Shown in pieces: positions 1 to 44,491 of a stretch of 44,491 nt of DNA. The DNA is from a virus. Position 1 is the stretch's first letter. The number at the start of each line of letters is the position of its first letter. The stretch is taken from IMG/VR virus record IMGVR_UViG_3300031963_000285, positions 1 through 44,491 of that record, one strand, 5' to 3'. Position numbers and translations under genes: made by a program. The notes below the pieces were generated by a model, which ran no database searches, was not told where the DNA came from, and worked only from the letters and a program-made list of their open reading frames with translations.

Positions 1-987
1 TTGAGGGGTCTGACGCTCAGACATGTTGATGTTCTTGATTTTTCGGTCAAGGCCATCAGCAGCATCGGCCATTCCCTGCTCATAAAAGAACTGGGCGAAT
101 TTTTCAGGGTTCATCGCAACAGATAACGCCTTGTGATATCCGGCTGCATCCTTAATCAGTCCGCTCTCATCCAAATACTTTGAGATGAAATTGGACGGAT
201 TCGACTGAAGAGACTTCAGCTCGGATGAAGTACCGGGCGAGAACACAATTTTCTTGTCCTTCACATTGAACTCAAAACCTTTGAATTCCTGACTGAACAA
301 CTCGTCGGTTTTCTTGGAGAACCATTGACGCTTGCGCTCTTGCTCCTCTTGGAGCGTTTTTGACTGCTGCATGTATTGCTTGTAGGACTCGTACTCCTCA
401 CGCTCAGCATCTGGAATGGAAGCCCGGCTTGACTCAAGCGGGACTTTGTACTTTTCCTTCTGCTCAGCGAAGTAGGACTTCGCCTTGGCAATCATTTTCT
501 TTTTGGCCAGTTTGGCCTTCTTCACGGTGGTTTCGTCGTCGAGCTCCTCGTCATACGAGTAATCGTCCATCATGGCATCGATGTCGTCGTCGTCAAGGCC
601 TTCCTCGGTCTCCCGGAGATAGCTCTTCAACATGGCATCGGGGTCCATGGACTCATAGTCCGCCTGAAGTTTGATGAAGTCTTGAATCCCGCGTCCGGTT
701 TCTTTCTTGAACGTCAGGAATGCAGACACATCCTCTGGAAGCGGCTCGGATTCCTCACGCTCGCGAGAAAGCTCGTCGAACGACTTGATTTCCTTGTTGT
801 ACCTCTTGCTCAGGTATGACAAGACCTTTCCCTCGTCCAGACCATCATCAGCCGGCTCGGCGGATGCCGACTCGACCTGTGCGCCCTGAGTTGGCTCCTC
901 TGTTGCAGCGGCAATGATTTCCGCTTCACGCTGAGGAAGGCTCTTGGTTTCGCCTACGCTAGGTATTTCTCTTACCGTAAATTCCAT
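1..987 (-). CDS. Scaffold-like acidic phage protein, 3' end outside window
   Basis: An ATG at 987 opens a frame that stays open to base 1, giving at least 329 residues. The N-terminal third is rich in Glu, Asp, Ser and Ala. A very acidic stretch with runs of Asp follows near residue 125, then a Lys/Glu helix that is probably a coiled coil (about residues 140-210), then a more globular C-terminal part. It starts 33 bp downstream of the portal stop. A hydrophilic, acidic, helical protein next to the portal fits a scaffolding or head-assembly protein; crAss-like phages carry a protein of this kind between portal and major capsid protein. No catalytic motif is seen. The role is inferred from position and composition. 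The C-terminus is missing unless the window ends join (see findings). Confidence 0.7.
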   Translation of the reverse strand, partial: MEFTVREIPSVGETKSLPQREAEIIAAATEEPTQGAQVESASAEPADDGLDEGKVLSYLSKRYNKEIKSFDELSREREESEPLPEDVSAFLTFKKETGRGIQDFIKLQADYESMDPDAMLKSYLRETEEGLDDDDIDAMMDDYSYDEELDDETTVKKAKLAKKKMIAKAKSYFAEQKEKYKVPLESSRASIPDAEREEYESYKQYMQQSKTLQEEQERKRQWFSKKTDELFSQEFKGFEFNVKDKKIVFSPGTSSELKSLQSNPSNFISKYLDESGLIKDAAGYHKALSVAMNPEKFAQFFYEQGMADAADGLDRKIKNINMSERQTPQ

Positions 988-1020
988 TACATTGCAATTT
1001 TAGTGAAAATTTTTCAAATG

Positions 1021-3459
1021 TCATCTTGGGTTGAATTCCTCCATGCCGAATCCGTCCAGCGAGTCCTCGTTGGATTCGAAATTCAGGGGTGGTAAATTCA
1101 GCTTCCTCTGGTTGATAAGGTTGCTCTGTTGGGTGTTCTGCTGGCTGATTCGCTTTGATTTCTCAATCTCACGTTCGCGCTCGCGCTTTGAAAGATTGTC
1201 ATTGGTCATCGCGGAAATCTGCTGCGTGTATTTGAACTCCTCGGCCATCAACAGCTTCTTCAGGTTCGCCTCTTCCCTGAGCTTCTCGATTTCAAATGCA
1301 ATCTCGGCCTGCTTTATTTGTATGGCTTTTTGAGTCTCCATCTGAATCTTCTGTAGCGAAAGCTGCGATGCCATCTCTTGGGACTTGAGCTGCTGCTGGG
1401 ACACCATGGCCTGCTTTTGCATCTCCATCTTCTCCTCGCGTTCCATCTTCTTGACCCGCTTGAGCTTGAGAAGCTGATTCGCCAGCTTGATGTTCCTGAG
1501 CTCCCGGATATCGATTGCGTCCTCGAGGTTGATGTCTCCCTTCTGCAAGGCGATTGAGATGTTGTTCTCAAGTTGCTGCTTCTGCTCTTCATCCGGTGAG
1601 ATTTCAATGAAGATACCAAAGTCGTAGATGTACAGGTCCTTGATTTCATTCAGGATTCCGACGTTGTACTTCCCAATCTTGTTTGCGAAGTCGTCCTTGA
1701 AGTCAGCATACTGCAGGATATCCGCCACCCGGTAGGTCAACGCCTCCGCGATTGTCTTGAAAATGTACAGGCCGGCCTCAAGGATGTGGCGTGTGGCCGT
1801 GTTCGAGTTCAATGCAGCCAACTTCTGCACACCGACAAGGGAGTTCGGGTCCGGGTCAGAGCCGTCTCTCGCCTCATTCAGGCCGGTCACAGACCTGAGC
1901 ATGTCGAGGTAGTGGTTGTAGTTGGTGATGAGCATCTGTGTCTTTGATGCCCCGCTGTTCGATGTGAGCTCCTGAATCGGGATGCGTGCGTTGTTGAATT
2001 CACCGTCCTGAGTGTACGAGCGGCCAATTACGCTACCAGTCTGGAAATAGAGCCTCAGAGCGTCCTCTGGGTTGTAAGCCTCCCCAGTGCCAAGGTCAAC
2101 CTCGTTGATGCCGTCAGCGTCGATGAAAACGCCATCTGGGACCACTCTGGAAATGACTTGCTGCAGCTTCAAGTGCGTAAGCTGGATGAGGTCCGCAAAT
2201 GGTATCATCCTGCGGACAAGGGACTCGATGTTCCCCTTGTACATCCTCGGGGCGCACGCCACGTAGTTCGGGATTGCATGCTGGGATGCCGACTTGGGGC
2301 GCACCATGTTCTCGGCCATCTGCCACTTGAGCAGATAGTTCGTGCCCATGACCATCACGCCTTCATACCAGACATCGATTGTCTTCTCGATTTTGGTGAA
2401 CTGGCCGTCGTCCATCATCTCCATTGGAGGATTGAACGTGTCGTCCTTCTCGATTACCCGGGCATTCCCGTTCTCCAGCAGTTTCTTTTTGTAGACGACC
2501 TTCTTCGTGGTCTTGTAGTTGAAGTACAGCAGCGTGCACGAGTCCCTGCTGAACAGGGAATTCTCGTACAGGGCCGGGGTATTGTATGTGTCGTACCAGC
2601 TCTGCCCGCACTTCGCAATCTCCTCGAGCTCGTCCTCTGTGATGTCCGGGTTGATTTTGATGATTTCCGTGGTCGGAACCGTCTTAATCTCTCCGAAATA
2701 GAAGCAGTCCCTGAAGTACGGGTCCTCCGTGTAGCTGTAAATCCAGTTCGCCGGGTCGACGTAGCTGATTTTCACACCAGCCCCACGCAAGAACTCGTGC
2801 TTTGCGACACCAACACCCAAGACGGTCATGTCGTAGTCGCACTGCTGGCGGACATAGTGGTAGTTGTTCTCGTCGAGAATGGTGTTGATGGCTTCTTCCT
2901 CTGCAATCTCGATGGCCGGCTTGTACTTGAGCTGCATGTACAGCGACAGCTCCTCGTCAGTCTCTGGCAGCTCCTCCGGGTCCATCACGAACGGATTGAC
3001 CCCGGACTGCTTCTGAATCGTTTCTAGGAACGGCTTCGCGACCATCTGCCCCTCAAGCATGTCCTGAAACTGGGACCGGCGGGTCTGCGACATGGCATCC
3101 TGAGCATAAGCCTTGACCTTGAATAGGCGGTCTGACATCCCGTTCACGACGATGTCGACGAACTTCGGGATGATGGGGACTGGTGTCCAGTCGAGGTTCA
3201 GGTGGGAAAGGTCCCCGTTGATGGCAATCTCGTCCTTGTACTTCTGCACGGACTGCTCACCACGGGCATACATCCGCAGCTTGTGGAATTCATTCCATTG
3301 TGAGTAGAATCGACCATGATTCCCGTCACGACGGAACCACTCATATTGTATGGCCTGCCCTATCCTCAGCCCGAATTCAGGCGTTTCTTTCTTGCTGTCG
3401 GAAACGAACTGGTCCGGGAATGCGGCGGGCTGGACCTCCACCTTGATATCCTTCTTCAT
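1021..3459 (-). CDS. Portal protein, crAss-like type
   Basis: This 812-residue protein would form the dodecameric ring at the capsid vertex through which DNA is packaged and ejected. The N-terminal 300 residues carry the block LNLDWTPVPIIPKFVDIVVN, which I associate with portals of crAss-like phages. Residues about 640-760 form a long Gln/Lys/Glu/Met-rich helix, predicted coiled coil, followed by a polar tail, a C-terminal extension also seen in such portals. The ATG at 3459 overlaps the terminase stop by four bases (ATGA), so the two are translationally coupled in the usual terminase-portal order. Family assignment is from sequence resemblance and gene order. Confidence 0.88.
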   Translation of the reverse strand: MKKDIKVEVQPAAFPDQFVSDSKKETPEFGLRIGQAIQYEWFRRDGNHGRFYSQWNEFHKLRMYARGEQSVQKYKDEIAINGDLSHLNLDWTPVPIIPKFVDIVVNGMSDRLFKVKAYAQDAMSQTRRSQFQDMLEGQMVAKPFLETIQKQSGVNPFVMDPEELPETDEELSLYMQLKYKPAIEIAEEEAINTILDENNYHYVRQQCDYDMTVLGVGVAKHEFLRGAGVKISYVDPANWIYSYTEDPYFRDCFYFGEIKTVPTTEIIKINPDITEDELEEIAKCGQSWYDTYNTPALYENSLFSRDSCTLLYFNYKTTKKVVYKKKLLENGNARVIEKDDTFNPPMEMMDDGQFTKIEKTIDVWYEGVMVMGTNYLLKWQMAENMVRPKSASQHAIPNYVACAPRMYKGNIESLVRRMIPFADLIQLTHLKLQQVISRVVPDGVFIDADGINEVDLGTGEAYNPEDALRLYFQTGSVIGRSYTQDGEFNNARIPIQELTSNSGASKTQMLITNYNHYLDMLRSVTGLNEARDGSDPDPNSLVGVQKLAALNSNTATRHILEAGLYIFKTIAEALTYRVADILQYADFKDDFANKIGKYNVGILNEIKDLYIYDFGIFIEISPDEEQKQQLENNISIALQKGDINLEDAIDIRELRNIKLANQLLKLKRVKKMEREEKMEMQKQAMVSQQQLKSQEMASQLSLQKIQMETQKAIQIKQAEIAFEIEKLREEANLKKLLMAEEFKYTQQISAMTNDNLSKREREREIEKSKRISQQNTQQSNLINQRKLNLPPLNFESNEDSLDGFGMEEFNPR

Positions 3460-5756
3460 TTATTCAGGCGGCTTATGGTGCTGCTGTTGTTGTAGGTAGC
3501 AAATTTAACGGATATTTTGGATTGTGTTCTTTCCGGCTGATACAGATGCTTCTGGTTTGCCATAATTGCAAGCCCGGAGCTGATGGATGCGTCGAACGCG
3601 GTCCTGTTGTTGATGTCGAACTTGGCCCAGTTCTCGAGCGTCCGGTGGAACGGCATCGTCCCGATTAGGTCGGGGTCCCGGAACCGGCCCTCCAAATCGA
3701 ACCCGACGTACTTCTCGATGTAAGACTCGATTGCTGCGGCGTGCGCCTGCTTCACGTCCTCTGATGAGTTGGGGATGCCACCCAGCTCCAGCTCTGTCTT
3801 GGACAGCTTGTGCTTCTCCTTGTCCGGCCTGTTCAGGCAGAATCCTCGGTAGCCGCGGTTCTTGAAGTGATACAGCAGCCTCGGCTTGTTGTTCTCAATC
3901 AAGATTGGCATCCCGTAAAAAACACACGCCATCAAGACCTCTTCGAAGAATATCTCCGCGGTCTGCGGCCTTGCGATGTACTCCAAGAAGAACTGGTTTG
4001 TCGGGGCCTTGTCGTCCATGTGGAACTTCGTGAGGCCATGCAGGGCCCCGTTCGACCCACGCCCATCAACGACACCAGAGATGTCATAGGAGTCGCACCC
4101 GAACGCCCCGATGTGCTCGTTCCCCGGGTGCTTCATCCCGCTCCTCTCGTAAACCCTGTTCTGCATCTCCCGTGGTGGCATCCATGCCAAATAGAACCTT
4201 CCCCGTGGGTCCGGGTTGAACACCACCTTGGAGTCCTTGATTCCATCCTTCCAGCTGAATGTCCCGCGGGTGATGTGGTGGGCCTCGATGAGCGAGTCGT
4301 TGTAGTCAATCTGCTGGTAGATTTTGGTCAGGTTGAACAGCGCAGACTTACTCTCATCCCTAAAGGCGTGGCTCTCAGACCGGGGATACTGGCGGTAGAA
4401 TTCATTCAGCGCATCTGCGTCGTTCTTCATCGAGTCGACCTCCGCCTCCCAGTAGTCGATTGCCCCATTCTTGATGAGGGCCCCGTCGGGTCCGTATGTC
4501 TTCTTCTCAGGCTTCCGGAGCACAGGCATCCCGTACATGTCGATGAATCCCTCAAAGTTCCACTCCATGGGAATGAACAGCGAATACAGGCCGCTCTTTG
4601 TGCGCCCGTTCGCATCCCTCTTCGTGATATCTGAGTCCATGTACAGGCTCTTGAAGTTGGAGCCGCCCTTGTCGAGTGCGTTCGACGTTGAGCCCATCAT
4701 GCACTTTCCAATGATTCTGGAACCAAGCCTGAGACAGGTCTTGGTGACACGCCAGTTGTTCAGGATGTTCACGGGCTTGACCCACTTCCCGCTCTCGTCG
4801 TGCAGGAGCAGGAGCAGTTTCTCGCCGTCGTATGAGTTGTCCTCGGTGTTCCTCCAGTCGATTGTCGTGTCGAGGCCATCCATGATGGACGTGTTGAACG
4901 AGCTGAGGTTTTTCTTGGTGATTTTCGAAGCCGGGACCCGGTATGCAAGCTCTGTCTTCGGCTTGTCCATCCCGTCCTGCACAGGTTTGAAGAAGAACGG
5001 AAGGTTGCTGTTGATTGGGACCACCTTGTCCGTGAACATCTTCTTTGCGTCGACACCGGTCTTGGACAGGATTCCAACCCGGGCATCACGGGCCAGCGTG
5101 GCCGTGTTCACCCCTTCTGATGAAGACATGAACGAGAATCCGGAACGACGAATCTTCAGGTAGCACATCCCGAAGCACCGGGGGTCGGCCTTGCATGCCT
5201 CCCAGAAGATGAAGAAAATCCGGTTTGCCTCCCGGAAGTCAGGGTAGCCGATGTCAATCTTCGACCACTGGAGGTACATGTAGTGCGAGCCGGTGATGTA
5301 GGTCGGCTTCCCGTTGTTCGCAAACCACAGCCCCTGTTCGCGCCTGTCGAACTCGTTCTCGATGTAGTCGACCCAAGAATCCCGGAAGTCCTTGGGCATC
5401 TCGTTCCACTTGAAAATCGATGGTATCTTGGCGAGAGCCTTGGGCAATTCGTGTCGTTCCCACTTCTGCTTGGCCGTTTCCGGGTAACTTTGAAGATACT
5501 CCATTCCGGTCATTGCCGGCAATGCAATCTTCAGCCCCTGAATGGAAACGATGTCTCCAATCATCCCCGTCTTGGAGATGACGATGATGTCATAGTGCTC
5601 GTCGTACCCGTAATCCCAAGACTTCCCGGTATTCCTGTTCTCGAGGATGTTCTTAGGAACCACCCCGGACAGGACATGATACAGGCTACTTTGACCTTCT
5701 CTCCGCGAACCCTTGGTTTCCTGTGTCTGACTTCTTGTCTTTGCCATGCTCTTCAC
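3456..5756 (-). CDS. terL: Terminase large subunit (packaging ATPase-nuclease)
   Basis: This 766-residue protein should power DNA packaging and cut concatemers. The ATPase half has a non-classical Walker A near residues 202-208 (KIRRSGFS), a hydrophobic strand ending in Asp-Glu at about 314-321 (Walker B, LLLLHDES) and a motif-III-like GSTS at about 355. The C-terminal half has acidic residues in GAFGCDSYD (about residue 550) and PILIENN, which fit the RNase-H-like nuclease. The degenerate Walker A is common in Bacteroidota phage terminases. An in-frame ATG at 5747 (MAKTRSQ) is an alternative start. The gene overlaps the 5686-5982 gene upstream and the portal downstream. Confidence 0.9.
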   Translation of the reverse strand: MKSMAKTRSQTQETKGSRREGQSSLYHVLSGVVPKNILENRNTGKSWDYGYDEHYDIIVISKTGMIGDIVSIQGLKIALPAMTGMEYLQSYPETAKQKWERHELPKALAKIPSIFKWNEMPKDFRDSWVDYIENEFDRREQGLWFANNGKPTYITGSHYMYLQWSKIDIGYPDFREANRIFFIFWEACKADPRCFGMCYLKIRRSGFSFMSSSEGVNTATLARDARVGILSKTGVDAKKMFTDKVVPINSNLPFFFKPVQDGMDKPKTELAYRVPASKITKKNLSSFNTSIMDGLDTTIDWRNTEDNSYDGEKLLLLLHDESGKWVKPVNILNNWRVTKTCLRLGSRIIGKCMMGSTSNALDKGGSNFKSLYMDSDITKRDANGRTKSGLYSLFIPMEWNFEGFIDMYGMPVLRKPEKKTYGPDGALIKNGAIDYWEAEVDSMKNDADALNEFYRQYPRSESHAFRDESKSALFNLTKIYQQIDYNDSLIEAHHITRGTFSWKDGIKDSKVVFNPDPRGRFYLAWMPPREMQNRVYERSGMKHPGNEHIGAFGCDSYDISGVVDGRGSNGALHGLTKFHMDDKAPTNQFFLEYIARPQTAEIFFEEVLMACVFYGMPILIENNKPRLLYHFKNRGYRGFCLNRPDKEKHKLSKTELELGGIPNSSEDVKQAHAAAIESYIEKYVGFDLEGRFRDPDLIGTMPFHRTLENWAKFDINNRTAFDASISSGLAIMANQKHLYQPERTQSKISVKFATYNNSSTISRLNK

Positions 5757-5982
5757 TCATTACTGCTTTCTCGGCCTCTATCCTCGACAGGATTTCGAAC
5801 GCATCAAAGATGGCCAGCTTCTTCGAGGCCGCGGCATTCTTCAGCTTGTCGGCCCCAAGGTCTGTATCCTCTTCACCGCTGCGGAAAACCTTGTCCTCCG
5901 CAACACTGATGAGCTCATCGATGGCCTTGTATCCTGCCTCGATGATACGCATTTTGATTTCCTTTGGGTTATGCTCCTGCAT
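5686..5982 (-). CDS. Small protein before terL, candidate small terminase
   Basis: 98 residues from an ATG at 5982; longer upstream starts would run deep into the oxygenase gene. The protein is mostly helical and charged, with a Lys/Ser-rich, polar C-terminus ending in GFAERRSK. It overlaps the start of terL by about 70 bp. A small helical protein immediately before the large terminase is the normal place for the DNA-recognition small subunit, and crAss-like phages have a comparable gene there. No helix-turn-helix can be asserted by eye, so the role is positional inference. Confidence 0.6.
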   Translation of the reverse strand: MQEHNPKEIKMRIIEAGYKAIDELISVAEDKVFRSGEEDTDLGADKLKNAAASKKLAIFDAFEILSRIEAEKAVMSEEHGKDKKSDTGNQGFAERRSK

Positions 5983-6442
5983 GCTTCGAGATAAAAACGA
6001 CCTGAACAAGGCGGGCATCATCGCCATCGCCAAAATTATCGAACACCGCCCGCGAGTGCTTAATCCGGGAATCGAAGACAACACACCTGTTGTACTTCAT
6101 CTCGGCCTTCATCGCTTGGACACCATCGTCGTCATACAGGATTGTGCCCTCATCCTCCGGGTGCTGCCTGTTAAGGTACAAAACAGCCGTGATATCCCCC
6201 ATCATTTCGTCCGAATGGATGAAATTAGGCTCCTCCTGACCGGATGGAGACCTCCTGACGAAGTTGTATGCCACCACGCCGCCGAATCGCTTGCGGATGA
6301 ATTCGCTGAACTCGTCAACTTCACGGGGCTGTATCCCCTTGAACAGCTGGTCCCCCGCCTGCACATCGATAAAATCACCGCCAAGGACTTCCCTGACGTA
6401 TGAGTCCGGGTCGCTCAAGACCTCGTCGTAGATGACCATCAT
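5969..6442 (-). CDS. 2-oxoglutarate/Fe(II) oxygenase, prolyl-4-hydroxylase-like
   Basis: 157 residues with the full set of iron and co-substrate ligands of the double-stranded beta-helix oxygenases: His76 and Asp78 (IHSDE), a distal His129 (RIKHSR) and an Arg at about 144 (ARLVQ) that would bind 2-oxoglutarate. Enzymes of this fold hydroxylate prolyl or other side chains, or nucleic-acid bases. The target here is unknown. Small P4H-like proteins occur in structural and packaging modules of many phages, which suggests modification of a virion protein. The start at 6442 overlaps the preceding stop (ATGA), and the 3' end overlaps the next gene by 14 bp. Confidence 0.78.
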   Translation of the reverse strand: MMVIYDEVLSDPDSYVREVLGGDFIDVQAGDQLFKGIQPREVDEFSEFIRKRFGGVVAYNFVRRSPSGQEEPNFIHSDEMMGDITAVLYLNRQHPEDEGTILYDDDGVQAMKAEMKYNRCVVFDSRIKHSRAVFDNFGDGDDARLVQVVFISKHAGA

Positions 6443-7002
6443 AGCTTTATCGTGATGTGCTGGTCCATTATCCTGTATAGCGGCTCCCCGTCAACGATGA
6501 ACTCGTACTCAGTCTCGGGCGCAAAGCAAACCCGGTCCCCCGGCTTTATCCCGCTATCCGAGATGAACTTGTTCGGGTAGACCATCTCTCCCATGAGCGG
6601 CTCAAAAGTGACCCCCTTCAGGATAGATGAGTTGTCGGCAGGAACCGGGCGGATGAAGCAGTACTTGTCGTATGCATGCCATCCCCCGTCGCTGAAATAC
6701 ATGAAGAACTGGTCAGGCTCGATGAGGAACACGTCCTCACGGAAGAAGCTCTTCCCGCTCTTCCTGCGACCCTTCATGTCGTTGTAGAACTTGAATGCGT
6801 TGTGATGCACGAGAAGCGTGTCTCCGGGCCTCACAGGGCCGCTATACCGGGCTGGGGTCTCAATTACCTCAGCATACCTGTTGGAGAACCTGTGGTCCTC
6901 CTCAGACGTGCTTACGACAACCTCTACACCTGAGATGTCTTTTGTGTTTGAGTACCTTTTCCTGCCTACCGGTTTTACAATGAAGTAAAATGGTGATTGC
7001 AT
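6439..7002 (-). CDS. Conserved crAss-like protein, possibly tandem Cpn10-like barrels
   Basis: 187 residues, familiar to me as a conserved but unnamed protein of crAss-like late modules. Two halves look related. Residues about 5-80 (FIVKPVG..., RPGDTLLVHHN) and about 115-187 (YCFIRPVP..., IKPGDRVCFAPETEYEFIVDGEPLYRI) each have the pattern of a GroES-type barrel: a V-K-P strand, a loop, a P-G-D turn followed by a strand, and a terminal hydrophobic strand. Similar spacing is seen in the true GroES at 16128-16391. If correct, it may be a co-chaperonin for capsid or portal folding. This is an inference from pattern; the gene itself is certain. Confidence 0.75.
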   Translation of the reverse strand: MQSPFYFIVKPVGRKRYSNTKDISGVEVVVSTSEEDHRFSNRYAEVIETPARYSGPVRPGDTLLVHHNAFKFYNDMKGRRKSGKSFFREDVFLIEPDQFFMYFSDGGWHAYDKYCFIRPVPADNSSILKGVTFEPLMGEMVYPNKFISDSGIKPGDRVCFAPETEYEFIVDGEPLYRIMDQHITIKL

Positions 7003-7248
7003 TCAAAAGTTGATATTGAATTCGATTGAAATTGGAACCGTGTTCCGGAACTCCTTCCACAGGCGTATCTCGGATTCTGGGTTTATGATAAAAATCTGGT
7101 AAGCCCCGGTGATGTCATTATACAAGATGCAATGGATTTCCTGAGTATCTCCGAGCACACGCTGCCCAACGATGTAGTGCATCGCATCTTTCAGGTCCGG
7201 TCCGATTGATATCTTACGGATTTCTCGCATGACGACCGGGGACGACAT
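7003..7248 (-). CDS. Small conserved late protein, unknown function
   Basis: 81 residues, rich in beta-strand-forming residues, with a KISIGPDLKDAMHYIVGQ opening and an ISIEFNINF ending that I recall from other crAss-like phages. It has no signal peptide, membrane segment or catalytic motif. It is packed between the holin-like gene (shares base 7248) and the Cpn10-like gene (ends one base before), so it belongs to the same transcript. Confidence 0.72.
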   Translation of the reverse strand: MSSPVVMREIRKISIGPDLKDAMHYIVGQRVLGDTQEIHCILYNDITGAYQIFIINPESEIRLWKEFRNTVPISIEFNINF

Positions 7249-7472
7249 CAGATTCCTTCGTCTTTTTTGTGCTTGAGTGCGTCAATCGTGGTGATTCCCA
7301 AGCATGCGGCAGAGTATCCGGCCAGAGAGTAGGCCACCCACTGGCTGACCTCGAACATGTGCATGGTGTCAGCCATGCACACCAAGATGAAGCCGATTCC
7401 GGACGTGATGCCCATCAACCTTTTCGAGCTCTGGTCCTTGCCAGCCTCAAAGAATCCTTTGAACCATTCCAT
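7248..7472 (-). CDS. Small membrane protein, holin-like
   Basis: 74 residues starting MEWFKGFF at 7472, inside the TAATG that ends the preceding gene. Two hydrophobic helices are visible (about residues 20-40 and 44-62, GFILVCMADTM and VAYSLAGYSAACLGIT), followed by a short basic/acidic tail. Size and topology match two-helix holins. There is a second holin-like gene at 9463-9765, so only one may form the lysis pore and the other may act as antiholin or have a different membrane role. Confidence 0.6.
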   Translation of the reverse strand: MEWFKGFFEAGKDQSSKRLMGITSGIGFILVCMADTMHMFEVSQWVAYSLAGYSAACLGITTIDALKHKKDEGI

Positions 7473-8077
7473 TATTTCATTCTGAAGATTTCGATGGATG
7501 CAGAAGGAACAGCAGCCCATGGCGCAGGAGACGGGTCTCTGTCATACAAACCTCCGGCAAGCACCCCGTTGCTCGAGATAAGAATCTCAAAAGACAGCGT
7601 GTCTGCCGCGGCGAACGTGTACGGGAATACGCTGTCTACCGATACGGCAAAATCATTCGCGTCCATCTCCTTCATCATGGTAGGGCCATAAGCTGCGCCA
7701 TTTATCAAAGTGCGGATGTACATGATTGCATACCCGGGCACAGCTCTCTTGTCTGCAGTCAGTTTCAGCTTGACAAAATAGGCTCCAGCCTCGTTAAAGG
7801 TGACTTCTCCTGCAACATCAATCATCACAGGGTCGGAAACCGTACCCTGCGCCGCACCAAACTCTACCTGTAGCGGAGTGTCTGCTGGTGTTGGCTCCTG
7901 ATTGGCGAAGCTGTATGCGAATAGTTCGCGAGTAATGGAGGACAGGTTGTTCACAAAGGCAGCAAGAGCCCCCGCCGTGAAGTTCTTTGTCTCGTTGTTG
8001 TTGTCAGCGTCCGTGCCGATGAGCATGTCGGATGCCGAAACAACGCTGTCGGTCGCGTATGTGCTAATCTTTGCCAT
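7472..8077 (-). CDS. Head-fibre-like or decoration protein with C1q/TNF-like domain
   Basis: 201 residues. The first 45 residues (MAKISTYATDS, then LIGTDADNNNETKNF) match the attachment segment found at the start of many phage head or tail fibres. Residues about 50-200 are beta-rich, with the spacing of a jelly-roll trimer domain of the C1q/TNF type (AGEVTFNEAGAYFVKLKL ... ASIEIFRMK). Such proteins decorate capsids or bind host surface. It overlaps the coiled-coil gene upstream by 14 bp. Function is inferred from architecture. Confidence 0.65.
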   Translation of the reverse strand: MAKISTYATDSVVSASDMLIGTDADNNNETKNFTAGALAAFVNNLSSITRELFAYSFANQEPTPADTPLQVEFGAAQGTVSDPVMIDVAGEVTFNEAGAYFVKLKLTADKRAVPGYAIMYIRTLINGAAYGPTMMKEMDANDFAVSVDSVFPYTFAAADTLSFEILISSNGVLAGGLYDRDPSPAPWAAVPSASIEIFRMK

Positions 8078-8297
8078 TTACAATCTCTCCGGTCTTGATA
8101 TTTATTGAAGCTCCGTCACCATACTTCTGGGACATGAACTCTGAATACTTTGCCCACTCCTCTCCAAGCTCGTCGAGCTTCTTCAGATACGCCAGCTTCT
8201 GGTACTCGAGCTCGCCGACCCTTTTGAGGACGATGTCTTTCTCGGCCTGAATCCGACGGCCAGTGTTCAAGTCTTCCTGAGCTACCGTTTTGTTCAT
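8064..8297 (-). CDS. Small coiled-coil protein
   Basis: 77 residues. Residues about 12-58 form one charged amphipathic helix with heptad-like leucines, probably a coiled coil, followed by a short Gly/Asp-rich beta-like tail (SINIKTGEIVNG). Proteins with this pattern are often found beside fibre genes, where they may act as assembly chaperones or connectors; that is inference. A TATCTTTG promoter element lies 20 bp upstream, so this may be the first gene of a sub-operon that includes the head-fibre and terminase genes. Confidence 0.55.
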   Translation of the reverse strand: MNKTVAQEDLNTGRRIQAEKDIVLKRVGELEYQKLAYLKKLDELGEEWAKYSEFMSQKYGDGASINIKTGEIVNGKD

Positions 8298-8316
8298 GTT
8301 TCAAGAGTGTACACGA

Positions 8317-8343
8317 CAAAGATATATCATTTTCCGACAACAA
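8317..8343 (-). promoter_or_regulatory. Bacteroidota-type promoter before 8297
   Basis: On the minus strand TATCTTTG (8317-8324) matches the -7 element TAnnTTTG. A TTG lies 16 bp upstream at 8341-8343 (shorter than the usual spacing). Transcription would begin about 10-15 nt before the ATG at 8297. It overlaps the 3' end of the spanin-like gene. Confidence 0.45.
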
Positions 8344-8893
8344 TCTCCCTCTGGTATCGAAGGCCAACTCCTTTGTCGGAATAGGTGACGCTCATCACGT
8401 TCCTCTTATGCCTGAATCCGGCGGAGACATCGATTCCAGTGAGGGTCCCGCCTACACCAAGGACGATTGCATTGTTGTTGGGCTGGTAAATCATCGTGGC
8501 ACGCCTGTTCTGAAACAGCACTTCCCGGGCCTCTATCCGGTTCCGGGAAATCTGCTCGTTTATGACAATGAGTGCGCTGCTGTCGTCCTTGACGGTGTCC
8601 GAATACTCCGCGCTTGCGAAGTAGTCACGCATGATTGCAGCCGTGTCGACCGGCCTCAGGACGTATGAAGTGTCACCGGGGAGCCACAACGTGTCATGGA
8701 CAGGGATTGAATCGGTCTCAACGACCCTGAATGGGACCGGCTTGTTCTTGTACACGATGTACGGGACAGAGTCGGCCTCCTCATGGGTGAAAATATGCCT
8801 GAGCTTGGGCTCTTCGTCCTGCTGAATGCATCTGGAAACCATCCCGATGAAGGTCGATATAACAACGACCTTCAGGAAATTATTCCAATTCAC
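8327..8893 (-). CDS. Single-pass membrane protein, spanin-like (DUF6808-like)
   Basis: About 188 residues from a GTG at 8893; the longer ORF to 8968 would overlap the peptidase gene by 89 bp, so the GTG with a 14-bp overlap is preferred. One hydrophobic helix near the N-terminus (FLKVVVISTFIGMV) is followed by Cys, then a long periplasmic part with repeated Asp-Thr strands and a helical segment near residues 100-130. Membrane anchor plus long periplasmic domain next to the endolysin suggests a role in outer-membrane disruption. The DUF6808-like resemblance is from memory. Confidence 0.6.
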   Translation of the reverse strand: MNWNNFLKVVVISTFIGMVSRCIQQDEEPKLRHIFTHEEADSVPYIVYKNKPVPFRVVETDSIPVHDTLWLPGDTSYVLRPVDTAAIMRDYFASAEYSDTVKDDSSALIVINEQISRNRIEAREVLFQNRRATMIYQPNNNAIVLGVGGTLTGIDVSAGFRHKRNVMSVTYSDKGVGLRYQREIVVGK

Positions 8894-9458
8894 TTCCCTC
8901 AGCCGGCTTAGCTGGCTTTTTCTTCTTGGAAACCTTCTTTTCCGGCTCAGGTTCAGAAACTTCTTCATTGATGACGATGAACGAAAGGTCTTTGTGAACT
9001 ATGTACGTCGGCTTGCCTTCGACCCTTTTCATCTGTAGAATCTGCTTCCGGTTCCCACGGGTCTTGTAGCTAACGTGGACCCAGTCCGGTTCAGAATCCG
9101 TGCCTGCTTCCCAGATTACTTGGTCGAAATCCAAGTTGGACACAATGTACGAAAAAATGTCCTTGTTCGTGAACCCTTCGGTAGCCGAAATATCGATTGC
9201 CTCACCGAGGCAATGCTGGGAAGTCAACGAAGCCCCCTTGATGAGCTTGTTTACACTCGGTGAGCGGTAGAAGCTGTTGACTCGGATTGGCTTTCCGATT
9301 GCTGCTCTGAGAGGCTCAAACACCTTGAGCGCAAGAGCCTTCATCGAGGCCAGATGCCCCTGATTCGGGAAGTTACGGATGCCGTGCTTCTCAGCAACGG
9401 ATGACCTTGTTGCCTCTTCGAGTGAGATGTGCTCCGAAATTCTGCTTACAAAGGCCAT
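8880..9458 (-). CDS. Peptidase M15A endolysin
   Basis: 192 residues from ATG 9458 (MAFVSRISEH). The core has the zinc-site motifs of M15 D-Ala-D-Ala endopeptidases: a His and an Asp in SQHCLGEAIDI (about residues 81-90) and a second His in DWVHVSY (about 125). The substrate-side RVNSFYRSP block precedes them, as in M15A lysins. The enzyme would cleave stem peptides of peptidoglycan at lysis. A Lys/Pro-rich tail of about 35 residues follows the catalytic domain and may bind the wall or membrane. It follows a holin-like gene by four bases, the expected lysis arrangement. Confidence 0.85.
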   Translation of the reverse strand: MAFVSRISEHISLEEATRSSVAEKHGIRNFPNQGHLASMKALALKVFEPLRAAIGKPIRVNSFYRSPSVNKLIKGASLTSQHCLGEAIDISATEGFTNKDIFSYIVSNLDFDQVIWEAGTDSEPDWVHVSYKTRGNRKQILQMKRVEGKPTYIVHKDLSFIVINEEVSEPEPEKKVSKKKKPAKPAEGSELE

Positions 9459-9462
9459 GCTA

Positions 9463-9765
9463 TTACTTCTTTTTTCTGAACTCGTTGAGCTTTGAAATAA
9501 CCCGGTCAGATGCTGCCTCAACGATTTTCAGCCCACTGAACCCCACGATGAACGCCACCCCGTATGAGAGGGACGGCTCTGTTATGCCCATGGCCACAAT
9601 AACCACCGGCGTGATGTAATTCGCGGCCATCGTCCCGCCAATCACCGAGATAATCTGCTCTCTCAAGCTCCTGTCTTTTTGGTTACCAATCAGAAGGAGG
9701 GAGCCGAACATGCCAGAGACCGCCAAGCCAATGTTGATGCCGATGCTTACAAGAAACTCTTTCAT
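9463..9765 (-). CDS. Holin-like membrane protein
   Basis: 100 residues from the ATG at 9765; the stop of the preceding gene (TGA) overlaps it as TGATG. Three hydrophobic stretches are visible: about residues 5-27 (VSIGINIGLAVSGMFGSLLL), 43-60 (MAANYITPVVIVAMGI) and 67-80 (YGVAFIVGFSGL), ending in a basic tail (RKKK). A small three-helix protein directly before the M15 endolysin is best explained as the holin. Confidence 0.68.
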   Translation of the reverse strand: MKEFLVSIGINIGLAVSGMFGSLLLIGNQKDRSLREQIISVIGGTMAANYITPVVIVAMGITEPSLSYGVAFIVGFSGLKIVEAASDRVISKLNEFRKKK

Positions 9766-10241
9766 CAAAAGAGAAGAGTGAATCTTTTCAAAGTGGTGTC
9801 CAAGTCCATGACCCTAATCACCTTCATCGGGAGCACCTCATTGGCTGCAACGGTGAACAGCTCTGAAAGCCCGCTATCAACAAAGCCGTACTGAAGAACC
9901 CTGAAGTCCTTGGCCGACCCTCCGACGTTGTAAACAGAGCCGGGTGTCCCTTTGTTTTGGCGATAGATTCGAAATTTTCCACCGGGGGTGACGAAGATGT
10001 CCCTGTCAAGCTCAAGCTCGTCGTCATTCAGTCGCCTGATAATCTTCGCGACGGCCCAATCGGACTCGGCACAGATGACATCACCGGCTTCGAATGTGAT
10101 TGTATCCGGAAACAATCCGGTCGCAACAACCCTGTTTGCGACAAGACCAGTGATTGAATCCCGCATCACAAACCCGGACGGGTGCGGAATATTGATGTCA
10201 TCTGACGCATACCACGTCATGGATTGCTCAAATGGCTTCAT
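9765..10241 (-). CDS. Beta-rich late protein, probable virion component
   Basis: 158 residues, mostly beta strand, with a central segment about 45-95 (AGDVICAES..., IIRRLNDDELELDRDIF, GGKFRIY) that I recognise as a repeated pattern in Bacteroidota-phage structural proteins. There is no signal peptide or catalytic motif. It begins in an ATGA overlap with the 56-residue gene before it and is coupled to the holin-like gene after it. Virion association is inferred from composition and place. Confidence 0.62.
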   Translation of the reverse strand: MKPFEQSMTWYASDDINIPHPSGFVMRDSITGLVANRVVATGLFPDTITFEAGDVICAESDWAVAKIIRRLNDDELELDRDIFVTPGGKFRIYRQNKGTPGSVYNVGGSAKDFRVLQYGFVDSGLSELFTVAANEVLPMKVIRVMDLDTTLKRFTLLF

Positions 10242-10408
10242 TTCGTTTCCTCCTTGTGCTTGTATGGGAACACGCGGTTGAGCGTGTCCTTGCGGGACTT
10301 ACACCCGCACTCCTTGCCGGTAGCCTTTGAAACGGCCTCGACGACACGGGCAACCCCTGTCGCACGAGTGATGTTCTCGATTGTATCACCAAGACCTTGC
10401 GCTTTCAT
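10238..10408 (-). CDS. Short conserved protein with Cys-Gly-Cys motif
   Basis: 56 residues from ATG 10408, too short to be obvious but supported by an ATGA overlap with the next gene and by a TAGATTTG element 5 nt upstream. The sequence begins MKAQGLGDTIENITRATG and has KECGCKSRKDTLN followed by RVFPYK. I recall this short family (helix, CGC, Arg/Lys, FPYK ending) as widespread in Bacteroidota phages. The two cysteines might bind metal. Function unknown. Confidence 0.7.
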   Translation of the reverse strand: MKAQGLGDTIENITRATGVARVVEAVSKATGKECGCKSRKDTLNRVFPYKHKEETK

Positions 10409-10413
10409 GGTAG

Positions 10414-10421
10414 CAAATCTA
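10414..10421 (-). promoter_or_regulatory. TAGATTTG element 5 nt before ATG
   Basis: Matches the -7 consensus TAnnTTTG on the minus strand and ends 5 nt before the ATG at 10408, so the transcript could be leaderless or nearly so. The nearest TTG is about 15 bp further upstream, closer than usual. Confidence 0.4.
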
Positions 10422-10435
10422 ATGATTTTCCTGAA

Positions 10436-10726
10436 TCAATACTTGCCTTTCCTGCCGGGAGGACTGCTTTTCGTGGAACCCCCGGCCCCCGCCCACAACT
10501 TTTTGCAGGCCCAGTGCCGCGGAGTGAGCTTGTCGGTCGCGCTGTCGCACTTATGGCGGGCCTTGAACGACTTCCTTGCAGCGTCCGAATAGTTGTGGCC
10601 GTAGCCTTCCGCACCGAAATGCAGCAGTTTCTCCTTGCCACCTGAGCACGCTTTCACCATCATCTTCTTCCCGGCCCGGTCAGACGGGCGGGGAGAGTTG
10701 CATTTCATCTTTGACTTCTCCGCCAT
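10436..10726 (-). CDS. Small basic Cys/His protein, DUF5872-like
   Basis: 96 residues, strongly basic. The core KACSGGKEKLLHFGAEGYGH, then SFKARHKC, then a Trp-Ala-Cys-Lys-Lys-Leu-Trp block matches a small family seen in phages and giant viruses (DUF5872 as I recall it). Conserved Cys and His residues could bind metal, but the spacing is not a known finger. It sits in a run of small basic late genes, between a palindrome-terminator and the Cys-Gly-Cys gene. Confidence 0.7.
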   Translation of the reverse strand: MAEKSKMKCNSPRPSDRAGKKMMVKACSGGKEKLLHFGAEGYGHNYSDAARKSFKARHKCDSATDKLTPRHWACKKLWAGAGGSTKSSPPGRKGKY

Positions 10727-10731
10727 GGATG

Positions 10732-10739
10732 TAAATCTA
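10732..10739 (-). promoter_or_regulatory. TAGATTTA element 5 nt before ATG
   Basis: Near match to TAnnTTTG, with exactly the same 5-nt spacing to the start codon (10726) as the element before 10408. It lies just downstream of the terminator at 10741-10772, so transcription could restart here. Confidence 0.4.
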
Positions 10740-10740
10740 C

Positions 10741-10772
10741 GAAAAAGAAAGAGGTAACCTCAAAGTTACCTC
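10741..10772 (-). terminator. Palindrome copy acting as leftward terminator
   Basis: On the minus strand GAGGTAAC, loop TTTGAG, GTTACCTC is followed by TTTCTTTTTC: an 8-bp stem plus U-rich tail. The hairpin is built from one copy of the 18-bp palindrome (10753-10770, GGTAACCTCAAAGTTACC). Confidence 0.6.
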
Positions 10773-10800
10773 TTCACGAATGGTGTTGCTTGAATTAAAG

Positions 10801-11085
10801 TCACTTTTTCATTTTCCGGTACGCGGCAGAGCCCTCGTAGGATTTCTTGATTTTCGCCTCAGCCGTGGCAGCATCGATTTTCCCCTTCGCGTAACTGACA
10901 GACGGAGCCCGCTTCGCCTTGGCCAACGTGACAGCGGCCTTGGCCTTGGCGATTCCTGAAGCATCCGCGAATCCCTGCTTCTTTGCAGCCTTCGCATCCG
11001 CAAGGGAGGCTTTCGCACTGGACTTGTCCCACTTCGCGGCCATCTTAGCGGCCATGACGCGGTCTTGATTCTTACCTGACGGCAT
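10801..11085 (-). CDS. Ala/Lys-rich basic protein
   Basis: 94 residues; about half are Ala or Lys, in a continuous amphipathic pattern (AAKMAAKWDKSS..., KAKAAVTLAKAK). It resembles histone H1-like or other nucleic-acid-coating proteins in composition only. No domain is recognised. It belongs to a run of four small basic proteins (10.8-12.2 kb) that could condense packaged DNA or fill the virion; inference. Confidence 0.6.
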   Translation of the reverse strand: MPSGKNQDRVMAAKMAAKWDKSSAKASLADAKAAKKQGFADASGIAKAKAAVTLAKAKRAPSVSYAKGKIDAATAEAKIKKSYEGSAAYRKMKK

Positions 11086-11111
11086 GCTTTTGAGGTTAAA
11101 ATGTTGGAAAC

Positions 11112-11357
11112 TTACCCTCTTCCACCCTTATTGTATCCCTCCGGGATGTCAATAGAGCTACCGAGCGACTGAAGGCCGATGGTTCGGCCAGCAGAGGACT
11201 GCTTTCTTGATGCAGCCCTCTTGCCGATATCCTGCTTCACAAGGGAAACATGCTCAGAGAGAAGCCGCATAGCCTGATTGTCGCGGAACGAAAGCTCCTG
11301 CATCTTCCTCTGAAGACCCTCGGTCTTCTTCGAGCTGTACTGCTTCTCCTCTGCCAT
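11112..11357 (-). CDS. Small polar helical protein
   Basis: 81 residues from ATG 11357 (MAEEKQYSSKK), two bases after the stop of the preceding gene; the longer ORF from 11468 is rejected because it would overlap that gene by more than 100 bp. Helical, basic, with a Gly-rich end (EGYNKGGRG). No recognised family. Confidence 0.55.
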   Translation of the reverse strand: MAEEKQYSSKKTEGLQRKMQELSFRDNQAMRLLSEHVSLVKQDIGKRAASRKQSSAGRTIGLQSLGSSIDIPEGYNKGGRG

Positions 11358-11359
11358 GA

Positions 11360-11716
11360 TTAGTACCTCTTGTTCGAGCCAATACCCCGGGTGGTTCTTT
11401 TGCCTCCAGCTTTGGTCTTTGCGACAAAACCGGACCGGCCACCAACTCCTTTTTCGTTGCTCACCCATTTGGTTTTACCCGATATCAGGTCCCCGGATGC
11501 GTTTCTCTTTGACATGTCGACATCACGTCGCGTCTTCCCGGCTGGCTCCAAAAACTCACCAGAGTATTTGCCCTTTTCGACAGTTTTTGTCTTTTGGACT
11601 CCATTTGGTTTCACAACGTTCTTGGTTTTGAGGACACCGCTACCTGAAAATCCAGTAGACTCCTCTTTTGTTTTTGTAACAACCCTCTTTCTAGGGCCTG
11701 AACTCATTGCTGCCAT
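11360..11716 (-). CDS. Lys/Gly/Ser-rich basic protein
   Basis: 118 residues, low complexity, rich in Lys, Gly, Ser, Thr and Arg, with repeated VxKTK units (VVTKTKEES, GVLKTKNVVK, VQKTKTVEKG, FVAKTKAGGK). Likely disordered and nucleic-acid binding. An alternative start is the second Met (MSSGPRKR). No family recognised. Confidence 0.55.
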   Translation of the reverse strand: MAAMSSGPRKRVVTKTKEESTGFSGSGVLKTKNVVKPNGVQKTKTVEKGKYSGEFLEPAGKTRRDVDMSKRNASGDLISGKTKWVSNEKGVGGRSGFVAKTKAGGKRTTRGIGSNKRY

Positions 11717-11734
11717 TATCGTAAAAGTTATTGG

Positions 11735-12238
11735 TTACTTCTTTGTGGGTCTCCAAACGCCTTCTGTCTCATTCTTTGCCGCCTCAATCTTGGCCTTCAT
11801 CTCAGCATCGGAGACACCCCTGCGGCCCGGGATGGACCGGCTAGGAAGCGGACCCTGAGCCCTTTTCTCCGGGTTGGAGCGGGACTCGTTCGTCATTGCA
11901 GCCTTACGGATTGGAGCGACAGCAGATTTGGCCACCCCAGACTTGCCAGACGCAGATGCCTTCGCAGGCTGCTTGGCCCCGGACTTCGCACCGACTCCGC
12001 TGATTGGAGTAGACCTCGTGCCCACGATGACCCGCTCGGTCTTCTCATTCCGGCGGGCTACCCTCTTCATAATCGGGGACTTGTCCAGCCCCTTCTCGAA
12101 CATGCGCTCCTTGGCCTCGAAAGTGTTCGGGATTTTCCCCTTCACTGCAGCCATCTCAGCACGCTTGCTCGACTTCGCCGCGGCCTTGTCCATCTTGTAC
12201 TCGGTCCGGATTGCTTTCTTGCGTGGGTCGTTTTTCAT
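11735..12238 (-). CDS. Basic Ala/Lys/Ser-rich protein
   Basis: 167 residues from ATG 12238 (MKNDPRKKAIRTEY). The N-terminal 60 residues are helical and charged; the middle (about 75-125) is a disordered Ala/Ser/Lys/Gly tract resembling histone tails; the C-terminus returns to a helix. The upstream part of the longer ORF overlaps the neighbouring gene and is discarded. A TAGCTTTA element precedes the ATG by 5 nt. Confidence 0.55.
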   Translation of the reverse strand: MKNDPRKKAIRTEYKMDKAAAKSSKRAEMAAVKGKIPNTFEAKERMFEKGLDKSPIMKRVARRNEKTERVIVGTRSTPISGVGAKSGAKQPAKASASGKSGVAKSAVAPIRKAAMTNESRSNPEKRAQGPLPSRSIPGRRGVSDAEMKAKIEAAKNETEGVWRPTKK

Positions 12239-12243
12239 ACCTG

Positions 12244-12251
12244 TAAAGCTA
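12244..12251 (-). promoter_or_regulatory. TAGCTTTA element 5 nt before ATG
   Basis: Third case, with 10414-10421 and 10732-10739, of a TAGNTTTR octamer ending 5 nt before a start codon (here 12238). It overlaps the stop of the upstream gene. Confidence 0.35.
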
Positions 12252-12488
12252 TAGCATTTCCTCGAATTCTTCAAGCGTCATCACCCTGATGAACAGGGGA
12301 CTGCCCTCACCAAGATACCCGCCCTCGATGTTGTACTCGTAGTAGTCGATGGCCTGCTCCTCTGTCATCCCGTCCCGGTCCATGAGGATTGCAAGAATCT
12401 TATCGCTGTCGTAAACGGCACGAGGCTCCGTCTCCGTGGTGAACCCGACAATCGCGCTGTCAAGCCCGTCTAGGATAATCGCGCTCAT
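12249..12488 (-). CDS. Conserved small phage protein, unknown function
   Basis: 79 residues. The order DGLDSAIVGFTTE, then VYDSDKILAILMDRDGMTEEQAIDYYEYNIEGGYLGEGSP, then a hydrophobic FIRVMT is a family I have seen repeatedly in phage genomes without an assigned role. Acidic; starts in an ATGA overlap with the preceding gene. It breaks the run of basic proteins. Confidence 0.72.
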   Translation of the reverse strand: MSAIILDGLDSAIVGFTTETEPRAVYDSDKILAILMDRDGMTEEQAIDYYEYNIEGGYLGEGSPLFIRVMTLEEFEEML

Positions 12489-12739
12489 GGCTTTCCATGA
12501 GGCAGGCCGAACATGTCAAGCAACTCGACACCTACCATACGAGGAAGGTTGTTGATGACCGGGTCTGGCATGCCGACCGGTTGGAACGGGACCGCGATAT
12601 ACTCGGTCATGCCATCCGTCAAGTAACAGAATGTCTGCGTACCGGCCTTGAATGCCGGGAAGAAGCTAAGCCCCTCCGGCAGGTCATTGGTGGTGAAAAT
12701 CGCACCATCCATGTATTGGTCGTTGATTTTGATTATCAT
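12485..12739 (-). CDS. Small unknown protein, fibre-gene neighbour
   Basis: 84 residues, beta-rich, not recognised. It lies directly after the 387-residue fibre-like gene (4-bp overlap at 12736-12739) and before the 79-residue gene (ATGA overlap), so the three are translated from one message. Confidence 0.6.
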   Translation of the reverse strand: MIIKINDQYMDGAIFTTNDLPEGLSFFPAFKAGTQTFCYLTDGMTEYIAVPFQPVGMPDPVINNLPRMVGVELLDMFGLPHGKP

Positions 12740-13899
12740 AGCTGTACGTGTCTTGCAGATACAAATCGGACGTAAGAACCTGACCCTAGAACGTGCTGGA
12801 AGTCATAGTAGAATGATGTCCCGGCAGCATAGGTCGTCAAGGATGTGTACAGCAGGGTCCAAGTCACCCCGTTGTCCGTGGACCGGTAGTACGTGATGGT
12901 TCCAACACCGGCGACAACCGTTCCGACAATCTTAAACCAGTTTCCTGTGGTGAGGTTAAAGCTCAGTTGAGCCTTGAGTGTGTTCGGCTTCTCGTAAATC
13001 TGCCACACGTTCGGTAACAAACCGAAGAAGTACGATGTCCTGTTCGGCCTACCGGCAGGAGTGTTGGAACCGCTCTGGTCATTCAATCCGAACACGGTTG
13101 CCCCTGCTGTTGACAAGGGTGTATTCGGGGGGATAATCAGCTCGAAATTATCGACCAGAGGATTCGATGCGATGTAGTTGGCGTACCAGTTGATGGTCGG
13201 GTTGTCAGCACGGAAAGCCAGCGAGGTCTCATTGAACTCGTTCGGCAACCGAACGACAGTTTCCGTGAATATTGTGGACATCGGGTAGTAGTAGTCCAGA
13301 GAAGGATACTTCAGAAGGCCCGAGACACCCTCCACAAGAAAATCGACGCTCGCCAGTGCTGCCGGGTTCGTCCGGACAACGGTTACATACAGCCTGTCGT
13401 TCTGGGTGATGGACAACGGGAACGCAATCGGCTGCGGAACAAGAACCTCATTCTTGTGAAGCGTGTATGATGTCACGTTCGTCAAGGAAACATCCACGAT
13501 GTCACCAATCCAGTTGATACGCCCTTCGACGTTATTCTGCTTCCCGACACCGAACTCGAACATGGCAACACCAGTGCAGCCGCCACCAACCGAGGTCCAG
13601 ATGTACGGGCCGATTGCCGCCAATACATCCGCCAAGTCTGCCGGCCCGGTGCTCACCCCGTCGATTTGAACGTCGCTGATGTCCTGATAAGAGAACAGCA
13701 TCGTCGAACCGATGATGGTCGTGAACTTGATTCTCGCGTTCAGGTTCGTCAGCGCAAGCGTGTTCTCGCGCTCCATCGTCACAGGCTGGCCCACCTTCCC
13801 GAAATAGTCCAAGAAAACGTAGCCTGTACCTGAATCGAAGTCCGTAATCTGGACCTGATTCAGCGTCGTGTCGATGTTGATGAATATCTGACGTGCCAT
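12736..13899 (-). CDS. Fibre-like protein with shared N-terminal module (paralogue 3)
   Basis: 387 residues. Residues 1-95 (MARQIFINIDTTLN, ITDFDSGTG, ERENTLALTNLNARIKF, VQIDG, IGPYIW) match the first 95 residues of the two genes upstream. The rest is beta-rich with aromatic and Gly/Thr residues, ending in a short exposed-looking tail (RFVSARHVQL). Shared heads with differing C-terminal parts are the mark of phage receptor-binding or accessory fibres, with the shared part docking to the virion. No enzymatic motif is seen. Confidence 0.62.
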   Translation of the reverse strand: MARQIFINIDTTLNQVQITDFDSGTGYVFLDYFGKVGQPVTMERENTLALTNLNARIKFTTIIGSTMLFSYQDISDVQIDGVSTGPADLADVLAAIGPYIWTSVGGGCTGVAMFEFGVGKQNNVEGRINWIGDIVDVSLTNVTSYTLHKNEVLVPQPIAFPLSITQNDRLYVTVVRTNPAALASVDFLVEGVSGLLKYPSLDYYYPMSTIFTETVVRLPNEFNETSLAFRADNPTINWYANYIASNPLVDNFELIIPPNTPLSTAGATVFGLNDQSGSNTPAGRPNRTSYFFGLLPNVWQIYEKPNTLKAQLSFNLTTGNWFKIVGTVVAGVGTITYYRSTDNGVTWTLLYTSLTTYAAGTSFYYDFQHVLGSGSYVRFVSARHVQL

Positions 13900-14210
13900 T
13901 ACGCGAAGATATAGGGTGCAAGGTTCGTGATGAGGGCGGCAAGCGTGGCGTTCACCTGAGGCGCACCATCCACGTCGAAGTACTCCAAGTCGGCGATGGC
14001 GAAGAACTCAGTCCAGCCCGACGGGGTGTGGAACCGGATTTCGGCCAGAGCGTTCGTCAACGCAGGGCTGTTCGCCTTGCGCTCGTAGCTGAAGCCCCAG
14101 TTCAGGACGCTGTTGCTGTCGAAATAGACACCGCCTGTCACGTCGTCGTAGTCCGTGACCCTGATGTAGTTGAGTGCGGTGTCGACCGCGAATTGTATCT
14201 TCCTTGCCAT
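13899..14210 (-). CDS. Stand-alone N-terminal fibre module (paralogue 2)
   Basis: 103 residues consisting almost only of the module shared with its two neighbours: MARKIQFAVDTALNYIRVTDYDD, FSYERKANSPALTNALAEIRFHTPSGWTEFF, DVDGAP, LAPYIFA. It ends exactly where the others continue. It may be an independent docking or capping protein, or the remnant of a longer fibre whose C-terminal part was lost. The stop and the next start touch (13899). Confidence 0.62.
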   Translation of the reverse strand: MARKIQFAVDTALNYIRVTDYDDVTGGVYFDSNSVLNWGFSYERKANSPALTNALAEIRFHTPSGWTEFFAIADLEYFDVDGAPQVNATLAALITNLAPYIFA

Positions 14211-14212
14211 GG

Positions 14213-15685
14213 TTACTTGATTTCCGTGATGATGAAGTTCATCTGGTCAACCGTTATGTTGGTAGCAGCAGAGTTGTTCGCTGCGTGAATCTCTTGATAA
14301 TCCAAGTCCTTCATGTTCACGACACATGCAAAATGCACGTTCTCCGCCCGGCCAGCGGCGTTTGCCGTTGACTTCGTCCGGCTTGGGACACGGACGGCGG
14401 CAAGACGGGAGTCGTAGAACCCGAACTCGCACACGTTCCCGTTGCCGCTCGTGAATGAAAGCGTGCATTGGATTAGGTACTTCCGCTGAATGGTAGCCCT
14501 GCACGTAAGCCTGTTGTTCGAATGGTCGAACTTCGCATTGTCAGAGCTCGCGGTTGTGGTCCCCAGAACCTTGTAAAACGTCGAAGGGGCCGCGACAACC
14601 GTGGCCACGGCATTGTTCTGCATGTACAACTGGCCGTTCACCGCCGTGTTGGTGATGCCAGTGCAGCTCGTGAACAACGACTTGTTCGACGTGTGGTCGA
14701 CTCCGCCAAGATAGCTTCCGCCTCCGCTGAAGCTCACCGTGTCAAGGATGAACCCCTCCGTCGGAATAGTCGCAGCAGGGTCCACGTCAATGCCAACAGA
14801 TGCACCGGAGGCAATCACGGAAGAGTATATTAACCGAAACCGGCGAGTAATGGTCGCGGTTGACTTCACCTCGATGATGTTTCCGGCAACTCCACCCCCG
14901 TTCACAAGGGAGTTGTTGATGCCAATCGTGCCGATGGACCCGTCAAACACCATTCCGCGGGAATTCAGCATCGCACCGGTCGTGTAGATGAAGTTGTCGC
15001 AGGTGTTTACCAGCAAAGCGTTCGGCACGTTCACAAAGTTGACACCGGTCCAGTCGAGGGCCACAGGCGCATTGACGCTCCCGTCAATCTCAATCGCCGT
15101 GTCTACGTCGCGGAATGATATGTCGCGTATCGGAGTGGTCCACTCGCTGTAAAACAACGGGACACCAGCACCAAGACCCGTGGATGTGATGGAGCAGTTC
15201 TCGGAACTGGCCCCAAGTATCACGGTATCCTGACCACCGACCATCCGGTTGCCCAAAAGGTCCACATCCCGGGTGAAATAGTAGGTCTTGCCGGCCTCAA
15301 GGTAGTGGATTCCGCCGACAGCAAGGGGTAACTTCGAAGTTACGTCAACCCAAACGATGTCAGGAGCCCCGACAGTCACGAAAAAGTACCCTGCAATGAT
15401 TGAAACAACGTCAGAAAGGTCTGTAAAAACCTGAGACACCCCGTCGATGTCTACATACTCAACGTCGGTCGCCCGAAAAAAGCCCGTGAACCCCGTCGGG
15501 GTGCGAAAACGAGCCAACGCAGCGGCGTTCGTAAGCAAAGTGACCCCGTCTCCACGCTCATAACTGAACCCAGAACCGATTCCACCCACATACTCATGGA
15601 AAATGTCGCCAGAAATACTCTCGTAATCTGTCAACCGCCAGCTCCCCTGAGCAGTGTCGATGGAAATCTGTATCTTTCGTGCCAT
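14213..15685 (-). CDS. Tail-fibre or tailspike-like beta-helix protein (paralogue 1)
   Basis: 490 residues from the ATG at 15685 (MARKIQISID), preferred over an upstream in-frame start because the promoter lies between. Residues 1-105 are the shared module. VDVTSKLP, encoded by one copy of the 18-bp palindrome, marks the border. Residues about 125-360 show short repeating strands with Asn/Gly/Thr turns (DNFIYTTGAML, GTIGINNSLVNGGG, GFILDTVSF) typical of a right-handed beta-helix; residues about 380-490 look like a C-terminal trimer or jelly-roll domain. Likely binds or degrades surface glycan; no catalytic residues identified. Confidence 0.68.
   Translation of the reverse strand: MARKIQISIDTAQGSWRLTDYESISGDIFHEYVGGIGSGFSYERGDGVTLLTNAAALARFRTPTGFTGFFRATDVEYVDIDGVSQVFTDLSDVVSIIAGYFFVTVGAPDIVWVDVTSKLPLAVGGIHYLEAGKTYYFTRDVDLLGNRMVGGQDTVILGASSENCSITSTGLGAGVPLFYSEWTTPIRDISFRDVDTAIEIDGSVNAPVALDWTGVNFVNVPNALLVNTCDNFIYTTGAMLNSRGMVFDGSIGTIGINNSLVNGGGVAGNIIEVKSTATITRRFRLIYSSVIASGASVGIDVDPAATIPTEGFILDTVSFSGGGSYLGGVDHTSNKSLFTSCTGITNTAVNGQLYMQNNAVATVVAAPSTFYKVLGTTTASSDNAKFDHSNNRLTCRATIQRKYLIQCTLSFTSGNGNVCEFGFYDSRLAAVRVPSRTKSTANAAGRAENVHFACVVNMKDLDYQEIHAANNSAATNITVDQMNFIITEIK
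15327..15344. repeat. 18-bp palindrome copy inside fibre gene
   Basis: GGTAACTTCGAAGTTACG. In the leftward gene it is read in the frame VTSKLP, at the border between the shared N-terminal module and the beta-helix. Confidence 0.85.
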
Positions 15686-15703
15686 CCTGCTAACTTCGCA
15701 GGG

Positions 15704-15732
15704 CAAATATAATCAAATCCAATGAAGAGCAA
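15704..15732 (-). promoter_or_regulatory. Promoter for the fibre genes
   Basis: TATATTTG (-7, 15704-15711) and TTG (15730-15732) are 18 bp apart on the minus strand. The predicted transcript starts about 10 nt before the ATG at 15685. It overlaps the start of the divergent winged-helix gene (15722), so the two promoters may interfere. Confidence 0.6.
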
Positions 15733-16192
15733 CTACCTCAAATACTGGAGGGTCGTAAGAAAGTACGTCCTGTACCGCTACAACATCTCACCATCCGAAC
15801 TCGAACTGCTCCTGTACCTGTACAGCGAGGACCCGTTCACGAGGGACCAGTTCAGAGCGTTCGAAAGGACCATGTCGTGGACAAAGAACTACCTCGATGT
15901 GCTCATCGAAAGGGGATGGGTCTACAAGTTCCGGGAGAAAAAAATTTCGAGAAAAATCACAGCCCTGTACTCCCTCACCCCCACCACAAAAAGAATCATC
16001 ACCAACCTGTACGCCATGCTGGATGCTGACGACATGTCGGTGATGAACAGGTGGCATGTGGAAACCACCTACAAGGGGAAGTGGCGAGAAGCCGACAACC
16101 GGTACAAGGAGTTCATGGAGAAAACCGTCATCGAGACTCAACGACTACAACGTCGCGCTCTTGAATCACGGTCCGGCGATGACCACCAATGA
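15722..16192 (+). CDS. Winged-helix (MarR-like) DNA-binding protein
   Basis: 156 residues. It starts with a conserved NYLKYWRVVRKYV segment. Residues about 25-95 contain helix-helix-wing spacing (SELELLLYLYSEDPFTRDQF, TKNYLDVLIERGWVYKFREK, ALYSLTPTTKRII), as in MarR-type winged-helix regulators. Proteins of this pattern are known to me from crAss-like and other Bacteroidota phages. It is the only rightward gene inside the late block, divergent from the fibre genes and overlapping the 3' end of groES by 65 bp, so it is well placed to control late transcription. Confidence 0.78.
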   Translation: MKSNYLKYWRVVRKYVLYRYNISPSELELLLYLYSEDPFTRDQFRAFERTMSWTKNYLDVLIERGWVYKFREKKISRKITALYSLTPTTKRIITNLYAMLDADDMSVMNRWHVETTYKGKWREADNRYKEFMEKTVIETQRLQRRALESRSGDDHQ

Positions 16193-16391
16193 CCATCGTG
16201 AAGGAATGGGCCTTGTCGTAGTAAACCAAGTCCCCCTCAAGGATGGCCGACACGTCGGTCCCCGGTGAAACGACCAAGGCCTTCCGGTAACGGAAAGCGT
16301 CAGCGTCCGCAGCTGTCAGAAGGAGGCCGGACCCCGTCCGGACCTCCTCTTGGATATCATCCACGATAATGAATTTTCCTATCGCCTTCAT
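16128..16391 (-). CDS. groES: Co-chaperonin GroES
   Basis: 87 residues starting MKAIGKFIIVDD at the ATGA that ends groEL; longer upstream starts would lie inside groEL. It shows the Cpn10 order: N-terminal strand, mobile loop with the hydrophobic tripeptide (TGSGLLLTA, matching GGIVL of bacterial GroES), ALVVSPGTD, EGDLVYYD turn, and a final VIQERDVVVVE strand. The roof loop is short, making the protein about 10 residues smaller than bacterial GroES. It would cap the phage GroEL. Gene order (EL before ES) is the reverse of bacterial operons. The last 65 bp overlap a gene on the other strand. Confidence 0.85.
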   Translation of the reverse strand: MKAIGKFIIVDDIQEEVRTGSGLLLTAADADAFRYRKALVVSPGTDVSAILEGDLVYYDKAHSFTMVIGGHRRTVIQERDVVVVESR

Positions 16392-17992
16392 GCCCTTGCC
16401 ATCGTTATGATTACATCCGTCGAGAGAATGGTCGTCGCAACGCTCACGGCGTTCTGCAACGCGGAGCACGTCACCTTCACCGGGTCAACGATGCCCATCG
16501 CCACCAAGTCCCCGTACACCCCGGCCTTCACGTCGTAGCCGTAGCCGTCGACATGCTCGTCGTAGATGTCGCACTCGGACAGCCCGGAGTTCTCCAGAAT
16601 CTGGCGCAACGGAGCCTTCAGCGCATGGCACAAAATGTCCCGCGCAGCCATCCGCTCCAGAACACCGCCGCAGTCCCGGCCAGACAACCAGCCCGCAGCC
16701 TCCCACAAGGCCTTGCCGCCACCCGGCAACACGCCCTCCTCGGAAGCAGCACGCACCGCGCACACCGCGTCGTCCACCCGGTCGAACAGCTCCTTCTGCT
16801 CCAAGTCCGTCGCCCCGCCGACGTAGATGACACCAACGCCGCCCGTAAGGGCCGCAATCCGCGACAGGATGAAGTCCTTGTCAGTCTTCCGCGCAGCCAG
16901 CCTGTGAGCCCCGCGAAGCTGCGACACACGCTCCTCGACTGCAGCCTTGTCCGTCAACAGCTCGGAATTCACGATGATGGTCTCACGCTGGGACACCACA
17001 ACCTTCGCCGCATGCCCCAAGTCCCCGAACGTCATCAGGCTCAAGTCGTCCCCCGTCTTCTCCGAATAGTATTTCGCACCCACAGCCAACGCGATGTCCT
17101 GCATCAGCTCGTGCTTCTTGTACCCGAAAGACGGAGGCTCTATCGCAACAACCTTCAGGTTGTTCTTCATCACGTTCGCCGCCAGCGTGTTCACCACGTT
17201 CGCACTGCAAGGGGCGATGATGAGCAAACGCTTCCCCTCCGCAATCACAGGCTTCAACACCTGCTCAATCTGCAACAGGTTGTGAATCTCAGCGTCGCAC
17301 ACCAGAACACGGACATCCTCGTACACGCACTCGTCGCGCTTGTGGTCGTTGATGAACAACCCGCTCATGTACCCGCGCCCCACCTTGAACCCGTGGGTCA
17401 CCTCCGTGTACGTGTCGACCGTCTGGGACTTCTCGATGGTCACGATGCCGTCCTTCCCGATTTCAGCGTAAACACCCGCAACCAAGTCCCCAATCCGCCG
17501 GTCGTTGTTCGCGCTGATGGCCGCAACGTCACGCATGATTTTCCGGTTCACCCGGCGACCTCCCTTGCGTAACCTCGAAGTTACCTCCGAACTCATCGCC
17601 CCCAACTCCCGCAACACAACCGTCCGGTTCAACGGATAACCCGACAACGCAGCGTCCCCGGCATCCACCAAAGCCTCGGTCAAAACTATCGAAGTCGTCG
17701 TGCCGTCTCCAGCCGAAACAGCCGTCTTGTCCGCCGCCTCCTTCATCATCCGAACCGCCAAGTGCTCCACCGGGTCAAGCAAGTCAACCGCCTTCGCAAC
17801 AGTCACCCCGTCCTTCGTCACCGTCAACCCGTGCGTGTGATGAGGAGACTCGATGAGGACCGTGTTACCACCCGGGCCCAACGTGCTCTTAACAGCACGC
17901 GAAATCTTGCCGATGCCATTGATTAGCCGCCTGCGGCCATCGACCCCGAAACTGAGGTCCTTCGGATTGTATCCTCCTGTAGGATGCTCCAT
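16388..17992 (-). CDS. groEL: Chaperonin GroEL
   Basis: 534 residues from ATG 17992 (MEHPTGGYNPKDLSFG), near the normal 540-550. Nucleotide-site motifs are intact: LGPGGNTVLIE, TKDGVTVAK (catalytic-type Asp), SAGDGTTTS, and RVDDAV for the Asp that activates hydrolysis, followed by EEGVLPGGGKALWEA. The bacterial GGM-rich C-terminal tail is absent (ends ITMARA). The ATP cycle should therefore work. The likely job is folding capsid or other phage proteins. One 18-bp palindrome at 17568-17585 is read as VTSRL in the equatorial domain where other GroELs have unrelated residues. A good promoter precedes it. Confidence 0.93.
   Translation of the reverse strand: MEHPTGGYNPKDLSFGVDGRRRLINGIGKISRAVKSTLGPGGNTVLIESPHHTHGLTVTKDGVTVAKAVDLLDPVEHLAVRMMKEAADKTAVSAGDGTTTSIVLTEALVDAGDAALSGYPLNRTVVLRELGAMSSEVTSRLRKGGRRVNRKIMRDVAAISANNDRRIGDLVAGVYAEIGKDGIVTIEKSQTVDTYTEVTHGFKVGRGYMSGLFINDHKRDECVYEDVRVLVCDAEIHNLLQIEQVLKPVIAEGKRLLIIAPCSANVVNTLAANVMKNNLKVVAIEPPSFGYKKHELMQDIALAVGAKYYSEKTGDDLSLMTFGDLGHAAKVVVSQRETIIVNSELLTDKAAVEERVSQLRGAHRLAARKTDKDFILSRIAALTGGVGVIYVGGATDLEQKELFDRVDDAVCAVRAASEEGVLPGGGKALWEAAGWLSGRDCGGVLERMAARDILCHALKAPLRQILENSGLSECDIYDEHVDGYGYDVKAGVYGDLVAMGIVDPVKVTCSALQNAVSVATTILSTDVIITMARA
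17568..17585. repeat. 18-bp palindrome copy inside groEL
   Basis: CGTAACCTCGAAGTTACC. It is read leftward as VTSRL and replaces rather than lengthens the expected helix, as the GroEL alignment keeps nearly the same length around it. Confidence 0.85.
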
Positions 17993-18032
17993 CTTGATTT
18001 GATTTAATGAATGAATGAATTGAATTTGAAAC

Positions 18033-18062
18033 CAAAGATACAGAGCCTCCGGCAAACAGCAA
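18033..18062 (-). promoter_or_regulatory. Promoter for groEL-groES
   Basis: TATCTTTG (-7, 18033-18040) and TTG (18060-18062) with a 19-bp spacer on the minus strand, a textbook Bacteroidota promoter. The leader of about 35 nt is A/T-rich with repeated ATTC and no Shine-Dalgarno. Confidence 0.7.
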
Positions 18063-18077
18063 TGCCGAATTCAGCAA

Positions 18078-18303
18078 TTCCCTATTCTCTATTATATTTA
18101 CCTCCTTATTATTATTTATTTTATTATTTCAGTTTAGTTTAGAATTAACATAATTGACATAGTATTAATAATCAATTAGTTAAGTGACCTAAAAAGTATC
18201 AGACCAATGTCGATAATCTAGTCAAAAATTGAGAGGTATAAAAAATCAAACGGAGAGAATCCGTGTTGTAACACAGGGTTGTTACTTACGTGTGAGTAAC
18301 CCA
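18078..18303. other. AT-rich intergenic region with three short dyads
   Basis: No gene is seen. The left part (18078-18170) is an AT-rich block whose words CCTATTCTCT, TTTAGAATT and AACATAATTGACATA recur before the primase (30952-31035). The right part has three adjacent inverted repeats: ACGGA-GAGAA-TCCGT (18250-18264), GTGTT-GT-AACAC (18263-18274) and GTTACT-8 nt-AGTAAC (18281-18300). The last shares the GTTAC half-site of the 18-bp palindrome. Probably a control region. Confidence 0.5.
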
Positions 18304-18319
18304 AAATAAAATCGACATG

Positions 18320-18342
18320 AAAAAAGGGGGCCGAAACCCCCT
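18320..18342 (-). terminator. Intrinsic terminator after the 63-residue gene
   Basis: On the minus strand AGGGGG, loop TTTCGG, CCCCCT is followed directly by TTTTTT. A strong rho-independent terminator that would separate the small gene at 18370-18561 from groEL. Confidence 0.75.
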
Positions 18343-18369
18343 CCAAAAATCAAAATCACTCAACAAAAA

Positions 18370-18561
18370 TCAGTCACATTTCTCCTTGGGCTCGAGACGC
18401 TCAGCACGCAACTGCGCCTCAACCATGATGCCGACCTTCTCCTCACGACGACGCACAGCCTTGGCCATCAAAGCCCGCTCAATGCCTGTCATCCCCGGAG
18501 TAGCTCCACTCAATTTCTTGCCGCCGAAACTCGTCGGACCGCCTTGGTTCATCTTTGCCAT
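18370..18561 (-). CDS. Small basic protein, lone transcription unit
   Basis: 63 residues from ATG 18561 (MAKMNQGGPTSFGGKKLSG); the longer ORF to 18768 runs into low-complexity GC repeats and is rejected. The N-terminus is Gly/Lys-rich, the C-terminal half a charged helix ending EKCD. It has its own -7 element and terminator, so it is expressed independently. The opening resembles short basic virion-associated proteins of Bacteroidota phages as I remember them; role unknown. Confidence 0.6.
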   Translation of the reverse strand: MAKMNQGGPTSFGGKKLSGATPGMTGIERALMAKAVRRREEKVGIMVEAQLRAERLEPKEKCD

Positions 18562-18564
18562 GGA

Positions 18565-18572
18565 CAAATATA
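18565..18572 (-). promoter_or_regulatory. TATATTTG element 3 nt before ATG
   Basis: Perfect TAnnTTTG on the minus strand only 3 nt before the start codon at 18561, implying a leaderless transcript or a start slightly inside the annotated gene. No clear TTG at the usual distance. Confidence 0.4.
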
Positions 18573-18589
18573 CAAATTTTACGAGACGA

Positions 18590-18835
18590 TGTAAGGTGGG
18601 GGGTTCCCCCGGCATGCGCGGGCCTGCCCCCGGCTCCGGAACCACCCCCCTGCTGCGGGGTGGGGGGGTCTGCCTTCGGGGGCTCGGCTCAACTTTTTGG
18701 CCTTTTGCCTGCGGGGCTCGGGGCTCGGGGCTCGGGCTCGGGGCTCGGTCGGTCTGCGTGACGGCCACCCCCTCGGGGCTCGGGGCTTCGGGGTATCCTC
18801 GAGGTTACCTCGCGTAATATCCGACCTTGGTATAT
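18590..18835. repeat. GC-rich low-complexity tract with GGGGCTC repeats
   Basis: Runs of C or G (18598-18670) are followed by about five tandem GGGGCTC/GGGCTC units at 18712-18748 and one further pair at 18775-18786. No credible reading frame. One copy of the 18-bp palindrome (18792-18809) lies at its right edge. Base composition contrasts sharply with the AT-rich DNA on the left. Confidence 0.7.
18792..18809. repeat. 18-bp palindrome copy in candidate origin
   Basis: GGTATCCTCGAGGTTACC; one arm has changed (GGTATC) while the other has not (GTTACC). Confidence 0.75.
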
Positions 18836-18844
18836 TTCACGACT

Positions 18845-18952
18845 CGAATAGTACGAGCTTCGAATAGTACGAACTTCGTAATATTCCGAACTTCGTAATA
18901 TCCAATCTCCGAACATTTCGATTTCCCGAATAGTACGAACTTCGTAATATCC
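18845..18952. repeat. Iteron-like repeats
   Basis: CGAATAGTACGA occurs at 18845-18856 (last bases lead into a variant), 18861-18872 and 18927-18938. GAACTTCGTAATAT occurs at 18871-18884, 18888-18901 and 18937-18950. The two overlap to give a 24-bp unit present twice, and contain the dyad TACGAA-C-TTCGTA. Further CGTAATATCC words occur at 18811 onward. Clustered directly repeated dyads in a non-coding region are typical of initiator-binding sites. Confidence 0.7.
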
Positions 18953-19022
18953 ATTTTCCTGAGCATTCCAAATCCCGTACATTCCGCCCCCCGGATATTT
19001 CAGGACGGCCTTACGCCCCCAA

Positions 19023-19112
19023 GCGCACGCACACGCCCACACGCGCACGCAACGCGCTCGCGCACAGGCACATACGCGCACACACACGCGGTAGTCTATA
19101 CGCGCGCACGCG
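19023..19112. other. Alternating purine-pyrimidine tract
   Basis: About 90 bp dominated by CA/CG alternation (GCACGCACAC, ACGCGCACGC, CGCGCACA, CGCACACACACGCG, CGCGCGCACG). Such DNA favours the left-handed Z form and easy supercoil absorption. No gene seen. Confidence 0.6.
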
Positions 19113-19148
19113 GCTCCTATTACCCCAAATGGCCTCCTCAGCAAAATC

Positions 19149-19172
19149 GGCCTTCTAGGGCCCTCTAAGGCC
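19149..19172. repeat. Nested inverted repeat
   Basis: GGCCTT, 12 bp containing the palindrome AGGGCCCT, then AAGGCC. A similar AGGGCCC core occurs in the terminator before the primase (31046-31068). Confidence 0.5.
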
Positions 19173-19306
19173 GTTTTCAGCCGTCTAATCCCCTCTTCTC
19201 CCGTCCTTTGGCTGATTATACCGCCATCAAACGAAATTTTTCCCCCTGATTATCAATGAGTTACGAAAAAAGTGCTCTTATCCGCGAAAAAAAGTTGCAC
19301 GCCCTA

Positions 19307-19336
19307 TTGCAGTGAAGAAAATTCATACTAACTTTA
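19307..19336 (+). promoter_or_regulatory. Promoter for the structured RNA and early block
   Basis: TTG (19307-19309), 19-bp spacer, TAACTTTA (19329-19336), one mismatch to TAnnTTTG. Predicted start near 19344, just before the structured RNA. Confidence 0.55.
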
Positions 19337-19343
19337 CACCATA

Positions 19344-19690
19344 ATCATACAGCAGCACGCTACGCTCTTTGGCTCTTACGCCTGACAGACTCACTATGCC
19401 CTTGCGGCAGGGTGGAGTCCTTCGAAGGCAGGTCTCACCCACCCAACCCGTAGCAAGGGCGGTGGGGATGGCTTAGGAGTCCCCAAGCGTGCACGATTGA
19501 TTCAGAGGGCTCGCCAAGTCTGCAACCATGCCCCCTCGAAAGTCCCTTAGCAGTCGGTTAGATTCCGTAAAGGGCGCGGCTAATTCAAAAAGCGCACATA
19601 GCTCGATGCCGTTTCAATATTTCAAGGTGGAAAGGGGCTGCATCCCATGTGGAGAGCAGCAGGCAGGGTTCGACTCCCTCCTCCACCGCT
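19344..19690 (+). ncRNA. Structured RNA with tRNA-like 3' domain, tmRNA-like architecture
   Basis: No reading frame fits, but the strand is dense in paired arms: CCCT/AGGG (19399-19412); CCCACC/GGTGGG (19438-19443/19461-19466) enclosing CCC/GGG; GCTT/AAGC (19471-19474/19485-19488); GAGGG/CCCTC (19505-19509/19533-19537); CCCTT/AAGGG (19544-19548/19570-19574) enclosing CGG/CCG; GCGC/GCGC (19574-19577/19592-19595). A T-arm (AGGG, loop TTCGACT, CCCT, 19666-19680) is followed by CTCCACC (19681-19687), which pairs perfectly with GGTGGAG at 19411-19417 as a 7-bp acceptor-like stem. An inner version (GGTGGA 19626-19631) could pair instead. Multi-hairpin RNA closed by acceptor stem plus T-arm is the plan of tmRNA, but I find no convincing tag frame, and CCA is not encoded. 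Possibly a new phage RNA family. Confidence 0.55.
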
Positions 19691-19729
19691 AGTTTATCTC
19701 ACATTTCTCACTCATAAACGTCTAAAATT

Positions 19730-20326
19730 ATGGACAAGTCACAAATTTTCTCCAAAGGCCTTATCGCATCCGTCAACAAGGCAACCGAGGCCGCAGCATC
19801 CAAAGGCGAAGGCCGCATCAATGCCTTGTGCAACCTTGGTGGTCTCGTGAAGGCCGCAAAGGAGGCCTTTCAGGCCTTCAAGGCCGAGCGGCCTGCCGAG
19901 GCCAAAGGCCTAAAACAAGCGGACGTTCTTGAGGCCTTGTTTGGCTTCGGGAAGATGCAGCAATCGCGGCTCGAAAGGGCTGCCGAGGTATCCGAGGATA
20001 CCAAGACGGCCTTCTTCGCTGCCTGCAGGGCAGACTCCAAATTGAGCCTCTCAATAGAGGGGCTGCTCAAATTCGCTGAGAACTCGGCCAAGGCCGATGG
20101 CGAAGAGGGCGAAGAGGGAGAAGAGCAGGCCGCACCCGAGGCCAAGCCATTGCTCTCTATATCCGCTCGGCTCGAGGATGCCGAGCTCGGGAAGAACTTC
20201 AGCCTTCGGATTATGGCCGATGGCTCGGTCAAAACCACCGCAAGAGCGGTGGACGTTCGGGCAGCAATCGCCCTGCTCGAGGCAGCCCTGAAGGGCTTCC
20301 CCGAGGGCGAGACCGAGGCCGAGTAA
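19730..20326 (+). CDS. First early protein, unknown, Ala/Glu/Lys-rich
   Basis: 198 residues. The N-terminal 120 residues are helical and Ala-rich; an acidic linker of Gly-Glu repeats (about residues 124-132) is followed by a beta-like C-terminal domain (LLSISARLEDAELG, FSLRIMADGSVKTTARAV). No family recognised. It follows the structured RNA by about 40 nt and is the first gene of the rightward block. The GGCC tetramer is unusually frequent in it. A palindrome-based hairpin follows the stop. Confidence 0.65.
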   Translation: MDKSQIFSKGLIASVNKATEAAASKGEGRINALCNLGGLVKAAKEAFQAFKAERPAEAKGLKQADVLEALFGFGKMQQSRLERAAEVSEDTKTAFFAACRADSKLSLSIEGLLKFAENSAKADGEEGEEGEEQAAPEAKPLLSISARLEDAELGKNFSLRIMADGSVKTTARAVDVRAAIALLEAALKGFPEGETEAE

Positions 20327-20342
20327 TTCAATGCAGCGGGCG

Positions 20343-20360
20343 GGTAGCTTTGGAGTTACC
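20343..20360. repeat. 18-bp palindrome copy, intergenic hairpin
   Basis: GGTAGCTTTGGAGTTACC, flanked by GCGGGC and CCCGC so that the stem extends outwards; 14 bp after the stop at 20326. Confidence 0.75.
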
Positions 20361-20450
20361 TTCCCGCTCCGTTAATGCACCATCTGACCTTCCCAAGGGG
20401 TCACCGCACGAAGCGGAGTGCAGAGGGGCGGACACTTACGACTCACTCAA

Positions 20451-20855
20451 ATGGCAACTTTCTTCTATCTCGGCGGCGGCAGCATCCTTGGCTGCGAATT
20501 CACGACCCATGGCAACGTGGAGTCCGCGTGGTATATCCACCGGGCTTACGAGCTCGAGATGTGCGGTCGGTCATGCGTGACCGAGAGCGAGGATAACTAC
20601 TCCGACCTCGCCAAGGCCGTCAAGTACGGGCAACATACCGCGGAGAGTGAGTGGTGCGGCACACCGCGGAGCGTGCTCGAGGTGCGGGCACGTGTGGCTC
20701 GTGAAGATGAGGCCGAGGTGTGGTACGTCCGCCGCGACCCTGAGTTCTCCCCAATGGTGCAGGCCTGCCCTCGGTGGGCTGCCGAGATGAGCGGGCAGCC
20801 GTTCTTTATGACCCAAGAGGCTGCAATCGCAGCCATGCAAGAATCTGTTTTGTGA
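20451..20855 (+). CDS. Early protein of unknown function
   Basis: 134 residues from ATG 20451, directly preceded by the leader ACTCACTCAA shared with other early genes; an earlier in-frame ATG is not preceded by it. Mixed alpha/beta, acidic, with Trp-Tyr pairs (SAWYIHRAYELEM, EVWYVRRDPEF). No family recognised. Confidence 0.6.
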   Translation: MATFFYLGGGSILGCEFTTHGNVESAWYIHRAYELEMCGRSCVTESEDNYSDLAKAVKYGQHTAESEWCGTPRSVLEVRARVAREDEAEVWYVRRDPEFSPMVQACPRWAAEMSGQPFFMTQEAAIAAMQESVL

Positions 20856-20867
20856 GTGAGAAGGGTG

Positions 20868-20885
20868 GGTAACTTTGAGGTTACC
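20868..20885. repeat. 18-bp palindrome copy, intergenic hairpin
   Basis: GGTAACTTTGAGGTTACC, enclosed by GGG on the left and GCCC on the right, between the genes ending at 20855 and starting at 20932. Confidence 0.85.
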
Positions 20886-20931
20886 TGCCCGCTGCTCACT
20901 CCCTTAGAATAACTCAACACACTCACTCAAC

Positions 20932-21186
20932 ATGGCAATCACAAAAACAAGCATTGCGGAGTACATCCGCAGCGGAAGGTTTTTCTCCTGCACCTTCGTC
21001 AAGCAGGACGGCACGACACGCTACATGCGGGCTCGGGCGGGCGTTAAGAAGCACCTGAAGGGGGGCACGCTCAAGTACAACCCGAAGGACTTCGGGTATT
21101 ACATAGTATTCGACCTTGACAAGCGGGAGTACCGCTGCGTCAATTTGATTACTATCACTCACTTCAACGGCCAACAGCTAGCATGA
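20932..21186 (+). CDS. Small SH3-like barrel phage protein
   Basis: 84 residues: FFSCTFVKQDGTTRYMRARAG, VKKHLKGG, then YYIVFDLDKREYRCVNLITI. This order (strand, R-M-x-A-R-x-G-V-K-K-H-L-K-G-G, two further strands) is a small phage family usually described as having an SH3-like barrel. A role in transcription or nucleic-acid binding is possible but unproven. ACTCACTCAAC leader; overlaps the AAA+ gene by ATGA. Confidence 0.72.
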   Translation: MAITKTSIAEYIRSGRFFSCTFVKQDGTTRYMRARAGVKKHLKGGTLKYNPKDFGYYIVFDLDKREYRCVNLITITHFNGQQLA

Positions 21187-22175
21187 GCATGGTAAATTGG
21201 AAGGCCGTTGTGCGCACGGCAGAAGAACAGCGCAAGAAAGAGCTCTCCAAGATAGCAGAGCTCGCGGCCAAGGGCGTGAAGGCAGCTCCGTCCGGAATGG
21301 ACGAGGAGACGCTCGCATTCTTCACGGAGGAGTTGATGAAGCTCCGCTCCGAGGTGGACACGCTCCGCTCTGAGCCACGAGGTGGAGAGGTAACTTCAGG
21401 GTTACCTCGGGAGCCGAAGGTCATCGAGGTGAAACTTCCGGACTCGACCACCCGTCAGGTGAAGGGCGCGACCCACAAGCAGTTCGAGCATCTGCTGAAG
21501 ATGGTTGGTGCGCGACTGAACGTGGCACTCATCGGGGAGGCCGGCTCGGGCAAGACGCACGCCACAGAGCAAGTGGCTGATGCGCTAGGTATCAAGTACT
21601 GGCCGATGAGCTTTCACGCCAAGATGACATCGACAGACCTTCGCGGGTACTGCGATGCCAACGGCAAGTACAACCCATCGGCCTTGTACATGGCGATGAA
21701 GCAGGGCGGGGTGCTTTGCTTGGACGAGTTCGACCGCTCCAACACCGAGGTGACGGTCTCGCTGAACAACGTGCTTGCCTCGGGCAAGTACTTGTTCCCG
21801 AACGGGGAGCTCGTGGAGAAGCACAAGGACTTCGTCGTGGTCGCGTGCCAAAACACGACGGGCATGGGTGCGAGCAAGCAGTACGCTGCAGCCCAACGTC
21901 AGGACGCTTCCACTCTGAACCGCTTCGTGAAGCTCGAGTGGAACGTGGACGAGGCCATGGAGACGGCCATCTGCGGGGACACGATTGCGACCCGCGAGGT
22001 GCAGCGCATCCGCAAGAAGGCAAAGGAGCTCGGGATGGACTTGGTCATTTCGCCAAGGCAGAGCATCCACGCCAACACGCTCATGGGCATCGGGTATTCT
22101 CTTGCCGATGCACTCAGGTACTCGGTTTACGAGTGCTTGGCGGACGACCAAGTGAAGCGTCTTTCTTCCAAGTGA
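21183..22175 (+). CDS. MoxR/CobS-like AAA+ ATPase
   Basis: 330 residues. After a charged helical N-terminus of about 100 residues come Walker A GEAGSGKT (about 117-124), Walker B VLCLDEFDR (about 178-186), sensor-1 ACQNT (about 222) and an Arg-rich C-terminal lid (RQSIHANTLMGIG). The spacing and LDEFDR fit the MoxR/CbbQ/CobS group, which remodel partner complexes together with a von Willebrand A protein. The next gene looks like that partner. A palindrome copy is read as VTSGLP in the linker before the ATPase domain. Confidence 0.83.
   Translation: MSMVNWKAVVRTAEEQRKKELSKIAELAAKGVKAAPSGMDEETLAFFTEELMKLRSEVDTLRSEPRGGEVTSGLPREPKVIEVKLPDSTTRQVKGATHKQFEHLLKMVGARLNVALIGEAGSGKTHATEQVADALGIKYWPMSFHAKMTSTDLRGYCDANGKYNPSALYMAMKQGGVLCLDEFDRSNTEVTVSLNNVLASGKYLFPNGELVEKHKDFVVVACQNTTGMGASKQYAAAQRQDASTLNRFVKLEWNVDEAMETAICGDTIATREVQRIRKKAKELGMDLVISPRQSIHANTLMGIGYSLADALRYSVYECLADDQVKRLSSK
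21389..21406. repeat. 18-bp palindrome copy inside AAA+ gene
   Basis: GGTAACTTCAGGGTTACC, identical to the copy at 22188-22205; encodes VTSGLP in the non-conserved linker; flanks GA/TC extend the dyad to 22 bp. Confidence 0.85.
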
Positions 22176-22187
22176 CAACAAGGCCGG

Positions 22188-22205
22188 GGTAACTTCAGGG
22201 TTACC
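22188..22205. repeat. 18-bp palindrome copy, long intergenic hairpin
   Basis: GGTAACTTCAGGGTTACC with outer arms GGCCG and CGGCC, giving a stem of more than 10 bp between the AAA+ and VWA-like genes. Confidence 0.85.
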
Positions 22206-22226
22206 TCGGCCACAATCCTACACGAT

Positions 22227-23144
22227 ATGAGACACGAGTTCAACAGAGACCTCGTCAAGGTCTACACGACCTTCAGCGAGTTTGTAGAGAAGGCGAACGA
22301 TTGGAGCAAGGCGAAGGAGCGCGGGGGCTTCAGCTCGACTAGCAAGAGTTACTCAGGCAGCGACTTCTACGGGGATGCAGAGGACTTCCCGACGATGTAC
22401 CGTAGGTGTTATGACGGGTACGGTGCGTCTACTATCATGCAGGGGCGTGCCGACCTGAGCGGGCTCATCGATTTGGAGGCCGCGGGCGACACGCTGCGCC
22501 ACAGCGGTGACGACCTTGACGTTCCGACTTACCTGAGCGGTGAGATGCGGTGCTTTTGGGCTGAAGACCAAGACGCGAAGCCACCTAAGCGCATCCACTT
22601 GGTCTACGCTTCGAACTGCGTGGCGGGTGTCGGAGCCAAGAGCTTCGCGAACCATGGCGGGGCTGTGTGCGTGATTGCGGATGCCCTGATGGAGCTGAAC
22701 GCTCAGGTGAAGGTGACGTGCACGTTCACGAACACATACGTCTTCGGGGACAGGAAAGCCCTTCAGGCCATCGAAATCAAGGACTACAGCGAGTCGGTCG
22801 ACGTGACTCGGATAGGTGTGACAACCCACCCGAGTTGGTTCAGGCGGATAGGCTTCGGGTGGTTCGAGAGCTTCATGCAGGACGTGCTTCCCAAATCGGG
22901 TTACGGCCACACGACCGAATACGGCTGCAGCAGGACGGGCTCTGAGCGCAGCAAGTTCGTCATAGGTGACGAGGAGTTCGCGGAGTGGCTCAGGATTGAC
23001 GCTGACGAGATTGTTGTCGACCTTCCTGCAGCAGACCTGAGTCTGTTCGAGAGTAAAGAGAAAACTGCCGAGTGGGTCAAGTCGGCAGTGGACAGAATTT
23101 TGACCCAAAGCGAGGAATCCAAATACATTAAGATTTGGAGCTGA
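22227..23144 (+). CDS. VWA-like partner of the AAA+ ATPase (DUF7192-like)
   Basis: 305 residues. The central part has the flow of a von Willebrand A fold: a hydrophobic strand with polar loop (RIHLVYASNCVAGVGAKS), a Gly-rich helix cap (NHGGAVCVIADALMEL), then VKVTCTFTNTYVF and VDVTRIGVTTHPSWFRRI. The MIDAS Asp-x-Ser-x-Ser is not clearly preserved. I recall phage proteins of this type (DUF7192) beside MoxR-like ATPases. The pair may remodel a host or phage complex. Assignment rests on context and weak fold similarity. Confidence 0.65.
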   Translation: MRHEFNRDLVKVYTTFSEFVEKANDWSKAKERGGFSSTSKSYSGSDFYGDAEDFPTMYRRCYDGYGASTIMQGRADLSGLIDLEAAGDTLRHSGDDLDVPTYLSGEMRCFWAEDQDAKPPKRIHLVYASNCVAGVGAKSFANHGGAVCVIADALMELNAQVKVTCTFTNTYVFGDRKALQAIEIKDYSESVDVTRIGVTTHPSWFRRIGFGWFESFMQDVLPKSGYGHTTEYGCSRTGSERSKFVIGDEEFAEWLRIDADEIVVDLPAADLSLFESKEKTAEWVKSAVDRILTQSEESKYIKIWS

Positions 23145-23197
23145 CTTATCGGGGGGTGCGCATCCATAACGCACAATAATTTCACTCACACAAAACC

Positions 23198-23485
23198 ATG
23201 AGAAAAATCACAAAAGAGGCCTGCGATGCCCTGATGGGCGGTCGCGACTTTAAGAAGGCCAACATGAGCGTCCTAGACGGATGCATGTACCTTCACGGCA
23301 ACAAGATTGCGAAGATTGTTGTAGACGAGAACGGCCTGCCGCACTTGTGGGTGACCACCGCGGGGTGGACATCGAACACAACGAAGGAACGGCTCAACGG
23401 CCTGCCCGGAGTTCATGTCACTCAGAAAGACTTCCGGTTCTACCTGAACGGGAAGATGTGGAACGGGGAATGGACAGAGGTATGA
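23198..23485 (+). CDS. Conserved small phage protein, unknown function
   Basis: 95 residues. The series ITKEACDALMGGRDFKKANM, YLHGNKIAKI, WVTTAGWTSNTTKERLNGLPGV and FYLNGKMWNGEW is a family I have seen in many phages, always unnamed. Compact alpha/beta, no catalytic residues evident. CACTCACA leader upstream; overlaps the next small gene by ATGA. Confidence 0.75.
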   Translation: MRKITKEACDALMGGRDFKKANMSVLDGCMYLHGNKIAKIVVDENGLPHLWVTTAGWTSNTTKERLNGLPGVHVTQKDFRFYLNGKMWNGEWTEV

Positions 23486-23619
23486 GCGACAACAAGAAGA
23501 TGATGGTCACGGCAGGCGTATTGTCTGCCGGCCTCTTCGCCTGCGTGATGTTGCAGGCCATTTGGGCAGGATGCATGATTGGCATGATGCTCATCCTTTG
23601 TTTATCAGCAATCAAGTAA
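23482..23619 (+). CDS. Small two-helix membrane protein
   Basis: 45 residues, starting in an ATGA overlap with the gene before. After a short polar start (MSDNKKM) the rest is hydrophobic with a central Gly/Cys turn, compatible with one long or two short membrane helices. The stop codon TAA lies inside a palindrome copy (23615-23632). Function unknown. Confidence 0.55.
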   Translation: MSDNKKMMVTAGVLSAGLFACVMLQAIWAGCMIGMMLILCLSAIK

Positions 23620-23632
23620 CTTCAAAGATACC
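23615..23632. repeat. 18-bp palindrome copy supplying a stop codon
   Basis: AGTAACTTCAAAGATACC; the TAA of the upstream gene is within it and the next ATG follows after one base. Confidence 0.8.
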
Positions 23633-23633
23633 T

Positions 23634-24269
23634 ATGGGAACGACACGATACGCCATTGTCGAGCATGGCACTGAAAACCTCAGCTTCGACATCTACACCG
23701 AGTTCGGTGGCTTTGCGAACATATACCATGAGGAGGGGTCTTGGAGGTCTCAGTACTTTCAGGAGAGTTGGAAGGACACGCAGCCCGACATGATGACACG
23801 CTCCACAATCAGGGATTGGGGGGCTCAGAGCCTTTCACGTAATACGCTTGTGCTTGACGCGATAGAATACATGCACGCTTCGGATGATGTCGAGCTCCAC
23901 ATCGTGCAACTTGTTTCACTTGAAGAATTAACCAATCCAATGACAAAAGAACAGGCAATCGTGCGGGTCAAGGACTCCGCATCTTCCATCTTCAGCAAGG
24001 ACGATGTTCTTGCTATCATCAACGGAATCGCAGCACCTGAGCCAACGCTCGACACCGAAACGCTCGGGATGTTTGTCACCGAGCTGTACGATATCCTCGG
24101 AGATATCAAGAACGGGCGCGGAATCACGGCTTCAGACCAAATCGAGTTTAAGATTTACAACGGCAACGAGATTCACGTTGAAGACCTTGAGCTCGACACG
24201 GATGACCTGAGAAATAAACTCGAGGATGTCCTTGACCGCATGACAGAAATTTTCCTTACAGAAGAGTAA
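23634..24269 (+). CDS. Early protein of unknown function
   Basis: 211 residues from ATG 23634 (MGTTRYAIVEHG) just after the palindrome; the longer frame from 23562 would overlap the membrane protein. N-terminal alpha/beta part with aromatic residues, a Met at about residue 103 that could be an internal start (MTKEQAIVRV), and an acidic C-terminal half (EDLELDTDDLRNKLEDVL). Possibly two fused short proteins. Not recognised. Confidence 0.6.
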   Translation: MGTTRYAIVEHGTENLSFDIYTEFGGFANIYHEEGSWRSQYFQESWKDTQPDMMTRSTIRDWGAQSLSRNTLVLDAIEYMHASDDVELHIVQLVSLEELTNPMTKEQAIVRVKDSASSIFSKDDVLAIINGIAAPEPTLDTETLGMFVTELYDILGDIKNGRGITASDQIEFKIYNGNEIHVEDLELDTDDLRNKLEDVLDRMTEIFLTEE

Positions 24270-24282
24270 CTTCAAAGATACC
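24265..24282. repeat. 18-bp palindrome copy supplying a stop codon
   Basis: AGTAACTTCAAAGATACC, identical to the copy at 23615 and again containing the stop of the upstream gene; next ATG 6 bp later. Confidence 0.8.
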
Positions 24283-24288
24283 ACTCAC

Positions 24289-24705
24289 ATGACACTCACA
24301 GAAATCAAATTCCAATTCATCCGCGAGGCGGTTGCATCCATCTTCCTGAGCGAAGGAACCTACCACGACCTGACAAGCGACAATCCGGACTCGAACGCCC
24401 GTGTCGTGAAGTGGGAGCCGTTCGAAGACGACCACGACAGCGAGGTCATCGGCTACATTGACGATGCGGTGGCCAACATGGCTCACATCATTACGGGAGA
24501 CCTCGTGGTCAACACATGCTGGCTACTCGGGGTCAACGATGAAGGCGTGCCTGAAATCATGGGCTTCCCGTTCATTCACGAGGCCAATGCCGTGATGTCG
24601 GTGCATGACCACTTCAAGGCTGTTGTCACGGACACGAGCACGGCCATGCGATTCTGCGAAGAGAACGATTTGAATTTTTCCAACGTCCAAGTAACATTCC
24701 GATGA
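24289..24705 (+). CDS. Early protein of unknown function
   Basis: 138 residues, acidic, alpha/beta, preceded by ACTCAC. The opening LTEIKFQFIREAVASIF is a helix; the rest has short strands (HIITGDLVVNTCWLLGV). No family recognised. Overlaps the next gene by ATGA. Confidence 0.58.
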   Translation: MTLTEIKFQFIREAVASIFLSEGTYHDLTSDNPDSNARVVKWEPFEDDHDSEVIGYIDDAVANMAHIITGDLVVNTCWLLGVNDEGVPEIMGFPFIHEANAVMSVHDHFKAVVTDTSTAMRFCEENDLNFSNVQVTFR

Positions 24706-25121
24706 AAAAGGTAAACTTCCCCAAGAGCCCGCTGCACAGCAGCATCGTCAGTGTCACCGAGCAAATCGGTGACACTTGCAAGTGCACGATTGTCAAGCTG
24801 ACCAAGCGAGGCCGCAAGCTGTTCAGCGAGGGTGACGAGACCCTGCTGCTGAGCAAGTACCTCAGGGACGCATCCGAGATTAACGAGGTGGCGCGGGGCT
24901 TCTTGCTGTACGACACCACGCTCGACTACGATGCCATCGAGGACTTGCTCGAGAACGATATCGACCACTTGGCCGAGTTGGTGCACGAGGAAAGGTGCAA
25001 GCTCGTGTGGTTCAAGTCGACCGCCACACCATCTGAAATCATGTCCGCATCCATGGGATGGGATGGCTTTTATTCTTTGTCCAACGCTCAATACAAGGTT
25101 CTCCATGACTCCGAAAAATAA
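24702..25121 (+). CDS. Early protein of unknown function
   Basis: 139 residues: an N-terminal strand-rich part with KLTKRGRKLFSEGDETLL, then an acidic helical part (YDAIEDLLENDIDHLAELVHEE). No signal peptide or motif. It is coupled to both neighbours by overlaps. Confidence 0.58.
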   Translation: MKKVNFPKSPLHSSIVSVTEQIGDTCKCTIVKLTKRGRKLFSEGDETLLLSKYLRDASEINEVARGFLLYDTTLDYDAIEDLLENDIDHLAELVHEERCKLVWFKSTATPSEIMSASMGWDGFYSLSNAQYKVLHDSEK

Positions 25122-25599
25122 CTGCAACTGCGAACACTGCGCTCAGCCGATGCCGGACTTCAGCAATCTTGGCGACCATGCCATCATGCAGCTCGGGATG
25201 ATGGCCGCTCGCGTGGTAATCAACGGCTCAACAGACTACTCGGACTGGGAGTTTGTACCATACGGACGGCACAATGGCGAGTGCGTGAACAGATGTATCG
25301 CCATCATGCATGCCATCCACACCGACACGCTTTCGTACAATGAGGAATGGACGGACACTGCGCTCACGCCATTGATGCGGGAGGTTAAATATTGGGGTAT
25401 CTTCAAGGATACCTCAGGCACTGACGACACGAAGCGTATCCTGACCTTCACGTCCAAGCACGAGGCTGCTGAATGGTTCATGAACGGGGATGGCCGGTGC
25501 AAGGAGCTTCACGACCAATACTACCCGAATGTATTCGAGTCTTGCAGACAGTACGGGGTTGATGTCAAGACCGTGTGGAACAAGGAGGAACAGCCATGA
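25105..25599 (+). CDS. Early protein with N-terminal Cys cluster
   Basis: 164 residues from ATG 25105, overlapping the previous gene by 17 bp. The first 15 residues hold NCNCEHCAQPM, three or four cysteines that could bind zinc. The rest is alpha/beta. The palindrome at 25396-25413 is read as GIFKDT. No family recognised. Confidence 0.58.
   Translation: MTPKNNCNCEHCAQPMPDFSNLGDHAIMQLGMMAARVVINGSTDYSDWEFVPYGRHNGECVNRCIAIMHAIHTDTLSYNEEWTDTALTPLMREVKYWGIFKDTSGTDDTKRILTFTSKHEAAEWFMNGDGRCKELHDQYYPNVFESCRQYGVDVKTVWNKEEQP
25396..25413. repeat. 18-bp palindrome copy with compensatory arms
   Basis: GGTATCTTCAAGGATACC: both arms differ from the consensus, yet remain exactly complementary. Confidence 0.8.
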
Positions 25600-25835
25600 G
25601 CGCGATATCAGAAATCGGGATTGAGATTGCGATGGTTCTTGAGACGGGAATCACCAAGGAACTCAAGTTGGCATTCACAAAGCGGTGGATTGAGGAGGGG
25701 CACTTTTCCCTGCTCGAGACCATGAGAAAGGTGATGTGCCAAGGCGAGAGCGAGGACACGGCATTCGCGACAGCGATGTCTGCGTATTGGACGGGGCACA
25801 TCATCAATCAGTCCCAACGGACATGCCAAAACTGA
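25596..25835 (+). CDS. Small helical early protein
   Basis: 79 residues from ATG 25596 in an ATGA overlap with the gene before (longer start rejected). Mostly helical, slightly acidic, with one possible amphipathic surface (EIGIEIAMVLETGIT). Not recognised. Confidence 0.55.
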   Translation: MSAISEIGIEIAMVLETGITKELKLAFTKRWIEEGHFSLLETMRKVMCQGESEDTAFATAMSAYWTGHIINQSQRTCQN

Positions 25836-26296
25836 CAGACGACGGGTTCACGCTTTCATGCGTGTTCCCTGAGGACTTGGATTCCGGTGGTAACTTCAAG
25901 GTTCCCGATGGCGTGAAGGTCATCGGGAAGATGGCCTTCGACAGGGTCGCTACTATCATCCGCTCTGTGACGCTGCCGTTCGGACTCATTTCGATTGACT
26001 CGTGGGCATTCAAGGGGTGCTACGGGCTAACCGACATCGAGATACCTCAGACGGTCAGGACAATCAGCAAGGGAGCGTTCGAGAGATGCTCGGAACTTGT
26101 CGTGATTGAAATCTACTCGACCTACATGGACTACCTCGGGGACGCATTCAGTGTCTGCGGTAGCGTCAAGCAGGTAGTGGCCATGCAGCACATACAAGAT
26201 GCCGTATGGTCTCAATGCGTCCGGCACTGGGATGCGAGCGACTACCACAAGGACAGGCCGCTCGGAGTGCTTGGGAATAAGCTGAAAAAATTGTGA
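25823..26296 (+). CDS. BspA-type leucine-rich repeat (LRR_5) protein
   Basis: 157 residues from ATG 25823. Residues about 28-95 hold repeats of the LRR_5 type: KVIGKMAFDR, SVTLPFGLISIDSWAFKGCYGLTDIEIP and TVRTISKGAFERCSELVVIEI. Such repeats are abundant in surface proteins of Bacteroidota and protists and mediate binding. In phage this looks like a host-derived accessory gene; no signal peptide, so it acts inside the cell or in the virion. A palindrome copy near the start is read GNFKVP. Confidence 0.75.
   Translation: MPKLTDDGFTLSCVFPEDLDSGGNFKVPDGVKVIGKMAFDRVATIIRSVTLPFGLISIDSWAFKGCYGLTDIEIPQTVRTISKGAFERCSELVVIEIYSTYMDYLGDAFSVCGSVKQVVAMQHIQDAVWSQCVRHWDASDYHKDRPLGVLGNKLKKL
25889..25906. repeat. 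18-bp palindrome copy inside LRR gene
   Basis: GGTAACTTCAAGGTTCCC, one mismatch in the right arm; read GNFKVP. Confidence 0.65.
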
Positions 26297-26321
26297 TTGT
26301 TTAATTATTGTACTATATTTG
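26291..26321 (+). promoter_or_regulatory. Internal early promoter
   Basis: TTG (26291-26293), 20-bp AT-rich spacer, TATATTTG (26314-26321). Starts about 5-10 nt before the ATG at 26334. It overlaps the stop of the LRR gene and would give independent control of the genes that follow. Confidence 0.7.
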
Positions 26322-26333
26322 TATATAAATCGT

Positions 26334-26699
26334 ATGGAATTCAAACAGCAGATAAGGCTCAGGGTCAACGAGTTGCTCTCTGAGAAGGACAAACTCACCA
26401 TTGAGTTCGACAAGGCGTTGTTCCACGATAGGGACATGGTGGTTGCGGACAAGATGCTCAACCGCATCAACATGCTGAACGAGAGCATCATCATCAACAT
26501 GCGGGCCCTGATGGAGACGGACGACTCCGGCCTGCTGAAGAAGTCGACCGACAGCGAGGACTTTTTGAACTACATCATCAGCACGAAGACGAAGTTCACG
26601 AAAGAGGTAACCTCGAAGTTACCTGACATTGAGTCGCGTGTTGCTACAGAGAACCTCATCATCGCCTACGACCAAATGTATTGGGAGATAAAGAAATGA
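26334..26699 (+). CDS. Helical early protein of unknown function
   Basis: 121 residues from ATG 26334, chosen because the promoter lies over earlier start codons. Predicted all-helical, with coiled-coil-like spacing (LRVNELLSEKDKLTIEFDKAL, ADKMLNRINMLNESIIINM). A palindrome copy is read as VTSKLP near residue 95. No family recognised. Confidence 0.6.
   Translation: MEFKQQIRLRVNELLSEKDKLTIEFDKALFHDRDMVVADKMLNRINMLNESIIINMRALMETDDSGLLKKSTDSEDFLNYIISTKTKFTKEVTSKLPDIESRVATENLIIAYDQMYWEIKK
26606..26623. repeat. 18-bp palindrome copy inside a gene
   Basis: GGTAACCTCGAAGTTACC, the full consensus, read VTSKLP. Confidence 0.88.
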
Positions 26700-27154
26700 A
26701 ACAGCAATACGACATCGCCCGCCTGCACAAGGACTGCTTGGCGTGGTGCGAGAATCCATCATTCCATCCATGGATGGCGAACGCAGAGGTTGTACGGTTA
26801 AAAAGGCACTACCATGAGGTAGTTATTAATGGCAGCATTGTTGCCGCATTGGACGCTATTAATCGGCTTAACCCATATTTGATTATGGCCTTCGCCCAGT
26901 TTATCGGTCTTGACGTTGAAAGCTACCGAATCAAGCAGATGACCCGCGATGAAGCTGTGCGGGACTACCTTGACAGCATCCCCGAAGGCGGTGAGTTGGT
27001 CGATGGGTGGGTGAAATATACGGTCAATGAGATTGTTTACGCAATAACCAACAGTGAAATGCACTGGCTTGTTCGTGTAGGCGAGTGTACATTCAGCTTC
27101 GCCTACACCTTCCTTCGTCTCGACCTTCACGACAAATACATGGACGCGGTATGA
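26696..27154 (+). CDS. Early protein of unknown function (possible paralogue pair)
   Basis: 152 residues from ATG 26696 in an ATGA overlap. The segment LNPYLIMAFAQFIGLDVESY resembles VFAFGLDSDYTEAFASFIGINPDDY in the next gene but one, so the two may be distant paralogues. Acidic alpha/beta; no known domain. Confidence 0.58.
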   Translation: MKQQYDIARLHKDCLAWCENPSFHPWMANAEVVRLKRHYHEVVINGSIVAALDAINRLNPYLIMAFAQFIGLDVESYRIKQMTRDEAVRDYLDSIPEGGELVDGWVKYTVNEIVYAITNSEMHWLVRVGECTFSFAYTFLRLDLHDKYMDAV

Positions 27155-27639
27155 GCAACGAACGCAAACCGCTCCTTACGGAGGAGCAGATTCAGGAGAT
27201 GTTGGAATATGCACGAAAAAGGGGCAATTCAAAATGGTGGTACTTTTTCCAATGGGGAATTGAGATTGAATTCCCAAGCCAATGGGGAGAACTAAATCGC
27301 TTTTATCGTAAGTTGAACGGAATATCCATCATGGATTTATATGAATCGGACATGCCGATTGTCCTCGCCTTCCTGCGCGGAAAAACCAAGCGCGTCCTGA
27401 ACCTCGACCGCCTACGTGCGGATGTAAAGGCGTGGGTGGATGACTCTGAGAGGAAGTATCCTGAGTGGATGCAAGCCAAGTTCGACAAGATGCACATCCA
27501 AGGAAATTACTTTGTATTTGAGAAAGAACAGCTTCGCGTGTTCGCATTTGGATTGGATTCAGATTATACAGAAGCGTTTGCTTCGTTCATCGGCATCAAC
27601 CCCGATGACTACTTCGAGGAAGTGGAGGTGACGGGATGA
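27151..27639 (+). CDS. Early protein of unknown function
   Basis: 162 residues from ATG 27151 (MSNERKPLLTEEQIQEM), in an ATGA overlap. Rich in Trp, Phe and Tyr (WWYFFQWGIEIEFPSQWGE). Its C-terminal part has the FIGIN motif seen as FIGLD in the preceding gene. No family recognised. More AT-rich than the genes before 26 kb. Confidence 0.58.
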   Translation: MSNERKPLLTEEQIQEMLEYARKRGNSKWWYFFQWGIEIEFPSQWGELNRFYRKLNGISIMDLYESDMPIVLAFLRGKTKRVLNLDRLRADVKAWVDDSERKYPEWMQAKFDKMHIQGNYFVFEKEQLRVFAFGLDSDYTEAFASFIGINPDDYFEEVEVTG

Positions 27640-27875
27640 CTGAGGACAAGATTGACACTATAGGCTTCTGGACAACACTTGCATTGATGCTTATTGTTGT
27701 TGTGCTGATAATCGTGGCACTGACCATGAGAAATACAAAGACATCGAACGAGCTCACGCTCACCCGGGACTCTCTCACCGAGTGCCGGTCAAGTCTTTGC
27801 GAGAAGCAAGACTCAGGGATGGTGATTTTCGTCGTCCCTTGTTCAAGAAAATGTAAAGAAGGAGGATTCAAATGA
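27636..27875 (+). CDS. Single-pass membrane protein
   Basis: 79 residues. One strong transmembrane helix at about residues 12-30 (TLALMLIVVVLIIVALTM), then a polar part with several cysteines (TECRSSLCEKQD, PCSRKCK). Begins in an ATGA overlap. N-terminal anchor plus Cys-rich tail might suit a periplasmic or cytoplasmic inhibitor; unknown. Confidence 0.6.
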   Translation: MTEDKIDTIGFWTTLALMLIVVVLIIVALTMRNTKTSNELTLTRDSLTECRSSLCEKQDSGMVIFVVPCSRKCKEGGFK

Positions 27876-28369
27876 GCGAGAAATACACACCTGAGCCGTG
27901 GAATGGCAACACGCATCAAGGACTTGGTGCAAAGGGGAAAATTTTGCCAAAAGCCGATTACCACCGTGCGACAGATTGCGTGAACGCCTGTGCAGGACAG
28001 AGGATTGACCTTGTTGAACTTGCGACAGCACACTATGATTCGTGCGTGTTGTGGGAAACAGAGATGATGAAAGCCATCGGTGAAGATGGTGTAGGCCCTG
28101 TATCTGAGGCCATTGCAAAACTGAAGGCACAGCGAGACGAGGCGGTGAAGGCGTTGGAATCCGCGCCCGTGTACCACTACCTGCCCGAAGTGCCGAAGGA
28201 TGGGGAGTGGGTTATTGGGTATTTCGATTACATGAATCAAGGTATAGCATATCTACACAGTGGGGATAGCTTTTGGAACAGGGTAGGTTATTCGCCTTAC
28301 CCCTACGCGTGGACGCGCATCCCACCGAAGCCGCCTGTGAAGAAAGGAGGAAGTGATGGAAACTCTTGA
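27872..28369 (+). CDS. Moron-like protein with DUF551-like C-terminus
   Basis: 165 residues. The N-terminal part (YTPEPWNG ... ATDCVNACAG) is an often-seen phage segment; a helix follows, then a C-terminal domain EVPKDGEWVIGYFD ... AWTRIPPKPP that resembles DUF551. A clear Shine-Dalgarno (GGAGG, 8 nt before the ATG at 27872), unlike most genes here, suggests recent import. The final PPKPPV is also the end of the 28624-28836 product. Confidence 0.65.
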   Translation: MSEKYTPEPWNGNTHQGLGAKGKILPKADYHRATDCVNACAGQRIDLVELATAHYDSCVLWETEMMKAIGEDGVGPVSEAIAKLKAQRDEAVKALESAPVYHYLPEVPKDGEWVIGYFDYMNQGIAYLHSGDSFWNRVGYSPYPYAWTRIPPKPPVKKGGSDGNS

Positions 28370-28631
28370 AGGATTAAATGTCGTGTTTCACGTCCAAACC
28401 AATGCCGAAATGTTCGGTATCAGCAAAAAACTTGCGGAAAGACAAGATTTAGCGGAAGAATACGCTATTGTCGCAGACGGAAATTCATTTGGCGGAATCA
28501 TTGTTTACGCCAAATACCACGGGAAGTGGTCGCCTAATCCGTGGTCATCAAGATGGTTGATTCGTGTATTGCTAATGACCATTGGGGTCTATTTGCCGCA
28601 TGTGAAACCAACGGAGGATTCAAATGAGTAA
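28356..28631 (+). CDS. Moron-like small protein
   Basis: 91 residues from ATG 28356, with AGGAGG 6 bases upstream. N-terminal helix, then a hydrophobic C-terminal part (WLIRVLLMTIGVYL) that may be a membrane segment. Overlaps the gene before by 14 bp. Not recognised. Confidence 0.55.
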   Translation: METLEGLNVVFHVQTNAEMFGISKKLAERQDLAEEYAIVADGNSFGGIIVYAKYHGKWSPNPWSSRWLIRVLLMTIGVYLPHVKPTEDSNE

Positions 28632-28836
28632 TAGCACAATGAGACGGGTTTTCAATCATGGTGACATCGTGAAGTTGGATGATGCGTATTTAAATTCTCT
28701 AGAAGTCATGGTTTTGAGCCAAACAACAGGCCGTCTTTTTACTACGGTCTGCGAGCCAAATGATACTGCAAACTATTGGGAAGTGATGACAAACAGGTTA
28801 TCACCGAAGCCGCCTGTAAAACCAACGGAGGGCTGA
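28624..28836 (+). CDS. Moron-like small protein ending PPKPPVKP-type tail
   Basis: 70 residues with a GGAGGATTCAA leader identical to that of the 27872 gene. Beta-rich, SH3-sized. Its last residues (SPKPPVKPTEG) repeat the end of the 27872-28369 product at DNA level, marking a cassette border. Unknown function. Confidence 0.55.
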   Translation: MSNSTMRRVFNHGDIVKLDDAYLNSLEVMVLSQTTGRLFTTVCEPNDTANYWEVMTNRLSPKPPVKPTEG

Positions 28837-28893
28837 ACAGCAGCATCGAACAGGTACTTTCTCAGTATGTACTGAGATTTTGGAATCAATAAA

Positions 28894-28911
28894 AGTAACC
28901 TCAAAGTTACC
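28894..28911. repeat. 18-bp palindrome copy, intergenic
   Basis: AGTAACCTCAAAGTTACC, 8 bp before the ATG at 28919; follows a short inverted repeat AGTA-TGT-ACT. Confidence 0.82.
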
Positions 28912-28918
28912 ACACAAC

Positions 28919-29218
28919 ATGTATAATGAAGTTTGCAACAAGGTGGCAGAGCAAGTAATCTCCATCTGGGAAATGTCAGAAGAAGAGCTGTTCTCGATGG
29001 ACAGGTCGCACCGATTCTCAAGCGCACGCCACATGATGTGGCAGAAGCTCAACGAACTCGGGATGCCGGTAAACGAAATCACGGACTGGACATCGTTCAA
29101 GGCCCGGAAGAAATTGAACCACGGGGTCATCAGCCTCGGCATCTCAGCCGGAAAAGAAAAGTTGAAAACAAACCCACTCTACCGGCAAGCCTACAAATCA
29201 ATCAACGTAAAACCTTGA
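28919..29218 (+). CDS. Early protein of unknown function
   Basis: 99 residues from ATG 28919 after the palindrome; an in-frame TTG at 28880 would place VTSKLP in the protein but is unlikely. Mostly helical and basic at the end (AGKEKLKTNPLYRQAYKSI). First gene of the recombination set; no family recognised. Confidence 0.58.
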   Translation: MYNEVCNKVAEQVISIWEMSEEELFSMDRSHRFSSARHMMWQKLNELGMPVNEITDWTSFKARKKLNHGVISLGISAGKEKLKTNPLYRQAYKSINVKP

Positions 29219-29231
29219 TACTCAACAAGTT

Positions 29232-29849
29232 ATGTCAGAACAGAAATCAGTATTCAAGACCCTGAGCGAAGTACCTATCAAGGATAAGGTCGAAAGCAAG
29301 GGCAAAATCGACTACCTCTCATGGGCGTATGCATGGAGCTTCCTCAAGCAGAACTACCCGACAGCGCAGCGCATCGTGTACGAGGACCCCGCTACCGGAT
29401 GGAACTACTTCACGGACGGGCGCACCGCTTGGGTCAAGGTGGGCGTGGAGGTCGACGGCCTTCAGCACATCGACTACCTCCCAATCATGGACAACCGCAA
29501 CAGCGCAATCCCGATTGAGAAGGTCAACCAATTCGATGTGAACAAAGCAATCCAAAGAAGCACCGCCAAGGCAATCGCCATGCACGGCCTCGGGTTGCAG
29601 TTATGGACGGGCGAAGACATCCCTTCAGCGGACGGGGAGCCGAAGCCTCAGGCAAAGGCCGAGGAAAAGCCTGCTGAAAAGGTCAAGCTCGAGAAGGGCG
29701 ACGAGAACTGGGAGAAGGTCGTCAGGTATGTCGAGGCCAACAAGACGCTGTCCACTCCGGCAATCGTGGCGCAGCTAGAGCGCAAGTACGAGCTCAGCAA
29801 GATTGTCATCAAGGAAATCTCACAACTCGTGGCAGGGGGCGGCAAATGA
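29232..29849 (+). CDS. Single-strand annealing protein, Sak3/DUF1071-like
   Basis: 205 residues. The first 130 residues match the DUF1071 (Sak3, Rad52 superfamily) plan: KIDYLSWAYAWSFLKQNYPTA, a beta-rich middle (GWNYFTDGRTAWVKVGVEV), and VNKAIQRSTAKAIAMHGLGL near the end. A charged linker (about 135-160) and a small helical tail follow. It would anneal complementary strands during phage recombination together with the exonuclease encoded next (4-bp overlap). Confidence 0.78.
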   Translation: MSEQKSVFKTLSEVPIKDKVESKGKIDYLSWAYAWSFLKQNYPTAQRIVYEDPATGWNYFTDGRTAWVKVGVEVDGLQHIDYLPIMDNRNSAIPIEKVNQFDVNKAIQRSTAKAIAMHGLGLQLWTGEDIPSADGEPKPQAKAEEKPAEKVKLEKGDENWEKVVRYVEANKTLSTPAIVAQLERKYELSKIVIKEISQLVAGGGK

Positions 29850-30583
29850 GCGAGAAGGTAATCGAGATGCTGAAGGACGACGCGAACTACTACGGGGAGT
29901 TCGGTCGTTCCTTCCTGAGCAACTCCGACATCGGGACGCTGCTCAACAACCCGGCTGACTTCGGCATCAAGCGTGAGGACGACAAGGCCTTGGCTCAGGG
30001 CAGGCTGTTCCATCAGCTGCTGCTCGAGCCGGAGAAGGCCGAGGGCGTGATTCACGTCGACGTTTCGACCCGCACGACAAAAGCCTACAAAGAAGCCCTA
30101 GAATCGCACGGAGTGTCTTTCCTGCTGCTTACCTCGGAAGTAGAGGAGATAATGGCTCTAGCGGCTCGTATGGTGGCAAATATCGCATTCTACGATGCAA
30201 TCTATGACAGCGGGAACGCATACGAGGTTCCGGCCATCGGGGAAATCCAAGGACAGATGTTCAAGGGCAAGTCCGACATCGTGGGAACGGAGTTCCTCAT
30301 CGACCTCAAGACCACGTCCGATATCATGTCGTTCAAGTACAGCGCGAAGAAGTACAACTACGACTCGCAGGCGTACATCTACGGACAGCTGTTCGGCAAG
30401 CCGCTCGTGTTCTACGTCATCGACAAGGCCACCATGCAGCTCGGGATATTCACGCCTACAGACGAGTTCATCGCTGGCGGCAAGGAGAAGGTCAGGCGTG
30501 CAATCGAGGTGTACCGGAACTACTTTGCCGAAGGGCATCCCGGTCGCATCGAAGACCACTGCATCATCGAGACGCTTTGGTGA
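29846..30583 (+). CDS. RecE/YqaJ-like PD-(D/E)XK exonuclease
   Basis: 245 residues. The catalytic core is seen as GKSDIVG (about 141) followed by a strand LIDLKTT (about 150-156), giving the Asp and D-x-K of the PD-(D/E)XK fold, with Tyr/Gln helix SAKKYNYDSQAYIYG after it, typical of DUF3799/RecE-type nucleases. An upstream ALAQGRLFHQLLLEP block is also typical. It should resect 5' ends for the annealing protein. Confidence 0.8.
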   Translation: MSEKVIEMLKDDANYYGEFGRSFLSNSDIGTLLNNPADFGIKREDDKALAQGRLFHQLLLEPEKAEGVIHVDVSTRTTKAYKEALESHGVSFLLLTSEVEEIMALAARMVANIAFYDAIYDSGNAYEVPAIGEIQGQMFKGKSDIVGTEFLIDLKTTSDIMSFKYSAKKYNYDSQAYIYGQLFGKPLVFYVIDKATMQLGIFTPTDEFIAGGKEKVRRAIEVYRNYFAEGHPGRIEDHCIIETLW

Positions 30584-30584
30584 G

Positions 30585-30602
30585 CGTCACTTCAAGGTTA
30601 CC
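30585..30602. repeat. 18-bp palindrome copy after exonuclease gene
   Basis: CGTCACTTCAAGGTTACC, two changes in the left arm, 2 bp after the stop. Confidence 0.65.
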
Positions 30603-30632
30603 AAAAGAATTATCACTGTTAATTTTTGTTTT

Positions 30633-30884
30633 ATGAGCACAGACAAAGAGAAAGTCTTCGCGGAAGGTTTCAGCTTCAAGCGCAACGAGAAAGCCCCCGA
30701 CTTCGTGGTGGGCAGGCTTAACGTGAAGGTGGAGGACGCGGTCGCGTTCCTGAAGGCCAGCGAGAAGAACGGGTGGGTGTCCATCGACATCAAGCAGGCA
30801 CGCAGCGGGAACTACTACTGCGAGCTCGACACCTACGAGCCGAAGGGCGGAGCCGCAAAGAAGACGGATGACTTCGACTTCTGA
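30633..30884 (+). CDS. SSB-like small protein with acidic tail
   Basis: 83 residues from ATG 30633. A compact beta-rich body (FAEGFSFKRNEKAPDFVVGRLNVKV, WVSIDIKQARSGNYYCELDTY) ends in a Lys-rich linker and KKTDDFDF. The acidic tip ending in Phe is the hallmark of single-strand-binding proteins, and the genes before it encode annealase and exonuclease. The fold is not that of standard SSB at sequence level, so the role is inference. Confidence 0.65.
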   Translation: MSTDKEKVFAEGFSFKRNEKAPDFVVGRLNVKVEDAVAFLKASEKNGWVSIDIKQARSGNYYCELDTYEPKGGAAKKTDDFDF

Positions 30885-30899
30885 GGCCACAATGCACAA

Positions 30900-30945
30900 G
30901 GGGGAGCAACACGCTCCCCCGGACTGCATGCCGCAAATGTTTTTT
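30900..30945 (+). terminator. Strong hairpin ending the recombination genes
   Basis: GGGGGAGC (30900-30907), loop AACAC, GCTCCCCC (30913-30920): perfect 8-bp GC-rich stem. A TTTTTT run follows only 18 bases later, so termination may be inefficient, or the hairpin may protect the 3' end. Confidence 0.6.
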
Positions 30946-31045
30946 CATTCCCCCTATTCTCTCTATATAATTATTCTCTATTCTTCTATTATTTTTAATT
31001 TAGAATTCAAGATAAAAATCAACATAATTAACATATCTTTACTCT
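30946..31045. other. AT-rich block before the primase
   Basis: No gene. Contains CCCTATTCTCT, TTTAGAATT and AACATAATTAACATA in the same order as the block at 18078-18170, then TATCTTTA, near the -7 consensus. Confidence 0.5.
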
Positions 31046-31068
31046 AGGGCTCTCTAGGGCCCTTTTTT
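31046..31068 (+). terminator. Short hairpin with T run
   Basis: AGGGC (31046-31050), 8-nt loop, GCCCT (31059-31063), then TTTTT. Only 23 bp before the primase ATG, so it may act as an attenuator in the leader. Confidence 0.5.
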
Positions 31069-31090
31069 CGTCACTCAAATCGGTATAATT

Positions 31091-33502
31091 ATGACAAGAA
31101 CGGTCACAATATTCAAGGACATCAAGGATACGGACACTCCGTTCCATCGCGATGTGATGCTTGTGCTTGGTCGAATCAAGGACGGGGCATCAAAGGACAT
31201 CGTGAAAAAGATTCGGGCAAGCAAGTCGAAGACCGAAAAGAACGAGGTCAAGAAGCTGCTTCCGGCCATCTGTTTCAGCGGGACTTTCACAAAGCGGAAC
31301 GACCTGTCGATAGTCGAGCACAGCGGCCTCATCTGCCTTGACTTCGACGGGTACGAGAACACGAAGGACTTGCTGTCCGACAAGGAGCAGATGAGCAAGA
31401 GCAAGTACGTCTTCAGCGTGTTCGTATCGCCATCCGGCAACGGGCTCAAGGTGATAGTAAAGATTCCGGCTGACATGGACGGGCATCAGAACTATTTCAA
31501 CTCGCTCGAGAAGCACTTCAACAGCAGGTATTTCGACAAGACGAGCAAGAACCTGAGCCGCGTCTGCTACGAGTCCTACGACCCGCTCATCTACGTCAAC
31601 GAGAACAGCAGCGTGTGGGACAAGATTGAGGAGCCAGAGTACACCGAGGTCACGCGGCACAGGGATGCACCGACCATTCCAATCACGGACGAGAACAAGA
31701 TTGTCGACATCCTCGTCAAGTGGTGGAGGAAGAAATACCCAATGGCCGAGGGTCAGCGCAATCAGAACGTGTACATCTTGGCCGCAGCCATGAACGACTT
31801 CGGGGTCAACAGGTCCCTGTCGGCATACGTCCTGAAGCAATACGCTTCCGACGACTTCCCCGTGTCTGAAATCGAGCGCACAATCGACAGCGCATACGCC
31901 AAGACGCAGAACTTCGGGACAAAGTACTACGAGGACGACGACCGGATAAACTCCATCAGGGAGAAACTCAGGAGGGGCGTACCAAAAAACGAAATCAGGG
32001 GCCAGCTGACCACCGCACAGCTTGACCCCGTGATTGTCGACTCCATCTTGGACAAGTTGGAGACCGAGCAGGCGAGGCAGCAGTTCTGGGTGAAGACGGA
32101 CAAGGGTGGCGTGAGAATCGTCCACATCCTGTTCAAGCAGTTCCTCGAGGACAACGGGTTCTTCAAGTACTGCCCGGAGGGCGGAAAGAACTACGTCTTC
32201 GTGAGGGTCACGAACAACCTCATCGACCACACGAGCGAGAAGGAAATCAAGGACTTCGTCCTGAACTACCTCATCGACATCGAGGACATGACCGTCTACA
32301 ACTACTTCGCGGACCAGACGAGGTTCTTCAAGGAGGAGTTCCTGAGCATGCTCAACACCATCGATGTGTACTTCATCGAGGACAGCAAGACAGCGGCCTA
32401 CCTGTACTACAAGAACTGCGCGGTAAGGATAACCGGAGACGATGTCGAGACCATCGACTACCTCGACCTTGGCGGGTATGTATGGAAAGACCACGTCATC
32501 GACCGGAATTTCGTCAAGTGCGGAATAACACCAACTTGTTATTTCAAGCGTTTCATCTCGAACATTTGCGGCAGTGATGATAGCCGCGTGGCAAGCATGG
32601 AGTCAACGATAGGATTCATGCTGCATCAGCATAAGAACCTGAGCTATTGTCCGGCTGTAATCCTGAACGACGAGGTCATCTCGGACAACCCTGAGGGAGG
32701 AACCGGGAAAGGCCTCGTGATGAACGCACTGAGCAAGATGAAGAAGGTGGTCACAATCGATGGCAAGTCATTCACGTTCGAGCGGTCGTTCGCGTACCAA
32801 CTCGTGTCTGCCGACACGCAGATTCTCGTGTTCGATGACGTGAAGAAGCACTTCGAGTTCGAGCGTTTGTTCTCGGTCGTTACCGAGGGGCTCACGCTCG
32901 AGAAGAAGAACAAGGATGCCATCAAGATTCCGTTCACCAAGTCACCGAAGATTGCCATCACGACCAACTACGCCATCAAGGGCGCGGGGAATTCGTTCGC
33001 AAGGAGGAAATGGGAGCTCGAGCTGCATCAGTACTACAGCAAGGAGTTCACCCCGTTCGACGAGTTCGGGAAGATGATGTTCGGTGACTGGGACGACGAC
33101 GAATGGTGCGAGTTCGACAACTACATGCTCGGATGCCTTCAGGGCTACCTGAACACCGGGCTCGTCAAGAGCAAGTTCGTCAACCTGAAAATCAGGCAGC
33201 TGTCTGCCGAGACGTGCCACGACTTCATCGAATGGTGCGGGCTCATCGATGGTCAGGAGGTGAACAAGTCGCTCGAGTACGGGACGCGAATCTACAAGCA
33301 CGACCTGTACAACGAGTTCGTCAACGAGTATCCGGACTACGGGCCAAAGTCAAAGCTCACAATCAGCAGGACAAGGTTCTACAAGTGGCTGGTCGCATAC
33401 TGCCTGTTCAAGGAGGGCGTTCAGCCCGAGGAGGGCCGCGACATGATGGGCCGGTGGATTAGAATCCGCCGCAAGGGAGAGCTCGACTACGAGGACATGT
33501 GA
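31091..33502 (+). CDS. Primase-helicase, BT4734-type N-terminus and SF3 helicase
   Basis: 803 residues. The N-terminal domain (about 1-200) has ICLDFDGYENT and FVSPSGNGLKVIVKI, matching the BT4734/VirE-N type linked to PrimPol-like primases in Bacteroidota. The middle (200-450) contains a DUF5906-like region. The helicase has Walker A NPEGGTGKG (about 535-542), Walker B TQILVFDDV (about 575-583) and motif C AITTNYAIKG. It would prime and unwind at the phage origin. The helix-rich C-terminus may bind DNA. It is followed directly by the SNF2-like helicase. TCACTCAA leader. Confidence 0.85.
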   Translation: MTRTVTIFKDIKDTDTPFHRDVMLVLGRIKDGASKDIVKKIRASKSKTEKNEVKKLLPAICFSGTFTKRNDLSIVEHSGLICLDFDGYENTKDLLSDKEQMSKSKYVFSVFVSPSGNGLKVIVKIPADMDGHQNYFNSLEKHFNSRYFDKTSKNLSRVCYESYDPLIYVNENSSVWDKIEEPEYTEVTRHRDAPTIPITDENKIVDILVKWWRKKYPMAEGQRNQNVYILAAAMNDFGVNRSLSAYVLKQYASDDFPVSEIERTIDSAYAKTQNFGTKYYEDDDRINSIREKLRRGVPKNEIRGQLTTAQLDPVIVDSILDKLETEQARQQFWVKTDKGGVRIVHILFKQFLEDNGFFKYCPEGGKNYVFVRVTNNLIDHTSEKEIKDFVLNYLIDIEDMTVYNYFADQTRFFKEEFLSMLNTIDVYFIEDSKTAAYLYYKNCAVRITGDDVETIDYLDLGGYVWKDHVIDRNFVKCGITPTCYFKRFISNICGSDDSRVASMESTIGFMLHQHKNLSYCPAVILNDEVISDNPEGGTGKGLVMNALSKMKKVVTIDGKSFTFERSFAYQLVSADTQILVFDDVKKHFEFERLFSVVTEGLTLEKKNKDAIKIPFTKSPKIAITTNYAIKGAGNSFARRKWELELHQYYSKEFTPFDEFGKMMFGDWDDDEWCEFDNYMLGCLQGYLNTGLVKSKFVNLKIRQLSAETCHDFIEWCGLIDGQEVNKSLEYGTRIYKHDLYNEFVNEYPDYGPKSKLTISRTRFYKWLVAYCLFKEGVQPEEGRDMMGRWIRIRRKGELDYEDM

Positions 33503-33504
33503 CC

Positions 33505-34962
33505 ATGGATTACTCAGGGGTCATAGGCCGTGTCGATGGATATTCAGATGTCGACATGCTAGAGTATTGCCAGCGTCTCGGAAGGGTAACCTCGAAGTTA
33601 CTCTCCGAGACCAAGGGCAAGAAGGTCATCACAAGGCCTAAGTACAGGATGCCTGACGGGTATCACGAGTACATCGAAAGGTCTGTAAATCACTACAAAT
33701 CACTAATCGCTCACAGGATGGAGAACAAGATTCAGCTCCGGGATTATCAGGAGGAGATAGCAAGGAAATCGGTTGACCTAATCGGCAAGCATGGTTTCGT
33801 GTACCTTGCCATGGAGGTAAGGACGGGCAAGACGCTCACGAGCATGTCGATATGCGACCGGCTTGAAGGCGTGGAGAACGTCCTGTTCCTGACAAAGAAG
33901 AAGGCCATTAAGTCAATCAGCGACGACCTGAAGCTGCTGTGCCCGTCGTATATCATGTGGGTAATCAACTATGAGTCAGCCCACAAGCTGCCCAATGTCA
34001 AGTGGGACGTGATAATCTGCGACGAGGCTCACTCGCTCGGGGCATTCCCAAAGCCGAGCCAGCGTGCTGTCATGGTTAAGAAACTGGTCGAGGCCCACAA
34101 GAGCAAGGTCATCCTGCTGTCAGGGACACCGACTCCGGAGTCTTACTCTCAGATGTACCACCAGACCTACGGAATCCCGGGAAGCCCGTTCAGGGCATAC
34201 AAGAACTTCTACAGGTGGGCCGACGACTATGTCAAGGTGACCTCGAAGCTCATCAATGGCGTGACCATGAAGGACTACTCGGCTGCATCCGGCAGGGTTC
34301 TGGATGACATGGCCAAGTACACGCTCAGTTTCTCTCAGGTGGAGGCAGGCTTTGTTGTCAAGACCACCGAGGAGGTCATGTATGTCGACTTGGAGCCTAA
34401 GACGATGGCCCTCATCGAGAAGCTCCGGAAGACTCTTGTCGTGGAAGGGAAGAACGAGACAATCCTAGCCGACACCAGCGTGAAGCTGATGACGAAGCTG
34501 CATCAGATGTACAGCGGTACGGTCAAGTTCGAGAGTGGAAACTCAATGGTGCTCGACCTGTCGAAGGCCCGGTTCATCAAGGAGAAGTTCGCAGGAAGGA
34601 AAATCGGAATCTTCTACAAGTTCACGGAAGAGCTTAACGCCCTGAAGGAGGTCTTCGGGGACGAGCTCACGACCGACTTGAGTACCTTCGAAGTTACCGG
34701 GCAAAGCATCGCCCTTCAGATTCAGGCCGGGCGCGAAGGGCTGTCGCTCAAGCAGGCCGAGTGCCTCGTCTACTACAACATCGACTTCAGCGCGACGAGC
34801 TACTGGCAGTCGAGGGACCGGATGACGACAAGGGACAGGACTGAAAACCACATCTACTGGATTTTCGCAAATGGCGGAATCGAGGACAAGATTTACAAGG
34901 CTGTTTCGAAAAAAAAGGACTACACAATTTCGCATTTTAAGCGGGATTTATTAACATTGTGA
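33505..34962 (+). CDS. SNF2/DEAD-like superfamily 2 helicase
   Basis: About 485 residues from ATG 33505; a GTG at 33499 overlapping the primase stop (GTGA) is equally possible. Motifs: Q-like QLRDYQEEIA, Walker A MEVRTGKT (about 100-107), DEAH in IICDEAHSLG (about 172), motif III LLSGTPTPES (about 205), and in the second half QIQAGREGLSL and WQSRDRMTTRD (motifs V-VI). Likely branch migration or replication-restart function. One exact and one degenerate palindrome copy lie inside (VTSKLL, VTSKLI) and a third near 34681. Confidence 0.86.
   Translation: MDYSGVIGRVDGYSDVDMLEYCQRLGRVTSKLLSETKGKKVITRPKYRMPDGYHEYIERSVNHYKSLIAHRMENKIQLRDYQEEIARKSVDLIGKHGFVYLAMEVRTGKTLTSMSICDRLEGVENVLFLTKKKAIKSISDDLKLLCPSYIMWVINYESAHKLPNVKWDVIICDEAHSLGAFPKPSQRAVMVKKLVEAHKSKVILLSGTPTPESYSQMYHQTYGIPGSPFRAYKNFYRWADDYVKVTSKLINGVTMKDYSAASGRVLDDMAKYTLSFSQVEAGFVVKTTEEVMYVDLEPKTMALIEKLRKTLVVEGKNETILADTSVKLMTKLHQMYSGTVKFESGNSMVLDLSKARFIKEKFAGRKIGIFYKFTEELNALKEVFGDELTTDLSTFEVTGQSIALQIQAGREGLSLKQAECLVYYNIDFSATSYWQSRDRMTTRDRTENHIYWIFANGGIEDKIYKAVSKKKDYTISHFKRDLLTL
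33585..33602. repeat. 18-bp palindrome copy inside helicase gene
   Basis: GGTAACCTCGAAGTTACT, read VTSKLL about residue 30. Confidence 0.82.
34236..34253. repeat. Degenerate palindrome copy inside helicase gene
   Basis: GGTGACCTCGAAGCTCAT, still read VTSKLI; the right arm is lost. Confidence 0.35.
34681..34698. repeat. 18-bp palindrome copy inside helicase gene
   Basis: AGTACCTTCGAAGTTACC, read in a different frame (STFEVT). Confidence 0.65.
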
Positions 34963-34979
34963 CTAATTCAGTCACAATG
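34955..34979. repeat. Perfect 10-bp inverted repeat over a stop/start junction
   Basis: CATTGTGACT, loop AATTC, AGTCACAATG. It holds the helicase stop (TGA 34960-34962) and ends with the ATG of the nuclease gene. As RNA it would hide the start codon; as DNA it could be an operator. Confidence 0.75.
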
Positions 34980-35216
34980 AGCGAGTCAAAGATTCAGTCG
35001 AAGTTAATCAAGGAGCTTGAGGCGCATGGATACTACGTCATCAAGCTGATGAAGACCAACAAAAACGGGATACCTGACCTGATTGCCATACCAAAAGACA
35101 GCGACGTGCTGTTCGTCGAGGTAAAGACGGAGAATGGCCGGGTATCTCCACTTCAAGAGTACAGGATTAAAGAACTCAAAAATCATGGCATATCAGTTAG
35201 CATTCATAGAGGGTGA
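34977..35216 (+). CDS. VRR-NUC nuclease
   Basis: 79 residues from ATG 34977 (a GTG at 34959 would add six). The VRR-NUC signature is clear: SKIQSKLIKELEAHGYYVIK, GIPDLIAI (Asp), VLFVEVKTENGRVSPLQEYRI (E-x-K). This is the small PD-(D/E)XK fold found in phage replication modules, probably a structure-specific nuclease that works with the helicase before it. Its start codon lies in the right arm of the inverted repeat. Confidence 0.85.
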   Translation: MSESKIQSKLIKELEAHGYYVIKLMKTNKNGIPDLIAIPKDSDVLFVEVKTENGRVSPLQEYRIKELKNHGISVSIHRG

Positions 35217-35568
35217 CTTCGTCGACCCTGATGGTGTCAGGTGGCACGACGTTGAGGTTTCATTGATGGCCGAAAAGGCTGCTCTGAGAGAGCTCAAGAA
35301 GATGAGCGATGCAGGGTGGATGGCTCATGTGATGATGCTTGACGCAAGCATGGACGGCATCCTTAACAGGCTCCTGTTCAAGGTTGGAACGACAGAGAAG
35401 TTCGTCGGCAAGATGAGCTACGGGTTCTGTTCGTTTGAAATAAAGTGCACAGGAAAGAGAGAGGTCACCATCATGTCCTTCGACAAGGAGGCCACATCCG
35501 ACGAATATCTCGATGCAATCAATGAAAAACTCAATCTCGTCAAGTATGAAGACTTCATCAAAGCATAA
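35185..35568 (+). CDS. Early protein of unknown function
   Basis: 127 residues from ATG 35185 (MAYQLAFIEGDFV), overlapping the nuclease gene by about 30 bp. Alpha/beta, with Met-rich helices (AHVMMLDASMDGILN) and an acidic end. No family recognised. Confidence 0.58.
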   Translation: MAYQLAFIEGDFVDPDGVRWHDVEVSLMAEKAALRELKKMSDAGWMAHVMMLDASMDGILNRLLFKVGTTEKFVGKMSYGFCSFEIKCTGKREVTIMSFDKEATSDEYLDAINEKLNLVKYEDFIKA

Positions 35569-35569
35569 G

Positions 35570-35953
35570 ATGCTTAGGGAAATCGTGAATGAGGTCTTTG
35601 GAGTGGACATCATGGATAAGAGCCGGAAGCGCAACATTGTCGATGCAAGGATGGTGTACGCAAAGATTCTCCGGGATGCAGGGTATTCCCTGACAGACAT
35701 CGGGGGGTCCATCGGGAAACATCACACCACGATTATATCTTACCTGAGCGAGGGTGAGTACATGATTCCGAACATCAGGCAGCTCCACTCGAATTACCAC
35801 CTGTGCAAGGACATCTTTGACGGGAAGACCGCAGGATTTGATGTCTCGATGCCGTACTCTGTCCTCGTCGACAAGATAGCCTTGGCTGAGAAAAACCTGA
35901 GCGAGCTGAAGGAATACAAGCGTTGGTACGAGGAGAAGTATGGAAAGCAATGA
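35570..35953 (+). CDS. DnaA domain-IV-like DNA-binding protein
   Basis: About 127 residues from ATG 35570, one base after the preceding stop (an ATG at 35546 is possible). Residues about 15-60 (KRNIVDARMVYAKILRDAGYSLTDIGGSIGKHHTTIISYL) match the helix-turn-helix of DnaA domain IV, including the signature His-His-Thr-Thr in place of DHTTV. There is no ATPase domain. A helical tail follows. It may bind DnaA-like boxes of the phage origin or compete with host DnaA. Confidence 0.78.
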   Translation: MLREIVNEVFGVDIMDKSRKRNIVDARMVYAKILRDAGYSLTDIGGSIGKHHTTIISYLSEGEYMIPNIRQLHSNYHLCKDIFDGKTAGFDVSMPYSVLVDKIALAEKNLSELKEYKRWYEEKYGKQ

Positions 35954-36320
35954 CGTTTCAGAGCTCCGGATGTCGCAGGCTGTCACGCGGTTTGCATTGG
36001 TTTCCAATGTAACTGCAACGAGGGTCTACGGCTCGAATTGCCACAAGCTCATGGATTCGGATGGGAAGCTGCATGGGTACGCCTTGGTGGTGGACCACAA
36101 GCGCAGGGTTGCAAATGCGTTCCCTTTGCCGGTAACGTGCAAGGAACTTGTGAACCTGTTCGAAAAAAGATTCAACCCGATTGTGATTTGGTCGTGTGAT
36201 GATGGAATCGTTTACGCAAACCTTTCGGATATTCGCGGAGAGATTCTCTCAGGGAAACATCATCAGGAGCTCATTGCGGTCTACGACAAAAGCAAGAGCT
36301 TCAAGTATGTAAGATTTTAG
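35940..36320 (+). CDS. Early protein of unknown function
   Basis: 126 residues, overlapping the DnaA-like gene by 14 bp. Beta-rich, with VSNVTATRVYGSN and LHGYALVVDHKRRVAN; possibly a small binding domain. No family recognised. It is the last gene before the tRNA-like hairpins at 36341. Confidence 0.58.
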   Translation: MESNDVSELRMSQAVTRFALVSNVTATRVYGSNCHKLMDSDGKLHGYALVVDHKRRVANAFPLPVTCKELVNLFEKRFNPIVIWSCDDGIVYANLSDIRGEILSGKHHQELIAVYDKSKSFKYVRF

Positions 36321-36340
36321 GTCTCGTTCTTTTTTTTTGT

Positions 36341-36404
36341 CGGCCCGTGGTCGCATTACACGGGCCACCTTGGCCGGGGCAGGGTTCGACTCCCTCCCCG
36401 GTCA
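36341..36404 (+). ncRNA. Two tandem hairpins, the second T-arm-like
   Basis: GGCCCGTG (36342-36349), 9-nt loop, CACGGGCC (36359-36366); then GGCCGGGG (36372-36379), C, AGGG, loop TTCGACT, CCCT, CCCCGGTC (36396-36403). The second is an acceptor-like stem stacked directly on a T-arm. The 20 bases GGCAGGGTTCGACTCCCTCC also occur in the structured RNA at 19.66 kb. A T run (36328-36339) precedes. Not a normal tRNA (no D or anticodon arm). Confidence 0.5.
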
Positions 36405-36510
36405 CAACATAACCGTTCTTTTCTGGATTTTGTGACCCAACTTTTTTCATCCGGCACGTTCACCGCCTATGTGGCGTGCCGGTATTTTTCTAACACTCAA
36501 CATCAATCAA

Positions 36511-36840
36511 ATGGAATTCAAGATTATGCCTTTCAAAGTAAACGTGGACATCACACCGGACGAAATCAACAAGTCATTCCTTGTCAGCGACGAGAGAATG
36601 GAATTTCTTATCAAGAAAATGAATGAGGTTGTTGATTCTCATCACGAGGAAGTTAAAAACGGAGCAAATTTGACTCTCGTTTGTATCTCATCAGTTTCAG
36701 AATTTGTTGAAAACGTGAACGAGCTTGCTTACATTACGTTCAAGATGACATCAGCAATCCTGAAATCTGAATATGAGTCAGAAATGAGGATGCTGAAGGC
36801 ACTTGTTAAACTTCAACAAACACTTGTAGATGCAAAATAG
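36511..36840 (+). CDS. Helical protein of unknown function
   Basis: 109 residues from ATG 36511 (MEFKIMPFKVNVD), with an ACTCAA-type leader. All-helical after the first strand. The organisation resembles that of the small gene at 37312 (DITPDEINKSFLVSDERMEFLIKKMNEVV versus LGVSIERVEVFAERLTKII), so the two may be distant paralogues. Function unknown. Confidence 0.58.
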   Translation: MEFKIMPFKVNVDITPDEINKSFLVSDERMEFLIKKMNEVVDSHHEEVKNGANLTLVCISSVSEFVENVNELAYITFKMTSAILKSEYESEMRMLKALVKLQQTLVDAK

Positions 36841-37126
36841 TAAACGAAACTCCCTCGCTGGCAAGAGCACCGGAAAGTCTGAGTCGGCCAAGTATTTCGC
36901 CTCCAATCCGGAGGCCCGGAAGAAGAAGAACGAGTACAACAAAGAGTACCATTCGACAGATGCCCGGAAGAAGTACAGGGCTGAGCTGAACAAGCACAAC
37001 CGGGAGACCGGTGGATATGGCGATGGGCTCGATGCCTCCCATACATCGTCCGGGAAAATAGTGAAGGAGTCTCGCTCTTCCAACCGGGCCCGTAACGGCA
37101 AGGGTGGTAAATCTACGAAGAAGTAA
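36830..37126 (+). CDS. Small basic conserved viral protein
   Basis: 98 residues, very basic. The order SAKYFASNPEARKKKNEYNKEYH, RKKYRAELNKHNRETG, GDGLDASHTSSGKIVKE, SSNRARNGKG is a family I have met in many phages and large DNA viruses, with no known role; probably nucleic-acid binding. It overlaps the preceding gene by 11 bp and is followed by tRNA-like sequence. Confidence 0.7.
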   Translation: MQNSKRNSLAGKSTGKSESAKYFASNPEARKKKNEYNKEYHSTDARKKYRAELNKHNRETGGYGDGLDASHTSSGKIVKESRSSNRARNGKGGKSTKK

Positions 37127-37132
37127 TTGGCT

Positions 37133-37215
37133 TGCGGGTTGGCGTAACCGGGAATGAATACCGGCTTGGGCAGCGTTCCTTACAGGAGATTGGGGTTCGA
37201 ATCCCTGACCCGCAA
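37133..37215 (+). tRNA. tRNA-like element with class-II size
   Basis: Acceptor TGCGGGT (37133-37139) pairs perfectly with ACCCGCA (37208-37214), discriminator A. The T-arm is TGGGG/TTCGAAT/CCCTG (37191-37207) and a short TCCT/AGGA stem (37177-37187) could be a variable arm. The D-arm and a regular anticodon arm are not found; CCGG/CCGG (37148-37151/37161-37164) is the only other stem. Could be an odd tRNA or a tRNA mimic. Confidence 0.45.
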
Positions 37216-37218
37216 CGA

Positions 37219-37309
37219 GAGTGGTGCATGGTGCTGAACATGGTGCGCTGTGTTCGTTGGTTCGAGTCCAACTTGGTGTAAATGCGGGGTTCGATTCCCC
37301 GCCCACTCA
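37219..37309 (+). tRNA. tRNA-like element with two T-arm-like hairpins
   Basis: GAGTGG (37219-37224) pairs with CCACTC (37303-37308). The 3' T-arm is CGGGG/TTCGATT/CCCCG (37285-37301). A second perfect T-arm-like hairpin GTTGG/TTCGAGT/CCAAC lies inside (37256-37272). Between are three direct repeats of TGGTGC. No standard D or anticodon arm. Confidence 0.4.
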
Positions 37310-37311
37310 CA

Positions 37312-37635
37312 ATGAAATCAGAAATATGCTACCCCGGTGAAGAGGCCAAGTGCTGGGTGTGTGGCATGGAAGAATGTAAATGGCCGGGAAATGATTCAAC
37401 TCAAATCAGTATGTCACAATTCAAATTAAAGGACGTTGACCACAAACGTGGAAACCTTCAAAGCGCACTCGGTGTCTCGATTGAAAGAGTGGAGGTGTTC
37501 GCAGAAAGACTCACTAAAATCATCAAAAGCGGAGAGACATCAGTCTCTAGGACGCTTGAGAAGATGTCAGAGATTGCCGAGGACCAGAACGAGCTTACAC
37601 TCATCGTGTTCACCGTTGCAAAGATGCTGTCGTGA
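37312..37635 (+). CDS. Small helical protein with N-terminal Cys motif
   Basis: 107 residues from ATG 37312, three bases after the tRNA-like element; an internal start at 37411 (MSQFKLKDVDHK) would drop the YPGEEAKCWVCGMEEC part, which could bind zinc. The rest is helical. Possibly related to the 36511 gene. Function unknown. Confidence 0.52.
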   Translation: MKSEICYPGEEAKCWVCGMEECKWPGNDSTQISMSQFKLKDVDHKRGNLQSALGVSIERVEVFAERLTKIIKSGETSVSRTLEKMSEIAEDQNELTLIVFTVAKMLS

Positions 37636-37748
37636 GAGACCCGATTAAGGCAGTGGTCGCCGTGATTGCCATAGTGGTGACACTGGGCGCGGTCATCGGG
37701 GTCTTGTCCGGAGTCTTTGCCGGAATAATCCTGAGTCTTGCTCGATGA
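37632..37748 (+). CDS. Short single-helix membrane protein
   Basis: 38 residues from a GTG that overlaps the previous stop (GTGA). After RDPIK the sequence is one continuous hydrophobic segment (AVVAVIAVVVTLGAVIGVL...) long enough for one to two passes. The last gene of the rightward block, just before the terminator. Small size lowers confidence. Confidence 0.5.
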   Translation: MRDPIKAVVAVIAIVVTLGAVIGVLSGVFAGIILSLAR

Positions 37749-37749
37749 T

Positions 37750-37790
37750 TAAGGGAGGTAACCTCGAGGTTACCTCCCTTTTTTTTTTGC
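37750..37790 (+). terminator. Bidirectional-looking terminator built on the palindrome
   Basis: The palindrome copy 37757-37774 (GGTAACCTCGAGGTTACC, the only perfect 18-bp dyad) is extended by AAGGGA/TCCCTT to a 15-bp perfect arm and followed by ten T. It ends the rightward block and faces the end of the giant leftward gene. Confidence 0.88.
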
Positions 37791-37793
37791 CCG

Positions 37794-40700
37794 TTACTTA
37801 TCCTTTTCGTATCCGAAGGCGTTGTCCATCTCCTCCTGTATCAGCTCCTCTTGCTCCTTGAGGATTGCATCGATTTCTGATTGGCCATCGTATTGCTCAT
37901 CTTTTTTCCCGTACTGCTCCTCGTAAACCTCTGGGTAGTACCTTTCCAGCTTCTCCTTGCTCATCTGCTTCGGTGGCTTGTACGGCTCAGGTTCGCTTGG
38001 CCTGTAGGACTTGGATACCCCGATGATGTCGTACAGGTTATCTTCGTTGAAGCCCTCGTTGAAGCCTTTGTAGATTCCAATCGCAGGGTCAATCGATGTG
38101 CCGAGAAGGAATTCAAATATTGGTTTTGCAGCCAATGTCATGTCTTCGTCCTTTGCCCCCTTCTCAACCCTTTGGGCAATACTCAGAAGCGGGTCGAGTG
38201 CATCGCTGGATGTCCTGAACAGCTTCTTCTTTGCAGCGGCCTTCTCTTCTGGTGTGCCTGCATTCCAAAGCTCGTAGATGTTCATGCTCTTCTCAACGGC
38301 AGCACCAAATCCCGGCATCTGCTTCAGGAGCTCTATTCCCATGAGAGCTTCTTTCATCTTGTCAAGAACCTCCTCCTCGTCTTCCTTGGTTCCGCTCATC
38401 AGCTTGACGATGTTTGCAGCAGCGATGAACAGGGCGTTTGATAAGCCGAAGTTAATAACAAATGCTCTCATGTCTTTGGCGCGAGGCGGCTTGCCACTGC
38501 CCAAAACACTCTTCTCCATGTTGTTCCATGCCATGTAGCACTTGTTTATCTGCAGGAACGCTGTGCTAGAGAACATCGTGAAGAACTGGGTGAGCTCGTT
38601 GTTCGACATTTGAAGAGAGTTCTTCTCCGTCTCTCGCTTGCTCTGCGCAGTTGCGTTGTAGTCGTTGAACTTCTCAAGGGCATCCTCTTTCTTCATGCCA
38701 TTCATAATGTCCCTCCTGTAGTTCACGAGATATGCCGCGATACCACCGAAGTCACCAATCATGGTCGGCATGCCGCTCGCCCTTCTGACTCCTCTCCTAA
38801 GGTATCCCTTCCAGTTCATGGCCTTGTCAATCGGGACGTAGACCCTGTTGCCGCCTGTGATTCCGTAGATGTCACCATCCACTCCGTCGTCCCATCTCTT
38901 CCTGAACGTGGCCGACTCCTTGTATGCCATCTTCATCCACTTTGGCAGCGTGGCCAATACGACAGCTGTGTCCAGCGTGAACATCAGCATGTCGACAGGA
39001 GTTTTGATTACCCCCGGGACCTTAGAGTCTTTGCCGAAGTAGCTGTAGTCCTCGAATGCGTTCGGGAAGGACGAAATCATCTGCTTCGGGATTTGCATCA
39101 GCTTGAATGCAAGAGCAACTCCGGTGTACTTGATTGCTATTTTGGATAAGAAGGTACTGGTCCTCTTCGCCCCGGCATTCGGGTTCACGGCATAGTTGAC
39201 CAGTTTCTTCATCACAGGCTTGATGCCAAGCTGCGTGATGTAGTTGTCGACGCTTCCGTTTTTGAAAATAGCATTCAGGTTCTTCACCGTCGTGGCGAAA
39301 GCCTTGTACCTCTCCATGGACTTGAAGTACTCTTCGAGGACCTCCGTGAAGTCGAAGTTGATGTCGACCTCACCTGTAGTGTCAACACGCTCTTTCAGGG
39401 ATGGTGATGTCTCGGCATTGAATATCCCGTTGAAGTCACCATCCTCAATCATGCTCTTGTCTACCGACACAGGCTTTGTGATTGTCGGGAAGTAGTTCGA
39501 TTGGTGTCCCAAGTTGACGTTGTTCACGAACTTGTAGATGTCGTTCACGGAGTTGAAGTAGTCATCGCTGAGGTACTCTACAATCAGGTCTGCAAACGCC
39601 ACAGGCTCAGAACCAAGCTCGCCTTTGATGAACTCGATGACATTGTCGTTGAAGCCCATGTTCGCAAGTTTGGCACGCTGGGTGCTGTTGAGCGACAGCG
39701 CATAAACCCTGAGCATCATGTTCTTGGTCATGTTGAGGGATTCACCCTCGGAGAAGAATTGCTCGATTATTTTCCCGCCTTTTTCCACTTTCCTGACACC
39801 AGCACCCATCACGACCTTAATCACCTTTCCATCGGAAACCATCCGCTTGATTTGGGTGTATCCGTTCCTGACCCCCGGGATTGTATTAGCCATGGAGTCA
39901 AGCGTGCTCATCTGCTTGTAGTATCCGGCCTGAGCCTTCTCTATCGCCCGGTTGAGCGGCCTGTACACGTTGTCCGTGAAGAATGTCATCCCGCGGGAAT
40001 GGTCGTCAATGTCGTTGCAGAACGAGTGAAGGTGCAGCAACTGCGCCCTCAGGTATTGCTTGATGCCCATCCCCGGCATGTACTTCCAACGCTCCTTGAG
40101 CTTCTTCAGCGACTTGAACACCCGGCCCTTTAGGAGCAGGCTCTTGATTTGAGATTGCTCCTGCACCGCGTCACGTCTGCTTCCGTCCGGCCTGTAAAGC
40201 TCCGGAGCCATGGCCATGACCTGACGCTCGGCAGCGTCTGCGAGGTTCTTGTATCCCTCTGACCTAACCGCCCGTGCGACCTTGAGACGCTTGATGGATT
40301 CTCCGCGCATGGTCTCGAGCACCTCGATGATGTCGTTGACTTGCTCGACATCCATGGAATTAAAATCCTCGAACATGTCAAGCGCAACAGCTGCATCAGC
40401 GAGCTCAGACTCCGCGAGCGTCAATGGCTCCCCGGCTTGCTGCTTGATGAAGATATCACCAAGGTCACCTGAGATTGTTGCGGCCTCAACATCCTTGGCA
40501 TACTTGTCATACAGGGCCCTGTCGCCTTTCATCGAGTTGTAGATTTTCTTAGCCACCTCGAAGAACGACTGTCCAATCTCGTCAAGGCCACCGCTGCGTA
40601 CCTTGCCGCTGGAGGTCATGGCTTTCTTGGCCTTCTTGCTGAGCAACTCTTGCATCTTCCTGACAGATTCTGCTCGCATCTTTTCGCGCTGCTTATCGAT

Positions 40701-43700
40701 GAGCGTGGCGATTTTCTCCAAGTCTACCAAGAGCGAGTCTTGTGTCGCGTTTGCGATGATGCCCATGATTTGCTCGGCAGACTTTGCGGACAGCACATCC
40801 ACCCCCGGCAACATCTGGCTGACGATGTTCTTGAGCCTTACCTTGGCCGCGGTGAGCTCTTTCTCTGCGATTACCCTTTGCTTGCTCTTCAGGTCGGCTA
40901 CAAGCCGGTCCATGGCTCGTTGGATTCTGACCCCAACCGGGTTGCTCACACTGCTGTCGAATGCAGCGATGAGCTTCATCTGCGTGGTCTTGTTCTGGGC
41001 AATGAAAATCGGGTCTGCCTTGAGCATCTCGATTGCCATGGCCCGTGTCTGGATTGGGGTCGGCTTTCTCTTGCTGCTTTTCGCCCATTGGGCAAGTTTG
41101 TGCCTTGTCCTGCTGAACAGCTTGCGGCCTTCCCTGACACCACCCTCGACATCTGCAAATTCAGCCGGGAGAATAGTAAGCGGGTCGACGTTTACTATCA
41201 TCTCCGCGTTGATGTCAGCGACCTTGTAACCCTTGTTTCTGAGCACTTGCTTGATGGCTGCGTCCGAATACCCGTTCGCACGACCGGTCTTGATGATGCT
41301 CCGCATCGTGTTGACCCCGAACGGCTGCTGGGAGAACGATACCACCTGTTCATCGGTCGTCATTTCCTGCTGAATTGTCGACTTCTGAGACTTTGAGATG
41401 ATTTCCTCGAGCTTAGAATTGTATTCCTCCTCGGTCTGTGTCATGGCAAGATACAGGCCTTCATGGGTCGTGCGCTCGTTCGCCACAGCATCCCACACCA
41501 TGTGGTGGCCGATGTACCCTGCAAGCTCCTTTGGGACTCCAAACGCATTGCCTACCATCTCCATCCTTTTCAGGATTTCAGTCTGAAGGTCGTTCAGTTT
41601 TTTTGAAGACTTCCCAAGGGTCTTCGTTATCTCGAGCTCCGTTGTGGATATTTCTCCTTTAAATATCGCTCCCCTTAGCCATCCCTTGATTTCTCTGGTG
41701 TCGATTACGCCTCTGGTTCCTATCCCCAAGAAGTTTGATACAAAACCAACCTTGCCTTGAGATATACCCTTGAGTTTGCTGATTGAATCAAACAGCTTTT
41801 GCTCGTCAATAATACCGCCTTTTAAAAGCGAGTTGAACTCGTTGATGTTGGTAATGTTTATTTGACCTGAGCTTGGAGCTCCGAATACGCTTTTGTATTT
41901 TGATTCACCCTTGCCCCAAAAGCCAAAAGGCTTCATCGCTGATGAAAAGAAGTTCACATCGGCATCAGAAACCTTTCCGCGCTCAATATTTTCAAGGAAC
42001 ATCTTACCCTCTTTGGTTGTTAGCAAGAAAGCCATTGCACCTTCAGGGCGAATCCTTCCATCTGATTCTATAAACAATCCCGGTATGTCTTTTCCGGAGC
42101 TATTGATGAATCTTTTGGCAGATATAGGGCCTGTCTGTATTGACGAGATGGACATCAGGTATGACTTTGCAACATCCTTGGAATCAACAAGACCATTCCT
42201 TAGTTTTTCGCCCATGGTCTGGATGTGCTTCATCACGCCACCGAGGTAGTTCGGGTTGTTGTTTGCGACGATTTGAATCATCGACTCCGGAGTGATGAAC
42301 CCTGTCTCGTCATGCACGACCTGCGCCTTGGAGACTACAGCGTCAGGCACAGAGATTTCATGTATTTTCCCCTGTTCTGCTGCTACAATCTTTGTTATTA
42401 CAGGTTGGCTTTTCTCCTCTTTACCAATAAGGTTTTGGTATTTAGACTTGATTTCATTTGGCATCAGACTCCATGCGTTCACTCTAATATCAGGGACACC
42501 TACAACTTCGCCTATCAGCTCGTTAAGGTATGTTGAGTGCTTTGCTTTTTTGCCTACGCCCATTGGCTTTCCTACAAGCATGATGTCATTCTGACTGAAT
42601 CCATTCTCCCTGTAAAATGAATCCCTAAGCTCATTTAGGTCCACAAATATGTCGAATCCGTTCAGCAGCTCTTTGAGTGAGCCTTTTGGCATTGTCTTCA
42701 GCTTTTTGATTGCTTCGACAGCGACCATGAATTCTTTCCTTTTTGTTGATTCCCTGAATTCTTCAAATGATTTCAATGGCTCTAGGATTGCTCTCATAGC
42801 CTTAAGCTCATTTGTTTCTTTTCCAGAGAATCCCAATATGGCATTCTTGAACGTCTCAAAGTCTGCGTTCTTCTCGATTCTCTTTATGAACAAATCAATA
42901 ACGCTCTTATTGAATAGTTTAGACGCTTCAGGGGAACCGCTTATGAAGAAGATATAGTCTGCCTTCTCAGACATGCTATTCAGTGACTTGGATTGCACTC
43001 CGCTCGCCCACAGAACCCCTTCCTTTATATTGTCAGGGTCTAATGCAAAACTTGGTCCTGCATCCAAATAGTGATTGTCACCAATCTTTTCATCAAAGTA
43101 GTAACCTCTTCCTAGCTGGTCTGCCATCCAAAACCATACCTTTTTCTTCTCCCTTGCGATTTCTTCAACAAGAGAAGCAAAGTCAATTTTGAATTTGTCT
43201 GTAACGAATGAAAGTTCTCCTGCTTTTTCGCTGAAATTTAGCTTAGGTCCTGAGATAGAGCTCCTACTTATTTCTACAGGCCCTCCAATAGAAACTGAAA
43301 GACCCTGCTCTACTGCCTGCTGCTCCTCGACCACCTCTTCGTTCATCGTAGTGGTGAACGTGTTCAGGAACTCGACGATGTCGGCCTTGGTGGTTGCTCC
43401 CTTGAACGGGACCCATCCGCCTGTCAGCCTGTTCACCACCTTGTTGATGAGCATTGCCAGCTTGTTAATCAGCGATGGTGTCAGCAGCTCCTGCCTGTTC
43501 GATAGCATGGCAGCAAGCTCCACGATGAACTCTTCGTGGCTCTCGGACTCCCCATACAATTCAGCGAACTGACTGAGCTCAAAGTCTTCCTGAGCCGAGA
43601 GCATCTTCGACACCTTGTCCCGGAACTCCTTGAACAAGGCCTGATTGTCCCCGAATGCCTTGAACAGCATCGCGTGCGCCAGCTCGTGGGGGACAGTCCG

Positions 43701-44491
43701 CTCGTTTGCAATCCCCAAGTTGATGTCAATCCTGAACTTTCCGCCAGCCCTTCTGGAGATGTTTCCGGCAGAATCCGCCCGGCCCTTCTCCGTTTTCATC
43801 GCTTCATTGTACGAGGTAGAATCCTCATGGATGAAAATCTGGGCCTGAGGGAACACCTTGCTCATTATTTGCATGGCCCTTGCAGCCTGCTGCACAATCC
43901 TCTGTTGACGGCCCGGGCTCACACGCCCCGCCAATGCCTCCATTGCGGCCCTCTCAGACACGTTCACTGGGGCTCCGGTGTCTTGTGTCGATTGAGTCTT
44001 TGGCTTAACCTTGGGCTTCTTTGGGGTCATTATGACCCTGTCGCCGCCGAGCTCCTTGTGTACCTTGTATCCACGCTTGGTAAGCATCCTGCGCATTGCA
44101 GGATTCACCACGTCGACCATGATTTTCGACTTCGGGTTCTGCCTGACATTGTCCGGCATCTGCCTGACTGCATCCAGAAGTCTCGAGCCGACACCCTTCT
44201 TCTCAGACCTCTCGTCAACAACCACATCGAAGCTGTACTCGCCTGTCTGCTTGTTGAACGAGCGGAAGGCTCCTCCAATGACGTTACCTTCAGTATCCCG
44301 GGCAACGAATGCGACTTCGCGGCTGCCATCAACATCAAGCCCGCGTCTTTTTGCAAGCTCGCGAACCTGAGTATCCTCGCCCGCGGAGACCTCGCCAACA
44401 TTGAAGTCAGCGTCTATGTCAGTATCGACCGGGCCGGTTTCAGTGCTCGTGCTGTTGACGGCCTCGGTTAGGCTCTCGACCTCAATGTTCA
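37794..44491 (-). CDS. Giant polyvalent protein (GNAT, zincin, membrane-active C-terminus), 5' end open
   Basis: At least 2232 residues; the frame has no stop to the window edge and continues beyond the internal GTG at 44225. From the N-terminus: part of a GNAT acetyltransferase (44340-44010; core strand VAFVARDTEGNVIGGAF and acetyl-CoA loop DERSEKKGVGSRLL); a zincin peptidase with HELAH (43674-43688) followed by downstream Glu; an AT-richer section (about 41.6-43.3 kb) with the block VWFWMADQLGRG, seen in other polyvalent phage proteins; long charged helices (about 40.5-41.0 kb); and a C-terminal third with several hydrophobic helices (38.3-39.2 kb). Such proteins are packed in the virion and injected with the DNA; the set of domains argues for counter-defence or host-modifying activity. 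Function of the modules here is inferred. Confidence 0.82.
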   Translation of the reverse strand, partial: NIEVESLTEAVNSTSTETGPVDTDIDADFNVGEVSAGEDTQVRELAKRRGLDVDGSREVAFVARDTEGNVIGGAFRSFNKQTGEYSFDVVVDERSEKKGVGSRLLDAVRQMPDNVRQNPKSKIMVDVVNPAMRRMLTKRGYKVHKELGGDRVIMTPKKPKVKPKTQSTQDTGAPVNVSERAAMEALAGRVSPGRQQRIVQQAARAMQIMSKVFPQAQIFIHEDSTSYNEAMKTEKGRADSAGNISRRAGGKFRIDINLGIANERTVPHELAHAMLFKAFGDNQALFKEFRDKVSKMLSAQEDFELSQFAELYGESESHEEFIVELAAMLSNRQELLTPSLINKLAMLINKVVNRLTGGWVPFKGATTKADIVEFLNTFTTTMNEEVVEEQQAVEQGLSVSIGGPVEISRSSISGPKLNFSEKAGELSFVTDKFKIDFASLVEEIAREKKKVWFWMADQLGRGYYFDEKIGDNHYLDAGPSFALDPDNIKEGVLWASGVQSKSLNSMSEKADYIFFISGSPEASKLFNKSVIDLFIKRIEKNADFETFKNAILGFSGKETNELKAMRAILEPLKSFEEFRESTKRKEFMVAVEAIKKLKTMPKGSLKELLNGFDIFVDLNELRDSFYRENGFSQNDIMLVGKPMGVGKKAKHSTYLNELIGEVVGVPDIRVNAWSLMPNEIKSKYQNLIGKEEKSQPVITKIVAAEQGKIHEISVPDAVVSKAQVVHDETGFITPESMIQIVANNNPNYLGGVMKHIQTMGEKLRNGLVDSKDVAKSYLMSISSIQTGPISAKRFINSSGKDIPGLFIESDGRIRPEGAMAFLLTTKEGKMFLENIERGKVSDADVNFFSSAMKPFGFWGKGESKYKSVFGAPSSGQINITNINEFNSLLKGGIIDEQKLFDSISKLKGISQGKVGFVSNFLGIGTRGVIDTREIKGWLRGAIFKGEISTTELEITKTLGKSSKKLNDLQTEILKRMEMVGNAFGVPKELAGYIGHHMVWDAVANERTTHEGLYLAMTQTEEEYNSKLEEIISKSQKSTIQQEMTTDEQVVSFSQQPFGVNTMRSIIKTGRANGYSDAAIKQVLRNKGYKVADINAEMIVNVDPLTILPAEFADVEGGVREGRKLFSRTRHKLAQWAKSSKRKPTPIQTRAMAIEMLKADPIFIAQNKTTQMKLIAAFDSSVSNPVGVRIQRAMDRLVADLKSKQRVIAEKELTAAKVRLKNIVSQMLPGVDVLSAKSAEQIMGIIANATQDSLLVDLEKIATLIDKQREKMRAESVRKMQELLSKKAKKAMTSSGKVRSGGLDEIGQSFFEVAKKIYNSMKGDRALYDKYAKDVEAATISGDLGDIFIKQQAGEPLTLAESELADAAVALDMFEDFNSMDVEQVNDIIEVLETMRGESIKRLKVARAVRSEGYKNLADAAERQVMAMAPELYRPDGSRRDAVQEQSQIKSLLLKGRVFKSLKKLKERWKYMPGMGIKQYLRAQLLHLHSFCNDIDDHSRGMTFFTDNVYRPLNRAIEKAQAGYYKQMSTLDSMANTIPGVRNGYTQIKRMVSDGKVIKVVMGAGVRKVEKGGKIIEQFFSEGESLNMTKNMMLRVYALSLNSTQRAKLANMGFNDNVIEFIKGELGSEPVAFADLIVEYLSDDYFNSVNDIYKFVNNVNLGHQSNYFPTITKPVSVDKSMIEDGDFNGIFNAETSPSLKERVDTTGEVDINFDFTEVLEEYFKSMERYKAFATTVKNLNAIFKNGSVDNYITQLGIKPVMKKLVNYAVNPNAGAKRTSTFLSKIAIKYTGVALAFKLMQIPKQMISSFPNAFEDYSYFGKDSKVPGVIKTPVDMLMFTLDTAVVLATLPKWMKMAYKESATFRKRWDDGVDGDIYGITGGNRVYVPIDKAMNWKGYLRRGVRRASGMPTMIGDFGGIAAYLVNYRRDIMNGMKKEDALEKFNDYNATAQSKRETEKNSLQMSNNELTQFFTMFSSTAFLQINKCYMAWNNMEKSVLGSGKPPRAKDMRAFVINFGLSNALFIAAANIVKLMSGTKEDEEEVLDKMKEALMGIELLKQMPGFGAAVEKSMNIYELWNAGTPEEKAAAKKKLFRTSSDALDPLLSIAQRVEKGAKDEDMTLAAKPIFEFLLGTSIDPAIGIYKGFNEGFNEDNLYDIIGVSKSYRPSEPEPYKPPKQMSKEKLERYYPEVYEEQYGKKDEQYDGQSEIDAILKEQEELIQEEMDNAFGYEKDK

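What the first reader, a model, noticed from the sequence alone, without database searches (positions are those of the whole stretch)
19344..19690. Strongly structured RNA with tRNA-like closing domain
About 350 nt with a promoter in front, no coding potential, six or more good stem-loops, and a 7-bp closing stem GGTGGAG/CTCCACC joined to a T-arm. The plan resembles tmRNA, yet no accepted tag sequence is found (a weak candidate frame GCA...TAG lies at 19454-19477). It begins the early block, like large phage RNAs such as GOLLD or ROOL, which also sit near tRNA-like genes.
Basis: partly seen in the sequence, partly recalled or inferred. Interest (0 to 1): 0.72.

Follow-up and report, generated by a model that had tools for sequence, protein, structure and literature searches.

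The report
Anticodon-less tRNA mimic before phage genes
Just ahead of its first early gene this virus of bacteria carries a small RNA that copies the top half of a transfer RNA but has no working anticodon; relatives carry many such copies in front of genes, probably so that the host's tRNA-trimming enzymes cut the viral messages there.

Summary
Window 19344-19690 is the ~390-nt untranslated leader of the early operon of a Flavobacteriia-type groEL podophage. It is not a tmRNA, permuted tmRNA, GOLLD or ROOL (no Rfam hit even at E<=10), and the region folds no better than shuffles (z -0.44). What stands out is its last 62 nt (19626-19687): a 12-bp acceptor/T-arm helix with a canonical T-loop, with a single short hairpin where the D and anticodon arms belong. 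The window has three more (36372-36403, a bare minihelix; 37133-37215; 37219-37309). In 80 related viral records the T-arm motif occurs 35 times versus 4 for the reversed control. Nearly all keep the T stem, most keep an acceptor stem while the middle shrinks or is scrambled, helices show compensatory changes between homologues, and most sit 17-77 nt before a start codon. So they are maintained mRNA 5'-UTR elements, not dead tRNA genes. Best guess: minimal RNase P (and 3'-end enzyme) substrates that cut early mRNAs ('tRNA punctuation'). Leaders of some relatives also carry the boxA of host rRNA operons; the window's boxA is weaker. The mechanism is inferred; a cultured phage (Maribacter phage Panino) allows a test.

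The parts
19307..19336 (+). promoter-like site: TTG (19307-19309), 19 nt, TAACTTTA (19329-19336)
   Evidence: read from sequence; perfect TTTG..TAnnTTTG sites stand at the same place in MW202828 and L102
19341..19625 (+). untranslated leader, upstream part; no structure beyond shuffles
   Evidence: z -0.27; z -0.44 for the whole region; no Rfam family
19364..19380 (+). two overlapping boxA-like words, GCTCTTTGG and GCTCTTACG (weak match to host rrn boxA GTTCTTTGA)
   Evidence: host boxA word established
19626..19688 (+). mini tRNA-like element: GGTGGA/TCCACC + GG/CC + bulged C19664 + AGGG/CCCT, T-loop TTCGACT, single internal hairpin (GCTGC..GCAGC), discriminator G19688, then CTA
   Evidence: MFE; descriptor hit; family evidence
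19730..20326 (+). first early gene (198 aa), homologue of the MW202828 gene that also follows a leader plus a tRNA-like element
   Evidence: BLASTP E 7.5e-7
36372..36404 (+). second copy: contiguous 12-bp minihelix GGCCGGGG-c-AGGG-TTCGACT-CCCT-CCCCGGTC, exact 20-nt T-arm repeat of 19662-19681
   Evidence: z -2.83
37133..37215 (+). third tRNA-like element: 7-bp acceptor TGCGGGT/ACCCGCA, D-like region, shrunken anticodon-like hairpin, T arm TGGGG TTCGAAT CCCTG
   Evidence: Rfam tRNA 28.1 bits, just under the gathering score 29
37219..37309 (+). fourth tRNA-like element: GAGTGGT/CCCACTC acceptor, T arm CGGGG TTCGATT CCCCG
   Evidence: z -2.24
37312..37635 (+). small early ORF (107 aa) whose ATG lies 3 nt after the acceptor stem of the fourth element

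Best explanation
Window 19341-19729 is the 5' leader of the phage's early transcript. Its 3' part, 19626-19687, is a tRNA top-half mimic: acceptor stem stacked on a T-arm, with a short hairpin in place of the D and anticodon arms. It belongs to a set of such elements that phages of this group place directly in front of early genes. They are unlikely to decode, because they lack a normal 7-nt anticodon loop, but they keep what RNase P and tRNA 3'-end enzymes recognise: acceptor plus T helix of tRNA length, T-loop, often a GG in the linker, and C at position 74. Most likely the host's RNase P cuts at the 5' side and a 3'-end nuclease (RNase Z or another) at the 3' side, so the polycistronic early RNA is punctuated into mRNAs whose 5' ends lie about 20-80 nt before the start codon. 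SHOWN by computation: existence, structure, covariation between homologues, recurrence, position before ORFs, boxA in the leaders of some relatives. INFERRED: transcription, cleavage, the enzymes, and the benefit (mRNA 5' ends and stability, perhaps uncoupling genes). The boxA-like words upstream suggest that the leader also recruits the host rRNA antitermination factors; this is well supported in relatives and weakly in the window itself.
For: (1) Exact T-arm repeat and four elements in one genome, all on the early strand and intergenic. (2) GGTTCGANTCC: 30 hits in 40 related viral records versus 3 for the reversed pattern, and 5 versus 1 in 40 more, mostly short fragments. (3) Of these 35 hits, chosen by loop motif only, 32 have all five T-stem pairs; acceptor score >=14 in 21 against a null mean of 2.35 (maximum 8 of 200 shuffles); most have an ORF start 17-77 nt after the acceptor. 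(4) Descriptor scan: 38 hits versus 0.8 in Markov controls, partly canonical tRNAs of other phages, and 31 versus 2.0 in further related genomes. (5) Homologues in front of the same gene keep pairing while sequence changes: GGGCATT/AATGCCC versus GGTCGAT/ATCGACC before a 99%-identical protein; eleven-sequence set 98.5% paired, 5 of 12 pairs changed on both sides, 0-1 in slid controls. (6) The middle varies from 10 to about 80 nt. (7) MW202828 and L102 repeat the plan promoter, leader, mini-tRNA, first gene. (8) GTTCTTTGA occurs in 32 of 73 Bacteroidota 16S leaders (0.3% by chance) and in the leaders of MW202828, L102 and L060. (9) Bacterial RNase P cleaves minihelices of acceptor stem, T-stem and T-loop efficiently (PMC11143913, PMC11221534).
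Against: No expression or cleavage data. The element is not universal: several relatives start what looks like the same first gene from a short plain leader, and many fragmentary records show no T-arm. In L060 an ORF lies between boxA and the tRNA-like element, so the two modules are separable. The window's boxA and -7 box are imperfect. The window's own element has no close homologue except the distant MW202828 one, whose T-loop is 8 nt. CCA is not encoded, which weakens RNase P recognition in some systems. The 107-nt gap between 36403 and the next start codon does not fit the usual spacing.
Confidence: 0.5

Rival explanations
1. Decaying tRNA genes: leftovers of an ancestral tRNA cluster, with no function.
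For: Some members keep a canonical class II D-arm (TGGCGGAATGGTAGACGC) with a broken anticodon arm; the related phage Panino has a full tRNA set.
Against: Acceptor and T helices are kept by compensatory changes between homologues while only the middle decays; elements recur in front of orthologous genes; some minis have linkers of only 10-12 nt with near-perfect 12-bp helices.
Confidence: 0.1
2. Translation or stability element of the 5' UTR: the tRNA-like fold binds a tRNA-binding host factor or the ribosome, or protects the mRNA 5' end, and sets expression of the next gene without being cut.
For: Position 17-77 nt before start codons with an A-rich spacer such as CTAACTTTAAATTAAATCAAAATG.
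Against: No shared sequence beyond the T-loop and C74; the acceptor sequences are unrelated, so control by one specific synthetase is unlikely.
Confidence: 0.25
3. The tRNA-like RNA is itself the product: a released, CCA-tailed small RNA acting in trans, for example as decoy for tRNA-binding factors or tRNA-targeting defence.
For: C74 is nearly invariant (30 of 37, plus 5 ambiguous); several copies per genome; a 12-bp acceptor/T helix suits EF-Tu, CCA enzyme and processing enzymes (general knowledge).
Against: Most copies are tied to the start of an ORF; many anticodon nucleases need an anticodon loop that is absent.
Confidence: 0.1
4. Diverged tmRNA, permuted tmRNA or a large phage RNA (GOLLD, ROOL).
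For: T-arm and 3' end resemble those of tmRNA; Panino encodes a permuted tmRNA.
Against: No Rfam hit at E<=10; no ARAGORN hit; complete local 62-nt fold; relatives have unrelated sequence upstream.
Confidence: 0.03
5. attP site: a copy of the 3' end of a host tRNA gene used by an integrase.
For: T-arm sequences are typical attB cores (general knowledge).
Against: No tyrosine integrase in the window, although the window is a fragment; four copies; each has its own matching 5' acceptor strand, which attP does not need.
Confidence: 0.02

Closest known systems
RNase P model substrates (AT1, pATSer: acceptor stem, T-stem and T-loop hairpins)
   Same: Same minimal architecture, a 12-layer acceptor/T helix with T-loop; efficiently cut by bacterial RNase P (PMC11143913, PMC11221534).
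   Different: Those are synthetic; these are natural, encoded by phages in front of ORFs, and usually lack CCA.
mascRNA at the 3' end of MALAT1 (from general knowledge)
   Same: About 60-nt tRNA-like domain with acceptor and T arm and a small middle part; RNase P and RNase Z define RNA ends.
   Different: Eukaryotic, at the 3' end of a nuclear RNA; here phage, upstream of coding genes.
tRNA punctuation of mitochondrial transcripts (from general knowledge)
   Same: tRNA-shaped spacers cut out to release mRNAs.
   Different: There real tRNAs; here the decoding arm is gone.
phage RNAs cut by RNase P: M3 RNA and phage-derived antisense C4 RNA (listed in PMC11143913)
   Same: Phage-encoded non-tRNA RNase P substrates.
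   Different: Single RNAs, not a recurrent 5'-UTR element.
boxA leaders of rRNA operons and lambdoid nut sites
   Same: Relatives' leaders carry the GTTCTTTGA word of Bacteroidota rrn leaders.
   Different: The tRNA-like element is extra and separable; the window's boxA is imperfect.
permuted tmRNA (RF04321) of Maribacter phage Panino
   Same: tRNA-like T-arm domain in a related phage.
   Different: The window RNA does not match the model, and its acceptor 5' strand lies upstream, not downstream.

Membership tests
tRNA (RF00005) | cloverleaf scoring above the gathering threshold | tested here: not met
   19626-19687 no hit at all; 37133-37215 28.1 bits against 29; ARAGORN none
tRNA (RF00005) | anticodon arm with 7-nt loop | tested here: not met
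   a single hairpin or none in the window elements 1 and 2; linkers of 10-32 nt in the minis. Element 4 has a possible 7-nt loop (TTCGAGT) but no normal D arm
tRNA (RF00005) | T-arm and acceptor helix of tRNA length | tested here: met
   12 bp plus TTCGACT loop; covariation in relatives
tmRNA (RF00023) and permuted tmRNA (RF04321) | match to covariance model | tested here: not met
   none at E<=10, while Panino's is found
GOLLD, ROOL | match to covariance model | tested here: not met
   none at E<=10
RNase P substrate | stacked acceptor and T helix with T-loop | tested here: met
   structure and family conservation
RNase P substrate | cleavage at the 5' side of the acceptor stem | not testable with these tools
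   needs biochemistry or 5'-end mapping
rrn-type antitermination leader | boxA shortly after the promoter | tested here: inconclusive
   clear in MW202828 and L102; in the window GCTCTTTGG, 7 of 9 letters of GTTCTTTGA, plus a second partial word

The most novel reading that the evidence does not exclude
A lineage of Bacteroidota phages has turned tRNA genes into a general cis-acting punctuation system: anticodon-less tRNA top halves, each with its own sequence, placed before early ORFs and in some phages behind an rRNA-operon-like boxA leader, so that early expression is built on the host's stable-RNA transcription and processing machinery.
Probability: 0.4. Interest if true: 0.8.

Novelty: new variant of a known kind. 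Interest (0 to 1): 0.6.

Why it matters
Phage tRNA genes are usually explained by codon supply or by resistance to tRNA-cutting defence. These elements have lost the decoding half but are maintained by selection, so at least in this lineage tRNA shape is kept for another reason, most simply RNA processing. It would show natural minihelix substrates of bacterial RNase P in use as mRNA punctuation, explain 'failed' tRNA calls in phage genomes, and is directly testable in a cultured phage.

Tried and rejected
Rfam at gathering and at E<=10 and ARAGORN on the region: nothing relevant. BLASTN of the leader against phages: no match; BLASTN of the L102 leader: none. Thermodynamic excess: absent, so a large structured RNA is not supported. 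Exact 20-mer scan of IMG/VR: besides two contigs identical to the window it found three unrelated contigs, so that word is a recurring T-arm solution and not a marker of kinship. Alignment A2 shows massive covariation, but its members were picked by pairing, so it is circular and not used as proof; A1 and the gene-anchored pairs are used instead. A first count on A1 with a structure written one column off was a mistake and is replaced. attP idea: no integrase. Cellulophaga phage phi18:3 has no tRNA-like hit at all, so the elements do not occur in every relative. Papers: no description of such phage 5'-UTR elements found in the open library; subscription papers are not covered.

Full report
What is there. 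The window is a 44.5-kb fragment of a podophage-type genome. Its terminase is 73% identical to that of MW202828 (Manatee Spring, 60.9 kb) and 31-46% identical to those of Flavobacterium 'elemo', Cellulophaga and Tenacibaculum phages; it carries groEL. Late genes run leftwards and early genes rightwards from a ~1.6-kb largely non-coding region. The finding sits at its right edge, directly before the first early gene (19730-20326).

The observation. The region is non-coding with a plausible Bacteroidota promoter, but as a whole it is not more structured than shuffled sequence (z -0.44; upstream part z -0.27). The exceptional part is the last 62 nt. GGTGGA (19626-19631) pairs with TCCACC (19682-19687), then G19662-G19663 with C19680-C19681, a bulged C, AGGG with CCCT, and the T-loop TTCGACT: twelve base pairs, the length of a tRNA acceptor plus T helix. 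Between the 5' acceptor strand and the T arm stands one hairpin (GCTGC...GCAGC) instead of D and anticodon arms.

It is not a tmRNA, a permuted tmRNA, GOLLD or ROOL. As a control, the same kind of scan finds a permuted tmRNA (RF04321) in the related phage Panino.

Recurrence in the window. The exact 20-mer GGCAGGGTTCGACTCCCTCC recurs at 36378-36397 inside a contiguous 12-bp minihelix. Two further tRNA-like elements stand in tandem at 37133-37215 (tRNA model 28.1 bits, threshold 29) and 37219-37309, the latter's acceptor ending 3 nt before an ATG. MW202828 also has two T-arms in tandem at the end of its early block (L108 610 and 677); the better one keeps acceptor, D-arm and T arm but no anticodon arm.

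Recurrence in relatives. Eighty groEL-phage loci were fetched. A descriptor (acceptor, linker, T arm) gives 38 hits at score 24 or more against 0.8 in Markov sequences (a good part of these are canonical tRNAs of the unrelated loci L003, L005, L010 and of L109), and 31 against 2.0 in further related genome pieces. The simple motif GGTTCGANTCC occurs 30 times in 40 records against 3 for the reversed motif, and 5 against 1 in 40 mostly shorter records. Among these 35 loop-selected sites 32 have a full T stem, and 21 have a strong acceptor partner against 2.35 expected. Linkers range from 10 nt to tRNA length and longer, with scrambled anticodon regions (3-, 8-, 9-nt or very long loops). Hence the top half is under selection and the decoding half is not.

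Selection, not decay. L157 and L131 stand before a 99%-identical protein, with acceptor stems GGGCATT/AATGCCC and GGTCGAT/ATCGACC: three compensated pairs around an unchanged T arm. L136, before a 40%-identical homologue, has wholly different acceptor and T stems, still paired. L081 and L084, and L075 and L080, show the same. In eleven distinct elements of one class, most of them before the same gene, 98.5% of cells pair and 5 of 12 pairs change on both sides, against 0-1 in slid controls. The members of that class are related, so cells are not independent events; and in two of them (L116, L133) the acceptor was recognised partly by its pairing.

Position. In most cases an ORF begins shortly after the acceptor, with an A-rich spacer such as CTAACTTTAAATTAAATCAAAATG. 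The nucleotide after the discriminator is C in 30 of 37 distinct elements, and in about 5 more if the discriminator is placed one base earlier. Linkers of the shortest elements mostly contain TGG, reminiscent of D-loop G18-G19; this was seen by eye and not tested.

The leader. In MW202828 and in L102 (groEL 60% identical) a perfect TTTG-TAnnTTTG promoter is followed by GTTCTTTGACATA, about 190-310 nt of unrelated sequence, a mini tRNA-like element and the start codon. The MW202828 gene is homologous to the window's first early gene (E 7.5e-7). GTTCTTTGA is found 80-210 nt before the 16S rRNA in 32 of 73 Bacteroidota operons against 0.3% by chance, so the phage word equals the host rrn boxA. 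The window has GCTCTTTGG and GCTCTTACG at 19364-19380, a weaker version. In L060 an ORF separates boxA from the tRNA-like element, and several relatives have neither; so the modules are optional and separable.

Mechanism. Bacterial RNase P reads the stacked acceptor and T helix and the T-loop, and cuts minihelices of this shape efficiently (PMC11143913, PMC11221534). With an element 20-80 nt before start codons, the simplest function is cutting: RNase P at the 5' side and a tRNA 3'-end nuclease behind the discriminator would free each gene's mRNA from its upstream RNA. This is inference. The main rival is an uncut translation or stability element.

Limits. The cultured phage Panino has an unannotated element of the same kind (acceptor TGTGGGT from 4942, ACCCACA to 5031, TCTAATTTTAAA, ATG 5054) with an abnormal anticodon region, and is the best place for a test.

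Noticed in passing
L298 27590-27798 (Maribacter phage Panino): A permuted tmRNA, Rfam RF04321 at 62.2 bits, inside a phage tRNA cluster; the record annotates an overlapping tmRNA at 27557-27889 without saying that it is permuted.
   Followed up: partly
L298 4942-5031: Unannotated tRNA-like element with abnormal anticodon region 22 nt before the CDS at 5054 in a cultured phage.
   Followed up: partly
window 10753, 15327, 17568, 18792, 21389, 22188, 26606, 28894, 37757 and others: More than a dozen copies of a palindrome GGTAACyTCrArGTTACC spread over the window; the copy at 37751 looks like a terminator, the others may be hairpins or operators.
   Followed up: no
L137, L128, L121, L123, L114 and others: A hairpin AGTGTCTTCAAAGACAC stands immediately before the acceptor stem of many elements, and a conserved hairpin GCCTCAG..CTGAGGC follows in one gene-anchored class.
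   Followed up: no
L004 182-201 (IMGVR_UViG_2799112714_000001): A bare minihelix AGCACGG-CAGGG-TTCGACT-CCCTC-CCGTGCT-ACCA with an encoded ACCA end in an unrelated viral contig.
   Followed up: no
L116 1793 (same as L032 7681): A near-canonical class II tRNA with an 8-nt anticodon loop (ARAGORN: tRNA-???(caag)) placed 20 nt before an ORF.
   Followed up: no
window 18700-19120: Low-complexity repeats (CGGGGCTCGGGG, GAATAGTACGAACTTCG, CACACGCGC) in the divergent intergenic region, possibly a replication origin or regulatory region; a similar CACGCG-rich stretch exists in MW202828.
   Followed up: no
window 25736-26296: BspA-type leucine-rich repeat protein in the early block (Pfam PF13306, E 2.5e-18).
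   Followed up: no
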